Shown piece after piece: positions 1-64,000 of a DNA stretch of 64,000 nucleotides. A model generated the notes under the pieces. That model searched no databases and had not been told where the DNA came from. It worked only from the letters and a program-made list of their open reading frames with translations. The position numbers were made by a program, and so were the translations under genes. Positions within the stretch are counted from its first letter, which is position 1, and every line of letters starts with the position of its first letter. The stretch is from contig JAACJP010000036.1 of NCBI GenBank assembly GCA_013368375.1, forward strand, positions 372,001 through 436,000, given 5' to 3'. The stretch comes from Tricholomella constricta (taxonomy: Eukaryota > Basidiomycota > Agaricomycetes > Agaricales > Lyophyllaceae).

Positions 1-2
1 TA

Positions 3-262
3 CCACAGCACCCACCCGTCGGTCCCTCCGCATCCCACCCTAATATGACCTTTTATCCGTCGCATAGTGCGCATACATTCGGCTCGAACGCTCCTTTCTA
101 TCCTCAGCCGCCCTCTATGATTCCTGGTCAGCTTGGGGGTGCCCCTCAACCGTTCTACTACTATAACCAGATGCCTTCAGCCCTTGCTTCTCCCGTTTAT
201 CCCGTGCTGAATCCCGTACCAAATCCTGTACCGAATCCCGTACTGAATCGTCCCGCCACTCC
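3..262 (+). pseudogene. Copia gag, N-terminal part (interrupted)
   Basis: The frame is open from the window edge and includes an in-frame ATG at 45. It encodes a proline-, asparagine- and tyrosine-rich stretch with short NPVPNPV-type repeats. At 258-262 it is cut by the Gypsy-A insertion. The frame continues without a shift at 10372, so this is the amino end of the same Copia gag. No zinc knuckle is visible. The true start is probably upstream of the window. Confidence 0.8.
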
Positions 263-450
263 TGTAAGGCTTGGGGTAGACTTAGAGAGATCACACCAAG
301 CTAAACACGACCACTATTTGGATTGTGTGTAGTATAGGTGTATGTCTAAGTTCTATATAATACAGAAGTGCTGGCTATATATGGCCAGCACCTTCAGAAA
401 TAAATAAGAACAAACAACGATCGCTACCATATTCGGTAACGCCCGTTACA
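263..450 (-). repeat. Gypsy-A 3' LTR (188 bp)
   Basis: It is a direct repeat of 10177-10371 with TGTAA...TTACA ends. It contains a 7-bp inverted repeat (GTGCTGG/CCAGCAC) around a TATATAT core, a possible TATA region or RNA hairpin. It lacks a 7-bp stretch (around AAACATT) that is present in the other LTR. Confidence 0.93.
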
Positions 451-618
451 CTCTCCCCCTCTAGATTGAGCCCCGGCTCAATCTATCCTAATTCCGTTGT
501 TTTGGATGGTCGACTTCGTGAAGTCCACCATCTTGTTCTCGATTATAGACATATAATTTTATATATCTATGTTTTTTTTTTTTCGTGGGCGGTACGACAG
601 TACCACCCATGGCGCCGC
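451..618 (-). other. Gypsy-A 3' untranslated region with polypurine tract and four hairpins
   Basis: Directly next to the 3' LTR the sense (minus) strand reads AGAGGGGGAGAG at 451-462, a typical polypurine tract for plus-strand priming. The remaining ~150 bp contain four inverted repeats in a row: 463-484 (10-bp arms, 2-nt loop), 505-532 (6+6-bp arms with one internal mismatch), 546-569 (AT-rich, imperfect) and 587-608 (GGTAC/GTACC extended by GGG/CCC). A run of 12 T (A in the sense strand) lies at 572-583. No coding sequence is seen here. Confidence 0.75.
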
Positions 619-1779
619 TCACGCCGCACCCTCCACCTCGCCGTCCTCCAACCCCGACGGTACTCGCCCTGAAGCCGAGCCGTCCATGGGGTCGTCTGGC
701 TTGTCGTCGCCGATCCCCTGTGTCTGCTCACCGGGCCCCCCCGCGTTCGCGGGTGACCCCTCGCTTGTACTGCCCACCCCAGCCCCGAGACCTGGTGTGG
801 GCGCCGCTACTGCCGCCGCTGCCCCTGGGGCCGTCGTGATTCCCGACGGTCCCGCACTCGTCCCCGATGATCCTGCCTCGGCCGACCCATAGTCCAGGGC
901 GGCCCGCACTCCTGCCGTCAACTGGTGTGCTACCGTCAACGGTGTTCTTGTCGCGGCCGCCGACCCTCCGGTCGATGACCCTGCTACACTGGGCATCGAC
1001 GTTGCCAATGCCCCACTCGTGCCCACTGCTGGCGGGACGGTCCGTCGTGATGGTGGGGACCACCACGTCGCTTCCCCCGGCAACGTCTCTTGAGTCGAGT
1101 CAAACTGGGTCAAGGCATAAGTAGCCATCCGTGAAAACACGGCGCTGGCTTTGGGGTCCTCGGTGTGGCCGCTCTGGTAATCCCTGAGCCACTCCATCCC
1201 GAAGGGCTGAGCGTCGACGAATCGTGCGACATTCACCCCTTGTTGAGCAAAGAACGTGGCGATGTCTTCCATCGTCGCATTGTTGAGCGGTTGCGAAAAC
1301 CGCTCAACCGTCTCCATCTCCGCAACGCTCCTCCTGAGCAATTGCAACGTGTTGCGGTACAGATTGACTGTACCCATCAACTCACAGGCCAACTGGAGGA
1401 ATCGAGTCCGATTCCTCATCGCTGCCAGGTCCGCTACGCGCCTCGGCGCGCGTGGCATGATGATATTCATGCCCCGCACATGCGTCAATGACACTCCCCC
1501 GTGTCCTACTACCGTCCCCGGATACTGGGGTCGGCCATTGTTAATGATGGTTGCCCGATTCCGGTACAACCATGCCGCCCAGGTCTCGGCTGGGTCACCA
1601 TAGTTTGGATTCGGAACCTTTACAGGTTTCGGACCCTTGCCCACAGCGTACTTCGCCGTCTTGGCAGCCTGCTTGGCCTTCGCCCATGCAGGGAGTCGCC
1701 ATTGTGTCATTGCCGACCGCATGACATCCGTGCGGTTGGCGTCTGCGATCTGATGGCAGACTGCAACGAATGCCTTCAT
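619..1779 (-). CDS. Gypsy-A ORF4 (possible C-terminal half of ORF3), unknown function
   Basis: This is a 386-residue frame starting at ATG 1779, directly after the TGA that ends ORF3 and in the same frame, so the two may once have been or may still act as one ~760-residue protein. The N-terminal ~240 residues look globular, with helical and tryptophan-containing stretches. The C-terminal part is rich in Ser, Ala, Gly, Thr and Pro. It ends in an acidic tail with the motif LEDGEVEG, echoing LEDGELPQ at the end of Gypsy-B ORF3. No membrane segment or signal peptide is seen, so an envelope role is not supported. I recognise no catalytic motif. Confidence 0.7.
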   Translation of the reverse strand: MKAFVAVCHQIADANRTDVMRSAMTQWRLPAWAKAKQAAKTAKYAVGKGPKPVKVPNPNYGDPAETWAAWLYRNRATIINNGRPQYPGTVVGHGGVSLTHVRGMNIIMPRAPRRVADLAAMRNRTRFLQLACELMGTVNLYRNTLQLLRRSVAEMETVERFSQPLNNATMEDIATFFAQQGVNVARFVDAQPFGMEWLRDYQSGHTEDPKASAVFSRMATYALTQFDSTQETLPGEATWWSPPSRRTVPPAVGTSGALATSMPSVAGSSTGGSAAATRTPLTVAHQLTAGVRAALDYGSAEAGSSGTSAGPSGITTAPGAAAAVAAPTPGLGAGVGSTSEGSPANAGGPGEQTQGIGDDKPDDPMDGSASGRVPSGLEDGEVEGAA

Positions 1780-2907
1780 TCACTGCAACGCAAATTCGTT
1801 GCCTGGGATATTTGCTGCGGCTATCCAAGCCTCCAGCTCTCCCGGTGATGCAGGCATTCCCGTGCCACCCGCAGGCATCCCCATCCTCGGGGGAGGCAGG
1901 CCCATCCGCTCGTTCTCGGCTGCCCGCTGCGCCCGCTTCCCGAAGCGGAGCGTGTGGTCGACGGCACTCAAATGAGCCCCGCCGGGGAGTCTGACATGGT
2001 CTATCGACCCCAACGGGGTCTGAAAGTTGACAGGTACCGCCCTACGAATGGCCGGTACCGTTGTCTGCGCCCCAACGGGCACTGACACTCCATATGCTTC
2101 GACGGGGGTCGGATACGTCCCCACGTCCAGGTCCATATAGTCGCCTTGACTGGCGTCTGTATCGTCGTCCTCCGCCGGCATCCGTGCCGGCAGCTGACTC
2201 GCTGGAGACAGTCTCGACGATGTCGGTCCTGCCTCATACGACGCAGTGGTTCCACCGTCATCGTTGCGGGGGCGCTTTCGCTTCCCGCCCTCCTCTTCCT
2301 TGTCGCGGGCCTCCAGTTGTCCGCGCACGTCTTTCAATTCGTCTACGCGATCATTATACTGGTTGCGCAGCTCATCGTAATCGCCGCACAAGCGCCGATA
2401 ATCGACATCGAGGGAGCGCAACCTGTTCCGCAGGTCGACCCTCTCCAGCTTGAGGGCCGCTATATCCGCGCCCTTCAAATACTCCTTCTGCTTGCGGTGG
2501 GCCTTGTGCAGACCCCCCGCCTCTGTAATCGAATCCATCAACATATGCGCCGCGTACCCCATACACGTCGCACACCCCCTCGGGTGGCTGATCAGGTTGA
2601 CCTGCTCATTGTAGGTCCACCGCAGCTCGCTTGTGCTTGCTGCTTGCTCCACAGACCGTGATCGTTCTCGCGCACGGCCGCTTCCTCCATCCCATTGCGG
2701 TGACAGATATCTGCCACCGCTGTCCCGTTCTCGGGACCGTTCTCGTCCTCTCAACTGGGATCGCGACCGATTTCGGTCGCGTTCCCCCAAACGTCTACTG
2801 TCTCTGGGGCGGAACTCCCTTCCGCCCCTCGCGCTGTTGTCCTCGTCTGGACCACCCATTGGGTGGTCCGGCTTGTCCGGTCTGTCATCTGGTGGTCCGC
2901 GCTCCAT
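1780..2907 (-). CDS. Gypsy-A ORF3: RS-rich, coiled-coil protein of unknown function
   Basis: This is a 375-residue frame 3' of pol, in the place where env lies in retroviruses. Residues ~1-90 are rich in Arg, Ser, Asp and Gly with RERSRER-type RS dipeptides. Residues ~135-210 have a heptad-like Leu/charged pattern (motifs such as LRNRLRSLDVDYRR) that predicts a coiled coil, followed by a basic KRKRPR patch that could act in nuclear import. The rest is low complexity. ATG 2907 lies 13 nt after a strong 3' splice-like sequence. It ends in TGA, immediately followed by ATG of ORF4 in the same frame. The function is unknown; RNA binding or nuclear targeting is inference from composition only. Confidence 0.7.
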   Translation of the reverse strand: MERGPPDDRPDKPDHPMGGPDEDNSARGGREFRPRDSRRLGERDRNRSRSQLRGRERSRERDSGGRYLSPQWDGGSGRARERSRSVEQAASTSELRWTYNEQVNLISHPRGCATCMGYAAHMLMDSITEAGGLHKAHRKQKEYLKGADIAALKLERVDLRNRLRSLDVDYRRLCGDYDELRNQYNDRVDELKDVRGQLEARDKEEEGGKRKRPRNDDGGTTASYEAGPTSSRLSPASQLPARMPAEDDDTDASQGDYMDLDVGTYPTPVEAYGVSVPVGAQTTVPAIRRAVPVNFQTPLGSIDHVRLPGGAHLSAVDHTLRFGKRAQRAAENERMGLPPPRMGMPAGGTGMPASPGELEAWIAAANIPGNEFALQ

Positions 2908-2954
2908 CGATGTTGATAGTGCTGAAGAAGAAAAAAAACTTCAACCGTCACACC
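2908..2954 (-). promoter_or_regulatory. Candidate 3' splice site before Gypsy-A ORF3
   Basis: The short gap between the pol stop and the ORF3 start reads, on the sense strand, eight T residues followed by CTTCTTCAG (2939-2920). A polypyrimidine tract ending in CAG is what a fungal intron acceptor looks like. ORF3 is out of frame with pol (offset of two bases), so expression from a spliced subgenomic RNA, as for retroviral env, would solve how it is made. No donor has been identified. Confidence 0.4.
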
Positions 2955-5900
2955 CTACGGTTTGTGACTCCCGGCATTCGCCGGTTTTTTCTTCCCATCC
3001 CGTGACTTGTGCCCGTGTTCCACTCGCTTCGCTGCGGCCCGCCGCGCCCCTGTTTTTGCGCGCGTCGTTATCGTCGCCCGCCGGGGAAGGGCTGTCCAGT
3101 CCTTTACCCCAATGAGTTCGAGGTAGCTGTCAAGCGCCTCGAGCTCTTCGCATGTCTTGAGCAGCTCCCATGTGGAGTCACCCATCGTCCACTTGACCAG
3201 GAAGGACACCTCCTTCCCGCTCCACTGATGTCCGACGATCTCGTCGACATAATATTCGGTTTCATCAGGGGCCCCGAAGTCGTAGGCCTCTGGTGTCGCC
3301 CTGTTAGGAAACAGCGCGTCGTCATTCGCCTGATGCGGGCGAATTCTCGATATATGGAATCGCGGGTGTATCCTGCGTTTCCTGAGGGCTTCCGGTAATT
3401 CCAACACATAGTTGGACGTCTCCGGAAACGCCTTCAGGACCCTGTACGGGCCCACGTACTTCGGCAGCAGCTTGCCTGCCCTACCCAGCGGCATGGCTAA
3501 GTGGTCAGTTGATAGGTAGACCAAGTCGTCCTTCCCTATCACCGGGTCAGCACGCCTCCGCGCATTCGCGTGGTGCCTTTGAAATGTACGCGCTGCGATT
3601 ATCGCATCGTGCGCCGCTGCCATGTTCCGCAGCGCATTTGCTGCGAACTCCTTCACCCCCGGAGGCGCTTTCGTCCCTGGGTCTATTTTTGTCATTACTG
3701 TTGGTAAAAACCCGTGGTTGGCTTCAAACGGAGCAAGCCCCGTCGCTGCACTAATGCTAGAGTTTATTGCAAACTCTACCATCGGTAGCGCCACTACCCA
3801 GTCCTTCTGGTCTGGTCGAATACATGCCCGAATGATCTGTGCGATCGATCGGTTCGCTCTTTCCGTCGCTCCATCCGTCTGCGGATGGAACACCGTTGAC
3901 ATCAGTAATGTCGACCCCATCAATCGGTGTAGTTCCTTCCACCATTTGGATGTGAACTTAGGGTCCCGATCGCACACGATCGAGCTTGAAAGGCCGTGCA
4001 GTCGCACCACCTCCCTCATGTATATCCACGACAGCTCCGATGCTGTCGTCCTGGTGTTTAACGGCACTAGGTGCACCTGGGATGTCATTCGACATACCAC
4101 CACCCATAGGTAGTTATACCCATCCACTTCTGGGAATGGACCAACAAAGTCCATACCGATCGACTCCCACGGCCGTGTGGGTATCGGGAGAGAATGTACC
4201 AGCCCCGCGGGTGCCCGGTACTCCCCCTTCGTCGTCATGCATATCTGGCATGACGCGCAAAAGGCCTCGACTTCCCTCTGAAGTCGCGGCCACCAGTACC
4301 ACCGTCGAACGTAGTCGGCAGTTCGTTGCGGGCCAAAATGGCCCACCACTTGGTGTGCGCGGTCAATAATCTGCCCGTGCAGTGATTGATGCCCGTTCTT
4401 CGTGGAGGGGATGCATAGCACCTCCTCTCCACCTCTATTCTTACTCCACACCAGCCCGTTCACCACCCTAAACTGCGGGTGTTGAGCTGGTGCGCTCACC
4501 ACTTTCTTAAGCAGCGGGTCCGCTTTGTACCCCGCTTTCACCAAGGACATAAATGCCTCGTTCCCTTCCCCATTCTCCATTGTTGGTCTCGGGTCCGCTC
4601 CGCGTCCCCAGGATTGAAACACGGTCGGGTCGTCTGTGCTTTTCGCCGCCGACGCCCCCACCTTCCCATGTTCCGTGGCGGCCGCTAGCGCTGCCGCCCT
4701 CACATCCCGTTCCTGTATCATATCCCGGAGCACCGCCATACTACTGTGCTCCTGCTTCGATGTTTTTTGATGGATCTGTCGTTCTACGACTTTATCCACC
4801 ACTTCTCTCACCCTGTCCCACAGCAGATCATCGTGTCTTGGGTCAAGTCGAACGTCTGCGTTAACATAGTCGTTCATTGTAAATTTATCATCCCAGACAT
4901 CACTCTCGTGATATCTGGATAGTGCATCCGCTACCTTATTCAGCGATCCTTTGACATAACGAATGTCAAAGTCAAATCGAGACAGATATTCCATCCACCT
5001 CGTCTGGCGGCTAGATAGCCTCCTCTGCGTCTGGAAAAACTCCAGTGCCTTGTGGTCGGTGACCACATGTATGCCGTATCCTATAAGCTTATCCTCCCAC
5101 TTGAGGAGGGCTTCCAGTATCACTATTGTTTCCTGCTCAAACACACGGTAGTGTCTTTGAGCATCCGTAAATTTGCGGGACATAAACCCCGCCGGCCGAC
5201 ATGTCTGCCATGTCGGTCCCTGTCCGTACATCGCGCCCATGCCGGATACCGACGCGTCGCAGATAACCCATATGGGTTCATCCTTGTCGTGATCCAATGG
5301 AACTAGAACGGGTGTTTTACAACACGCATCCTTAATTGCCTGAAAGCATGATTCATGGATGGGCCGCCATGCGAAGGCCTGTCCATTCTGCGTCATTGCT
5401 GACAGTGGTGTCGTGTATGACGATATATCGGGCAAAAAATGCGCCAGATACTGTACGAGACCCAGAAATCTCTGGATATCGCCATAGTTTCGCGGTCTCC
5501 GCCATTCGCGAATACGCGCCATTTTGTCCGCTGTCGCGTGCAGTCCCTTGTCGTCAATTACATGCCCGAGGCAATCGACACTGTCGGAATAAAGTTCACA
5601 CTTTTCTTCCTTAAGGTAGAACTTGTTCTCCCTTATTTTGTCAAAGACGAGCTTGAGGTGCTTCTCATGCTCGTCTACTGTCGCGCTATATACGAACAGA
5701 TCGTCTAAATAGACGTGTAAAAATATCCCGATGAAGTCTCGGAATATCATTGTCATTACTCTCTGAAACGTTGCTGGTGCGTTACAGTCCCCAATCTGCA
5801 TCGTATGGCTTACGAACGTGCCAAACACCGTTGCAAACGCACTCTTGTGCACGTCCGGCGGATGGACGCGTACTTGCTCATATGCGTCCAAAAAATCGAT

Positions 5901-6821
5901 CTTTGATCGGATTTTTGCTCGTGCCACATCCAGTCGGATCTGGTCCTGGTCAGGAAACGGTGTCACGTCCTTGACCGTGTTCGCGTTTCTTTTCCGACCA
6001 TCGACTGCTGTACGCAGTCGACCGTCTTTCTTCGGTATACATAGCATCGGTGCCGCCTGTGACGTCTGCACCGATTCCCACCATCCCGCGCGCGTATAAC
6101 GCGCAATCTTTTCCATTAACTGTGTCCGGAGCGCGTCCGGACACCGTGGCAAGTGGTAATGATACTGCTTGTTATCATCAATGAGGTTAATGTGATGATT
6201 AACCCCCCGCACCGGCGGTAACTCCTCCGGTACTCCATTCATGATGCCCTTGCAGGACTTCATCCATGCCTCCCGCAGTCTCGGAATGTCGTCCTCAGTG
6301 AGGGCACCCATCTGTGCCACCCTCCTCTGATGTCTCTCCGTGACTGCACGCAGCGATTCACTGACGTGTGCATCCGTGAACGGGTCATCGATCTCCGGTA
6401 TTACCGGAAACACCGCCCGTATTGCTTCCCGTGGTACCCTTTCCGGGTACCTCGTCCTTGTAAATTCCTGCACGATCTCCTCGAGTTCGCGCAAGTCCTT
6501 CAATGTGTGATAACGGCTCCGCCCACTTTTAAGAATGTCGGGTACCTCATCCGCCATTCTCTCGATGTCTTCTATTGTCAAGATGTCGTCATCTTCCATG
6601 ATAACTGGGAACGACCATGGTAGCCCGGTTCCCGGAGTGGGCGCATCCGCGTCCTCCTCCTCCTCCATACTAACGCGCCGATGCCTTTTAATCGCCCGCG
6701 TGTCCTCTGCCTGTCGTTCTCCTTTGCTACTCATTATCAGAGGATCGCTAATCGCTAGCCCCCGATACCTTGGTCGCTCGTCGACATCGTCGACTACGCG
6801 CACTCTACCTTCCCGTGGTAG
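2955..6821 (-). CDS. pol: Gypsy-A pol: reverse transcriptase, RNase H, integrase, chromodomain
   Basis: The frame is open from the gag stop (6822) to 2955, about 1288 codons, and has no ATG near its beginning; the first candidate starts are GTG 6803 and an internal ATG. Visible in order: RT with KDGRLR, the catalytic YLDD box and the KCEL tail; RNase H with VICDASVSGMG and TDHKALEFF; integrase with a zinc-binding H-H-C-C region ending CASCQIC, then core aspartates in GMDFVGPFPE and CDRDPKF and the glutamate in QTDGATERANRS; a chromodomain with FLVKWTMGDSTWELL; and a basic tail rich in Lys and Arg. Lack of an initiator and the shared frame with gag imply expression as a gag-pol readthrough product. 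Confidence 0.93.
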   Translation of the reverse strand, partial: LPREGRVRVVDDVDERPRYRGLAISDPLIMSSKGERQAEDTRAIKRHRRVSMEEEEDADAPTPGTGLPWSFPVIMEDDDILTIEDIERMADEVPDILKSGRSRYHTLKDLRELEEIVQEFTRTRYPERVPREAIRAVFPVIPEIDDPFTDAHVSESLRAVTERHQRRVAQMGALTEDDIPRLREAWMKSCKGIMNGVPEELPPVRGVNHHINLIDDNKQYHYHLPRCPDALRTQLMEKIARYTRAGWWESVQTSQAAPMLCIPKKDGRLRTAVDGRKRNANTVKDVTPFPDQDQIRLDVARAKIRSKIDFLDAYEQVRVHPPDVHKSAFATVFGTFVSHTMQIGDCNAPATFQRVMTMIFRDFIGIFLHVYLDDLFVYSATVDEHEKHLKLVFDKIRENKFYLKEEKCELYSDSVDCLGHVIDDKGLHATADKMARIREWRRPRNYGDIQRFLGLVQYLAHFLPDISSYTTPLSAMTQNGQAFAWRPIHESCFQAIKDACCKTPVLVPLDHDKDEPIWVICDASVSGMGAMYGQGPTWQTCRPAGFMSRKFTDAQRHYRVFEQETIVILEALLKWEDKLIGYGIHVVTDHKALEFFQTQRRLSSRQTRWMEYLSRFDFDIRYVKGSLNKVADALSRYHESDVWDDKFTMNDYVNADVRLDPRHDDLLWDRVREVVDKVVERQIHQKTSKQEHSSMAVLRDMIQERDVRAAALAAATEHGKVGASAAKSTDDPTVFQSWGRGADPRPTMENGEGNEAFMSLVKAGYKADPLLKKVVSAPAQHPQFRVVNGLVWSKNRGGEEVLCIPSTKNGHQSLHGQIIDRAHQVVGHFGPQRTADYVRRWYWWPRLQREVEAFCASCQICMTTKGEYRAPAGLVHSLPIPTRPWESIGMDFVGPFPEVDGYNYLWVVVCRMTSQVHLVPLNTRTTASELSWIYMREVVRLHGLSSSIVCDRDPKFTSKWWKELHRLMGSTLLMSTVFHPQTDGATERANRSIAQIIRACIRPDQKDWVVALPMVEFAINSSISAATGLAPFEANHGFLPTVMTKIDPGTKAPPGVKEFAANALRNMAAAHDAIIAARTFQRHHANARRRADPVIGKDDLVYLSTDHLAMPLGRAGKLLPKYVGPYRVLKAFPETSNYVLELPEALRKRRIHPRFHISRIRPHQANDDALFPNRATPEAYDFGAPDETEYYVDEIVGHQWSGKEVSFLVKWTMGDSTWELLKTCEELEALDSYLELIGVKDWTALPRRATITTRAKTGARRAAAKRVEHGHKSRDGKKKPANAGSHKP

Positions 6822-6824
6822 TCA
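6819..6824 (-). promoter_or_regulatory. In-frame UGA CUA between gag and pol (probable readthrough site)
   Basis: On the sense strand gag ends ...AAG GAA TGA CTA CCA, and pol continues in the same frame with no further stop. UGA followed by CUA is a well-known high-readthrough context in several viruses and some cellular genes. The pol frame has no early ATG, so suppression of this UGA is the simplest way to make Gag-Pol. The alternative is a chance CGA-to-TGA mutation in what used to be a continuous frame. Confidence 0.6.
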
Positions 6825-9800
6825 TTCCTTACTACATCCCGCGTCGCTGCGCCTCAGCGCGCTTCGTCGCGCCATTTCTCGGGTCTCCTCCTCAACTGTG
6901 AACGTCGGGGCCGGAGTCCCGCCTACCCAAACACAATTGTGCCGGAAATCCAGCTCGATTTCCAATTGTCTCATCAATGCGATGCCGATAATGGCGTCGT
7001 ATTTATCCAAATTCACGATGTCGAAGTATACTGAGACATCGATCGCCTCGTACTTCATTGGTACCGACGTTCCGTAGTTGATCACCGACCGACTACCTTT
7101 CGTACCCAATTGCAACGGGACTACTTCCTCCAATTGGTGTACCTTCATTTTCGCCACTTTGGCAAATTCTGGAGACACGGCCTCCGCCGTACATCCCGAA
7201 TCGAATAGGGTGAACGCTTTCAACCCATTGATTTCCACCAATGCTGTAAAGCATTGGCGTTCCTGCGCCTTTCGTGTTGGTCGCTTAAGGAGCCGCGTAG
7301 ACTTCTTAACGATGATGGGTCGATTTCCCGTACCCATCTCCGCTATAGTCGCGAACATCTGGACGGTCTCTCCCTCGTCCTCCGACTCACTATCGCTGAC
7401 CTCCACTAGTAGTGGAAGTCCCTCATCTCCCGAGTTATCCTCGAGAGTCCTCCCATAGCACAGTCGTTCGATTGTGTCTCTGTCGTCGTCTGAACCGTAC
7501 TCTTCGTACTGTTCTAGAGCATAGTCCTCTCCCTCGGACTCGTATTGCTCCCCCAGTAGAGGCGTCTCGCTCTCTTCCGGCTCTACAGAATCTGTTTCCA
7601 CTGGTCGTTTGCTACCGCCTCGTGCGTCATGGCTGCGTTCAGCGATCTCTGTGTCCGACGTATCGTCCACTATGTCCCGCACCGCGTTCAGTCGCGCGGT
7701 GCCGGTCTTATTTTTGGGGCACTTGCGACTTCTCGCCAAGTGCTCCAGGCTGCCGCAATCAAAGCAGGCTAGCCGTTTCTCTCCTGCGTGCTTCGTCCCT
7801 GCCTCGACGCCCTTCGTAGGCGTTGCCGGCGGTTTCTTACCGTCTGACTTCGGTTCCGACCGTTGTCCTGCCGGCTTGTAGGGTGGTCGACTCCCACCCT
7901 CGTACGTTCTCGTTGGGGCCCGCCCTAAGACGGTCTCCTTCTTTTCCCCTGATTTTCGGGCTACCGCCTCGTAATCATCGTATCCGCGAAGTACTCGATT
8001 TGCCTGCTCAATTTTGAGTCCGGCTTCAAGTATTTCTCGCATTCGCGACGTTTCTGCCGTGAATCCCCTGTTCAAGATCTCCTTGCGCAGGTATCTTGGG
8101 ATGCCGGTCATAAACCGTCGTTTAAATGTGTACGGGTCGGGTGGCATTGCCATCCTTTCCGCATATCTCTTTAGTTGATGGAAGAATTCATTTATTCCTC
8201 CATCAGCGCCATACACAGCACGTTCGAACCCTACATAAGCATCCTGTAACGATGCTTCATGAATAAACTGGTCATATAGTCCGGTAATGACGTCTTTGAA
8301 CGTCCAGTCTCGACGTCGCCGGTGAATCCCGTCGACGTTGTCAGTGAACCACACTGCGGCGGCTCCTTTCAGATACATCCCCGTGTACGAGATTCGCTCT
8401 CGTTCACGATCCTGTCCCCCGAGCTGGCTGATTTCCATCCAGCGAAGTATACTATATAGCCATGTATCGAATTCTTCCATACTTGGCGCCCCGCTGTATT
8501 CCTCGGGCATGGGCACTCGCAGTGCTCCAGGCCTTGCTCCTCCCTGTTGCATAGCTATCACGCTATCCAACTTTTCATCAATCGTTGCATGGTATCGACC
8601 ATGCACTTTCAGGAGGTACTCTCCTTGGCGCTGCAGTCCGCTCGCCCTGAACGACCTTACCGGCTTTTGTGGGGTTACCAGCTGCTGCTGGCTCCCTCCA
8701 TAGTGTACCCCCGGAGTACGACTAGGAAGTCGTATTCCCCCGTAGTACTGTGGGTTGTTCGGAGAATTACTCCGTGCATCCCAGCCGCCCGTTGGGTGGC
8801 TAGCGTGAGTCGGGCGTGGCGTCGTCGTTCCTCGTCCACCAGAACCATATTCCGGTCTCACCGGTGCAGGCGACGCATTATTGCTCCCCCCTTCGAACTT
8901 GCTTTCCGAATTCTCCTCGACTTCCGAGTCGACGTCATTCCCACCGTATCCCAGTCTCTCTGGCTGCGGTCTTGTGGTCGCAACGCTGTTGCGTCCGCTA
9001 ATTCTCGCTGCCTCGGTAGCCCGCCCACTAGGCGGTTCTGCGCAGTGCGTCACGATTTCGTCATCGCACGAGGGCCCTCGTTTATATGACGTTGGCCCTT
9101 CTCCTGATAAATCCCAGGTCCGACTGTACGAAGTCGCCGCTGGTCCTGCCTGGGGTGGGTTCATCGCCCGTTCGTAGGCTGCGTGTCGCACGCGCACCGG
9201 TGAACTTGTCTCGTCTTGCTGGCGAGGCTGCCGCAAGCTTTGGTTTACGGCTTCCATCGTGTCGATCGATGGCAGCGCTGTGTCCCGCTGGGCTACTGCC
9301 CGGCGGTTCTGTTCTTCCGTTTCCTGTTGTACGAGCGGTGATTCCACCTGCTCGACCACCTCGTCGTACTTCCTCAGCCCCTCTTCCACAAGAGAGCTAA
9401 GCTGTGCCCGGGAGGGAGTTACTCCCTTCCGGCTTCCAGATCTTAGTTGTAGAACAATGGATTCTACCACTATTTCTTGGTTTTTTCGGAGGGCCGATTG
9501 TCCCTCCATCGCCTCGACACATTTTTCAAATGCGTCGTCGACCAAGAGGTCTCGATCATCCACCACGGATGACGACGGCAGCGGGACGCTGCCTTCCCGT
9601 TTCGCTGGTTTCTTCTCAGCCCGGCGATTTCGTCGAGCTGTGGTCGACATCATTTTTGACGACCGTGAATCGGGCACATCAGTGAGTTCACTGGTGCCAT
9701 ATATGGCTGGGTGACCGTGTCCGGTGCCCCGCGTTTGTACAGATCCCCTTGAGATATTATCAAAAGGTGCCGGGAACACTTCCTGGTGTTCCAGTGATAT

Positions 9801-10121
9801 ACCTGATACAGGTTCATCTTTGGGTTTCCGATCGAGTCGACCGGTTCCCATCTGTACTCCCTCTTCTCGACTGGCGATTGGCCTCGTCAGAATTGCGCTC
9901 TGAGGTCGAGCGCTAATGCGCTCGCCCTCTAGATGATGGTTTCCCTCATCTAGTTGGTGGGAGTTTGCCACGTCACGCGTGGCTTCCACTCTGTCACCGC
10001 TCCCGGCGACTCCACTTCCCGGTGGGTTCTCGACTCGCGAGCGCGGATTGTCCGGCGCCGCGGATCCCGACCGGGATCGGTCAGAAGGCTTCGGCTTTGA
10101 ACTCTTCTTCTTGTTGGGCAT
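6822..10121 (-). CDS. gag: Gypsy-A gag with zinc knuckle and aspartic protease
   Basis: I take ATG 10121 (protein start MPNKKKSSKPK), 55 bp inside the 5' LTR, rather than a non-ATG start further upstream. The 1099-residue product begins with a long, charged, low-complexity region of ~550 residues. A retrotransposon Gag (capsid-like) domain follows with motifs EEFDTWLYSILRWME and GAAAVWFTD. A zinc knuckle CFDCGSLEHLARSRKC comes next; its last spacing is six residues instead of the usual four. A long acidic stretch follows, then a pepsin-like retroviral protease with FDSGCTAEAVS near residue 975. It ends in UGA, directly followed in frame by pol. Confidence 0.9.
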   Translation of the reverse strand: MPNKKKSSKPKPSDRSRSGSAAPDNPRSRVENPPGSGVAGSGDRVEATRDVANSHQLDEGNHHLEGERISARPQSAILTRPIASREEGVQMGTGRLDRKPKDEPVSGISLEHQEVFPAPFDNISRGSVQTRGTGHGHPAIYGTSELTDVPDSRSSKMMSTTARRNRRAEKKPAKREGSVPLPSSSVVDDRDLLVDDAFEKCVEAMEGQSALRKNQEIVVESIVLQLRSGSRKGVTPSRAQLSSLVEEGLRKYDEVVEQVESPLVQQETEEQNRRAVAQRDTALPSIDTMEAVNQSLRQPRQQDETSSPVRVRHAAYERAMNPPQAGPAATSYSRTWDLSGEGPTSYKRGPSCDDEIVTHCAEPPSGRATEAARISGRNSVATTRPQPERLGYGGNDVDSEVEENSESKFEGGSNNASPAPVRPEYGSGGRGTTTPRPTHASHPTGGWDARSNSPNNPQYYGGIRLPSRTPGVHYGGSQQQLVTPQKPVRSFRASGLQRQGEYLLKVHGRYHATIDEKLDSVIAMQQGGARPGALRVPMPEEYSGAPSMEEFDTWLYSILRWMEISQLGGQDRERERISYTGMYLKGAAAVWFTDNVDGIHRRRRDWTFKDVITGLYDQFIHEASLQDAYVGFERAVYGADGGINEFFHQLKRYAERMAMPPDPYTFKRRFMTGIPRYLRKEILNRGFTAETSRMREILEAGLKIEQANRVLRGYDDYEAVARKSGEKKETVLGRAPTRTYEGGSRPPYKPAGQRSEPKSDGKKPPATPTKGVEAGTKHAGEKRLACFDCGSLEHLARSRKCPKNKTGTARLNAVRDIVDDTSDTEIAERSHDARGGSKRPVETDSVEPEESETPLLGEQYESEGEDYALEQYEEYGSDDDRDTIERLCYGRTLEDNSGDEGLPLLVEVSDSESEDEGETVQMFATIAEMGTGNRPIIVKKSTRLLKRPTRKAQERQCFTALVEINGLKAFTLFDSGCTAEAVSPEFAKVAKMKVHQLEEVVPLQLGTKGSRSVINYGTSVPMKYEAIDVSVYFDIVNLDKYDAIIGIALMRQLEIELDFRHNCVWVGGTPAPTFTVEEETREMARRSALRRSDAGCSKE

Positions 10122-10176
10122 TTTTGGAATTAAGATTTTTAGGGGTGTTCCCTTGAAGCAAGGGTGTTTAAAAAAC
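10122..10176 (-). other. Gypsy-A leader between 5' LTR and gag
   Basis: Only 55 bp separate the LTR from the gag ATG. The expected TGG-initial tRNA primer site is not seen next to the LTR; the sense strand continues GTTTTTTAAACACCC instead. A perfect 6-bp hairpin (CCCTTG/CAAGGG, 3-nt loop) lies at 10150-10164. First-strand priming by another route, such as self-priming as in Tf1, is possible but not shown. Confidence 0.5.
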
Positions 10177-10371
10177 TGTAAGGCTTGGGGTAGACTTAGA
10201 GAGATCACACCAAGCTAAACACGACCACTATTTGGATTGTGTGTAGTATAGGTGTATGTCTAAGTTCTAAACATTATATAATACAGAAGTGCTGGCTATA
10301 TATGGCCAGCACCTTTAGAAATAAATAAGAACAAACAACGATCGCTACCATATTCGGTAACACCCGTTACA
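10177..10371 (-). repeat. Gypsy-A 5' LTR (195 bp)
   Basis: It is a direct repeat of 263-450 with the same TGTAA...TTACA ends, followed at 10372-10376 by the ACTCC target duplication. Being upstream of gag on the minus strand, it carries the element's promoter. A TATATA core flanked by GTGCTGG/CCAGCAC is the best candidate. Confidence 0.93.
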
Positions 10372-12351
10372 ACTCCTGTTACCTCTTCGCACGGTCATGA
10401 CGACAATAAGCTCCCGAATACGACTCATATTCCGTTGCTCACCGGCAAACATGACTGGGGCCCCTGGTATTCTGCGGTTAACATCATCCTTGACAATATG
10501 GATCTCACTAGCCATATATGTGAGCCCCCCAACCCCAATGATCCGTACGACCCTGGTTTCGTTCCTACGTATCCGCCCATTGTCACCCGGACTTCCACGG
10601 CTGGTGAACTTCAGGACTGGCGGACGTGGTGGAATCGTGATGGATCTGCTAAGCATATTCTCCTTTCCCGCCTTTCTGGCTCAATTCAGAACAGCTTACC
10701 GGGCTATGGTCGTGCTGTGGGCCCTCGACAATCTGCTCATGATATTTTCGTGAACCTCCGTCATCTTTATGGTATCGGTGATTGGACTTCAGCTCAAGTC
10801 ATCAAGATGCGCCTTCGGAACCTGTCCTATGGTCCTCATCGCATTATGGACTATATCACGGCCTGGCGTAACGACATCAATCAGCTTGACTCTGCTGGTT
10901 TTCCCTGGGAATTACGCGATGGCCTCTCGGCTTTCCTGGATCACTTTCCATACACCAATCACCATCTCGTTGATCTTAGCGCTTACCGCAAACTTCTCAA
11001 GGGTCCGACTTCTTCCTTACCATCATATCATGATGTCTTCGCGGATTTCTACGATGTTGAAGTTGACTACCTGCGCCTTCACCCTCGCTCCCGCATCCCT
11101 ACCAATAATCCCGCTTCACGTCCGAACCCACCTCTCTCCCCACAAACCACCTCTACTGCTCCCTTGCCCTCTAATTCTGCCGTCTCTTCCAACCCCGCCG
11201 CTGCATGCCCTCGCCCTCCTCCGCCGCCCTCTGCTGTGAACTCGAACTGGCGGATGAATACTGGTGTCCCTGGGGGTGTCAATCAGCGTTCCACTCAAGC
11301 TTTGTTTGCAGATGGTCCAGAACACTCCACAGAGCCCATTCCCGACGGCGAAGATGATTACAATACCGCTTCCCCTTGTGACCCTGACCCTCCTTTACTC
11401 GATACAGCTCCTCCTTCCGTATTTGCAGGCATTTCTGTAGCTGGCCTGACCAATAACATGATCTTTGACGCTTATGTGCCCACCCCCCTGAGCGAACTTC
11501 AGGTCGATATTGGTCCGTTCGCTTTCTCGGCTCACCTACAACATTACAACTGTCTCCTTGACTCCGGGTGCAGCCGACACATTTTCCATCAGCGCGAAGT
11601 ATTCTGGTCTTATGACACCACTGATGCTACGTCTCTCCTCACTGCAAACTCTGGCTCTCTTCCTGTCCTTGCGCGCGGTGAAGTTCGTCTTCGGGTCGAT
11701 TGCACGGACGGTAAACAGGTCACCATTTGTCTCCGGGACTGTCTTCATGCCCCCTCATGCCCTATCAATCTCCTCTCCGTCGGTTCCCTCACTAGCCATG
11801 GCCTGGAATTTGATTGGCGTCCCGGAGATCACACCTTTATTCGTTTTCCTTCCGACCATCCGATCTTCCCCGCCTCTACCTTCCTTGCTGATGTGTATCG
11901 TCGCCTCTCCTTCCTCCGATGCGACCTACTGTCCTCTGCCTCTCCCCACCCCTCGCCTCCCGTCGTCTCTCCTCCTCCCTCTGAACCCATCGCTGCTCCT
12001 GTTTTCGACCGGATCCGTGAAACCCCTGAACTTTGGCACCGACATTTGGGTCACATTGGACTTGATGCTACATGCGCTGTTCTCCTTCAAGAGTATGCTA
12101 CCGGCGTCAAATGGGAAGGAAAATTTAGCCATACTCACTGCATCCCTTGCCTTATCGGCAAGTATCCTCATCGACCATACACCAATAATCAACACCGTGC
12201 TTCTAATATCTGCGATCTTGTCCATATGGATACGTGTGGTTCCTTTCCGGTCGCTACCCCTCACAATAAGCAATATTTTTTCAGCCTTCTTAATGACTGC
12301 TCGAATTGGGGACTCACCGACCTCATGGCGCACAAAGCGAAGCGTTCTTGA
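10372..12351 (+). pseudogene. Copia gag, protease and integrase zinc-binding region
   Basis: The Copia frame resumes after the Gypsy-A target duplication, in phase with 1-262. A Copia Gag (UBN2-like) domain follows with HDWGPWYSAVN and LYGIGDWTSAQVIKMRL. A proline/serine-rich linker comes next, then the aspartic protease LLDSGCSRHI, the DCLHAPSCPINLLSVGSL segment typical of Copia, and the GAG-pre-integrase zinc region ELWHRHLGH...CIPCLIGK. The integrase core begins with HMDTCG. The frame runs into a stop at 12351 because of a frameshift near 12340. Confidence 0.9.
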
Positions 12352-13519
12352 TCTATAGAACTGCTGAAGCTGCTTGGGAACTCCAGTCCGGCAACCCTAT
12401 TCGGGCCATTCGCTGCGACGGCGCGAAAGATTTATTCTCGGAAAATTCGCCAGCCATCTACGCTCGCGAGGTATCCAGCAGCAAATTACGGCCGAATACG
12501 CTCATCAGCAGAATGGAAAGATTGAACGTTATATTCGCACCCTCGAAGATGGCGCTCAAGCCATGATTGCTGATGCTCGTCTCCCACCTTCGTTCCTTGG
12601 CAACGCCATCTTGACTTATCAATATCTTCTCAATTGCACTCCTACCTCCACCTTGCCCCAAAACACCACTCCTTTCGAAGCTTTTAAATCTACCAAACCC
12701 GACTTGTCACATCTCTGTGTATGGGGGTGCCAATGCTATGTCGCTATACCTCCTGAACTGCGTATCAAAGGTGGCCCTCGACGTTTCGAAGCTATCTTTG
12801 TCGGCTACACTGAAGGTCGGGAGGGATGGCGGGTTCGCAATCTCGATAGTCGTTACCACTTTACCAGAGACGCGATCTTCAATGAATCTACCCCTGGACA
12901 TCTTTCTCCCTCTCGTGGTCCGCACTTTCCCGAACCTACCCCTCTCTCATCTCATCTTCCCTCTCCTCGTCCTGTTCGAACTGCTAAACTGACCGAAAAA
13001 GGACTGGCCTATCAGGAAGACACTGCAGCTTGTCGTTCTCGCCTCGCTCATAAGCAAACATCTCCCGACGTTCCCTTACCTTTAGACGTCTCCCTACTTT
13101 CCGATTTTGTATTGTTCACTGCTGCAGAAGATTTCATTACCCCCGACTCGTACTCGTCCCTCGCAGACTATGAAGCTGACACCCTTCTCGAGCACTGTAT
13201 GGGGGTGTCCAACAACTCTTCCAAATTCTATCCAACTCGCAACTTCAATCTTGACAAAGCTCCGGAATCTCAACGCGAGGCATATGCTCGTCCGGATTCT
13301 GATGTTTGGCGTGCTGCCGAACGCCGCGAACTGGATAGCCTTCTCGAGAAACATGTACTTGAAGAAGCTTTGCTGCCCAAAGGTCGAAATGCCATCGGTC
13401 TGGTCTGGGTATATGCGCACAAGCGCAACCCTGATGGTACCATTATCAAGGGCAAAGAAAAGGCACGCCTCTGTGCCCAAGGATTTTGTCAGCGCCCAAG
13501 GATTTTGTCAGCGCCCTGA
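12306..13519 (+). pseudogene. Copia integrase core to start of reverse transcriptase (frameshifted)
   Basis: Homology continues in one frame for ~12310-12440 (IRCDGAKDLFS, the second integrase aspartate). It then moves to another frame from ~12440 (AEYAHQQNGKIERYIRTL, with the catalytic glutamate), through the integrase C-terminal region (WGCQCYVAIPPE, FVGYTEG) and a linker into the RT N-terminus (WVYAHKRNPDG). It ends at 13519 because of the 19-bp tandem duplication. Two frameshifts in 100 bp plus the duplication show decay. Confidence 0.88.
13475..13512 (+). repeat. 19-bp tandem duplication that breaks the Copia RT frame
   Basis: Two exact copies of GCCCAAGGATTTTGTCAGC lie at 13475-13493 and 13494-13512. 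Removing one restores the conserved RT segment CAQGFCQRPDDYGKTYAP. The duplication adds 19 bases and so shifts the frame. Confidence 0.92.
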
Positions 13520-13765
13520 CGATTATGGCAAAACTTACGCTCCAGTCGCAAAACTTACCAGTATTCGCATCGTTCTTGCTTTTGCCAATCATCACGCCTA
13601 CGAAATCATGAGCTGTGATGTTAAAACCGCCTTCTTGCATGCACTCGTCAGTACCATCATATTCACGCGCCAGATCCCTGGCTACCCTCTTCCTAACCGT
13701 GCTACTGTCTACCGCCTCCTTCGTGCCCTCTATGGTCTTCGCCAATCAGCATATGAGTTCTACAT
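13494..13765 (+). pseudogene. Copia reverse transcriptase, fingers/palm part, cut by Gypsy-B
   Basis: It encodes YGKTYAPVAKLTSIRIVLAF, DVKTAFLHA and RLLRALYGLRQSA, typical Copia RT blocks. It is interrupted at TTCTACAT (13758-13765) by Gypsy-B; RT resumes at 26720 with the same TACAT. The catalytic HVDD box lies in the later piece. Confidence 0.9.
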
Positions 13766-14347
13766 TGTGATACCGAGTCCTGATACTTCTCGTGAGGAGA
13801 AGTCCTGCGAGTAGCCCGGGTCACAGCGCTCTCGTGGGGCGTTCTCCGGGCTAGAGGGTAGAAGGGGAGCTCAGGTCACAGCTCTCCGTAGGAGGCGTTC
13901 CCCAGAGCTCCAAGGTCGATCGGGTCACAGCGCCCCAGCGGAGGCGTTCCCCGATCGTCGTGATGGGAGAGAAAAGAGAGAGAGAGAGGGAAGAGTCGGG
14001 TTACGTCACTTGAGTGAAGCGTGATCCGGATGTTCCCGAGCTGAGTCACCCTTAGCTAGGGGAGGTTTGACCCACCTCTGGGCTCTGTAAGCCTGAGAAG
14101 GCGAGCGTTGACCCGGCTCCGGGTCCTAGGCCTAGGAGGTGGCAAGGCGCCTCATTCGTAGCAGACTTACGGTTGAAGTCAGACGAGTGAGGCAAGATGG
14201 TAGTGGTATAATTGATATCGAGTCCATAAGGGACTCGCGTGGTATAGGCAGCAGTATTTGTACGTATGTACAGATGTGTAGAGATATTATTTATACAGGG
14301 CATCGGGCCGGTCGCGCACGCTCCTTGGTGGCGCACCCGTCGTCACA
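13766..14347 (-). repeat. Gypsy-B 3' LTR (582 bp)
   Basis: It is a direct repeat of 26138-26719. It holds the three-hairpin array at 13812-13957, a GA-rich stretch at about 13965-14000 and several further inverted repeats. The neighbouring sense sequence CTGGGGGGCTC (14348-14358) is the polypurine tract. Confidence 0.96.
13812..13957 (-). other. Array of three structured hairpin units in the Gypsy-B LTR
   Basis: Three units (13812-13853, 13866-13911, 13917-13957) share, in + strand reading, GTCACA, a 15-16-nt inner hairpin and GTTC. Their outer arms are unrelated in sequence but perfectly complementary: TAGCCCGG/CCGGGCTA, GGAGCTC/GAGCTCC and CGATCGGG/CCCGATCG. Conserved internal loops with covarying stems are a strong sign of selected RNA structure. 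A weaker fourth unit (TCGGG/CCCGA with GTCAC and GTTC) lies at about 14007-14041. The same array recurs in the other LTR at 26184-26329. Confidence 0.75.
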
Positions 14348-14390
14348 GAGCCCCCCAGCGGTGCAGACCGGTACAGCCCCTCGTTTTGCT

Positions 14391-17300
14391 TCAAAGCCCA
14401 CGACCTCGTTTGCGCCTGTTCCGTTCGTTCCGTCCAATTCTCGTGCGGCGAGGCGGCGGTACGTATAGCTGGAGTTGTGGCGGTGCGTCCTGAGGGAGTT
14501 CCCCGTCCTCCAAGTTGTCATCGTCGTCGCCGTTGTTATCGTCGTGGTCGTCGATAAGGCGGTCGATCAGGGACACTGGGTTCGAGAGCCTGTTTTCCAA
14601 CGGTCGCGGCGGTTCCGTGAACCTCTGGCTCAGGGGCAACGAAGATGGGCCGGCCACTGGAAGGTCCGGCGGAGGAGCGGAGGTTAGCCTTGCGCCCAAA
14701 GAACGAAGTGGGGGCCTGGCCGGAGGGAGCGGAATGGGAAGCGCGATCGTCGGAACTGGCGGCAACGGCGACGTAGTGGAGAGAGGGGCGGTCGCTGTGA
14801 AGCCCATTCGCATGAGCACTTCCATGACCGCGTGACTCGTGAGCTGAGCCAGTTGAGCGGGGTCCAGAGCGGGCAGGGTCGCTGGCGCCACTGACGTGGG
14901 AGGGACGGGTGAAGGGGATACTTGACGCTGCTTCCCCTTGCTCGCGGAGGTAGGCGGTGGGGAAAGGGCCCGAGACGGGAAAGGGGCATCTTGACGCTGT
15001 TTCCCTTTAGCTTCCCGACTATAGCGAGGCGGACTTCTCGCTTCCCGCACTCGGGCGACTTTCCGCGGAGGCGACGGGGAGCGACGCGGTGGCGGGGAAC
15101 GTCCCCTGACGAGAGTCCTTCCTGGCAGCGGCAAACGAGTCGGGGACCGCTCGTGCCTCCTCGTATCTCGGACGGGCGGTCCTCGTGCATACGGAGTAGG
15201 CGACCGCCGTCTGAGTCTCGCGGCTTCTGTGGGGTCAGGGTGGCGGCGCTGAGGCCCAGAGGACGAGGCCTGTTCTTGGTTGGCACCCGTTGCGAGCGAA
15301 ACCGGCGTCACCGCACTAGCCTGCACGAAGTCTTCTTCGGAGGCGCGCAAAAGCTCCATACGCGCTAAAGCGGGAGTGCTGGCCAATGGGTAGGTCTCCC
15401 TTAGGACCACTGCGCCTTCAGGAGTTGCTACCGATATCCACAACGTCCTTCGGAAAGTGGTCGTTGTGCCTAGCAAGCGCACGATCTCGACTTCCGGCAT
15501 GTCGCGTGCCGCTGACCTCACAGCTTCCTCCACCGATGCCAGGGACGTAGAGAGGGGAAAGGGGGCAGAGCGAAGATACGGGGACTCCGGCGAAGAATGG
15601 GCTACTGCTGGTACGTCGGGGAGTTCATCGACTGCCATGGCAAAGGCGGGGTCCTCCACGACGTGGTCCTCATCGACCTCCATGGGAACAAAGGGGGCAT
15701 CTGCAGCCAGTTGCGCGGGCGCTTCGGGGGAATGGGCCCGGGACGTCTCTGATCCGAGAGAGATCAATGATTCTTCGTCTTCATCTCGGCGACGGGCGCT
15801 TACGCTCGAAACGAAGTCGTCGATTGCAGCTGCTATCCGCGGAGAGATGCCTCCGACGCCAGGGGTAGCGATGAGGAGTACTGGAGGATGAGCGGGAGCG
15901 GTCGTTGGAGCGGTCTCATGATCAGGAGTCGGATCGTCGAGAGCGGCAGCGACACTGGCAACACGCTTTGGCAAAGCGTTCGCGAGTGGTGGTTCCGCGA
16001 CCTTGCCTACGTTGGCGGGCTCCGGATTTCGCTTCAGATAGACCCAGTTGGAAGCGGAGAGTTTTCTCTCGCCTCCAACGGCAGCGTAGGAGCCAGGAGG
16101 AGCGGGTAAACCGAACACTCGGACGTCCGTGGTTAGGCCAACGGGTTTCCGGAGCTTATTGTCGGTGAACAACTCTCGTCGGTACTCGCGATCGTAGTAG
16201 CTGTACTCCGTGTCGGGATTCTTCTTGCTCCCTATCTGAACGAAGACCCCTTCGTTCACTTCCTCCAGCTTAATCCATTTCCCGGGACCTTGTACGCCCC
16301 GCACCGGCGGCGGTTTTATCCAAGCAACGCGATCTTCAAAGAGATCATGTAGATCCAGGGGGGGCATGGCCAGCGTCACCTGAGCATCGGGCTCGTCCGT
16401 GGACAAGCCGTCGTCAGGTTCCGCTCTGGGGGACTCTGGTTGCGGGGTACTTGGACGAAACTTCCAGATCCCGGTGCTGTCTCCTGTCCATCCTTGGCTT
16501 ATTGCGGAGGACCATTCACGGTGCTCAGCTAACACCTTGAGCGCGGGATAGGAGACGACAGGAGCTCGATAAAGGCTTCGTCGACTACCATTGCGGATAG
16601 CGACGATGTCGAAGGGGTTGACCTTTTCTCGAAGATATTGGACGCCCGTGCCAATCGTCCAATTCTCCTTGTGGTCCTTAGAGAACCGGGTGGACCATTG
16701 CGCCGTGTAATCGAGCTTGTGTACGATAAAACACGGTACATTCTGGCTGAGGAGCCAAAGGGATTCATATTCCCGCCCCCCATTAATCCATACTCCCATG
16801 AAGTCGTCGTTAGCGACGGGAATGCCTTCACTTCGAATTCTGGCTATAGGCTCCGTCCATCCGTTTTTCAAGAGACGCGAGGCGAAGAGTATCCACGCCG
16901 CCTTGTCCTTCATTCCTCTCTGGATTTCGACCGCTACGTCAACAACTTCGTCCCAAACCGTCAAATGTGAGAGGGCGTCGACCTCGGAGAGTAAGGGTAG
17001 ACAGGGTCGAGCAGCCCAAAAATTCGGGTACAAGCTCTCTATTTTGGCCGCGGCAGCGACATCTTTGTCGAGGGCTTCGAGTCGTTTCTTTAACCGGGCA
17101 ATGTACTCCTTCTTTACCCTTCCTTTCGCGGGTTCGGTGCTGTCCCATTGCCACCCGAGTATCTCGTATTCGGGGAAGTCCCTTCGGAAATTGAATCCTA
17201 CTTGGGGCAGAAGGATAAAGCCTCGCCATACCTGTCTACAAACCATTTGCGGGGAGACGGTATAGTCGAATCTTCCAAGGTGTCCGTCGAACCTTCGTTG

Positions 17301-17534
17301 AGACCGGTCCTTAGGAATCGTGAGGAGGAGATTTTCCGGCACCAAGCCGGGCAGGAACGGGGTTTGCGCTGAATTGGGGGACCAGGCTTCATGTTCGGTC
17401 ATGACCGTTCTTCCACGCAATTGGTTGATGCGGGGCAGTCGAAAAGAAAGGGAGTCGTTGATGACAGGGGGATCGTCATATCCGGTGTCACTGGCGAGCC
17501 GAGGGATGGCAAACGCGCGCGAGTCGAAAGACAT
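14391..17534 (-). CDS. Gypsy-B ORF3: 1047-residue protein of unknown function
   Basis: The frame starts at ATG 17534, 485 bp after the pol stop, and ends 43 bp before the 3' LTR. Residues ~1-330 look globular, with motifs such as FDYTVSPQMVCRQVWRGF, FMGVWINGGREYESLWLL and VPCFIVHKLD. Residues ~370-560 carry a second folded-looking region. The remainder is acidic and then strongly RS/SP-rich (RRSPSPPRKVARVREARSPP). Near the end are EVLMRMGF, LEDGELPQ and a basic tail NERNRRKRGRGL. No membrane segment or catalytic signature is recognised. A decayed relative occurs at 60430-62000, and Gypsy-A ORF3/4 has the same position and similar composition, which suggests an accessory protein kept by several families. 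Confidence 0.75.
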   Translation of the reverse strand: MSFDSRAFAIPRLASDTGYDDPPVINDSLSFRLPRINQLRGRTVMTEHEAWSPNSAQTPFLPGLVPENLLLTIPKDRSQRRFDGHLGRFDYTVSPQMVCRQVWRGFILLPQVGFNFRRDFPEYEILGWQWDSTEPAKGRVKKEYIARLKKRLEALDKDVAAAAKIESLYPNFWAARPCLPLLSEVDALSHLTVWDEVVDVAVEIQRGMKDKAAWILFASRLLKNGWTEPIARIRSEGIPVANDDFMGVWINGGREYESLWLLSQNVPCFIVHKLDYTAQWSTRFSKDHKENWTIGTGVQYLREKVNPFDIVAIRNGSRRSLYRAPVVSYPALKVLAEHREWSSAISQGWTGDSTGIWKFRPSTPQPESPRAEPDDGLSTDEPDAQVTLAMPPLDLHDLFEDRVAWIKPPPVRGVQGPGKWIKLEEVNEGVFVQIGSKKNPDTEYSYYDREYRRELFTDNKLRKPVGLTTDVRVFGLPAPPGSYAAVGGERKLSASNWVYLKRNPEPANVGKVAEPPLANALPKRVASVAAALDDPTPDHETAPTTAPAHPPVLLIATPGVGGISPRIAAAIDDFVSSVSARRRDEDEESLISLGSETSRAHSPEAPAQLAADAPFVPMEVDEDHVVEDPAFAMAVDELPDVPAVAHSSPESPYLRSAPFPLSTSLASVEEAVRSAARDMPEVEIVRLLGTTTTFRRTLWISVATPEGAVVLRETYPLASTPALARMELLRASEEDFVQASAVTPVSLATGANQEQASSSGPQRRHPDPTEAARLRRRSPTPYARGPPVRDTRRHERSPTRLPLPGRTLVRGRSPPPRRSPSPPRKVARVREARSPPRYSREAKGKQRQDAPFPSRALSPPPTSASKGKQRQVSPSPVPPTSVAPATLPALDPAQLAQLTSHAVMEVLMRMGFTATAPLSTTSPLPPVPTIALPIPLPPARPPLRSLGARLTSAPPPDLPVAGPSSLPLSQRFTEPPRPLENRLSNPVSLIDRLIDDHDDNNGDDDDNLEDGELPQDAPPQLQLYVPPPRRTRIGRNERNRRKRGRGL

Positions 17535-18018
17535 GATTGGGAAAAGGGGGGCGGGTCGTGGGCGTTTCGGGTGATGAGGTCGTCATAGAAAGATCGCGAA
17601 CTATCCGTCACACAAGACGCTACGCGTTGGTTCCGGATTAGTTCTTTTCCGCGCAATCTTTTGGCGAAAAGTTCGAGAGAATCCGTCACACAAGACACTA
17701 AGTGTCGGTTCCGGAATCTTATTTCGACGAGTGATGAGTTCGAGAGGAGTAGGCCAAGTAAGGAGTAACCGTCACACAAGACACTAGGTGTCGGTTCCGG
17801 AGCCCTTTTTTCTTCGACGTGGAGGAGGGGTGAGAGGTATTAAAGAAGGGGGAGGAAGGTGATTTAGATGATAGATCTTGACGATCCGAGTTTAATAGTC
17901 TATTAATATTAAGGAGTGGAAGTATGGGTTTAGTCGATAACGCTCGAAAGTGTAGGGTCGTTGTCAAGAGATGAAAAAGAATTGATGGAGTGTTGAAGTT
18001 GCTTCGGCATCTCGCGGA
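17535..18018 (-). other. Gypsy-B spacer between pol and ORF3 with three hairpin repeats
   Basis: Three ~35-bp repeats lie at 17603-17638, 17681-17717 and 17767-17802. Each reads, on the + strand, TCCG or ACCG, then TCACACAAG, a small hairpin, GGTTCCGG. The inner stem is ACGC/GCGT in the first and ACAC/GTGT in the other two, a compensatory change. The architecture GTCACA - inner hairpin - GTTC inside an outer stem is the same as in the LTR units. The rest of the 484-bp spacer shows no coding sequence I can support. Confidence 0.7.
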
Positions 18019-21000
18019 TTAGGTGAGCTTTCGCAGCACGTGATATTCTCGTTTCAGAGCAGGCGCGTTGCGCAAGGCGTACTCCGATACCCAGCTGTCG
18101 TCCGCGGGATCGTACCCCTTCCAGCGGATCAAGTACATTCGACGGTTGCCTTCCTTGCGACTCGTTAGTTTATGTCCCAATATAGCTTCCACTTCGTATT
18201 CTTCGGAAGCTATAAAATCGCGAGTAGGAGGCAAGGTCGTTCGTTTCCCAAACCGTTCGTCCGACGGGGTATATTTGCGTAGATGTTCTATATTGAATAT
18301 CGGGTGCATGGGATACGAATCAGGGAGTCTGAGCCGGTAGACCATGGGGTTTACTTTCTCCATTACTTCAAAAGGTCCGACGTGTCGTTGAATAAGTTTT
18401 CTCCCGGTTCCTTCGACGTCGACCAACTCCAAGGAGTGGGGATTCACCAAAGCCCAATCTCCTTCTTTAAATTCCACTAATGGTCGTCGTCCCTTGTTGT
18501 ACGCTTTAGCTTGCCTTTCCTGAGCTAGAATCACTGCATCGCGAGCATTCTTTCGGTGCAACTCTAATTCCTCCATGAAGTCTTCGCTTCTTTGGCTAGC
18601 GATGAAGGGTCTGGATACGGGATCCACCGCAGGGGCTACGATACCAGCGGTGGTCTGCGGTTTGTAGCCCATTAGCAGGAAGTTCGGAGCGTACGCAGTC
18701 GACGAATGTACAGCGGAATTGTAAGCATGAGCTAAGGCCGTCAGCCATTGTGCCCAGGAGGACCGATCGGTAGCCACGTAGGCTCGCAGCATTTGTTCGA
18801 TAGTAGCGTTCAGGATTTCGGTTTGACCATCGGTTTGAGGATGATGGGCAGAGGACAATGCCATGACACTACCGTAGCTTTCGACTACTGATCTCCAAAA
18901 AGCTGTGGACCATCGTCGATCGCGATCTGCTATTATTCGTTCGGGCAATCCGTAGACGTTCGCTACTCGATCAACGAATATCCGCGCAAAGCCTTCTTGA
19001 GATAGCGTTTCATGTGTGGGAATGAATAACCCGTACTTCGTTAGCTTGTCAACGATAACTAGGACGGCCGTGTACTTTGGTTCACCGGATGGAGGCAGTC
19101 CAGTGATTAAGTCCAATGATACTGTCGCGAAGGGTCTGGCGGGGACGTGTGCTGGTCTGAGTCCCCCCATTTTTCCTAAGCGGCTGGTCTTAGTCTTCTG
19201 GCAGACATCGCAGGACGAGACGAAGTCATAAGCATCTTTGGACATAGTTGGCCAGAAGAACAATTCCTTAAGACGAAGTAGTAATCTTCTAGATCCTTCA
19301 TGAGCGCCTTCAAACGGAGATTCGTGTATCCACTTCAGAATGAAGTTGATTTGTCCTTTTGACACGCATAGTCTTGTATTCCAGTCAGCGTCAATGAAAT
19401 ATAACAATCCGTTGGAGCCTCGTTGGAATCGTGAAGGAGTGAGGAGCTTCTGTGCATTAGGTACCTCTTCAGGATACTTCTTAGCGAAGTAATTGTCTTC
19501 GGGGTACGCTCTGCGGAATTGTTCGATTAAGTCCGGGTGAATGGATACAAGTAAGTGTGATTTCTTGTTCCAGTCGTCATCTACGACGTCTAACGGTTTC
19601 CGGACTCCCGTAGGGTAAGTCCAGTGATCCCCGTCCAGAAAGGGGAGGTCATCCGTAAGTCCGTTTTCCGAAGATTTGCCTTGCTGGTTCGCCTGCATTT
19701 CACCATCGCGATCGTTTTCGTCTCGCTGGTTAACTGGGGCCTCACCATCGCGAGGGTTTTCTCGCCGGTTTGCTTTCGCGACACCGTTACGAGTTTGAAC
19801 TACGAGGGACTCCCTATCCATGACTTCTTCCCACCACCATACTGAGAAAGCGGCTTTCTTAGCGGGAGCGTAGGTACCAGCGTCTTCTGCAGATTGGGCG
19901 ACGGACTGAGCGGCTTCGTCAGGAATGATAGAAGGGATGTCATCGCGAACAGGGGAATTATGGGGCGGAGTTCTGGGCAGTCTCGAAAGAGGGTCCACGT
20001 TGGAGTGGACTCGACCGGGTCGGTGTACTATTTTGAGTCCCGGGTAGGCTGCGTACACGGCCCCCCACGCCGCTAATCTCCGGTTCGCGTTTTCATATAC
20101 GCGTGCCCATTGTAAAGCTGCATGGTCTGTAATAAGGATAACAATTTCACCCTCGATGAAGGGCTGAAACTTGACGAGGGCTTCCTTGGCCCCGAGGGCT
20201 TCTCGCTCCGTAGCACTATAGTTGCGTTCCGCCGGGGACAGGGTCCTACTCCAATAGCATATCACCCGCTCCACTCGCACTACTGTAGAGTCCAGGGTAT
20301 TTGCCCATGCCACCGGGCCTAGTTGTTCGTCCACGTCTTTAGTGAGAGTAGGCACTAATGAAGGAACGGTCACGCCTTCCGACCAAGCGCGAGATAGGCG
20401 GTCGTACATGGGGGTGCCTTTCAAGTCTAGGACGGTCATAGACTGGACTTGTTGTAAACTCGCTCCGAGCGCAAAATCCGAGGCATCAGTGTAGAGGCGG
20501 TACGGCGAACCTCGCTCGGGATGACCGAGTACAGGTGCCGCGGACAAGGCGGTCTTAATTTGCCGGAAAGCGAGTTCGTGTTCAGCTGTCCAGGACCATC
20601 GAACTCCCTTTTTCAACAGAGCGAACAAGGGACTGGCCATAAAGGAATAATGGGGCACGTAGGCTGAAAAGTAAATCACCATGCCCAGAAATTTCTGTAA
20701 GTCGGCGACGCTGCGCGGGCTAGCGAGTTCCATAATGGCGCTAACTTTCTCTTGGTGTGTAGAAAGCCCTAGTCGGGAAACCTTCTGTCCTAATAAGAGG
20801 ATCGAGGCGTATCCAACGAAGCATTTCGGGGGGGATAAAGTAATCCCCGCGGACGAAATAGCGCTGAGCACTTGGTCGAGGTGAATTAAATGCTCATCCC
20901 AGGATTTCGAGAATACGACGATGTCGTCGATGTAGACCAGAGTGAATAACCATAAATACGGCGCGAGTACACCTTGCATGATGCGTTGAAAGATGGAAGG

Positions 21001-24000
21001 TCCATTCCTGAGACCGAAAGGCATCCGTTTGAACTGGAACAATCCCAAGTGGCAGCGGAATGCCGTGCGTTCCTTCGCGTCGTCCGCCATCTCCAGCTGA
21101 GTGAATCCGGCTAACGCGTCGAAGGAAGATAGTACTTGAGACCCTGACAAGGTCTGAATAATTTCAGATTGCCTTGGGATAGGAAATTCATCGGGGATGG
21201 TTTTGGCGTTCAACTTTCTGTAATCCACAACTAGTCGAGGTTTCCCATTGCGGTAAACCACTACGACGGGAAAACCCCAGGGGCTCCGGGAGGGTTCGAT
21301 AACATCCGCCTCAAACCACGCGGCGATTTGTTTGTCGATAACTTCTCGTTTGGCAGGCGACGCCCCGTACATTGGGATCGAGATAGGTTGAGTGCCAGGT
21401 TGCAGGGGTACGTCAACGCGAGCATCCACTTTGCCTAGGCGACCGTCTAAACCGAAGGCATTGCGGTTCTTCCGTAGTACTTCCAACAGCCGAGGTTTTA
21501 TGTCTTCGGGAATATCGGGGCCCAAGTTCACCAAACTCGCAATGTCTCCGAGTACAGGCTCGTCAGGCAGAGCGGTGGTTTTCGGGCCCCAATTATTGTC
21601 AGAAGCTAGACGATCGTCTTCTGTTGGGATTTCCGTCGGACTAGCGTTGGCTAGGTCTTGGGCCCGCAAGGATCCTTCGATGACTGTTTTCAAAGTTTCC
21701 GCTGACGCAGCGTACTTCTCCCATTGTTCAGGACTAGAGGGTTTGTCTGCGTACGCTGCCGGATCCTTCAAATAGCCAACAATGTCGCCTTTACGGATGT
21801 ACCATGGAGTGGTGGAGGGGTTGGCAATTGGGAGGTAGGCGTGGTGGCGGTTGATCCAAGTTGAAGGGGCGGCCATGACGCTGACGTCGGGGCTACCGAT
21901 AACCACTTTCTCGACTATCCAGTCGTTCAAGTCTCCGAATTCAGCAGTCACTGGAACATTATGCACTGATCCAGCGCTTATAAGCTTGTCTTCAGCCGCG
22001 AGAACAGGAGGATCAGTGAGACCGAATTCCCGGTCGCGTACACGGCCTCGTCGTACCGCTTTTGTGCGCACGAAAGACTGTACTTTAAATGCCTTACGGA
22101 TTTCAAAGCCCAGGTCAACCGTCTGCGCTGAGGAGGCGGGTATGACCAGGTCCGAATTGCCTACTAGCACTTCACAATGTCCAGTCACATGCCGAGTTAA
22201 GCCTAACTCGTAAGTGGTCTGGAAATCCTCTCCGAGGAGAATCGGCACTTTCATGTCTCGGACGACGTATGCTTCAAGGTCGAAGCTTACCACTCTATGA
22301 TCCGCAGTTTCTGCAAAGAGTTTCGTTTTGACGTAGCCTAGAACCTTAGCCTGTCCGGTGAGATGGTATAGCTTGATTCTTAGACCGTCTTTAGGATCTG
22401 CGATTCCTGGGATTGTCTTCCAGAACTCTTCTGAGATGAGCGTTATGTCGGCGCCTGAGTCGAGTCGACCTTGTACAGGTTCGGACTCTGTCGAACCTAC
22501 GCGGGCCCTGATGTGTAGCGCTCTAGATCCCAAGGAACCGAGGCCGTCTGGCAGGGATCGAGCCTTTCGAGCAGTGACTATCTCTACGTAGGACGGAGGA
22601 GGATCGAGGTTCATCGCTTCCGTCGTCGCAACGTTACTAATCGGTACTTCTCGTAGAGATTTCTTAGCTGCTTTTCGTTCAGCGAACATCACTCTCCTCC
22701 TGTGATATCGGTTTTCACCGTAAAATGCACTGGGGAAGGCGTCCGAGAGGTGAACGTAGGGAGCTTCGGACACAGAGGTCTCTTCTTCAGACTCGGAGTA
22801 AGCGGAAGAAACAGCGTTCGATTCGGCTAGCATAGCTACGTATTCTCTATCGCTGTCGTTTATTACCGATAGATCAACCTCTACTATTATGAGGTTGGCT
22901 GAGCGCATAACGTCCCAACGTCCGTAATGCGGGCAATCCCTAGCGAAGTGCATCGGGCTCGTGCATATGTAGCAGGATCCGTTAGGGCGTCTGTCACTAG
23001 ATACGCTGTCATCTCTGGTAAAAGCGTAGCCCTTCACGGTTTTCCCTTCGGGCCAGGGAGGTTTCTTAATGTTCGAGGATTGGTTCCTATTCGCGAACCT
23101 TCGATCCGCCGCATTAGCGTCCTTGACTTCTTCTTCAGGAGCAGGTAATTCCGTGATTTCCTTCGGCTCATCGTCCGTCACCGCTTCCGCGACGTTAGCG
23201 TTTCGTCGGGAAGGGTTCCGAAAGAAGGAGCGAGGATTGCGAATTTTCTCTGCTAAACTCCAAGCTCCAACTAGACTTTCGGCCATGCGTGTAGCGGTGG
23301 CCATTAAGACCAAAATTGACGGACACAAGTTCTCGTTTAGGATGTTATCCCACTCCGTGGGTTTGGTACGAAGGACTCGCGCAACTACGATAGGCCCGTC
23401 GCGGTCTTCGGGGTATAAGAAAGAATGATACCGAATGCGTCTTTGCAAGTAATCGATGGGCATCTCTTTCTCATGGTTCGTCTGTCGGAATCTCATTTCT
23501 TCGAACTCGAACGTGCGGGCGCGCACCCAATTATCATCGAGGAATTGGTAGCGAATAGCCAATAGCATCACAGTCCAGTCGCGGGACAGTTCAACTCGAA
23601 TATCCTGGGGAAGAGCATCCCACCAGTCGAGTACGCGACCAGTCCAATTGGAGGGAGCTAGCTTTGCTAGTCCTATTCGCATCTTGTTACTTAGATCCGC
23701 TAATTTGGCCATAGAGCTGATGTAGCTCAACGCAGACTCTCCCATTCCGTCCCATGAGGGTATGACAGTAGAGTTCAACTTGTTGTTGAGCTGCCACTCC
23801 TCGATATCCCAGTTGGGGTCTTCAGGGGGAAGTCTATTCCCGTTCGAACCGTCGGGGTTAGAGCCTCCGCCACCGCCGCCTCCGTTAGGTGGGTTTCCAG
23901 GATTTCCGCCTCCGGGGGGTTCCCCGGGACCACCTCGGTGTCCAGGATTACCTCCGCTAGGATTTACGTCGCCCGGCGGGAGGCCGGGCGAACCACCTTC

Positions 24001-24975
24001 ACTGCCTCCTTTCTTGTCACGGTTTGGAGGGCCAATTCCCAGCAAGTCGAGTAAGGAACCGGGAGGGTTGTGAGGAGCGTTCCTGTACGCATGACTGGTC
24101 CAGGCGGTAGGCGGGGGAATTAATGTAGGTTGAACGGAGTAGTTCGCCGATTTAGTTCGAGCGTCGGGAGGTATCGTCAATGGCCCCCCATTCCCGGTAT
24201 TAGCATTGTTCGACGCTGCCGTAGTAACGGATCCTACTCTTTCGAAGGAAGAAAGAGTTCCTACTCCAGGTAAGGAAGAAACGGTATGTTTCTTCGTTAT
24301 ATTCGATATGGACTCAGGAAGCTCGAAACGTAAATTCCGAGCCGTGGAGATAGTAGGGAACGGTGGGTTCTCAGATCTGGAGGAACCGTCGCCATTCGTT
24401 ATCTTCTCGCGTTTGTGGTAATAAGTGTTCTTAGCTTTAACCTCTTCATCCCGTATAAGATTTAGTTGCGCGGAGTAAAGCGAGTTCCCTTCATCGAGCT
24501 GATAATCCGGTCGAGCAGTGAGTTTACGGATTTCAGTCCTGGGGGAGTGCAACCCGAAGATCGATCGAAGGGAAGTACGCGTAGAATTATACGAGCTAAC
24601 AGAGTCCACGTCTTCAGGGCGGTTAAATATACGATCCAAACTCTTGAAGAAGTTTCGGATGTGTATGGCCGCAGTCTCGGTTCTCCTCTGGAATAGGGTC
24701 ACCGTCAACAGCACGTCCTTTCGATGGGGATTCCATCCCAGCGACCGTAGCAATTTGAAGTCCGGGTCAAGTTTAAATCGGTTCTTTAGTCCTAGACATA
24801 GGAATTCGGCGAAGGCGTGGAGAATTTGATGCACCGCGAGAAGTAGTTGGGCGATCTCTTCGAGCCTCGGCTTGTTGAGAGAGTACATTCGAGTGGCGCC
24901 ATCTCCGTACTGTACCAGCTCGTCCACGGACAGCTTTAACTTCCGGAATTCTTGTATGGCGGAGCTGAGATTCAT
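18019..24975 (-). CDS. gag-pol: Gypsy-B gag-pol polyprotein (gag, protease, RT, RNase H, integrase, chromodomain)
   Basis: This is a single 2318-residue frame from ATG 24975; the frame is open upstream to the ORF1 stop. In order: a helical N-terminal region; a Gly/Pro/Asn-rich linker (~330-385); a Gag capsid-like domain with NWTGRVLDWWDALP; zinc knuckle CYICTSPMHFARDC near 667; protease LDSGADITLIS near 837; RT with YIDDIVVFSKSWDEH near 1347; RNase H with YTDASDFALGASLQQ near 1495; integrase zinc region ending CDVCQKTK; core DLITGLPP, ADRDRRW and HPQTDGQTEILNATIEQ; and a chromodomain with YLIRWKGYDPADDSWV near 2280. All catalytic residues expected are present. Gag and Pol are fused without a stop, unlike Gypsy-A. 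Confidence 0.95.
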   Translation of the reverse strand: MNLSSAIQEFRKLKLSVDELVQYGDGATRMYSLNKPRLEEIAQLLLAVHQILHAFAEFLCLGLKNRFKLDPDFKLLRSLGWNPHRKDVLLTVTLFQRRTETAAIHIRNFFKSLDRIFNRPEDVDSVSSYNSTRTSLRSIFGLHSPRTEIRKLTARPDYQLDEGNSLYSAQLNLIRDEEVKAKNTYYHKREKITNGDGSSRSENPPFPTISTARNLRFELPESISNITKKHTVSSLPGVGTLSSFERVGSVTTAASNNANTGNGGPLTIPPDARTKSANYSVQPTLIPPPTAWTSHAYRNAPHNPPGSLLDLLGIGPPNRDKKGGSEGGSPGLPPGDVNPSGGNPGHRGGPGEPPGGGNPGNPPNGGGGGGGSNPDGSNGNRLPPEDPNWDIEEWQLNNKLNSTVIPSWDGMGESALSYISSMAKLADLSNKMRIGLAKLAPSNWTGRVLDWWDALPQDIRVELSRDWTVMLLAIRYQFLDDNWVRARTFEFEEMRFRQTNHEKEMPIDYLQRRIRYHSFLYPEDRDGPIVVARVLRTKPTEWDNILNENLCPSILVLMATATRMAESLVGAWSLAEKIRNPRSFFRNPSRRNANVAEAVTDDEPKEITELPAPEEEVKDANAADRRFANRNQSSNIKKPPWPEGKTVKGYAFTRDDSVSSDRRPNGSCYICTSPMHFARDCPHYGRWDVMRSANLIIVEVDLSVINDSDREYVAMLAESNAVSSAYSESEEETSVSEAPYVHLSDAFPSAFYGENRYHRRRVMFAERKAAKKSLREVPISNVATTEAMNLDPPPSYVEIVTARKARSLPDGLGSLGSRALHIRARVGSTESEPVQGRLDSGADITLISEEFWKTIPGIADPKDGLRIKLYHLTGQAKVLGYVKTKLFAETADHRVVSFDLEAYVVRDMKVPILLGEDFQTTYELGLTRHVTGHCEVLVGNSDLVIPASSAQTVDLGFEIRKAFKVQSFVRTKAVRRGRVRDREFGLTDPPVLAAEDKLISAGSVHNVPVTAEFGDLNDWIVEKVVIGSPDVSVMAAPSTWINRHHAYLPIANPSTTPWYIRKGDIVGYLKDPAAYADKPSSPEQWEKYAASAETLKTVIEGSLRAQDLANASPTEIPTEDDRLASDNNWGPKTTALPDEPVLGDIASLVNLGPDIPEDIKPRLLEVLRKNRNAFGLDGRLGKVDARVDVPLQPGTQPISIPMYGASPAKREVIDKQIAAWFEADVIEPSRSPWGFPVVVVYRNGKPRLVVDYRKLNAKTIPDEFPIPRQSEIIQTLSGSQVLSSFDALAGFTQLEMADDAKERTAFRCHLGLFQFKRMPFGLRNGPSIFQRIMQGVLAPYLWLFTLVYIDDIVVFSKSWDEHLIHLDQVLSAISSAGITLSPPKCFVGYASILLLGQKVSRLGLSTHQEKVSAIMELASPRSVADLQKFLGMVIYFSAYVPHYSFMASPLFALLKKGVRWSWTAEHELAFRQIKTALSAAPVLGHPERGSPYRLYTDASDFALGASLQQVQSMTVLDLKGTPMYDRLSRAWSEGVTVPSLVPTLTKDVDEQLGPVAWANTLDSTVVRVERVICYWSRTLSPAERNYSATEREALGAKEALVKFQPFIEGEIVILITDHAALQWARVYENANRRLAAWGAVYAAYPGLKIVHRPGRVHSNVDPLSRLPRTPPHNSPVRDDIPSIIPDEAAQSVAQSAEDAGTYAPAKKAAFSVWWWEEVMDRESLVVQTRNGVAKANRRENPRDGEAPVNQRDENDRDGEMQANQQGKSSENGLTDDLPFLDGDHWTYPTGVRKPLDVVDDDWNKKSHLLVSIHPDLIEQFRRAYPEDNYFAKKYPEEVPNAQKLLTPSRFQRGSNGLLYFIDADWNTRLCVSKGQINFILKWIHESPFEGAHEGSRRLLLRLKELFFWPTMSKDAYDFVSSCDVCQKTKTSRLGKMGGLRPAHVPARPFATVSLDLITGLPPSGEPKYTAVLVIVDKLTKYGLFIPTHETLSQEGFARIFVDRVANVYGLPERIIADRDRRWSTAFWRSVVESYGSVMALSSAHHPQTDGQTEILNATIEQMLRAYVATDRSSWAQWLTALAHAYNSAVHSSTAYAPNFLLMGYKPQTTAGIVAPAVDPVSRPFIASQRSEDFMEELELHRKNARDAVILAQERQAKAYNKGRRPLVEFKEGDWALVNPHSLELVDVEGTGRKLIQRHVGPFEVMEKVNPMVYRLRLPDSYPMHPIFNIEHLRKYTPSDERFGKRTTLPPTRDFIASEEYEVEAILGHKLTSRKEGNRRMYLIRWKGYDPADDSWVSEYALRNAPALKREYHVLRKLT

Positions 24976-25044
24976 CCACAATAAATCGTTATGAGGGGCG
25001 GTCCAACGAATTATTAAGTCCCGGACAATGTCCGATTCCGCTCT

Positions 25045-25050
25045 GTTTCA
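25045..25050 (-). promoter_or_regulatory. In-frame UGA between Gypsy-B ORF1 and gag-pol
   Basis: ORF1 ends GGA TGA AAC, and the frame then stays open for 22 codons into the gag-pol frame. ORF1 and gag-pol are therefore one frame broken by a single UGA. Readthrough would fuse ORF1 to the whole polyprotein; initiation at ATG 24975 would make gag-pol alone. A CGA-to-TGA mutation is the plain alternative. Confidence 0.5.
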
Positions 25051-25788
25051 TCCCGGAAGTAGACCATCCACTCCTCCGAATTGAGTTATGGGGTCGTAAT
25101 CCACAGAGGGGTCGAAGTCTGGATGGTAACGGTAGTTCGAACACGAGATAGGTTCATCTCGAATGACCAGATCTTGAACGGCGGGTAGGCCTTCGAACAC
25201 TAGGGAATGTGTATCGTATCCCGTCGGTTTCTTGGGTCGCTCCGTGACATTGGAATCGGCGTCGGAGGGGTTCTCGGTCGCTTCTGACAGAGCGGGCGAC
25301 GGTGTAGGATTATGTAGATATCCCAGCGACGGCACCGTCGAAACGGAGCGCTCATCTTCGGACCTGAAGCTAGCGGAGCTGGTCGTTCCAGCGGGGAAGT
25401 TTCCCGAAAAGTGGGGAGGAGGATCGTGGATTTCCGCACCGCTGCCACCACTGAACCTAGGTTCGTGGATTTCCGCAACGTTGCCACCACTGAACGTAGC
25501 TTCCAGTTCAAGTAAAGGTCCTTTCCCAGCGGGGAGAAAGGGTCCTTTGGCTTGTAGCTCCGAATCAAGTACTTCCTCGATCGACGGGGATCGGTCACGT
25601 TGACTTCGAAGACCTTGGTCCTTCTCGGTTTCTTCACCGGCGGAAGGGACAGGTTTAGATAGAGGACTCTTAGCGGGCAAGGCGGCTGGGTCAGTCCCAG
25701 AGGCTAGTCGGGGCGACTGACGCTTAATTCCAGTTGGAACGGCTGCTCCTCTGGCGGGCGAGGCGCCCAATGTACGTTTGGGCGGCAT
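25048..25788 (-). CDS. Gypsy-B ORF1: basic/low-complexity protein upstream of gag
   Basis: This is a 246-residue frame from ATG 25788 (start MPPKRTLGASPARGAAV). It is low in complexity, rich in Pro, Ser, Gly and Glu, with a near-repeat around EIHEPRFSGG and EIHDPPPHFSG. It has no zinc finger, membrane segment or enzyme motif. Being in the same frame as gag-pol, it may be an N-terminal extension of Gag expressed at a different level. I do not recognise a family. Confidence 0.65.
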   Translation of the reverse strand: MPPKRTLGASPARGAAVPTGIKRQSPRLASGTDPAALPAKSPLSKPVPSAGEETEKDQGLRSQRDRSPSIEEVLDSELQAKGPFLPAGKGPLLELEATFSGGNVAEIHEPRFSGGSGAEIHDPPPHFSGNFPAGTTSSASFRSEDERSVSTVPSLGYLHNPTPSPALSEATENPSDADSNVTERPKKPTGYDTHSLVFEGLPAVQDLVIRDEPISCSNYRYHPDFDPSVDYDPITQFGGVDGLLPG

Positions 25789-26137
25789 ATCGCTATCGTC
25801 TCTTTGTCAGTTCGTCGTCTTCTCCTTTTTATGGTAGCTTAAGCGAGAGAGCGAAGACTCTTGTGATATTGTTCCTAGGGGTAGCGAGATCCGAAGCACT
25901 TAAAATTTCGTTTGAAGTTTTCGTGGCCAGCCAAGAGTTATACGCGAGGGCAAATAGGGGAGAGCATGTGCAGACTGAAGTTGAATTTGCAAAAGGTAGG
26001 GATCTGTCGGCCGACGACGGTAGGTCGATCGTTCGCACTGTACGATAGATCGAGCGTACGGTACGATGGATCGTTATCGTGGTTTTACAGGGCAGGACTT
26101 CACTTCACTTGATTGAAGTCCGCGGTGCCCCCACCAT
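25789..26137 (-). other. Gypsy-B 5' leader with tRNA primer-binding site
   Basis: One base inside the 5' LTR the sense strand reads TGGTGGGGGCACCGCGGA (26119-26136). This is the complement of a tRNA 3' end of form TCCGCGGTGCCCCCACCA: acceptor strand, discriminator A and CCA. It is a standard primer-binding site; I cannot name the tRNA with certainty. The rest (349 bp in all) contains a near-repeat TACGATAGATCG/TACGATGGATCG at about 26040-26072 and no ORF. Confidence 0.75.
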
Positions 26138-26719
26138 TGTGATACCGAGTCCTGATACTTCTCGTGAGGAGAAGTCCTGCGAGTAGCCCGGGTCACAGCG
26201 CTCTCGTGGGGCGTTCTCCGGGCTAGAGGGTAGAAGGGGAGCTCAGGTCACAGCTCTCCGTAGGAGGCGTTCCCCAGAGCTCCAAGGTCGATCGGGTCAC
26301 AGCGCCCCAGCGGAGGCGTTCCCCGATCGTCGTGATGGGAGAGAAAAGAGAGAGAGAGAGGGAAGAGTCGGGTTACGTCACTTGAGTGAAGCGTGATCCG
26401 GATGTTCCCGAGCTGAGTCACCCTTAGCTAGGGGAGGTTTGACCCACCTCTGGGCTCTGTAAGCCTGAGAAGGCGAGCGTTGACCCGGCTCCGGGTCCTA
26501 GGCCTAGGAGGTGGCAAGGCGCCTCATCCGTAGCAGACTTACGGTTGAAGTCAGACGAGTGAGGCAAGATGGTAGTGGTATAATTGATATCGAGTCCATA
26601 AGGGACTCGCGTGGTATAGGCAGCAGTATTTGTACGTATGTACAGATGTGTAGAGATATTATTTATACAGGGCATCGGGCCGGTCGCGCACGCTCCTTGG
26701 TGGCGCACCCGTCGTCACA
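26138..26719 (-). repeat. Gypsy-B 5' LTR (582 bp)
   Basis: It matches 13766-14347 except at one position seen. It holds the same three-hairpin array at 26184-26225, 26238-26283 and 26289-26329. It is followed by the TACAT duplication at 26720-26724, where the Copia RT resumes. Confidence 0.96.
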
Positions 26720-27187
26720 TACATGCTCCTTTGGAAGACCTTGACCTCCCTTGGTCTTACGCGCTGCGAGGTCGATCACGGCGTCTTCTTCGGCACATGG
26801 TCTTCTCCCCCTTCTGATGACATCCCCATGCCTACCGATGGTTCGCCCCTGTTTATGATCATCCCCGTTCATGTCGACGATGGCCTCGCCGTCACAAACT
26901 CCCTCCCTCTTTACAAGTGGTTCCTCTCTGCACTCTCCAAGCATCTTGAGGTCGTCGACATGGGTCCTGCTGAATTGTATCTCGGCATTCGAATCATTCG
27001 TGACCGCTCATCTTGCCAACTCTGGCTGTCGCAGAAGGCCTATATTTTGGATCTTCTTCAGACCTGGAAGATGGAGGACTGCGCTCCGCTCTCAATTCCC
27101 CTTCGCAATAAGCTCTCCGCCCTTCCTCCCGCGCCATTGAATGCTTGTCCTGACATACCCAATGATGACCTCACGCATACTTTTTAA
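26720..27187 (+). pseudogene. Copia reverse transcriptase, catalytic part
   Basis: The frame continues from 13765 after the TACAT duplication. It encodes LLWKTLTSLGL, the catalytic VHVDDGLAVTN box, EVVDMGPAELYLGIRI and the thumb region. It ends at a stop (27185-27187) created by a frameshift. Confidence 0.9.
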
Positions 27188-27189
27188 TG

Positions 27190-27802
27190 ACTCGTCGGCT
27201 CGCTCATTTACCTTGCTGTCTGCTCTCGCCCCGACATCGCATATGCGGCCATGGCTCTCGGGAAATACAACGCCAAGCCTTCTCGAGCGCATATGCTTGC
27301 AGCGAAGGGTGTACTGCGGTACCTCAAAGGTACTATTGACCTCGCACTCGGATATGGAGTCTGTACCAATCCGTCGCCTGATGTCAGGGTGTTCGTCCAT
27401 CATGGTTGTGGATTCTCTGATGCCGACTGGGCTTCCGACGAATCTGACAGACGGAGTGTCTCTGGCTATTGCTTCTTTTACTTCAACGCTCTTGTATCAT
27501 GGTCCGCCGTTGGACAACGAACAATTTCCCTCTCATCCACCGAATCTGAATACTACGCCCTCTCGCACGCAATGAAGGAAGCCCTTTGGATGCGCCTTTT
27601 TCTCACCCTTACTTCCTTCCCCGTTCCAAAACCCTTTCCTCTCCTCTGCGACAATCAAGCTGCTGGTTGCATCGCGTCCTCTTCTGCGACCTCTTCGAGG
27701 TCAAAACACATCGACATTAGATATCACTTCATCCGTGAACACATCAACTCTGGCGCCTTTTCTACTGTCTGGATATCTACCCAAGAAATGACCGCTGACA
27801 TC
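27190..27802 (+). pseudogene. Copia RT connection and RNase H, cut by hAT-like element
   Basis: After the frameshift it encodes LVGSLIYLAVCSRPDIAYA, the RNase H blocks GFSDADWASDESDRRS and SLSSTESEYYAL, LLCDNQAAGCI and SKHIDIRYHFIRE. It then reaches the conserved TADI where the MITE is inserted. The normal ending ADI-MTKPL is split between this piece and 28504. Confidence 0.92.
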
Positions 27803-28495
27803 CAAGGGGCTGGGGTGGTCAAAATTTTGGACCAGACGTTGAAATATTATTTACAGCAGTTAAGGACCCCCCTCCCCCCCTCCCGTGGGAACTATTTACT
27901 TGATATAGTAATATGATGCGATCAATAATTTGTCATCCTGCTGCACACTGTCACCTCTTGGCCTTATGCACGGAACAGTGCCAAAGAAGGCCACTGTTGA
28001 GGGGTAGGAAGACATCAGATAGCCAGGTTTCCCAAGGAAGAGAATTGACTCACATGCTCGGTTTCGCAGCCCACCAAAGTGGAGCACTGCACAACATGAT
28101 TGTCATTGTCATTTGCATTAGTAACATGCCTGCAATGGCACACATTCAAAAGTCCGCCTCCTTCTCTTGCTTGTGTTATTATCCCAGGCTCATTGATGCA
28201 GTCCACTTTCGCACCACCAGCCTTGCTGTTACTTCATTCAAAAATTCACCCATGCCGGGGCTTTGATGGACTGACTAATCACCCTAATTTGGAAGAGGTT
28301 GCCTGTTTTTGAAGTACAGCTGTCTTCTGGGTGCCCGTGTTGCTGTCTCTATGCAGAGCAACAATCTGGTTCTTGTAGATACATTTCTATATGGAATTTA
28401 GCAAAATATTTTCAATGTCGGAAAATTATTTAGAGCTCGGGGTCCCTCCCTCCCCCTATGCTCCGGTCCGGCATTTCCGGCCTGGGGGCCCCTTG
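27803..28495. mobile_element. Non-autonomous hAT-like element (MITE-like, 693 bp)
   Basis: It lies between CTGACATC (27795-27802) and CCGACATC (28496-28503), an 8-bp target duplication with one mismatch. The ends are inverted: CAAGGGGCTGGGG at the left and, reversed, CAAGGGGCCCCC at the right. Similarity continues imperfectly for about 35 bp. An 8-bp duplication with CA-initial ends fits the hAT superfamily. There is no transposase frame. Removing it rejoins the Copia RNase H in phase. The superfamily call is inference from these signs. Confidence 0.72.
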
Positions 28496-28503
28496 CCGAC
28501 ATC

Positions 28504-28578
28504 ATGACAAAACCACTACTTTCTGAACTTTTTATTCGTCATCGTGCAGGCTTAGGTCTGGTTCTCATTTAGATTTTA
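28504..28578 (+). pseudogene. Copia polyprotein C-terminal end
   Basis: Directly after the MITE duplication the frame reads ATGACAAAACCACTACTT (MTKPLL), the usual ADIxTKPL end of Copia RNase H, then SELFIRHRAGLGL and a stop at about 28576. The purine-rich CTGAAGGGGG tract follows just before the LTR at 28601. Confidence 0.88.
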
Positions 28579-28612
28579 TCCTGTTACGATCTTTTCGACT
28601 CTGAAGGGGGTG

Positions 28613-28874
28613 TGTTGGACTTGGTTCATCACCTCCTCGATCGTACCACGTGTATATCACATGACTTGGACATATAGTCGCGTCCTCATCTCCTTGTACC
28701 TCAGTTGTTGCTTATCACTACATGACACTGAGTGTACGTCTATTCCTCCTCTCTATTACTATTAGCTATTCATACTTACATCTCACTAGCTCGCTACTGG
28801 CGTTCTAGGTAATAGAAGTTGTTGCTTATCACTACGTGACACTGAGCCTCGCTACTGGCGTTCTAGGCCTAACA
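28613..28874 (+). repeat. Copia 3' LTR (262 bp)
   Basis: It starts TGTTGGAC after the polypurine tract and ends CCTAACA. It contains an internal near-duplication: a 29-bp segment (28705-28733) returns at 28818-28846, and CTCGCTACTGGCGTTCTAGG occurs twice (28791 and 28848). The partner LTR is outside the window, so the boundaries rest on TG/CA ends and the tract. Confidence 0.75.
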
Positions 28875-29830
28875 GGATTCCAATAGATCTTGATAGCGTT
28901 GTCGTCTGTTGCGAAGATGGCTGAGACGGATCCGGAAACTGGGTTGGTTCGGGGGAGGGGCCGCTGTCGGTCCTCCAGAGACCATGGAGGATACAGATGT
29001 CCAACCATGCCTTTCGAAATCGGAACAATCCTTGAGTGTCTGGCACGATGCTCGAGTCAGATAGACTACTCTTGACTAACAGGAGTTTAAGTCATACAAT
29101 GCCGTGGAGTTGTTCTATTTCTTTCTTGACGACAAGGAGACGAATGGCTCTGAATTGATCGCGAGCCCCAGCGTCGAGTACAACGGAGATGATACAACCC
29201 ATACATAAGGCATGGGTATGTCCAGGCCCTTCGTAGAAGCTGTAGCTTGACCAGTGAGTGTCGGTCTTCATGCAGCAAGAGTTTAGTAAAGGAGTTCCGA
29301 GTCGTAAGCTGTTGTAAGTATTTTGGAAGACGAGTACCGTTGACGCGCGACATTTCCGTCAGTCTTTTCAAGTTTTTTAAATTGATGATGTTCAGAGTTA
29401 ACTCCCGTGACACCCCCATTGGAGAGGATATCGCCTTCGTATTGATTTGAAAACCTTATCCTCATGGACGTCGAACGTGAAATCGAATTTCTTCGAAATA
29501 TAGCCCAGTCAAAGTGGTCAACAATCATCGCCATCGGAGGACCAATAATGAATCCACCAAAAACCAGAAAGTAAGTGATTATTGAATACACAACCTCCTC
29601 AAGACCTCCTCGACGACGTCGAACATCAACGCCAAATTCAAAATTTCCTCAATCAGCCAGTCCCTCGACCCCACATGTGGTTAGCTGCTGAAAAGATGTG
29701 TAGGCGTGCATAGTAAAGCAAGGTAAAGTGTCCTGGTCTCTGTCCTAGTAGAACCTTGAATCTCCTCTCTATTCAAATACTCATGTCAATGAACTGAGAA
29801 GCAAAACTTGTGATTACTTACTCCCTCTGG
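28875..29830 (-). pseudogene. F-box unit copy A: 5' remnant truncated by the Copia element
   Basis: The sequence from 28886 matches the start of the F-box coding region in copies B (~31310) and C (~33806); for example FRIRLSHLRNRRQ corresponds to FRTILSNFRNGRQ. It continues through the upstream region shared by all units (29080-29230 and 29440-29800). The Copia LTR abuts the gene body at 28874, so the rest of the gene should lie beyond the other end of the Copia element, upstream of the window. Confidence 0.7.
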
Positions 29831-29833
29831 TTA

Positions 29834-31559
29834 TCAAACGGTTTCCAAATGAATGTTTCTCTTTGCTGCAGCATTCAATACCCTCTGAATGAGATGCACA
29901 TCCGATCCCAAAGGGTCACTGCTCCATGCAATGAAGACACTCTGCCAGCCTGTCACGCCTATGGCATGTTCAAGTGGTCCCAAGAGCAGATCCACAGAAG
30001 CAAATGCTATGGTAATGGAGCTGCGGTTCTCGAGGTCATCGGGGCCTGGGCCCGCTTGACCGCCTTTCCGTGAAACGGCGAGGGCAGTGACATGTGCAGC
30101 GTCCACTGTCAAGATGTGTAGAGCGTCCAATGTGGGCATGGCTGCATCGAGGGCGAGCTCCTCCTCAGGAGAAGAGCAGGGTATCGAGCAATTTGTGATA
30201 GCAAGTTCAGTGAGCGTGGAGGCGATTGAGGACAGGAACATAAAGAAGCCGTGATTCGAGAGACCTTGAACATTACTCAGATTGAGAGTATGTAGATGAG
30301 GCAGCGTGGGCGATGTGACAAAAGACATTAGCTGCGAGCTGGTCAGTGTACCGGAATGGAGGTCAAGTGTTTCGACCTTGCATGCGAGGGAGTGTGGGTA
30401 TAATGCGATGCTGTGGTATCTGTCAATTGCCGCTCAGTTTTGAGAGGCAATGATTTGCTTACTCGGAATTCTTCTGCGTCCATTCTTGCAGCCGCAGTAC
30501 CTTGAGATCCTGCCACTGGGCAATGGCCACCTGAATTTCAGTTATGCTTAGAAAGATAGCACCTGATCCTCCCGATTTAAGCGCCAAGGACCGCACTTGA
30601 CGCAATGTTGAAAGGGTTTGTACAATGAGCCCTGCCACCCCTTGTGGGAAAGGCTGAAGCCATACTGCAGTGACTGACGTAGCAAGTCCCAGAATGGTGA
30701 GAAGATCGTGCCAATCCGCGATAGTCCGATTTGACTCATGGGGCCTGAAGTCTGAGGAATAGAAGGTCTTCATCACGGTCGCGTGCTTTGGCTTTATCTG
30801 GAGAGACCGAGCAACACGGTGTATATACGGCTTGTCGAGGTCATATACCCCCCCAATATGCTCGAAGAAGAGGTCCAGGACATGCATCCATGATTTACAG
30901 ACAAGACCATATGCTAGTAATTCTGAGCGCCACCTGGAGTGCTTGTGCATCAAAGCGAGCTTGACGATGCGACAAATGAGTTTGTGAGGAAGCGGGTTGT
31001 AACATGGGCGAGTGGCTGTGGACATGATGCCGATAGAATGTAAGGGAATACCGTGGGCGGAAGGAAGCCCTAGGTGCCTTGTATCAAAAGGCGTGTTGCA
31101 GTCCAAGAGGACGAGGAAAGATGGATTGGTGGGGTCGCAGGCATGAATATACTCATATATTACTTGAAGCCATGGAGTGGTAAATGGTTCCGGACCTGTC
31201 TGATAAGGCAAAATTGTAACAACCTCAGACTCGGGGGACTCGCCGTGGCTCGCATCGACCAACTCTAGTAGAACGGTGCAGATCGGACGTCGAGGTGTGT
31301 AAGATTGCAAGAGATCTTGATTGTGCTGTCGTCCGTTGCGAAAATTGCTAAGAATGGTCCGGAATCTGGGGTGGTTCGGAGGAAAAGCCACTGTTGGTAT
31401 CAAGTTTCCGAGAACTCTCGTAGACGGAGAGGTGCAATTATGCCTTTGATAATCGGGACAATCCTTGAGTGTCTGGCCCGATAGGTCAGTTAGACTCTCA
31501 ACAGGAGTTTTAGACAAGTCATACAACGCTACGAAGCTTGACTGTTTCTTTCTTGACAA
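29834..31559 (-). CDS. F-box-like protein with leucine-rich C-terminal part (copy B)
   Basis: There are two exons: 31559-30463 and 30419-29834, with intron GTAAGC...GACAG of 43 nt, giving 560 residues. Residues ~190-240 fit an F-box-like module: NPLPHKLICRIVKLAL, then LLAYGLVCKSWMHVLDLFFEHIG. The C-terminal half has irregular leucine-rich stretches (LPHLHTLNLSNVQGL, LTELAITNC) as in substrate-binding parts of fungal F-box proteins. A role as an SCF ubiquitin-ligase adaptor is inferred from family only. The start codon is uncertain because the upstream region is also shared between copies. It is the only copy here without a visible frameshift. Confidence 0.7.
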
Positions 31560-32323
31560 TCAGGAGACGAATGGCTCCAAATCGATCGCGAGCCCCAGCA
31601 TCGAGTACAACAGAGATGATACAGCCCGTGCAAACGGCACGGCTACGGCCAGGTCCTCCGTGGAAGCTGTAGCTTGACCAATGAGTATCGGTGTTCATGT
31701 AGTAGGAGATTAGTAGAGGAGTTCCTAAGCTGTTGTAAGTGTTCAATGGATCAACTTGAATTCGTCAAAATTGACACGCCCAGGCCACATGTCAAGTTTA
31801 CACTGTGGGAATAACTGGCATGAAGCGCCTCAACCCCCTCATGATCAGGACAACGCAGAGTCGATTTTGAAGCGAACGGAGACACCCTCATTACTTGAGA
31901 AAATACGAACTCCCATGAAATCCCTAGTATTGGAGAGGATATCGCCTTCGATGGAATTGAAAATCTTATCCTCATGGACGTCGAACGTGACATCGAATTT
32001 CTGCGAAATATAGACCAGTCAAAGTGGTCAACAATCATCGCCATCGGAGCACCATGAATCCACTAAAAACCAGAAAGTAAGTGATTATTGAATACACGAC
32101 CTCCTCGACGACATCGAACATCAACGCCAAATTCAAAATTTCCTCAATCAGCCAGTCCCTCGACCCCACATGTGGTTAGCTGCTGAAAAGGTGTGTAGGC
32201 GTGCGTAGCAAAGCAAGGTAAAGCCTCCTGGTCTCTGTCCTAGTAGAACCTTGAATCTCCTCTCTATTCAAATACTCATGTCAATGAACCGAGAAGCGAA
32301 CTTGTGATTACTCCCTCTGGTTA

Positions 32324-33960
32324 TCAAACGATTTCCAAATGAATGTTTCTCTCTACTGCAACATTCGACGCCCTCTGCAAGATATCGTCATCCAAATCCG
32401 AAAGTTCCTCGCTCCACTGAATGGAAACTCTCTGCCAGCCTGTCACGCCCATGGCATGTTCAAGTTGTTCCAAGAACAAATCCGCAAAAGCAAATTCGAT
32501 AACAATGGAGCTGCGGTCCTCGAGATCGTCGAGGTCCTGGCCTGCTTGAACACCTTTCCGTGAGATGGCGAGGGCAGTGATGTGCGCGGCATCTACGCTC
32601 AAGGAGTGGAGAGCGTGTAAAATTGGCATGGCTGCATCCAGGGCAAGCTCCTCCTCAGGAGAAGAGCAGGGCATCAAGCAATCCATGACGACAAGATGAC
32701 TGAGCGTGGAGGCAACGGAGGACAGGAACAAAAAGAAGTCGTGGTCCGAAAACCCTTGAATTTCATGGAGATGGAGAGTATGTAGATGAGGCAGGGTGGG
32801 CGAGGTGACGAAAGACATTAACTGCAAGCTGGTCAGTGTATCACGATAGAGGTCAAGTGTTTCGATCTTGCATGCGAGGGAGTGTGGGTATAATGTGATG
32901 CTGTGGTATCTGTCAATTGCCTCAGTTTCGAGTGGCAATGATTTGCTTACTCGGAATTCTTCTGCATCCATTCGTGCAGCTGCAGTACCTTGAGATCCTG
33001 CCACTGGGCAATGGCCACCCGGATTTCAGTTATGCTCAGAGAAAGAGCACCTGATCCTCCCGCTAGCATCGTCAAGGACCGCACTTGACGCAATGTTGAA
33101 AGGGTATGTACGATAAGCCCTGCCACCTCTTCTGGGGAAGGCAGAAGCCGTACTGCAGTAACTGATGTAGCATGTCCCAGAATGGTGAGAAGATCGTGCC
33201 AATCCGCGATAGTCAGATTTGAAGGCTCCTTGAACCTGTAGTCGAAGCAACAGAAGGCATTCATCAAGGTCGCGCGCTTTGGCTTTATCTGGAGAGACCG
33301 AGAAACACGGTGTATATACGGCCTGTCGCTGTCAAACTCCCCTCCCATAAGCTCAAAGAAGAGGTCCAGGACATGCACCCAGGATTTACAGACAAGACCG
33401 TACGCCAGTAATTCCAACCGCCAGCTATGGCGCTTGTTTATTAAAGCGAGCTCGACGATGCTACGTATGACCTTGTCAGGAAGCGGGTTGTACAGTGGGC
33501 GAGTGGCTGTGGGAATGATGCGGATAGAATGCCAGGGAATACGTTCCCGCCTGTCGAAGGGGTGGGGGGTGGGGCAGGTGCGTTAGATTCAAAGGTGCGT
33601 TGCAGTGCAAGAGGGTGAGGAAAGATGGACTGGTGGGGTCGCAGGCATGGGTATACTCATACATTATTCGAAGCGGTGGAGTAGTGAATGGCTCCGGGCC
33701 CGCCTGATAAGGCAAAAGTGTAACAAACACGCAGGACAGGTCGGGGATCGCATCGACCGACTCTAGTATAACGGTGCAGATCGAACGTCGAGGTGTAGTA
33801 GATTTCAATAGATCTTGACTGTGCTGTCCGAGTCGTCCGTTGCGAAAATTGCTAAGAAGTGTCCGGAACCTGGGGTGGCTCGGAAGAGCAGCCGCCGCCC
33901 CTGTTGGTACTTCGTAAAAGATGGAATCTTGATCGTTCCAATCATGCCCTTGGAAATCGG
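32324..33960 (-). pseudogene. F-box-like gene copy C, frameshifted
   Basis: Exon 2 (32909-32324) has exactly the same length as in copy B and is similar throughout. Exon 1 ends at 32951 with the same intron position. The upstream part is open from about 33960 (FRTLLSNFRNGR) to about 33560. The frame is then lost in a G-rich patch at 33556-33580, and the F-box region continues in another frame (LPDKVIRSIVELAL, LLAYGLVCKSWVHVLDLFFEL). Unless the patch is a sequencing error, this copy is broken. Confidence 0.7.
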
Positions 33961-34260
33961 GAAATTCCTCCTGGAGTGTCTAATCCAATGCTTGAGTCAG
34001 ATAGACTACTCTCAACAAACAGGAATCATGGGCAAGTCTTACAACGCTATGGAGCCTGACTGTTTCTTTCTTGACAATGAGGAGACGGATGGCTCCAAAT
34101 TGATCGCGAGCCCCAGCGTCGAGTACAACGGAGATAATGCAGCTGCAAAGGGCATTGCAAAGCACAGGTCCTTGGTCGAAGCTGTAGCTTGACCAGTAAG
34201 TGCCGGTGCTCATGTGGTTAGAGTTTAGCACAGGAGTTGTAGAGAGTTGCAAGCCGTTGT

Positions 34261-34540
34261 AAGTACTTTGGACGAGCAGTACGTGGCAAATTCTTTTTTG
34301 GCTGTGTCAACGTCCTTCTGACAAATTGATCCATGTTGAACGGAGGACGGTAACTGTGGGGAAAATAGTCAGTCTCCGGTAGCCAACCTTATAACGGTTG
34401 ACGGTCGATCTGTTTTCAGAGATAGTCCCTTCACAGGTGGCGAAGGAAGAAATGCGAGGGTGCTGCTCAAGGCTCTAATAATAACTTACAACCTTATCGC
34501 ACAACGTAAGGTAAGAAACGGATATCATCAGTCCGAAGGC
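34261..34540. other. Intergenic region between F-box array and ATM1
   Basis: This 280-bp stretch lies downstream of ATM1 and upstream of F-box copy C. I see no supported gene. It should contain the ATM1 polyadenylation region. Confidence 0.5.
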
Positions 34541-37222
34541 CTACGCAGTAATGTCCGCCGGTTGTTCTTCCTTCAAACCATCCAAGCTGGCTTGCTGCTG
34601 CCACATACTGTGATACAAACCGCCCCGTCGGAGGAGCTCTTCATGGGTGCCTTCCTCGACAACCTCGCCATCCTTCATCACAATGATCAAGTCTTAAAAA
34701 GGTTCTAGATCAGCAGGTAAGGATGTGTAGGATCGGGGGAGAAACGTACCGGCTTCGACGACAGTCTTCAAGCGATGAGCGATAAATATGCTCGTTCGCG
34801 CTTTATCCAACAACGTGCTATTAATGTTCTTCATCAACTCCGACTCCGTATGCGCATCCAACGCAGACGTCTAAACGGCGATTGTAAGAAAGACACAAAG
34901 CAACGGCACGGGAATAGGACTCACAGCCTCGTCAAAGAACAGGATCGGCGGATCCTTGAGCAACACACGCGCAACTGCCAAGCGCTGCTTCTCCCCTCCA
35001 CTAATCATCAGCCCCCTTTCGCCCACCTGCGTCGCATACCCATCCTGCAGCCCCATAATCGTATTGTGCACATTCGCCTTCCGCGCGGCCTCCCTGACCT
35101 CCTCGTCCGTCGCATCCAGCCTCCCATACCGGATATTATGCAGAATGTCCGAATGGAAGAGTGGTGTGTCCTGGGGAACGACGCCGATGCTGCGGCGGAG
35201 GCTGTCCATCTTGATGTTGTAAATGTTTTGGTCGTCGATGAAGATTTGGCCCGAGGCGGGGTCATAGAACCTGTAGAGGAGGCGGAAGACGGTAGACTTT
35301 CCACACCCGGAGGGGCCGACGATGGCGACTTTCTTGCCGGCGGGAACGGTGAAGGAGAGGTTGCGGAAGATGGGGCGGTCCGCGTGGTAGCCGAAGGTGA
35401 CATTCTCGAAGCGGACGGATCCGCCTTTCAGATCAATGGGGCGCGCGTTGGGCTTGTCCTGTCGGTCCTGCAGCGTCAGGGAACTGGAGAAAATAATGAC
35501 GAACGTGGAGACAGACAGACCTGTGGGGGAGGATTCTCCTCAACGAGTTTGAATAACACCTCCATATCTAGGAGGTTCTGCCTCATCTCGCGATAAATCG
35601 TACCCAAGAAGTTGAGTGGAAGCGACAGCTGGAAGATGAGTTGATTGACCATGACCAGGTCTCCCACCGTCATCGTTCCTACACCAGGTATATGAGAGAA
35701 AGTTTCCAAAAAGACTTCCGTATCCACAAACCGTTAATGACGCCCTGGGCTGCCAAAACCATGGCTGCTGTCAAGGCAGACGAGAAGATGACGTTCTGAC
35801 CAGAGTTCAGGTAGGCCAACGATGTCGTAATCTTCACCGAAGACTTTTCATACTGTGCCAGGTGTTTATCATACTGTGCAACTTCGTATTTCTCGTTGTT
35901 GAAATGCTACTGGGACGCGGTCAGGTGTCAAACCGCACTAGAGACGTACGGCTACCGCACCTTGACGGCCTCAAAGTTGATCAAGGAGTCAACGGCTACC
36001 GTTGCTGCCTTGTTATCTGCTTTGTTGGCTTCCCTGCGGAAACGAGTCCTGCATAGCGGATGAATTTCTGAAACGGACTGGGTGTGGTGGACAGACTAAC
36101 CGCCACGATGTTGTACGAACGGTAAACCAGGTGTATGCACCCATAGCAATTGCAGTGATCGCTGCAAAGTCCCAGCCAAACTTGTACGTCTGCAAAAACG
36201 GGATTTATACCTTGTGCAGGCATTTGTTTAAATAATGAATGGACCGACCAGAATACCGCAAACCATCGTGATTTCAAACGCCGTAGGTACGATCCGGAAA
36301 ATGATAGCCTGTAGCAGGAACGTGATGCCTCTGCAACTCGTTGAACCTCAAATCAAGCCGAACAAGGAATTCGACGCACTTGGTACCCCGGTCAATCGCG
36401 CGGGTCAGGCCTCCTGTTTGCCGCGATAGGTGGAAGCGCAGGTCGAGATGCAGAAGATGTTCAAAGGTCTCCCTTGCGACCTTGCGAATGGCCCGTTGCC
36501 CGATCCCCGCAAATACAGTGTTCAACAGCTCCCCGAAGACCGTGGCGCCTATCCGAGCCGCTCCATCTGACATTCGCGACTTTCAGCTCTGGTTCAGCAT
36601 CCTAGGGCAATTACGACTCACATCCAAGGATCAAACTTCCCGCAACGATCCAGACAGTGGAGCCCGCCGTAAAGTCGACATTGAGAGTGTCGATCACGCT
36701 TTTGAAAATGAACGGAACTTGGACGTTCAACACCTACACAGAAGCGACCAGGTTTGTGGGGTTAATTGAAGAAAACCCAACGTCACAAGAAGTGTTGCAA
36801 CCGCGAACCTTGCCACCGACAAGAAGTGCAAACCCTAAGAGAACTGTCCCACGCGTCTTCCAGTCATTCTTCGGCCACACATTCACCATGAGCCGCTTGA
36901 CGATATTCCAGTCCGTCTTCCTCTGTTCCTTCGCAGTTGGATCCTCCTCCTTTCCCGCCGTCGGTTTCAGTGCCCCCTTCTCCTGCGCAGGTCGCTTGGG
37001 ATCGGCCAAGGTTTGTTCCGGTTTCGGTGCCAGGTGTTGGAAAGCCCGACGCGACGCGATTCGAAAGTCGAGCGATGGCTGTCGGCAAATTGGTCCAAAG
37101 GACCGTTTCGACGACGCCCACCGCAAGATGTGTGTGTTACGAACACTCTGCCGCGAACATGGAAGTAGCGGTGCGCCCAGTGTTGGAAGGAGGTGGGTAG
37201 CGCGTCTGACACTACCCAGCAT
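34541..37222 (-). CDS. ATM1: Mitochondrial ABC transporter Atm1 (iron-sulfur cluster biogenesis)
   Basis: There are eleven exons (37222-36809, 36733-36622, 36566-36380, 36330-36249, 36189-36101, 36048-35961, 35906-35732, 35678-35521, 35467-34925, 34870-34750, 34692-34541) that join in frame to 706 residues, the family's normal size. The N-terminus is Arg/Ser-rich without acids, a mitochondrial presequence. The half-transporter membrane domain shows [33 protein letters not shown] and [20 protein letters not shown]. The nucleotide-binding domain has Walker [10 protein letters not shown], signature ISGGEKQR and Walker B ILFFDEAT. Atm1 exports a glutathione-linked sulfur or Fe-S precursor from the matrix. 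The donors GTTCGC and GTCGGT are unusual but the joins match the family. Confidence 0.92.
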
Positions 37223-37998
37223 TGGCTGCGCTCACGACACCAGCACAGCTGGTATTCCTGCAGTACCCTTGTGGTGCTTGAAGAGAGATATGCGAGATTT
37301 TGTGCTGGAAAGCAATGTGGATTTGACAAGCCACGCGAAGGGTAAATATTTCGGAAATATCAGGGCGCATGACGTGATCCTAGGATTAATCTTATCTGAT
37401 TGCGCAAATCGGGAACAAGCGGAAACTTGGGAATTTTGCCTCCGAGTTCCCCTAATCTCTGACATGACCGTAATAATCGGATTTCTCCTCCAAGAACCAG
37501 GACCAGTGTATTTCTCCAGACGACAATGGCTTTTGGTTCCTCGATACATTGGAAAGAATTGATAGAACGATCCTTTGACGATTTTATCTCCACGTATCCT
37601 CTGATGCCATCCCGTTCGCAGGCTATAGGGTTTCCTGCCCACTTCGCTGTCTCACTCCGGTATTTTACTAGCTTGCCTTACTGTTCTCGTGCTTCCAGCG
37701 GTCGACTTCCAAGGACGCACTATAGCCACCAACATCTGACCCGACACCTGATTCAATTGCAATGTCTTCAGCCCATCTTGACAGCACGCAATCCCCCAGA
37801 TCGAACCTCGACCCCATTTGGCTGGATAGATGCAAACAAAGAGCCGGTAGCTCGCACTAGGAGGACCTATAGACCTTGCTCCAACGACTCCGTTAGGCAC
37901 TTACACATCGCCCTACCAATTTTAAAGGTCGGGGTTGTGAAGTACCACCCACATCCCCAAGACAAATGAATGTACGACATTCTCTCTGATGCTTGCCT
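37223..37998. other. Intergenic region upstream of ATM1
   Basis: This 776-bp stretch lies between the ATM1 start and the CACTA element. It holds short open frames on both strands but none with recognisable protein features. It should contain the ATM1 promoter. Confidence 0.5.
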
Positions 37999-38001
37999 CA
38001 G

Positions 38002-38037
38002 CACTATGGACCCCAGGGCGGATTGTTTTGAGTCGGT
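38002..38037 (+). repeat. CACTA left terminal inverted repeat
   Basis: It begins CACTATGGACCCC, then GCGGATTGTTTTGAGT, and is the inverse of 43130-43165 with about five mismatches. CAG precedes it as the target duplication. Confidence 0.93.
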
Positions 38038-38238
38038 TGATGTGTGGTTTCAACCCGTGAGTAGTTGAACGGCTTGTTACCAAGTGATTTGCGATGGGGT
38101 GTTAAACACCCGTCATCGCCGGGTTAGACATATCACCAGGTTTTGGAGTTTTTTTGACAATGTAAATTTCTGCAACCCTCAATGAGTTAAAAGACACCGT
38201 GAACATGGTCATTGTAACGAAATGCGATTGAGATTGAG

Positions 38239-41200
38239 CTACTCGTCATCAGGATCATAATAACCTCTCGCCATACTCCCACTCCGATCGATGATGGCAT
38301 ACATGTTCCCCACCTTGACGCGACCGACCACGCACTGCACAGATGTCATGTCGACGACTTCTGTTCGCCCCTGCCTCTTATAGTAATGCATATCGAGTGA
38401 GTTCTCCGCCTCTACAGTGCAAGTGCGGATGGCAGCGAGGATCAGAGTTGCTGGTTGGACGAGCTCGAGATCTGGCGTGGCCGGGAGTTTAACGACGAAA
38501 ATGTTCTCGAGCTGACCATAGAAGGACTGGGGCTCGTACTCGGGTTCGCGGTCACGGCTGCGGGCATGCTTGTCGACAAGGAGATCATACTGTAATGGAA
38601 CCTGATAGAAAGCACTGTTGAAAGGGAGAATATTCAAATTCACGTACTCGGACAAATGTTGCATCACGGTTGTCATATTTGGGTTTGACCAATGACGATG
38701 CATGCATAGTGTCACCATCGAGTCTCCGAACCTTCCCCCATTGTTCGATAATTTCGGGCTTCAGGTGCTTCCCAATTATTCTGGTGGTTGTGTTGAATCG
38801 AGTTGCCAGCGAGACAGCGATTTTTTTGACAAGAGTCGGTAGAAGAGAGCCGGAGCTGGCTGTACGACGGGGTGGAAGAAGCTCACATGTTGGATCTGGA
38901 AGAAGGCATGTTAACTGGCAAAATTTACATACTTAAAGCCTGCTTACATGACACGTTGTGAAAATTAAGTTGTGCACTGGATCCCTTGGGCAGAAGTGAG
39001 AGACTGTCTTCGAGGTTGTACTTGATCTTGATGAGGGAGAGCTGCGCGTTCGCAGCAACATAAGAATCCATGCTCCTGTATGGGTGGCGTCGGCTCTTGA
39101 TGGTCGGCAGAAGGCGGCCGCAGAAGCGCTCCATTGGAAAGGCCCAATACGCCCAAACTGGCCCTGCTTCTCGGATACCATCAGCAATGTGCAGGAGAGA
39201 ATGGACAGTGAGTGGACATGACGAGAGTCGCTCTGGACTGTATTGATAATATAGCCTGTGGAAGAATTTCGAGTTGTTTACAAGATATACTGCAATAAGG
39301 CTGCGAGAACTCACTTTTCGTAATCTGTTACCCACTGCGCAAATCCAGTCCTGATACGCGAAATGTCCTGGTCTGAGAGTTCGAATTGTAGGCATAGGTG
39401 GATGATTTTCACAAGATCGACGAAGTGGTCGTAGTAAATGCGGTTGCGAAACTTGTTGTGAAGGAGCACGGGACCAATATAGAGGGTCCACAGTGACCAC
39501 ATGTCCGCAGTGCAGGCGGTCTTATCCTGAATGATATCGCGCGGGCGTGCTCCGAATGCTGTTGGGATCGTTGAACCTGAGGCTACGGTGGCCGCTCCAA
39601 TATCCTTCCATAAGGCTGAGTCTAGTTCATACGTTCCCTCGCCCTCATCAAGATCCTTGTAATTCCCACTCCAAAGAAGGACAAGGTTCTGGAGCAAGTT
39701 TTCGTACACGAGGTGCATGAAATCACAAGGAAAAGATTGAGGGAACGAAAGAGATGATAGACAGGCAAGTAAGGGAACTCCTTTGACACCGTATGACTTT
39801 GCGAGACGTTCAGCTTCGGCCTGAGTGGGTGCTGATTGGACTTCGCGGCCTTGATCAAGAATCTCGGCATGGGTACGAAGAGGTAGATCCAATGGGTCGT
39901 ACTTGGGCACAAAATTCGGTGTACCGGCACTGGGATGATGGCTTCGATCAAGCGGAACATAATGTGTGGGTCCACGGCTGTGAGGAACCCGGACCCCTTG
40001 TATCTTGCATGAGCGGCAAGGAAAAACTCCGTTGTGGCCCTTCATGCGCATTACCATCGAGACTGCCGGCATGTCACCAAAAACAAGGATAAGATATGCA
40101 TGCAACACGAAGAGGGCCGACATCGTCACATCGAAGGCACGTACACCAAGGGACAGCCTGAGGAGTTCTTCGACAAGTGGCCAAAGAAAAGAGTCGAAGT
40201 CTTTTGGCTTCTTTGGTCCAGGAATTACCCCTACACACATGATATTCTTCAGGTGGAAGCGGATCTCGGGGGGAAGATTGTAGTTGAAAATTATGAGGGG
40301 CCAGGCAGTGTGTTTTCGCTTCCGAAATGGTGCAAATCCATCTGTTGAGAGACCCAGGGCAATGTCGCGATCATCAGAGAAGAATTTATATGGGCGTGCC
40401 TTTCCATTTACTTCGACAAAAGTTTCCTTCAGTAAACCATACAGCTTGCCATCAAAGACGTCGCTGACTCCACCACTGGTGCTGCGGCGGAATGTGGCAC
40501 GATACTTCATCAGTCGCACGACGGTAGGGTTTTGAAAATGTTCGATAAGGCGGCGAATGATAGGGATATAAATAAAGCGGTTTCGAGAACGCTTTTCCGA
40601 GTCGAGCCGCGGTTCGTTACAGAATGTACAAGTCTCTGCATTTGCGTGGGGGCCTACATAGCAAAGGCAAGAGTTGATACAGCAGTCATATGGAACGGGG
40701 CGGAGTGCGGCAAGGAATTCGACGCGAGCCTTGGTAGATTTCCATGTCTTGATATTGGCCTTTGGGAATGTGCTTCGAAGCTTGCTGAATGTCTTCTCCG
40801 TTAGGTGTTCGTCTGTCTTCAGTGCAAAAGCACGTAGTAGTTCGAAATCTTCTTCAGTAAGTTCTTCAGCTGTGCAGATATGATGAGCATGTCGTGGATG
40901 TGAACAAAAAAAAATTGTACACACCGATCTGAGCAAGCTCGCGTTCAAGGTCCTCGCCAATCCAATCAGACGCCGGGAGTCCATCTTGCTCCTCCTCTTC
41001 CTCCTCTTCACTGGAAACCCACATGGACTGCTCTCCGTCATCTTTACTCACTTCCTCTTCCTCGTCATCGCTCTCATACTCCTCCACCATCGCAGTCCTG
41101 AACCGTGTCCGATTTGTCCATGCATTCGCATGTACCTCAGTGAGGATATCTTGCACTTGCTCTGGATCTGCAACGAGCGGAGGCAAGTCATCAGCAGGAC

Positions 41201-41453
41201 CGGAGGGTGGCGACACGGGACTTGCGGAGCTCTGCTCCAAGGAGGCTTGATCCATGTCGCATTGTTCACGAGGTGATGCAAGGGGTGGTGGTGAGCGCGA
41301 AAAGAACCGCTTGAGGTATGAGAAAGGATTTTTCTTCGCTCTTTGAGCCTTCACGCGTGGGGTTGCTTGCCCTTGTCGGTGGCGTAGCTCGGTGCGTCGT
41401 GGCTCCATTTTCTTGCAAATAGAGCACCAGACCAAGTCTGATGCCTTGGGCAT
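38239..41453 (-). CDS. CACTA transposase, Tnp2-like
   Basis: Five exons (41453-40925, 40869-39315, 39255-38948, 38895-38648, 38601-38239) join in frame to 1000 residues. The N-terminus has a possible zinc site WCSICKK, a basic region and a long acidic stretch (EEEEEEE). A cysteine cluster follows, CCINSCLCYVG...CTFCNEPR, as in Tnp2 proteins. The core has DIALGLSTDGFAPFRKRKHT, WPLIIFNYNLPPEIR, VGVIPGPKKPKDFDSFLWPL and GVFPCRSCKIQG. The C-terminal region has PMERFCGRLLPTIKSRRHPY, then FYGQLENIFVVKLPATP. It should cut the element at its ends and reinsert it. The start ATG 41453 was chosen because it gives MPKASDLVWCSICKK right at the zinc motif. No frame break is seen. Confidence 0.9.
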
Positions 41454-41661
41454 GGTGAATGTGAGTCGAAATTGGTAGAGACTAAGTATAGGGGAGGCTT
41501 GTCTACAAAGGAAATGTCCGTGCGCATGCAAGTCACCTGATAAATTTGTTGTCAACGAGCGAGAAATTGAAATTGAGCATAAACTCACCTATCACCGCAT
41601 CCTCAAGACCGCTACGTCGACCCTCTGTCCTCTCACTACAACAGACTTCGCTTCCCGCACA

Positions 41662-42646
41662 ATGGCCAACACGAGCAGCACATCTTCAAATATTCGGAAC
41701 ACGAACAGAAATATGAGCCAAGACAAGGCCAGAACTGGCACCAAAAAGGGGCGACCTTCAAAAAAATCCAGTAACACGACAGCCTCAGTGGGAACCACCG
41801 AAAATCAAGCACTCACACCTGGAGAAGGCAGAGCAAATGCCACAAGCAGCTCAGCTCCTCAGAACACAGGAAGTACCACGGTTCCGTCAACATCTGATCA
41901 AAGTGCAAATGTTATCCAAGAGAAGGATGCTGAGATTGAGCGCCTGAAAGGTGAGCATTTTTGCGATCTCTGAAAGCACCATGATACAGCTGTAGATGAC
42001 CTGTCGATAGCGTTACTCGCTGAAAAGGAAAATCAAGAACCTTCGTCAGAGGATAGAATTGTTGCGATAGAGCGCCCCAAAGGAGAGGCAGGAGACAAGC
42101 GGAAAGGATTTGTACTCCAAGACGCGATGGAGCTAAGTGGGAGTGAAGAGCAAGAAGCGTTGTACAAGTCTATTTTGGTATGTGTGCTTGGTTGTCAGCG
42201 TCGCTTCTCATGATTCAGATGACCCTATCACGCACATGATTACTCCTTCCAGCGCTCAACTCGTCGCAATATCATCCGAGTGAACCTCGACATTGATATG
42301 TGTTACAGGAAGCAGGATCATGAGAAGCTTTTGCAAGTCTTCAGATTGGTGAGACATAGGCTTAATCCATGCTTTGATTACTCTTACACATTTAGGACAG
42401 ACACGAAACGAGTTCTCGTACCTCACCAAGAAGCGCTTCCCAGCCGACTGGGCCATTGCAGAGATGGTGAAGCAGTACCTTCGAAACCAGCGCAAGGAAA
42501 ACAAACGCAAGCTGAAGACTGCTCGTGATAGTGGCCGCACTCGTAAACGGGCCCGGCACCATCAACATATCGATGACCTAATGGACGAGAATCAAACTGG
42601 AGCTGACGGAGAGAGCGATTCGAGCAGCGGAAGTGACGAAGATTGA
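41662..42646 (+). CDS. CACTA second gene: small basic/acidic protein, possible DNA-binding partner
   Basis: It diverges from the transposase across ~210 bp. Four exons (41662-41950, 41990-42177, 42253-42348, 42401-42646) join in frame to 272 residues. The N-terminus is Ser/Thr/Asn-rich with TKKGRPSKK, an AT-hook-like GRP patch. A short coiled-coil segment (EKDAEIERLK) and a conserved-looking middle part (RRNIIRVNLDIDMCYRKQDHEK, split here by no intron) follow. The C-terminal part has FPADWAIAEMVKQYLRNQRK and a basic stretch KRKLKTARDSGRTRKRAR, then an acidic tail. Plant CACTA elements carry a second protein (TnpA) that binds subterminal repeats. A like role here is inference from position and composition. 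Confidence 0.7.
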
Positions 42647-43129
42647 ACCAGTGCTTGACTTTATGGTAAGTCGAGTGATTTCTACATGATGGCCGTCTGA
42701 TTTGACAATTCCTCCAGTTCTAACTCTGTACGTTGTCGTTATATGTTGTGCATGACCACCGTACGTACCCTTTCCTGGCATGCCGCTCGGTGCTGCTGCA
42801 TTCCATGTACCGACTTCAAACAACATGTTATACATATTTAAATATACTACTCTTTTCAAACCGTATGTCGAGTGAACTGCCCCAGTTATGAGTGAGTGTA
42901 AATTCCTCGTCAACCGAGTCGAAACAAACCTCACGAAAATAACCCTTCAAACGAATTGGAACAACCAGAGGAAACACCGAAAATCTACCTAATCAAATCG
43001 GCCATAAAACATAATATTTTAACCTGTTCACGACCCGTTAAGGGCCACCCGTTTGACGACTTGTTTCCCATTCAACGGGCTATCCCAAACCAGTAAAGCA
43101 GTCAAAGCACCCTGAAAAACGGGTTACTG

Positions 43130-43165
43130 ACCCACTCAAAACAATCCGTTCCGGGGTGCATAGTG
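43130..43165 (-). repeat. CACTA right terminal inverted repeat
   Basis: Read on the minus strand it begins CACTATGCACCCC, then ACGGATTGTTTTGAGT. CAG follows at 43166-43168. Confidence 0.93.
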
Positions 43166-43168
43166 CAG

Positions 43169-45466
43169 GCAGAACGGCCGCAAGGAAACAAACCTCCCTC
43201 TGCGACGATCTCGCTACCGGATCGCTGCGTTTCCGGTGTGGAGATCGCATCGTACACCTCGTGGTGTGATATGTGCAATGACGGCTGTGAGCTCCGGGGT
43301 CTGGCACTAACGAGGGACTTGGGGGTACGACTTGACTTGAGGTTTTGTGCTCGTGAGGCTCCCCCGAGACTAGCATTTGAGTTCTGAGTACTGAGTGCTG
43401 GCGTGCATTCCTCGCGCAGCGTGGTTAAACGGAGTTGGGAATCTGGGGCTGCGCCATATGCAGACAAATTGACGCTGCGGTGGCAGAAGAGAAAATAGAT
43501 TTGGATACACCTGCAGCTGTAATCGCGCGAAGAAGAGAGAAGTGTAATTCCAAGTTTCAAATCAACTTGTTCAAATTGCAGAAAGGAAAACACGTAAGCT
43601 TGCAATTGCATTGTGCGAACTTCTCCTGAACAAGTCGCGATCGCCTACATATTATAATTAAGGCGACTCCATTCTACATTCCGATGTCCGATGCTTTCGG
43701 GAATCCAACACATATGCAGGTATCTCTCTCTATGCGCATCGAAATTCCTGACGCGTCTCCGGCATCGCGCATTCTGCTAAGCGCTCCACCCTCTGACCCA
43801 ATTTGAGCGAGCGGGCCACCGCTTCCGCGCTTCGATTATAATGCATCGACGTCCTCCCGGTTCCAACACCACACAATTGGAATATCAATAACAAGCGATG
43901 AAATATCATTATCAACCGAAAGCTCGGACCTGGGTTCTGCTGCAGGCCAATGCAACGCCCGCGCCACAGGAGACGAGCATCAGGTACCAATTGAGAGCAC
44001 CGACCCCTCTTCTCTTGCCTCTTACCTCTTGCTTTTGAATTTTTTGGTGGCGTTGAATTGGATCGTCCCCTTTCCCCTTTCCCCCTTTATCATTTTCCCC
44101 GTACAGCAACCCCGTGCGCTGAGGATGTTTGCGTACCCTCGCGGTCCCAAGATCTGGTCTGAAACAGGCAAAGCTCACGCGGTGGGTGGAATATCATATA
44201 CATGCCTTGTGATGTCCATTGGCATTCCCCGCCCCCTTGATTTTGTTTATCTGTTGGTATTTTGTATTGGCATTGACGAGCGTAGGAATTTGGAGATACA
44301 TATTGATATTTATCGTCTCCTCACCTTTAGGTTTTTAGGTTTTAGGGTTTGGGTCATCGGCTGGGAGTTGATATCGATGTACTGATACTGATAGTATTTC
44401 TAATATTAATAGGCGCGTCGTGAATTTACTGATTACCGGTTCGTGAGCATGCGCGTCGTCCCCCGCTGTCCATCCGTCGTCGTGCCCACGACGCGCCCAC
44501 TGTTCCCCTACAGCCGCGTTAAAGCAAGGCCGGTCCTAATCCGAGGACCGACTCGGAGGCTGTGTTCGCTCGATCATCAGAGACCCAATGTACTTGCAAT
44601 CTGCTCCCGGTGAAGGTCGGCGGCGGCGGAGCTCGAAGGTCGCAGCCGCGAGCGGCGAGCGCTGTGTCGTCACTATCGCAACATGCGTCGCCACCGTCGA
44701 CGTCATCCTCCTCACACCTCTCTCGTACCCCTTCTGAATTACCCCCGCAATACAAATGTCTCGTATTTATATTCTGTATGTACATGACATGGGTCCTAGA
44801 TCGATCATTGACCATATGCGGGGCCGCCGGCCCCGATTTGCGTGGGTATATTTGGCTAGACGTACGTCTTGGTCTGTGACACCTCCACAACTAAAAGTGG
44901 AGATGGAGAAATGAAATAACAGATGATCACACGACGACACCGCTGACGACTCTTATGACAGGACACCAAGGCACGATGTTGGCGGTTGGTTGGAAGCTTC
45001 GACCCAGAATGCAGGAAGTCGCCCTCTTTTAAATTCGACCGCACCCTAGAATTTTTTGCTCCATTTTACTGAGAGGTTGATGGTGGCCATTGGGCTGGCG
45101 TGGTACTGGGCGGTGATTGGGAGCAGCTAAGGACTATGTATGACGCTACAGTCGAAGTCGAGTTCGCGCGCTCCTGCAGCTTCCTGCAGCTTCCTGCAGG
45201 GACATACAGGCTTCGCCTCGAGGTGATGGAACAAACGCCGCTGTCCGGGAAAGTGCGGGGAAGACAGACGACGATGTATAAGAGGCGTTTTTATGATCGA
45301 GCCGTGTGACTGCATCTAGTCTGCATCTGGGCTCGATCTTATCTGAGACGGGGACGCGATCACAAGGCGGCATTAGAAGTCTCGGCAGCGCAACGAGGCA
45401 ATCCCAAGTTCTCATCACCACCAACTTAACGCAACCCAAGTTGTTGCGCATACAACCCACACACCC
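43169..45466. other. Intergenic region between the CACTA element and PPS1
   Basis: In 2.3 kb I find no supported gene. Scattered frames of up to ~160 codons are on one or other strand and look like chance. It contains a TTTTTAGGTTTTAGGG-like patch near 44330 and three copies of a ~10-bp AGCTTCCTGC unit near 45178-45205. The last part should hold the PPS1 promoter. Confidence 0.5.
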
Positions 45467-48400
45467 ATGCACCACTACGGAGTTCCAGACGCTGCAACCA
45501 ACGACACGTCTCTCCTCCCCCTCGCCCGCTTCGCCCACCTCCACCTCCAGCACATCCTCTCTCACCCACCAGACAGCGTCCTTTTCCCCTTCCTCCACGG
45601 CCTCGAGGGCGACAATCACGCTCAAAACACCTTTTTCTCTTCTTCATCCTCCTCCTGCTCTGTCCCCGCCAAGCGGGGCCCGACGGTACCGCCCTACAGG
45701 GGACTCGTATGGGTCGTGTGCGAGGATGACCTCGACGCCGAACCGCGGCGCTATGCACGCGAGCTCGCCGTGCTCCGGCGGAAACGCGACGGGGGTTTTG
45801 GGGATGGCGCGAGTGGAGGGCCTGGGACGCCCGCCCTCGAGGGGGACAGCGAGAACAGCAGCAGTGATTTTGACGAGGACGACGACGACGATGTGGACGA
45901 GGAGTTTGGGGCTGAGCAGGGCCAGCCGCGGGGGGTAAGAGTGGATGTGGTGCCCCCAGATGCGATGGACGTGGATACTGAGCGGCCTGGCCACCGGGAT
46001 GCGATTGATATGGACCTTGTGCGGGCTGAGGACAAGGGCGCCGGCGGGGAGAAGCATATGCACCCCGTCGTGCAGCGCCCTGCCCCCATACAGACTGCGA
46101 ATCTGCCCTCGTCGTTTTCGAGCGCGAGTTCGGGCGGGCTGAGTACGAGGTTCGTCTGTCCCCGTTGAGCTTTAGTCTGGTCCTTTGTCTGACGCTATGT
46201 AAGCAGTTTCACGACGACTGCGAGCAGCAGCAGCGACAGCGACGGCTTCTCATTCTCCCCTCCCTTTGGCACCAGGTTCGTGTCGTATTATTCTTCAATT
46301 CACATGTGACTGACCAACTTGCGACCCCAGCCCGACCCCAACGCCCTCTACCAAACCAGCCGAGACCGAAATGAATTCGACCAATTGCCCCAAGCCCCCC
46401 TCCCTCGCTGCTACCCAAGGCCCGCCAAGCCTCAACGGCAACGCCAATGGAAATGCGTTACCAAATGGCATCACTGCCAAGTCCCCAATACCCAACACGC
46501 CCAACCCGGACCTGGCCCTCCTGACGTGCTCTTTCCGCCCCTGCGAGATCCTGCGCCGCACGAAGCCTAAGTTGAGCCTTGATGCGCAAGGGCGAGGCGA
46601 GGACAAGGCCGGGAACGGAGAAGGGGATGCGGATGCGGATGAGGGCTGGGAGTTTGTGCCTGCGCGTGTACCGGATGGGATCTCGTTGAGGAATTTTGGT
46701 ATTCAGGTGGTGAGTCGTCTTGTTCTATTCTTGTGTTTGCGGGTTGTTCCTGGACAATGTTGTGCGCGTCGGGTGGACCCCCTGTGGGGCATGCATGCAC
46801 ATCCCAGCCAATATACGCGCCTCTTGGCGTTCATTCGTTCGGCCGCTGAGCGAGCGTGTGCGGCGCAGTGATTCCCGTCTCATGACTTCTGCTTCTTCAG
46901 CTTCATGCTATCGGTTTCTGTTCTATTTTTTCTCTTAAAGTGCGGGCTCAACACGGCGCCTGTACCATCTGCCTCGCGCTATATGCGCTTTCGCCTTCTG
47001 CTAAGCTCTGCTTACGCTCTTCTGTGCGGCGCCCTTTCTTGTCTGTGCGCATACCGTGTTCCGTCCCGTTGTCGAGTGGCCCAGCGCGCCAGTGTGCATA
47101 GTGTAAATCGTATTCCAGTTCTTTTCTTTTCTTTCCCGACTATCATGGATAGCACCGCGCATATAACAATCTTCTTTCTTCTTTTATGTACTTCCATCTT
47201 CATATCTTCCTCTTCCGCTTCTTTCCACCTTCTTACTCGTTTCTCGCACATGTATTCCTTATCTCGTCCCGCCGCCACCGCTAACCTTTTTCGCAGCCAA
47301 TCTACGCGACGCTTTCTGATATCGTGGTTTACTCGCCCAAGGGCCCCACGCCAAACGCACACGCGCTCGTGCGCCGCCTGCGGGAGGCCGTGCGCCGGAA
47401 GTGGGAGGAGCGCGTTGAGCGCTTGGGGGGGTTGCCTCAGGTGGAGGTCCAAGAAGGTATGCATCCTTTACTTTCTATATCTATACGCCAGCTGCGTCGC
47501 GTCTGTACGTTCGACTCCTGACTCCTGACCTGCCTGCTCATCTCCCCGCACGCCCGATCTGACCGCCACCCTCTTTCTCTCAGATACAAACTCAGAGAAC
47601 GCACAGAAGACAAAGGCGAAGTCCCACCCGGACCTGCTGAACTATAACGTTTTCCTCCTCGACGCGACGGCCGCAGACATGCAGGCCGACACCGGCGTCC
47701 CGCACCTCGTCATGCGGCTATGCGGGGGCGGCGTCCCCGGCGCCCCGAACGCGAGCTCCCCGGGCTGTGGCGACGGCGTGTGGGGTGCGCATACGGACGG
47801 GACGGACGGGCATTTGTTTGATATGGACACGGCGCCGGCGGAGGAGGGGCGGAAGGACCCAGCGGACGGCATGTACGTTGATCTTGATGCGGAGATGGAT
47901 TTGGAGACGGGTATGGACGTGGACGGCGTCACCGGCCCTAGTTCACACGCGCATCCTTCGAGGAGGAGAAGGGCGAAGGACCGGAGGCGGGTTCAAGGGG
48001 CGGCGCGGGAGCCGAACACGGTGGACTTTGCGCAGCGCGAGAAGGAGGAGATGTGTGATTTGACCAAGGCCAGTGAGATCATCAGCGTCTTCCCCCCCGA
48101 TGAGGCGGAGGGGTACGGGTACGCGCATCATATCATCACGCCCCCACACCCGCAGCCGTCGTCCGTGCCGAGCCTGCACTCGCTGTCGCCGACTACTTGG
48201 GCGCCGCACGTCGGGCAGGTGTTCCTCGGCAACTCGGAGGACGTGCCCCTTGCCCCGGAAGTGCCGAGCCGCTTCCGCTCTGCTGCTGCGCTTGGGCTAA
48301 TTGGGTCTGCCGAGCAGCAGAAGACGAGTTCGGGGGGAGGGGACGTGGAGGGAGAGGACACGGAGGACCCGTTCAACTACCGTGCGACGAACGACCCGGC

Positions 48401-50593
48401 GCGTGGGTTTGGGTATGATATATGCATCGAGTGTCATGATTTGGCGCCGTTCCCCAGTGCGGCGCATTTGAGGGCGGCGGAGGAGCATTTAGCAATGTTG
48501 GAGGTGATGTGGGTGAATAGGGAGATGGGGAGGGAGAGGGAGAGGGAGGAGGAGGAGAGAGAGAGGGAGAGGGAAGGTCGAGAGAAGCAGAAGGGAACGG
48601 AAGCGGGAACGCAGCCACGCCGCATTTCGCCGCGTCCCCCGCCCAACGCGAATGCCGTCATCCATCTCCCCTTTCCAAGCTCGCCCACCAACACACATAA
48701 TGCAATGAACTCGCTCCTGCCCGTGATCTGGTTCCTCCAAAAATGGCTTGCTCCTGTTATCCCGCCCCAAACACCCGAGCCCAAGGCCAAGCCCACGCCA
48801 CCGCCCCAAACACCCCCACCGCCGCCGCCCAGCACTACTAGTGGTTTAGGATCACGCCGCTGGAGCTCAGTCACCGCGCTGATGCCGCACTTCCCCTCCT
48901 TCCCGGGCTCCTCTTCTTCATCCTCATCCGCCCCACCTGCTGCACCCACCATGCCCACGCGTACCCGCTCCTTCACCTCGCCCCCGGGGCACCCACCGCC
49001 CGCCACACCCTCCGCCACACCACCGCCTGTCCCCACCCGCACGCGCCCCATCAAAGTCCTCATCTACTCCGCGGACGGGTACACCGAGTCCTCCGTACCG
49101 GCGCTGTGCCTGCTCATGGCGGTCAAGCGCCTCGCCCTGCCAGAGGCGTACCTAGAGCTGCAGGTCGCGCGGCGCCGCTCGTTCTTTGTGTACCATGCGG
49201 ATCTGGGCGTGCTTCGACGCGTGGAGGCACGGTTGAGGGAGGACGAGGAACGTGCGAGGGTTGAGCGGGAGAGGCTTGAGCGGGCTAGGATGAGGGTGGA
49301 GCTTAATCAGAACCAGAACCAGAGCCAGAGCCAGAATCAGGATCAGGATCAGGATCAGGATCAGGATCAGGGCGAGGCGCACGGGGTGAATGGGAATGGG
49401 AAGCGGGTCGCGCCTGCGCGCGCGGGCTGGGGGGAGGGGTGGAGGCAGCTGCCGCCGCCACCGTCCGTGCCGACGCCCCCGCCTGCACAGCAGCAGCCTC
49501 TCGCGGGGAGGCCTGCGGCCAAGTCGGTGTCCTTTGCACATGCGCCGCCCCGGTCGCCGCCGCTGGTGGTGCCGTCGCAAGGATATGCGATGCATAACAA
49601 GTTCATCTCGGGCACGCCGCCGGCGCAGCAGGCGCAGCCGGTGGTGGCGAAGGGCCGGCCGAGGGCGAACACGAGCCCTTGGCTCCCTAGTTTGTTTGGA
49701 GACCACCAGTCGTGGTTCAATGACTCGCGGTTCGATGGGAGCTTCCCCAGCCGCGTGTTGCCTTTCTTGTATCTTGGGAACTTGTGAGTCTTCGTGTTTT
49801 GGGAAACCTTACACCGTGAAGCTGATTGGGCCGGGATGTGTCGTTGTTTCGTCGTTGTTGTTGTTGTTGTTGTATTTAGGAACCACGCGTCGAATGCGTA
49901 CATGTTGCATGCGCTTGGTATCACGCACGTTGTGTCGGTCGGAGAATGCGCGCTCGTCCCTCCGCCGCATCATATGCATGGGCATGGACATGGGCAGGGC
50001 GCGTACCACTCCACAGTGCCGTACCAGCACCCGGGGCCGGGCGCACACTACACGCCAGGCAAGGGGCCCGGGCAGGGCTCGCTGTGGTTTGAGGAGCGCG
50101 AGGGCCGCATCAAGGTGTTGGACATCAAGGGCGTGTGTGATGATGGCATCGACACGCTCGAGCCGCAGCTTGAACCCATTTGTGATTGGATTGACCAAGC
50201 GCGGGTGGAGGGGGGCCAGGTGCTGGTGCATTGTCGAGTGGGCGTGTCGCGGAGCGCTACTGTTACTGTGCGTGTCTTCTCCGGCACCGTTTTTTGTTTT
50301 TTTTTGGTCCTTTTAATTATTTTTCTTTTTGCTTGTTGCAGATTGCGTATGTGATGAAACACCTCGGGCTCCCGCTCGTCGACGCGTACCTCATTGTCCG
50401 CTCGCGCAGGCTTTCGGTGCTGATCCAGCCGAACATGCGACTGTTGTATAACCTTTGTGGGTGGGAGATCAAGCTCGCGAAGGCGCGTGCTGGGGATGAC
50501 GAGGACAGTTTGCGAAAGGAACTCGCAAGGATGTTGACCTGGCCTTACCTCGCCAAGGAAGTCCACGCCCTCAATGAGAAATATCTCCATTGA
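45467..50593 (+). CDS. PPS1: Pps1-type dual-specificity protein phosphatase
   Basis: Seven exons (45467-46149, 46207-46275, 46331-46709, 47297-47456, 47584-49783, 49880-50267, 50342-50593) join in frame to 1376 residues, larger than yeast Pps1 (about 800). The C-terminal ~230 residues are the phosphatase: FLYLGNLNHASNAYMLHALG, GITHVVSVGE, the conserved aspartate in LDIKGVCDDG, the catalytic loop VHCRVGVSRSATV (Cys-X5-Arg) and RSRRLSVLIQPNMRLLYNL. In yeast, Pps1 acts in S-phase control. The extra length is low complexity: Asp/Glu runs, an (ER) charged stretch, Pro-rich parts and a Gln-Asp repeat from a GATCAG hexanucleotide. Intron 3 (46710-47296, 587 bp) is about ten times the length of the others. 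Confidence 0.88.
46710..47296 (+). other. Unusually long intron 3 of PPS1 (587 bp)
   Basis: It runs from GTGAGT to TTTTTCGCAG, between FGIQV and PIYATLSDIVV. Other introns of this gene are 52-127 bp. It is CT-rich toward its 3' end. I recognise no transposon ends or coding frame in it. Confidence 0.7.
49328..49372 (+). repeat. In-frame hexanucleotide repeat in PPS1
   Basis: Six or so copies of GATCAG (variants CCAGAATCAG before it) encode a Gln-Asp run after a Gln-Asn/Gln-Ser run. Length should vary between strains. Confidence 0.85.
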
Positions 50594-51567
50594 CCTTCCC
50601 CCGTGTTTTGGCTTACCCCCTTATACTCCTTCCCCCCCCCCCCCTCCCACCACCAACTAAATCTTGTTGAACTGTGACTGTACTCTTTTTTCTCTCTGGT
50701 GGAGTTGTTGTCTATATATCCGCGTGGCTGTCTCAATCATGTACGTTACTGTCTGTCTGCCCCCGTCTTTTTGTTTCTCTGTGCACTATCGTCATGTCAT
50801 GTGTCATGTCTGTACCATCCCATCCCATCATCCAATCATCCATCATCCGTCGTTTTCGTTTTCGATTCCAATCTTGTACACCTGCAACCTAAGTCTGCTA
50901 TATACTGCCTTACTTCCTTCCCCCCTCCCTCCAAACTTTCCATTTTTTGCCCATGTCGTCGTTACTGGCTACTGTTGTTGTTGTTGTTGTTCTCTCTCTC
51001 TCTGATGTTATGTCCAATCTCGTTCTCTTGTACGTCTATTGAACGTAAAATCAATTATATCAATTAGACATAGTGCACGCTCAACGCCATTTCTTCAATC
51101 GGCGTGTGTCTGTCATTGTTGATGGCTTTCTTCTGCGACTCTCCTCCGAACGAGGCGAACACTCAAATTCGTTTCATGCTATCTGACCGAGCTGCTAGCC
51201 AAGTGATACACTTGCTGTGGCCTGAGAATGCAGGGTGGGTACTGACTTTTTTCCCAATCCCTGAAGGAGCCTACAACCTTCAGTTACATCCAAGCAACAT
51301 TTGTAGGCAGTCATGAGTCCCGATGTGCAAATGAGCCACGATGTTAGTGTGGTAAAAGCCACGGCCATGGTGATTCTCTGTAAAAGAATTTATAACCGTA
51401 AAAGGTTCGATTCCTTCACTTATTGTTCACGATAGGCGGATTGGGTGGTATTATTGATTATTGAATTTAATTTTAAGACGTGTTGTTGGAGTGTGGTGGT
51501 GAGTGTATGTAGTATCCGCCCGTCCTCATCTACATGATGAAAGTACGAGACACGATGGCTTCTCATA
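50594..51567. other. Convergent intergenic region PPS1/PGS1
   Basis: This 974-bp stretch lies between the ends of two convergent genes. It has C-rich and CT-rich tracts (for example 50631-50646) and a (GTT)n run near 50972-50990. There is no supported gene. Confidence 0.5.
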
Positions 51568-53487
51568 TTAAAGCATCCCCTTGACCAATCTCACGATTAC
51601 CTTCGTCCAGAACCGCACACGGCGCTCAGCACCTTTCCAATCGGAGGCAAATGCCCTCACCCGGCTGATCTCCTCCGCCAGCTGATGTCGTATGGCCATG
51701 GTGGATGACGCAGGCTCGTCATGCTCCTGCGCGGATGAGGATACACTATCCGGCTTCGCAGTGTCCTGCGCTGAAGGCACGACCATGATGAAGGATAACT
51801 CGGTGTCGATGTGAGCCGAACGCGAGTTGAGGTTGGTTGATCCAAAGAGAGTAAGGACCGGTGGCGAGGACGGCGTTGGAGAGACCCATATTCCTGGTAG
51901 TCTGATCTGAATACTGTGATATGATAACGTAGAGAAAGAAAACCAAACCTTTCGCGTGATAAGTCCAGCCGGGCCGTTCCCATTCACTCAATTGAACACC
52001 TCTGCTGGTAGCGGATTTCCACGCACGACCAGCCTCCTTGACCGCCCTCATGAACCGCTGCTCTAGTAAAGTGTAGCCCTCTGGTATCCTGCCTGAAATG
52101 CCTGTTGATCCGAAAAATCCATTGGCCTATTCAAGAAGTTCGTTTGGTATAAACAGCAATTGAAACTTGAATCTCGAGAATCATACCTTGGGACTCGCAG
52201 CGACTATTCGAGTGTCGACGTCATTCTTAAGAACCAGGTCCTGATATGGCTGATACAGGCCGAAATAACCACTGGTGAGATCCACCAGAGGTCGCAAGGC
52301 GCCCGTTGACTTCGAGTCTTGCATACGCGTGGGCTGTGAGCTTAAACGGCGGAAAAGGAGGGCGAGCGCGGACTCTTCTTCGCGGATATTGAACTGTCCT
52401 GCTTGAATAACAGGGAAGAGGATGACGTCGTCAGTATTAGCACCGTTGCTTGTTGAGGCTAGTTCCTTCTCGTCACGCGAGGGTTCCAACTGATGTGTGG
52501 TGCGATTCGAAGTCTGGAAGGTGGAAAGGGCCGCTTCTGCTTTTTGGTGTATGTAATGGGGGTGCGTTTGTGAATCAGGCCAATGGAGGGTATATCCCTC
52601 ATGTTGGTATGAATGAGGTCCGAGGTCAGAGGAGGTGAGGCAGAGTTTATAGGAGAAAGTAGAGATGGTGCGGAGGAAATCGAAACAATATTGCGCCAGG
52701 TGAGGTTGCGCTGCGAAGTGTATGTAGCGATCTTGACGGTTCGTGAAATAGGACTGGTTGAGATTAGCTCTGTGTAAGGCGAAGCGACATATTAATGATT
52801 GAAGATTGGGATCTGCACCGTTAATGACTCACCCACTGATGATGACTTCATTATCGACGCCATATATTTTGGCGTGCCAAGTACCCCATCCTTCGTTAAA
52901 CCGCGGCGGCACAACTCTCGCGAGTATCCCACGCAAATTAGGACTTCGAAACAGGGATATGCTCACGCGTTCCGGGAACTCCTGGATGAGAGGCAAGAGT
53001 ATTTTTGCTGTTGACGAGGCACCCGGCCGTGTCGAACGGTTCAAGTCCAGTTGTAGGGAAAGCTGAAGAGAAGGCTTTTTCAAAAGAGATTGACGTAAAG
53101 CATCTATCTGATGAAATCATTAACGCGCGCTGAAATGCAGAGATGAAGAGACGTACTAGCTCGGACTCGGCAGAACCTATGTAAAGTGAAGATATGAATA
53201 TTCGGTGCTCTGCGCGTCGGACCATGTCCTTATTCAGATATTAGATTGGTAGCTTCGAGATTTACCCAACATACCAACAAAAGAGCATAGAACTCCCGAG
53301 GCTCATTTAAGATAGATACTTTACTTGAAGATACCGTAAACGCTGGATGGTTTCGCGCTAGGCTCGAAGTGACTTCCCGGACACATGGATCGATCCCATA
53401 GGTAGAGATACATCGTAAGCGACGTCCAGGAATGCGCACATAGCACGACTGGGCCAACAAGGCACGACGGGCAATGGCAAGGAGCAT
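51568..53487 (-). CDS. PGS1: CDP-diacylglycerol-glycerol-3-phosphate phosphatidyltransferase (PGP synthase)
   Basis: Six exons (53487-53275, 53228-53157, 53107-52833, 52769-52187, 52126-51949, 51893-51568) join in frame to 548 residues, close to yeast Pgs1 (521). It belongs to the phospholipase D superfamily, with two catalytic regions. First is HAKIYGVDNEVIISGANLNQ and YFTNRQDRYIHF (HxKx4D satisfied). Second is WTYHAKGIWVSP with LTLFGSTNLNSRSAHIDTEL. The N-terminus (MLLAIARRALLAQ, no acids at first) could be a mitochondrial presequence. SLYIGSAESEL matches the family. It makes phosphatidylglycerophosphate, the committed step to cardiolipin in mitochondria. Confidence 0.92.
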
Positions 53488-53637
53488 GTGAAGGTGATGA
53501 AGAGCAGGCCGCCTTCGGCTTTTTTCGGCCCATCACGTGCAGAGTGCTCGCATTGACGATTGGCGTTGTCCCCAGCGGCTCGAGTAACCCTCACTACAAC
53601 CTTCTCACAGAAATCGCAAGCAACAACTCATACAACA
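53488..53637. promoter_or_regulatory. Shared divergent promoter region of PGS1 and the Hsp110-TPR-CHAT gene
   Basis: Only 150 bp separate the two start codons, so both promoters must overlap here. No clear TATA box is seen. The arrangement suggests but does not prove linked expression. Confidence 0.55.
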
Positions 53638-56600
53638 ATGTCTACTACAATCATGTTAGGGATCGACTTCGGTGATCAACTCTGCAAGGTAGGATCTTCT
53701 TTAGCCGCCGAAGTGCATCGCTAATCAGAGCACAGGTGGCAATCGCAAATCCGACGGACAATGGGCGCATCGACGAGCTAAATGTCTCTTTCTTGAGCCC
53801 GCTGCTTCCGTGCGTCACCTGCTGATGTTCGATGTTATGAAAATCGAGCTATTCCTTAGATCTTTCCTCCTCGTCGAGGATGAGCGCAGCATCAGGTTTG
53901 GAATTGACGCCCAGGCGGCTAACAATCAAGCCAACATCGGCTCGCTCAAGCGCCTCTTGGCCTTCGTCGGAGGCGAATTCCCCGAGAATTACGATCCCCT
54001 CACCCCATTCGTTCTCAAGAAGAAAGAAAACGGAGAGGTTGGAGTCGAGGTGAGTCGAAATCGTTATCCGTCACTACGGACAAATTTATCTGACTCCATA
54101 TGCAGGTCAATATCGCTGGCGCAAAGCAGGTATTCCCTGCGATCCAGCTAATCTCTCTTTTTCTTCGCAGGGTTATTGCCTTGGCTTCCTCTCTCGCACA
54201 GGGCGAGGTCACGCAAACTGTGGTCACCGTTCCAAGCTGGTTCAGCAACGCCCAGCAAAAGTCCATGGCCGAAGCCTGCGAATTGGCTGGCTTAGGACTC
54301 GTTGGGATCATCACTGAGACAACTGCAGCGCAGATCGACTACGCTGTTTCGGGCTTGAGGACTCTTGCTGCTGAGACTCAGCACAACGTGATCTTCATTG
54401 ACATTGGTCATACAGCGACCTCTGTCTCTGTCCTCTCGCTTCTCAACGGGAAGCCCGTCTCGAAAAGTGTGATCTCTGATCCTAGCTTTGGCGGTCGCAA
54501 CATTGACCTCGCCATTTTGAATCATCTGAGAACCCTTGCTCCAGAGTTTTCAGGGAACAGTCTGTCAGTCCTTGCAGATATTCAGAAGGTCAAAGAAGCC
54601 CTTCACCTCTGTGCGTTGAAAGATAGTTTGTCTGTCGTCTCGTCTGAGTCTGAGGTTTTCCTGAGTGGAGAGACACTTTACAAACTGGTTGGCTCTTTAA
54701 ACTGCATTTCGCGACTTGTCAAGGAAGCCTTGAATGAGGCTGGCCTTACTCTGGATGTCATTCATAGAGTTAGGTTGAGTGGTGGCTCAATGCGCCTTCT
54801 TCAAGTTCGAGACTGCATCGCAAGTCTCTTCCCACTCGCAGTTTTAGAATCTGGTTCGCAGATGGCGGGTGCTCGGGGTTCTCTGTATGCTTGCTCTACT
54901 TTGGTTCAGTCTGGCTCTTTCTGCTTTGACAGCAGTGCAATATCTGGATTATTCTCTGGTTCTCTAATCTGGGTTAAGCTTGAGAACAACACTGTCATGA
55001 CATATACAATGCCTCAGATGCGCCATCACTCTCCAGAGCAGCAGTACACTTTGGTCCTGGATGAGAAAGACGTGTTGAATGAGCTCAGTTTCACGACATC
55101 GGAGGTCACCTTCAAGGATGCTCTTCAGTCGCAGAACAGACTTGTTGAGATGACTCCAGATGATCATCCTGACAAATCCCTACATCTAAACAAGCTCGCA
55201 ACTTTGCTGTCTGAGCAGTATGATTGCTTGAATAGAACCAATAGTCTTTTGCTGGCCCTTTATATGCAGACCAGAGCGATAGCCTGCTCCACAGTACCAG
55301 CAGACACTGCTAGATACTTGAATCACGTTGCTATACTCTTGCAAAAGCAATATAACCTCAACAAGGAGCTGTCTATCTTGGAATTTGCTATCACCAGTCT
55401 CCACAGTGCTCAGGGATTAACAAACAATGATGACCCAGACAAAGTGAAATACTTGAACAATCTCAGCAGTCTCTGGCATATCAAATATGGGAGAACAAAT
55501 GACATCCAGGATTTGAGCCAATGCATCATGGTTAAGGAATTGGCTATGAGTCTCTTGGTGGAGGGTGATCCCAAGAATGGAGCACACCTGAATCTCTATG
55601 GCCTTCTGTTGGAAAACCGTTTTGATCAACAAGGAGACATATCTGATCTGAATAATGCCATTCGGGCACTTGATCAAGCAGTAAATTTGCCACTTGAGGC
55701 TGAATTAAAGTCTATGTGTCATTTCAACTTTGGTGTCTTGCTACGAAAATTGTATGACAAGACTGATGCTCTTGCAGACTTGGATAGATCTGTTACTCAG
55801 CAGACAATGGCTGTAGGCCTTGCATTAAACACAAATTCACAGAAGACAATGTATTTGAATCATTTGGGAGAAACTCTTCAGACTTGCTTTATCAAGCAGT
55901 GGGATCTGAAGGATCTTAACAAAGCTATTGATTATCACCAACTTTCAGTGGATTTGGTTGATGATCATCATGAAACCAAGGCAGTCTATCTGAATAACTT
56001 GGGCAAAGCACTTGGCATGTATTTTACCCATCAGAAAAGTGATTCTCATCTGGATCAAGCTATTGTAGCTCAAGAGAGAGCTGTTGATTTGACAACAGAT
56101 CAGCATTCAAAAAAAGAGCTGTATCTCAGAAATCTTGCATTGTTGTTAGAATCCCGCTACACCAATACCTCTGACATTCAGGATTTAAATAGAGGCATTG
56201 AAGTTAGACAAGCTGCACTCTCAGTGAATATGCGACCCAAGGCAAACCACTTTGAAGCTTTGGCCACATCACTGGTTAGCAGATATACAAACACTCAGGA
56301 TATATCTGATCTGGATAAAGCAATTTTGTACAGAAGAGAAGCTGCTAATATGACTCCTGACTTCATGTCTACCAAAGCTGGCTATCTTGTTGACTTGGCT
56401 AAATGTCTTCATAAACACTACATGAAAAAACAAGGTATCTCATATCTAATGGAGGCGATAGTTATTCAACAGGAAGCAGTGGACCTTCTTGAGGAGGATT
56501 TGACTCCTGAACACCTGCATGATCTGGGATTTCTGCACAGGGAGCTTTTTGATAGACAAGGCCAAGTTAAAGACTTAGAGAAAGCTATTGCAGTCTTTGA

Positions 56601-59552
56601 ACTTGCTGTCTCAACCAGGATAGAGCATAACAGACCAATGTATCTCAATCATCTTGGCAGTGCACTTTACCAACAGTTTTTGAATTCTCATGATATTGCA
56701 CAACTTGAAAGATCTGTTCAATGCCTTGAGGATGCAATTGCATCAGCGGAGTTAGATGAAGACAAGATTAGTTACACAAACAATCTTGCAATATCTTTGC
56801 TTTCCCACTTTGAAACTTTAGGAAACATTGTTTATTTGAAAAGTGCTGTGAAGAGCTATAATATGATTGTAGAGGCAACTACAGAAGGTCATCCTCGCAA
56901 ACCTGCTCGTCTCAACAATCTTGGTGTCAGCTTGCAATCTTTATATGACAATGAAAATCAGATTGAGGACCTTGACAAGGCTATTGAGACCTTTGAAAGT
57001 GCTGTTGCATTACTTCCTGATGATGATTCAAATAAACTGAAGTACACAATGAACCTTGGAAATGCTTTAACAACACGCTTCAAGCAATCTGGGAATGCTG
57101 GTGATCTTGATATTGCTATAGGCTACCAACATCATGCACTTGAAAGAATGGAAGATGGAGACCCTGAGAAGCCTGGATTTTATAGTAATCTTGGAAACTC
57201 TCTGCAAGTCCGATTTGAAAATTATGGAGAACTTCATGATTTAAACAGGGCTATTGCGTATAAAATGAAGGCTGTTGAATTGACACCTAAAGAACATGCA
57301 TGGCTGCCAAAGTATCTACATAATCTTGCAAATTCTTTGCGGTCACGCTTTGTGAAGCTAAAAAACTCAGAAGACTTAACAAAGATGATTGAATATCAGC
57401 AGTCAGCTATTGATATTACTCCAGAGACATCTAAAAACAAATCTATGTATTTGTTGAGCTTGGGAATTTCCTTGTCAGTGGCATACAATGCAACTGGAGA
57501 CATAGCTGATCTTGACAAGTCCATCAAATACCATGAAAAGGCCCTCATGATGAGAGCTGAAGATTACCCACAAAGCTCATTGATTTTACTGGAGCTTGGA
57601 GATGTCCTTAGAAAGCGGGGCCAACAGACCAGACAAGTCTCTGATCTGAATAGAGCAATATCATGCTTTGAAGATGCTCTCAAAATCATCCCTGGGTCAC
57701 ATCCAGCTAAAGCAAAGCTGCTTCTTCTTCTGGGTCAAACGCTGGAAGCAAAATTTGAGCAGGATGATCAGTTAAATTTACTTGCACAGGCTATTGAAGC
57801 TTACAGCCAAGCATCCAAGATTCAGATAGGATCATATATAGCTCAATTTCATGCTGCTCTTGCATGGATTGAATGTGCAACCAAATACTCTGATCCTTCA
57901 CTCAAAACTGCATATAATGCTGCATTTTTAATTCTGCCCTATTTTGCATGGCTTGGGCTGAGTTTTGAAGCTCAGCTTCAAAGGCTGATAAGTGCAAGAA
58001 CTCTTGGCAGCGATGCAGCTGCTGCTGCAATTCAGTTCAAAGATTTTGATTCTATTGACTTGGCTCTTGAATGGTTAGAACAAGGGCGGTCAATTCTCTG
58101 GAATCAAATCCTACAACTTCGGTCACCATTGACAAATTATGAAAAAGTTGATCAGCATCTGAAAGAAAAAATTCAAAGGCTTTCTGAGGAGCTTGACAAT
58201 CAACGAGGACAAGGCAGTGCTTTGTACTCGTCTTATCACTTGAAACAAGATTTTTTCACAATTGAAAATCTATTTAAGAGGCAGCACACATTAGCCACTG
58301 AATTGGATTTTCTTATGAAGGAAGTTCAAGAGAGATATGAAATGACTGGAATTTTCAACAGACCCACTTCATCTGAATTGAAAAAGTCTGCTGGCTTAGG
58401 TCCAGTTATTGTTCTCAATATAAGTCATTTGCAATGTGATGCACTTATCATACAATCACCTACTCTTCCAGTCCTTCACTTGTCTTTGAGTGATTTCACT
58501 TACAAAAATGCTGAGAATTTGCAAAATCAATTAGGAAATCTCTTGACATCACGACTTGGCTTGCGAGATGCTATAAGGCATGGATTCCCTGTAAACAAGC
58601 TCCAAAGAGGCTCTGATGATGTGTTCCGATTTATTCTAAAGGAGCTGTGGCTAAAAGTTGTAAAACCTATTATTTCTCTACTTCAAATATCTGTTCAGGT
58701 AAGGTTATCTCAGAGCACAAAAAATTGATTTCTAATGCTCAAGTTTTCTGCTGATAGAGTGATGTAACAAAACTACCACATATTTACTGGTGCCCGACTG
58801 GACCTCTGACATTCTTACCTCTGCATGCAGCAGGTATCTATACTTCTTCTGGTCATCCCAGAGAAATCCTGGCAGAATATGCAATCTCATCATATATTCC
58901 AAACTTGAGTGCTTTATGCACCATTTTGCGAAAACAAGGCCAGCAACCTTCTCAGCTAAAAATGCTGGCAGTCATTCAGCCTGAGACTCCAGGGCAGCCT
59001 AAACTTCCTGCTACACAAAAAGAACTTACAATCATTTCTGACCATGTTGATGATTTTCCACTTGATGTTCTTGTTGGTGCAGAGGCAACAAGGGAGACTG
59101 TGTTGAATCAACTCAAAAATAACTCTTGGGTTCACTTGTCATGTCATGGAATACAAGATCTAAGCAATCCAGCTTTCAGCGGGCTTGCTCTTCATGATGG
59201 TCTGCTGAGCCTTCTTGATCTTGTCAAGAATGCTTTGCCCAATGCAGACTTTGTCTTTTTGTCTGCCTGTCAAACTGCCACTGGAGACTATGTACAACCA
59301 GATGAAGCCATCCATCTTGCAGCAGGTTTCTTGTTAGCAGGATTCAATAGTGTGGTTGGTACCATGTGGTCTGTAAAAGATATTGATGCTCCAGAAGTCG
59401 CAAACAAAGTATATGAACATTTGTTCAAAGACAAGCAGCCAGATGTCACTCAAGGTGCACTTGCATTACATATTGCAGTCCAGGAACTTCGATTGAAATA
59501 TAAAAACTCTTCTTTTGGGTCTTGGGTCCCTTACATTCATATGGGCTTGTAA
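53638..59552 (+). CDS. Hsp110-like ATPase domain - TPR array - CHAT protease fusion
   Basis: Five exons (53638-53688, 53736-53809, 53860-54049, 54106-58698, 58758-59552) join in frame to 1900 residues. Residues 1-~365 are an Hsp70-superfamily nucleotide-binding domain closest in motif to Hsp110/Sse1: MLGIDFGDQ, VTVPSWFSNAQQ, FIDIGHTATSVSVL, FGGRNIDLAI and LSGGSMRLLQVRD. The substrate-binding part is absent. Residues ~457-1346 hold about 20 repeats of ~44 residues with pattern YLNNLG..L..R....DI.DL..AI....AV (TPR-like). Residues ~1530-1900 are a CHAT peptidase with YWCPTGPLTFLPLHAAG, His1766 in VHLSCHG and Cys1807 in FLSACQTATGD. CHAT is a caspase-like (clan CD) protease. Base use shifts from GC-richer to AT-rich after about 54950, near the domain junction. 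A role as sensor-scaffold-protease in stress, cell death or self/non-self response is inference. Confidence 0.9.
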
Positions 59553-59654
59553 TTTACTCTTAGTAGCATATAAGTAGTGGTCATTTTTGTTAATTACTTT
59601 TGCTGTATATCTGTGATCACAACATTGGTAAATTGTTGATGAGTCCAAAAAAGC

Positions 59655-59918
59655 ACTGAGAATGAAGAGCCGCAATACCTGCAAAAATCCTTTTGTTTGT
59701 CCATATAGTTGCCCCTGGCAGTCCAGCCATACCTCCATTCCTGCGGTCCAATCTGGTGTGAGATCTTGTTTTTGATCTGCAAACTTTTTGTAGGCCTCGT
59801 TTGCAATTTCTATTTCCTGTCAGAGGTAGTCCTGGAGGATTCAGAGGTCTACGGCCACTTCCTGGGCTTCCTTCGCTGGTATGTCTTTTATGGAGATTGT
59901 CAGACGAGGGTGGTAACC
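59655..59918 (-). pseudogene. Gypsy integrase C-terminal fragment
   Basis: Minus-strand reading gives RLTISIKDIPAKEAQEVAVDL, then, across stops, EIANEAYKKFADQKQDLTPDW and GMEVWLDC, the region after the integrase core in many fungal Gypsy pols. It is broken by stops and is cut by the LTR at 59919. Confidence 0.7.
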
Positions 59919-60292
59919 TGTTAGGAGAACCCCCATTCGCGTCCTCCGATGCTCATCGACCATTCTCCAAACTAGCGCGATCATCCCAACTGACCGATCA
60001 CGACCCTGACTGACCAATCGTGATCGTGACCCCAACACTCTGACCCAAGTGTTGGTGTACATACATACACACTTCCTGTCATTTTCCATTCCTCCGTGCG
60101 GGTGCCCAATGCCAATCCAAACCACCTGATGTCCCGACATCAGCTATCCCACCTCGTGCCCATACCCTGAGCCACGAGGATCGGACAGCGTCGGGAACGT
60201 GTCCATACACGCGCAGCAGACCACTCATTATTATTACATGTACAGTATATGTAGAAGAGTCTGCCCTCAAGTACTCGTCATCACAGTGCCTC
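59919..60292 (+). repeat. Decayed LTR (copy 1) of a third Gypsy family
   Basis: It starts TGTTAGGAGAACCCCC and is similar along its length to the LTRs at 62578 and 63187 (for example TGAGCCACGAGGAT, GGACAGCGTCGGGAACGTGT and ATTATTACATGTACAGTA). The right end is lost, so the end given is approximate. Confidence 0.7.
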
Positions 60293-60429
60293 CCCGCATG
60301 CAAGATCAAATTGCCCCCTCGTGCTAAAATTGTCAACCCTCGCGATCCTCTTGGTCCCTCCGCTTTTTGCCCAGCCTTTGCAATCTCTTAAGATGCTGAC
60401 CAAAGTAGGGCCACCCAATTTCTCCTTCC

Positions 60430-62000
60430 TCTAGTCAAGAGTCAAGCCTCCAGTGGCCGGAGTCGTGGGGGCTCAGTGAGTCGCTCTCCCAGCAGTGTGA
60501 AGAGGGACCCGCAACTGGACGTGAAGACGGCCCTGCGACCGGGCAAGAAGACGGCCCAGCAGCCGGGCATGCAGCTTAGCCCCCCATTGGCCGTGAGGTT
60601 GAACTCTCGTGCGGTCGAGAGGACAGACCAGCAACTGTGTTCTCTGGGCGAAATGCGGAAGGTTGGACTACCAGTTGAGACGGTGAGACTGGTGTGATGG
60701 CAGGTCTGCGAGCACTTCCCGCCACTAGTGTGGAGAATGGCAGCGCCCCAGCCATGAAGCCCATCCGGGCCATCACTTCCAAGACTGTCTGACTGGTGAG
60801 TTGGACAATCAGGGCCATGTCCATGGCTAATGCGGGTGGTGGCTGCCACTGGTGTCTCCCTAGGGGGAGTAGCTCGCCGTTCCAAGCAGTGTCGCGGGGC
60901 AGGGATGGTGAATGTCGAGGAGATGGAGAACGGTTCCACTGGGAGCTGTCATGTTGCGGAGAAGGTGAGCATCGAGGAGGCGGGGAGCGGTTCCACTGAG
61001 AGCTGTCACATCTACTAGGCGATCGATACGGCGACCGTCCTCGCTGCCGCTGCTCAAACTCTGGTCTTGCACAAGAGTACAGTGTGAGTGACCATCGCAA
61101 AACCTTCCCAGGTTGGCCCTTGTACTCCCATCGCGAAGGCGCGCTGCTTGTCGAGGGGGTTGGTTCCCTGTTAGCACCTGTGGCACAGGATGGAGGTGCG
61201 GCAAGACTAGCTCACATGAAGTCCTCTTCTGTAACTCGCAGTACAGAGACCTGAGCAGTCTGGGGCGTGGAGAGTAATGGAAAGCTTTCCCAAAGAACTA
61301 CAGCACCTTCCGGAGTAGCGACTGTGATCCAAAGAGTCCGCCAAAATGTGGTTGAAGTTCCGCGGACATCCAGAATTTGGACCTCCGGCATTTCTCTTGC
61401 CGCAGCTCATACAGCTTCCTTCACGACTTTTAATGGCATGGAGAGAGGGAAGGCTGTCGAGCAGAGGAATAGAGGATTGAGGCTAGCAGGAGTTATGGCC
61501 TTCCCCACGGGTTCACAGCTTGCAGGAGCGACACTTTCCTCCATGTGCTCATCGACTGCCATAGTAACCTCATCCGCAATCACTGGCACGGGGTCAAGAT
61601 CCATGGGGGAATGCGCCCATGAAGACTCGGACCCTAGCAAGATTGGAGAGTCCTCGTCGTCTTCTTGGCACGGCTTGACAATACTCGACAGGAAGGCAAG
61701 GATCTCCTCAGCTGTGTAGAGAGTCTTGTCGCCTTCCTCTACGGCTGGCATCCTCGTCGCTTTGTCTTCAGGCCAGGTTATAGGAGGGATGATCACAAGA
61801 GGGAACTGAGCGACAGTCATCGCAGGAGGAGCGACAGCAGGGACGGGGACTGGCACTGATACTTGTTCGTCCGTCTTCTCGATGGCATGCACAGGCCACA
61901 TACAGGCACTACAATGTAGCGTGTCCCACGGTCCAGCGGGCCCATACATTGTAGTGTACTTGGCAGCACCAGCAGGCCTGCTGGAGCGCCAGCGGGGCCC
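60430..62000 (-). pseudogene. Decayed relative of Gypsy-B ORF3
   Basis: Minus-strand pieces in several frames match Gypsy-B ORF3 in order: ILLGSESSWAHSP (ISLGSETSRAHSP in Gypsy-B), STAFPLSMPLKVVKEAV (SAPFPLSTSLASVEEAV), TLWITVATPEGAVVLW (TLWISVATPEGAVVLR), an RS/SP-rich part, VLEVMARMGF (VMEVLMRMGF) and RLTEPPRLRPLE (RFTEPPRPLE). Stops and frameshifts are many. It shows the ORF3 family exists beyond Gypsy-B. Confidence 0.75.
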
Positions 62001-62303
62001 CTACATGTAGCTGTCTGGCACGGTGCCAGCAGGACCTCTACATGTAGTCATTTGGCACAGTACCAGCGGGCCATCTGGTGCTGCAGCGAGCCTATATGGT
62101 GCTGTGGGGGCAGCAGGTGGGGGCTAGCAGAGCACTACCCACGTCCGCGGACCTCCGCAGGTTGTTGTCTGTAGGGCATACCCAGTACTCCAGGGGGCCG
62201 ATATGGTGCTGTGGGGGGGGCAGCAAGGTGGGGAGCTTGCGGAGCACTGCCCACGTCCGCGGACCTCCGTGGATTGTTGCCTGTGGGGCACACCTAGCAA
62301 TCC

Positions 62304-62552
62304 ATGCCCCCAGACATCATCGACGGCGAGCCCCACTACAAAGTCCAAAAAATCCTCAACAGCCGCATCTTCCGCAAGAAACTTCAGTACAAAATCTTGT
62401 GGAAAGGCTACGGCTATGAAGAAGCTTCGTGGGAGCCCCGGGAGAATGTCGCCACACCCGACCTGGTTTGCAAGTTTCATTGCAACACACGCCACATCTG
62501 TGGCATCTTCACTCTATCCCCCGCCGTCTTTGCCACCGTCACCCCGCACTGA
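62304..62552 (+). pseudogene. Gypsy pol C-terminal fragment with chromodomain
   Basis: The frame encodes HYKVQKILNSRIF, LQYKILWKGYGYEEASWEP and NVATPDLVCKFH, a chromodomain as at the end of chromovirus integrases, then a stop. A polypurine tract (AATTCAAGGGGGGTTGA) follows at 62561-62577 and then the LTR, so this is the true 3' end of an element on the + strand. Confidence 0.85.
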
Positions 62553-62577
62553 GCCGTTGCAATTCAAGGGGGGTTGA

Positions 62578-63077
62578 TGTCAGGAGAACTCCCTTCCGCG
62601 CCCTCCGACGCTCACCAATCGCCCCCTGACTCATGTGATCACTCCTGCCTGATCGCGATCCCGACCCCGACGCTCCAACCCAAGTGTCGGTGTACATACT
62701 CATATCTTTCTGTCATTACTGCTCCCTTCCAGCGCGCGCCCGGATCCCGACCCCAACATCCCAACATCCCAACATCGGCTGCCCAACCTTGTGCCCGTAC
62801 TCTGAGCCACAAGGATCAGACAGCATTGGGAACGTGTCTATACATGCGCCGCGCACTATTTGTTATTATTACATGTACAGTACACCATGAGAGCTGGCCC
62901 TCACACTCTACACTCGTATATAGTTGGCCCTCAGACATCGGGAATCCTTTACACTATTCCTCTTCAGATTCCCCCTTGTCAGGTAAGCCTTACCTATGTT
63001 CATTACTGTACTTCAATATAACTTCGGATTCCCCCTTGTCAGTGTGATAGTGCTCCGCTGTAAGGGTTGCCCTAACA
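62578..63077 (+). repeat. LTR copy 2 of the third Gypsy family (500 bp)
   Basis: It starts TGTCAGGAGAACTCCC directly after a polypurine tract and ends GCCCTAACA. It contains a doubled GATTCCCCCTTGTCAG segment near 62970 and 63028. Confidence 0.82.
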
Positions 63078-63186
63078 CTGATGCTGCATGCCCACATCTG
63101 TGGCATTTTGATGCTATCCCCTGCCGTCTTCACCACCGTCACCCTGCACAGAGCCGTTGCGATTCAAAGGGGGGGGGGGGGGATGA
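63078..63186 (+). pseudogene. 109-bp 3' tail of Gypsy pol plus polypurine tract between two LTRs
   Basis: It repeats the end of 62490-62577 (CCACATCTGTGGCAT, TATCCCCTGCCGTCTT, then a run of about 14 G). Only the last ~100 bp of an internal region remain between LTR copies 2 and 3. Confidence 0.75.
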
Positions 63187-63654
63187 TGTTAGGGGAACTC
63201 CCTTTTGCGCCCTCTGACACTCACCAATTGTCCCCCAACTCATGTGATCGTCCCCGACCATTCGCAATCCCGACCCCGTTGCTCCGACCCAAGCGCCAGT
63301 GTACATACTTACACACTTCCTGTCATTTCCCATTCCTCCCTGCGTGCGCCCGACACTGATACTGGCCACCCGACATCCTGACGTCGGCTATCCCACCTTG
63401 TGCCTGCACCCTGAGCCACAAGGATTGGACAGCGTCGGGAACATGTCCATACACGCGCTGCAGACCATTCCTTGATTATTATGTACATTACTTGTATATA
63501 GTCGGCCCACTGGCATTGGGGATCCTTAGTCTATTCTCTTCGGATTCCTCTTTGCCAGATAAGCCCTTCGTTACATTCCTTACTATACCTAATATAACTT
63601 CGGATCCCCCCTTTGCCAATGCGACTTAGCTCCACTCGTAAGGTCGCCCTAACA
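63187..63654 (+). repeat. LTR copy 3 of the third Gypsy family (468 bp)
   Basis: It starts TGTTAGGGGAACTCCC and ends GCCCTAACA, giving TGTTAG/CTAACA ends. It is similar to copy 2 throughout but clearly diverged. Confidence 0.82.
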
Positions 63655-63715
63655 TTATCTCAATGATATTCTGCTATTCTCCTGAAACTAAGAAGAACAC
63701 GATCATCAAGTCAAA

Positions 63716-63934
63716 TTGGTTTTGGATCGACTTTGTCAAGCTCGTCTTTTCACTAACACAAAGAAGTGCGAGTTCGACAAGACCGAGATCGAATACCTAG
63801 GCTTATTCATCAGAGCTGATGGTATCAAGATGAATCCCAATAAACTTGCTACCATTGCTGAATGGCCTACTTCTCAAAATTGCCGTGATATTCAATCTTT
63901 TCTTGCTTTTACTAATTTTTACAGACGAGGTTGA
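63716..63934 (+). pseudogene. Gypsy reverse transcriptase fragment
   Basis: It encodes VLDRLCQARLFTNTKKCEF, EYLGLFIRADGIKMNPNKLA and IQSFLAFTNFYRRG, the end of RT after the YxDD box and its link to RNase H in Ty3/Gypsy pol. It is truncated at both sides. Confidence 0.85.
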
Positions 63935-64000
63935 CGAGCTCGAGTCGGAGTGTGCCTCACATGCACCGTCGTGTTCGTCTTCGCCCAGCCCGTCCACGCA

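Follow-up and report, generated by a model that had tools for sequence, protein, structure and literature searches.

What could a fungal protease of the TPR-CHAT type sense with a head that resembles a chaperone? Fungi hold many TPR-CHAT proteases and the signals that they sense are mostly unknown. In the 64,000-nucleotide stretch of Tricholomella constricta DNA analysed here (the window; contig JAACJP010000036.1, positions 372,001 to 436,000), the original prediction described a five-exon gene joining a nucleotide-binding domain (NBD) of Hsp110 type to about 20 TPR repeats and a CHAT protease. It suggested that the NBD could replace the NACHT/NB-ARC switch of NLR-type proteins as a nucleotide-gated sensor of proteotoxic or non-self stress. 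Since the ancestry of the head on the sensor side of this protein is known, as is the class of its partner, the trigger of a caspase-like protease in fungi can be tested directly.

Joining the five exons gave 1,900 codons and a stop, with no inner stops, so that the predicted in-frame gene was recovered (Table 1). The four introns, of 47, 50, 56 and 59 nt, each run from GT to AG and contain branch-point-like letters of the CTNA type, as read by eye; introns 1-3 are based on splice signals and on the Hsp110 alignment that continues across them, with P0105, a predicted protein of Cyclocybe aegerita, backing the gene start only. Exon 4 (~4.6 kb) spans most of the NBD, all the repeats and the start of CHAT, and its frame is open over 1,544 codons, an outcome with a chance of ~3e-42 by base composition alone, while each of the other five frames holds 65 to 134 stops. 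Our computation shows that NBD, TPR array and CHAT are encoded as a single chain by one predicted gene.

Table 1. Features of the fusion gene, with positions in the window.
Feature	Positions	Strand	Basis
Whole gene model, five exons, 1,900 aa + stop	53638..59552	+	Spliced frame free of stops, GT-AG introns
Exon 1, start codon and phosphate-loop strand GIDFG	53638..53688	+	Alignment with P0105 start and Hsp110 starts
Exon 2, NBD	53736..53809	+	Splice model and Hsp110 alignment
Exon 3, NBD, holds Lys72	53860..54049	+	Splice model and Hsp110 alignment
Exon 4, remaining NBD, linker, every TPR and CHAT start, single open frame	54106..58698	+	ORF 54094-58728, stop statistics
Exon 5, CHAT core and stop codon	58758..59552	+	Splice model, ORF list, structure model
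Hsp110-derived nucleotide-binding domain, aa 1-371, interrupted by introns 1-3	53638..54903	+	Pfam, trees
Linker, aa 372-447, at place of Hsp110 beta-sandwich	54904..55131	+	pLDDT <50 for aa 372-459
TPR-like array, aa 448-1336, 20 profile matches, period ~45 aa	55132..57798	+	Pfam, repeat profile
CHAT domain, aa 1617-1899, interrupted by intron 4	58639..59546	+	Pfam, exon 5 model, Foldseek and VIA matches
His1766 codon of dyad	59145..59147	+	46/46 aligned rows
Cys1807 codon of dyad	59268..59270	+	46/46 aligned rows

The head matched Pfam HSP70 at aa 7-347 (E 1.1e-36, above the cut-off), although the profile was covered at positions 2-350 of 599 only. Its best match in the same genome was an Sse1-like gene, with 115 bits vs 46 for the next, and in the NBD tree the fusions and Hsp110 (9 rows) were separated from Hsp70 (7 rows) with a split support of 100/100, which was unchanged when either half of the fusions was omitted. 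By these sequence comparisons the ancestry of the head is Hsp110, as first proposed, and not Hsp70. The window protein is not itself an Hsp110: it has a common NBD ancestry with Hsp110/Sse1, but where Sse1 continues with a beta-sandwich and an alpha-helix bundle, Pfam profile coverage and the structure model detect neither after the NBD, the model showing a low-confidence linker and then helices with TPR matches. Structure alone was discarded as a test of Hsp110 against Hsp70, with Sse1 at the top of VIA-align and DnaK rows within 1 Z, and Hsp70 NBDs placed first by Foldseek; the NBD model spans aa 106-544 only, with a mean pLDDT of 65.5 and weak stretches also within lobe IIB.

Between the HSP70 and CHAT domains Pfam TPR families were matched, and a repeat profile built from four units found 20 stretches of 16 to 45 aa, several of them weak, in agreement with the predicted number of repeats; no solved structure was matched by the array in sequence searches. 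At the C-terminus, the Pfam CHAT match (E 1.3e-40, 140.1 bits vs a cut-off of 24) contains the proposed His1766/Cys1807 pair, kept in all 46 aligned CHAT rows, the window row counted. The exon 5 model (pLDDT 90.9) has Csx29/TPR-CHAT, gingipain and separase, then caspases, as its nearest folds in Foldseek and VIA. Computation thus shows an intact His-Cys dyad in a modelled caspase/separase-like fold, and the domain is a predicted protease. The sequence match to separase is at chance level (E 0.67) despite the similar fold, and the window protein adds TPR-like repeats and the Hsp110 head.

A search for TPR-CHAT proteins gave 274 matches, of which the best 120 were listed and their domains taken from a precomputed Pfam list; the named ones are, by the placement of their genera, mostly from mushroom-forming fungi. 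They share with the window protein a TPR array followed by a C-terminal CHAT, but 118 of the 120 listed are without an HSP70 domain, and a profile built from the NBDs of the three fusions revealed no further NBD among them. Fungal TPR-CHAT proteases are already known; for one with an Hsp110-derived head we found no published description in the open-access literature, in line with the original prediction, which knew of none. The TPR-CHAT of Craspase (Csx29, type III-E CRISPR) differs in its Cas7-11 partner, not expected in a fungus, and when the exons were tested singly against the NCBIfam Csx29 model NF041237, exon 5 scored 67.4 bits vs a cut-off of 300 and exon 4 had no match. Craspase activation is reported to shorten the dyad distance from ~7 to 3 A (PMC9729208). 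In Podospora, a TPR-bearing CHAT protease is likewise encoded in a two-gene pair with a gasdermin (PMC12881547, PMC10197012), which it is reported to activate (PMC12881547). The gasdermin model PF04598, which may miss fungal gasdermins and multi-exon genes, had no match in this genome up to E 10.

The same NBD, TPR and CHAT architecture was found in two predicted proteins, P0105 of Cyclocybe aegerita and P0092 of Agrocybe chaxingu, which were also the best C-terminal matches, although the margin of P0105 over the next was small (419 vs 410 bits). Each protein search scored ~8,000 candidates. A profile of the three fusions returned 34 matches, and these two were the only ones with both domains. 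With the NBD as a single query sequence, the one match reported was an Hsp70 protein of Corallococcus; P0105 and P0092 were both missed, which indicates that such a query is too weak here. P0105 has the identical domain order from its own start codon, whereas the P0092 model is merged with a neighbour and has extra domains, which we take to be of kelch/muskelin type, before residue 839. Since the combination recurs in two other mushrooms, the fusion looks real and inherited, and the trees, which group the three, indicate a single old fusion: the CHAT clade has an SH-aLRT of 98 in a 123-row tree, and the NBD clade 97/94 in one tree, where the lengths of the NBD branches reach from 1.6 to 3.4 changes per column, and 85/76 in another, where it is unstarred; long branches may inflate this clade. 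The window NBD resembles the Sse1-like protein of its host more than it does either of the other fusions, both in the 97/94 tree and by identity (30% vs 23%). No second copy of the fusion was found in this genome. Other heads did not survive inspection: the CS (p23-like) head suggested by the UniRef name of the near neighbour P0069 has no such Pfam domain up to E 0.01, and MIT or ubiquitin heads on P0106, P0116 and P0099 matched under the Pfam cut-offs; therefore, a general pattern of chaperone-type heads is not claimed.

The reading that we favour, with a probability of about one half, is that of one large, TPR-gated protease of fixed function from a single fusion, with its head on a constant partner, possibly Hsp70. 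The NBD of a copy of a fungal Hsp110 (Sse1) would have been joined once to a TPR-CHAT protease, with loss of the other Hsp110 parts. By analogy with other TPR-CHAT proteases, the array could keep the protease off and pass the signal to CHAT, while the head would act as a fixed regulatory surface for a constant cellular partner and not for a variable non-self ligand. Because the NBDs of Sse1 and Hsp70 are reported to face each other (PMC4753570), cytosolic Hsp70 would be the likeliest partner. Once this contact was lost or altered by protein-folding stress or by an attack on the chaperones, CHAT would be freed to cut a target, whether or not that target is a death effector. One protein would link protein-folding stress to proteolysis, provided that the head still reports on Hsp70. 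A more specific form, in which the chaperone system is the safety catch, Hsp70 holding the head and CHAT firing when misfolded proteins draw Hsp70 away or a parasite disables it, is doubtful; if true, it would give fungi a direct link from proteostasis to regulated cleavage or death. Docking of Hsp70 may indeed be lost, since the protein has no helix bundle, the part of Hsp110 that makes additional contacts with Hsp70, its lobe IIB aligns as shortened and Met358 stands at the place of Sse1 Glu370 (NQDEA motif), which is predicted to be important for ATP or Hsp70 contact (PMC3737180).

The repeats of fungal TPR-CHAT proteases are mostly far more similar to one another than those of the window protein, with a median of medians of 0.55 in the others vs 0.36 here. 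P0092 and P0105 were the lowest of 121 arrays and the window the fourth lowest, tied with three others; the three fusions are kin and not independent points. This contrasts with homogenised sensor repeats, so the branch may have a fixed job and not an arms-race role, and the suggested non-self sensor fits poorly. Similarly low values occur in a few listed proteins without an NBD (P0096, P0095, P0102, P0118), which weighs against the favoured view, as does the strong NBD divergence among the fusions, odd for a conserved docking surface. The genome also holds at least two CHAT genes, in line with a fixed function. The absence of a three-unit heat-shock element (up to one mismatch) in the upstream 53000-53637 is a further point against; window-wide, the counts of 21 and 21 lay close to their chance means of 18.5 and 19.2.

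That the head binds and turns over ATP in place of a NACHT/NB-ARC module seems unlikely to us. The window NBD retains Asp10, Lys72, Glu176, Asp204, Gly234-Gly235 and an SGGSMR motif at 330-335 in the alignment, to which we assign nucleotide contacts on the model of Hsp70. Moreover, Hsp110 is reported to require ATP binding and not hydrolysis (PMC4753570). However, the GGSxR adenosine motif is absent in both relatives (SGATTIL, SGPTAVL), and P0105 has Ala at the place of Glu176; the Asp of P0092 there is usual among Hsp110s and is not counted as a loss. Nucleotide gating is thus not conserved across the three, unless the gene models of the relatives, which form one lineage and lack much of lobe IB, are faulty. 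NLR proteins carry NACHT, NB-ARC or another STAND module, whereas none is found among the 12 Pfam families of the window protein up to E 0.01, and the switch originally suggested is weakened. The same erosion of nucleotide motifs, together with the many listed matches that do without such a domain, would suit a head that is a jobless leftover, or serves solubility or localisation only, while TPR-CHAT senses alone; the frame stays open in two distant lineages and HSP70 is still detected, and we consider this reading improbable. Less probable still is an integrated decoy, a head that mimics a parasite-attacked chaperone and whose modification activates the protease: a host protein that has been copied, has diverged and sits on an effector is the expected look of a decoy, and NLR-type proteins with CHAT effectors are reported in fungi (PMC10197012), but divergence by itself also fits relaxed constraint, no parasite factor is known here, no second copy of the fusion was found and its repeats are not homogenised. 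It is very unlikely that two separate genes are involved, or that the assembly or the gene model is at fault. A fall of GC3 along the coding sequence from 0.67 to ~0.3 would speak for this, as would P0092, which shows that automatic models do merge neighbours; but the open exon 4 frame crosses the join at ~54900-55200, where a break had been named as refutation, P0105 keeps the order, and the GC3 fall is gradual and begins inside the NBD. PADLOC, run on the exons, gave BovA as its sole match, a weak one of 17.5 bits.

The window covers positions 372001-436000 on contig C36 of a 44.1-Mb genome (118 contigs), and the four introns of the fusion gene within it are all short with GT-AG borders. The original prediction had named two separate genes, or an assembly join, around 54900-55200 as what would speak against a single gene; this is answered by exon 4, which stays open through 1,544 codons, so that 54106-58698 needs no splicing. 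From base composition alone an open run of this length has a chance of about 3e-42, and the remaining five frames along exon 4 carry 65 to 134 stops each. Along the coding sequence GC3 declines gradually, with its onset within the NBD: it is 0.67 over the first 100 codons and about 0.3 over the last 500.

Features of the fusion gene, its surroundings and a second CHAT gene (window positions unless stated)
Feature	Position	Strand	Details
Fusion gene model	53638-59552		five exons; encodes 1,900 aa
Dual specificity phosphatase domain	49788-50351	+	E 2.2e-11; ~3.3 kb upstream of fusion gene
tnp2-type transposase (Transposase_21)	39314-41047	-	Pfam E 1.5e-26
ABC transporter ATPase stretch	34874-35539	-	E 2.6e-33
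Second CHAT gene, a TPR-CHAT	L003:4498-8390 (another stretch of the genome) = G000:C5 about 1368997-1372889

The encoded protein joins an Hsp110-like NBD, a TPR-like array and a CHAT protease. Pfam places an HSP70 domain at aa 7-347 (E 1.1e-36) and a CHAT domain at aa 1617-1899 (E 1.3e-40), with TPR families also matched, and a profile made from four of the protein's own repeat units found 20 repeat stretches of 16 to 45 aa in aa 448-1336, several of them weak. The exon-5 structure model (pLDDT 90.9) is closest in fold to Csx29/TPR-CHAT, gingipain and separase, with caspases next, and His1766 and Cys1807 are kept in 46/46 aligned CHAT rows. A passage on Craspase describes its H585/C627 dyad closing from ~7 to 3 A upon activation (PMC9729208).

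The head is an Hsp110-derived NBD that lacks the remaining parts of a complete Hsp110, since its HSP70 profile match ends at position 350 of 599 and the predicted structure of aa 106-544 (mean pLDDT 65.5) has an NBD-like fold through aa 371, though weaker within lobe IIB; a linker of low confidence (372-459) follows, and helices come after it. Within its own genome, by far the best Hsp70-family match was an Sse1-like gene (33% identity, 115 bits; runner-up 46 bits), and among PDB sequences SSE1 came first (E 7e-27), with the 78-kDa glucose-regulated protein homolog a close second (1e-24). A 16-row tree split the three fusion NBDs and six Hsp110s from seven Hsp70s with support of 100/100, unchanged when the window NBD or its two relatives were omitted. 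Asp10, Lys72, Glu176, Asp204, Gly234-Gly235 and SGGSMR (330-335) are retained in the window NBD by alignment, and we take the functional roles of these places from Hsp70. SGGSxR is missing from both P0105 and P0092, and the place of Glu176 is Ala in P0105 and Asp in P0092, as in several Hsp110 rows. Just after the NBD (54904-55131), the alignment put LFSGSLIWVKL of the window together with SSTGAMVWKEW of P0105, which may be a common short motif.

Searching with aa 481-1900 gave 274 matches, and in the 120 whose domain content was listed an HSP70 domain occurred in two, P0105 (Cyclocybe aegerita, 1,434 aa) and P0092 (Agrocybe chaxingu, 2,214 aa). These are 79-82% alike and were therefore counted as a single lineage. 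In P0092 the fusion part is preceded by an unrelated stretch with kelch/muskelin-type domains (residues 1-838), and the protein is probably a merged gene model. An NBD profile from the three revealed no further NBD-bearing protein among 121 scanned, and their full-length profile matched 34 of 7,987 scored candidates, with both domains only in P0105 and P0092. A Tritrichomonas foetus protein (P0123, 2,480 aa) matched the fusion profile at 6.4e-48; it has an HSP70 domain, and CHAT is not among its listed domains.

In the C-terminal block (139 matching proteins) the best matches to the window were P0092 (44%, 433 bits) and P0105 (43%, 419 bits), the latter with a small lead over a third relative, P0069 (410 bits). 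The three formed one clade in a 123-row tree (SH-aLRT 98, quick method without bootstrap). Their NBDs grouped at 97/94 in a 12-row tree and at 85/76 in the 16-row tree, where the clade was not starred and carried long-branch warnings. The row nearest to the window NBD in the 16-row tree was the host's own Sse1-like protein, and in the 12-row tree this protein was at a smaller distance from it than the NBDs of P0105 and P0092. CHAT and NBD, separate parts of the protein, both group the three, which argues for a single origin of the fusion; the support from CHAT is strong and that from the NBD moderate.

Homogenised repeats are a hallmark of fast-changing fungal sensors. Median likeness between repeats within the window array was 0.36 (0.21 when shuffled), equalled or exceeded by 117 of the 120 listed relatives (best 120 of 274), whose medians were 0.38, 0.55 and 0.79 at the 5th percentile, middle and 95th. 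P0092 and P0105 were lowest of the 121 arrays (0.26), followed by P0096 and then the window, tied with P0095, P0102 and P0118. Low likeness is not exclusive to the three, because among 450-aa pieces 10 of 106 other proteins were as low as the window and 7 as low as P0092/P0105. Judged by these sequences, the arrays of the three do not look like the homogenised repeats of such sensors; positive selection on NLR repeats is described in part of PMC9815663.

As for how the protein may work, review passages state that a fungal TPR-CHAT is able to activate a gasdermin (PMC12881547, PMC10197012), and gating of TPR-CHAT is described, in a section of PMC9729208, as a conformational change. By analogy, the protease would be gated through the TPR array, and the head could be bound to a constant partner, perhaps Hsp70. 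Excerpts of PMC4753570 describe Sse1 contacting Hsp70 NBD to NBD, requiring ATP binding and not hydrolysis, with further contacts added by the Sse1 helix bundle. Against Hsp70 as the partner, however, the fusion has no helix bundle, and the place of Sse1 Glu370 (from a portion of PMC3737180) is Met358 in the window protein.

Among the papers listed by searches of open-access PMC for this and neighbouring architectures, none describes an Hsp70 or Hsp110 domain fused to CHAT. Three papers contain both 'Hsp70' and 'CHAT domain': one on a coral genome, in passages of which the two terms are unrelated, one on a trypanosome methyltransferase and one on picocyanobacteria. P0105 and P0092 already have public database entries, where the products are unnamed or hypothetical.

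The genome holds at least two CHAT genes, the fusion and a TPR-CHAT that the 123-row tree groups with P0093 from Mycena vulgaris; the TPR-search match and open frames read by eye revealed no HSP70-like stretch in the latter. On both sides of the fusion gene, open frames at 29834-33979 (-) and, in another stretch, L004:2850-3242 (-) resemble each other. Two pieces tested from these frames had no Pfam match, and the frames are perhaps a local duplicated family.
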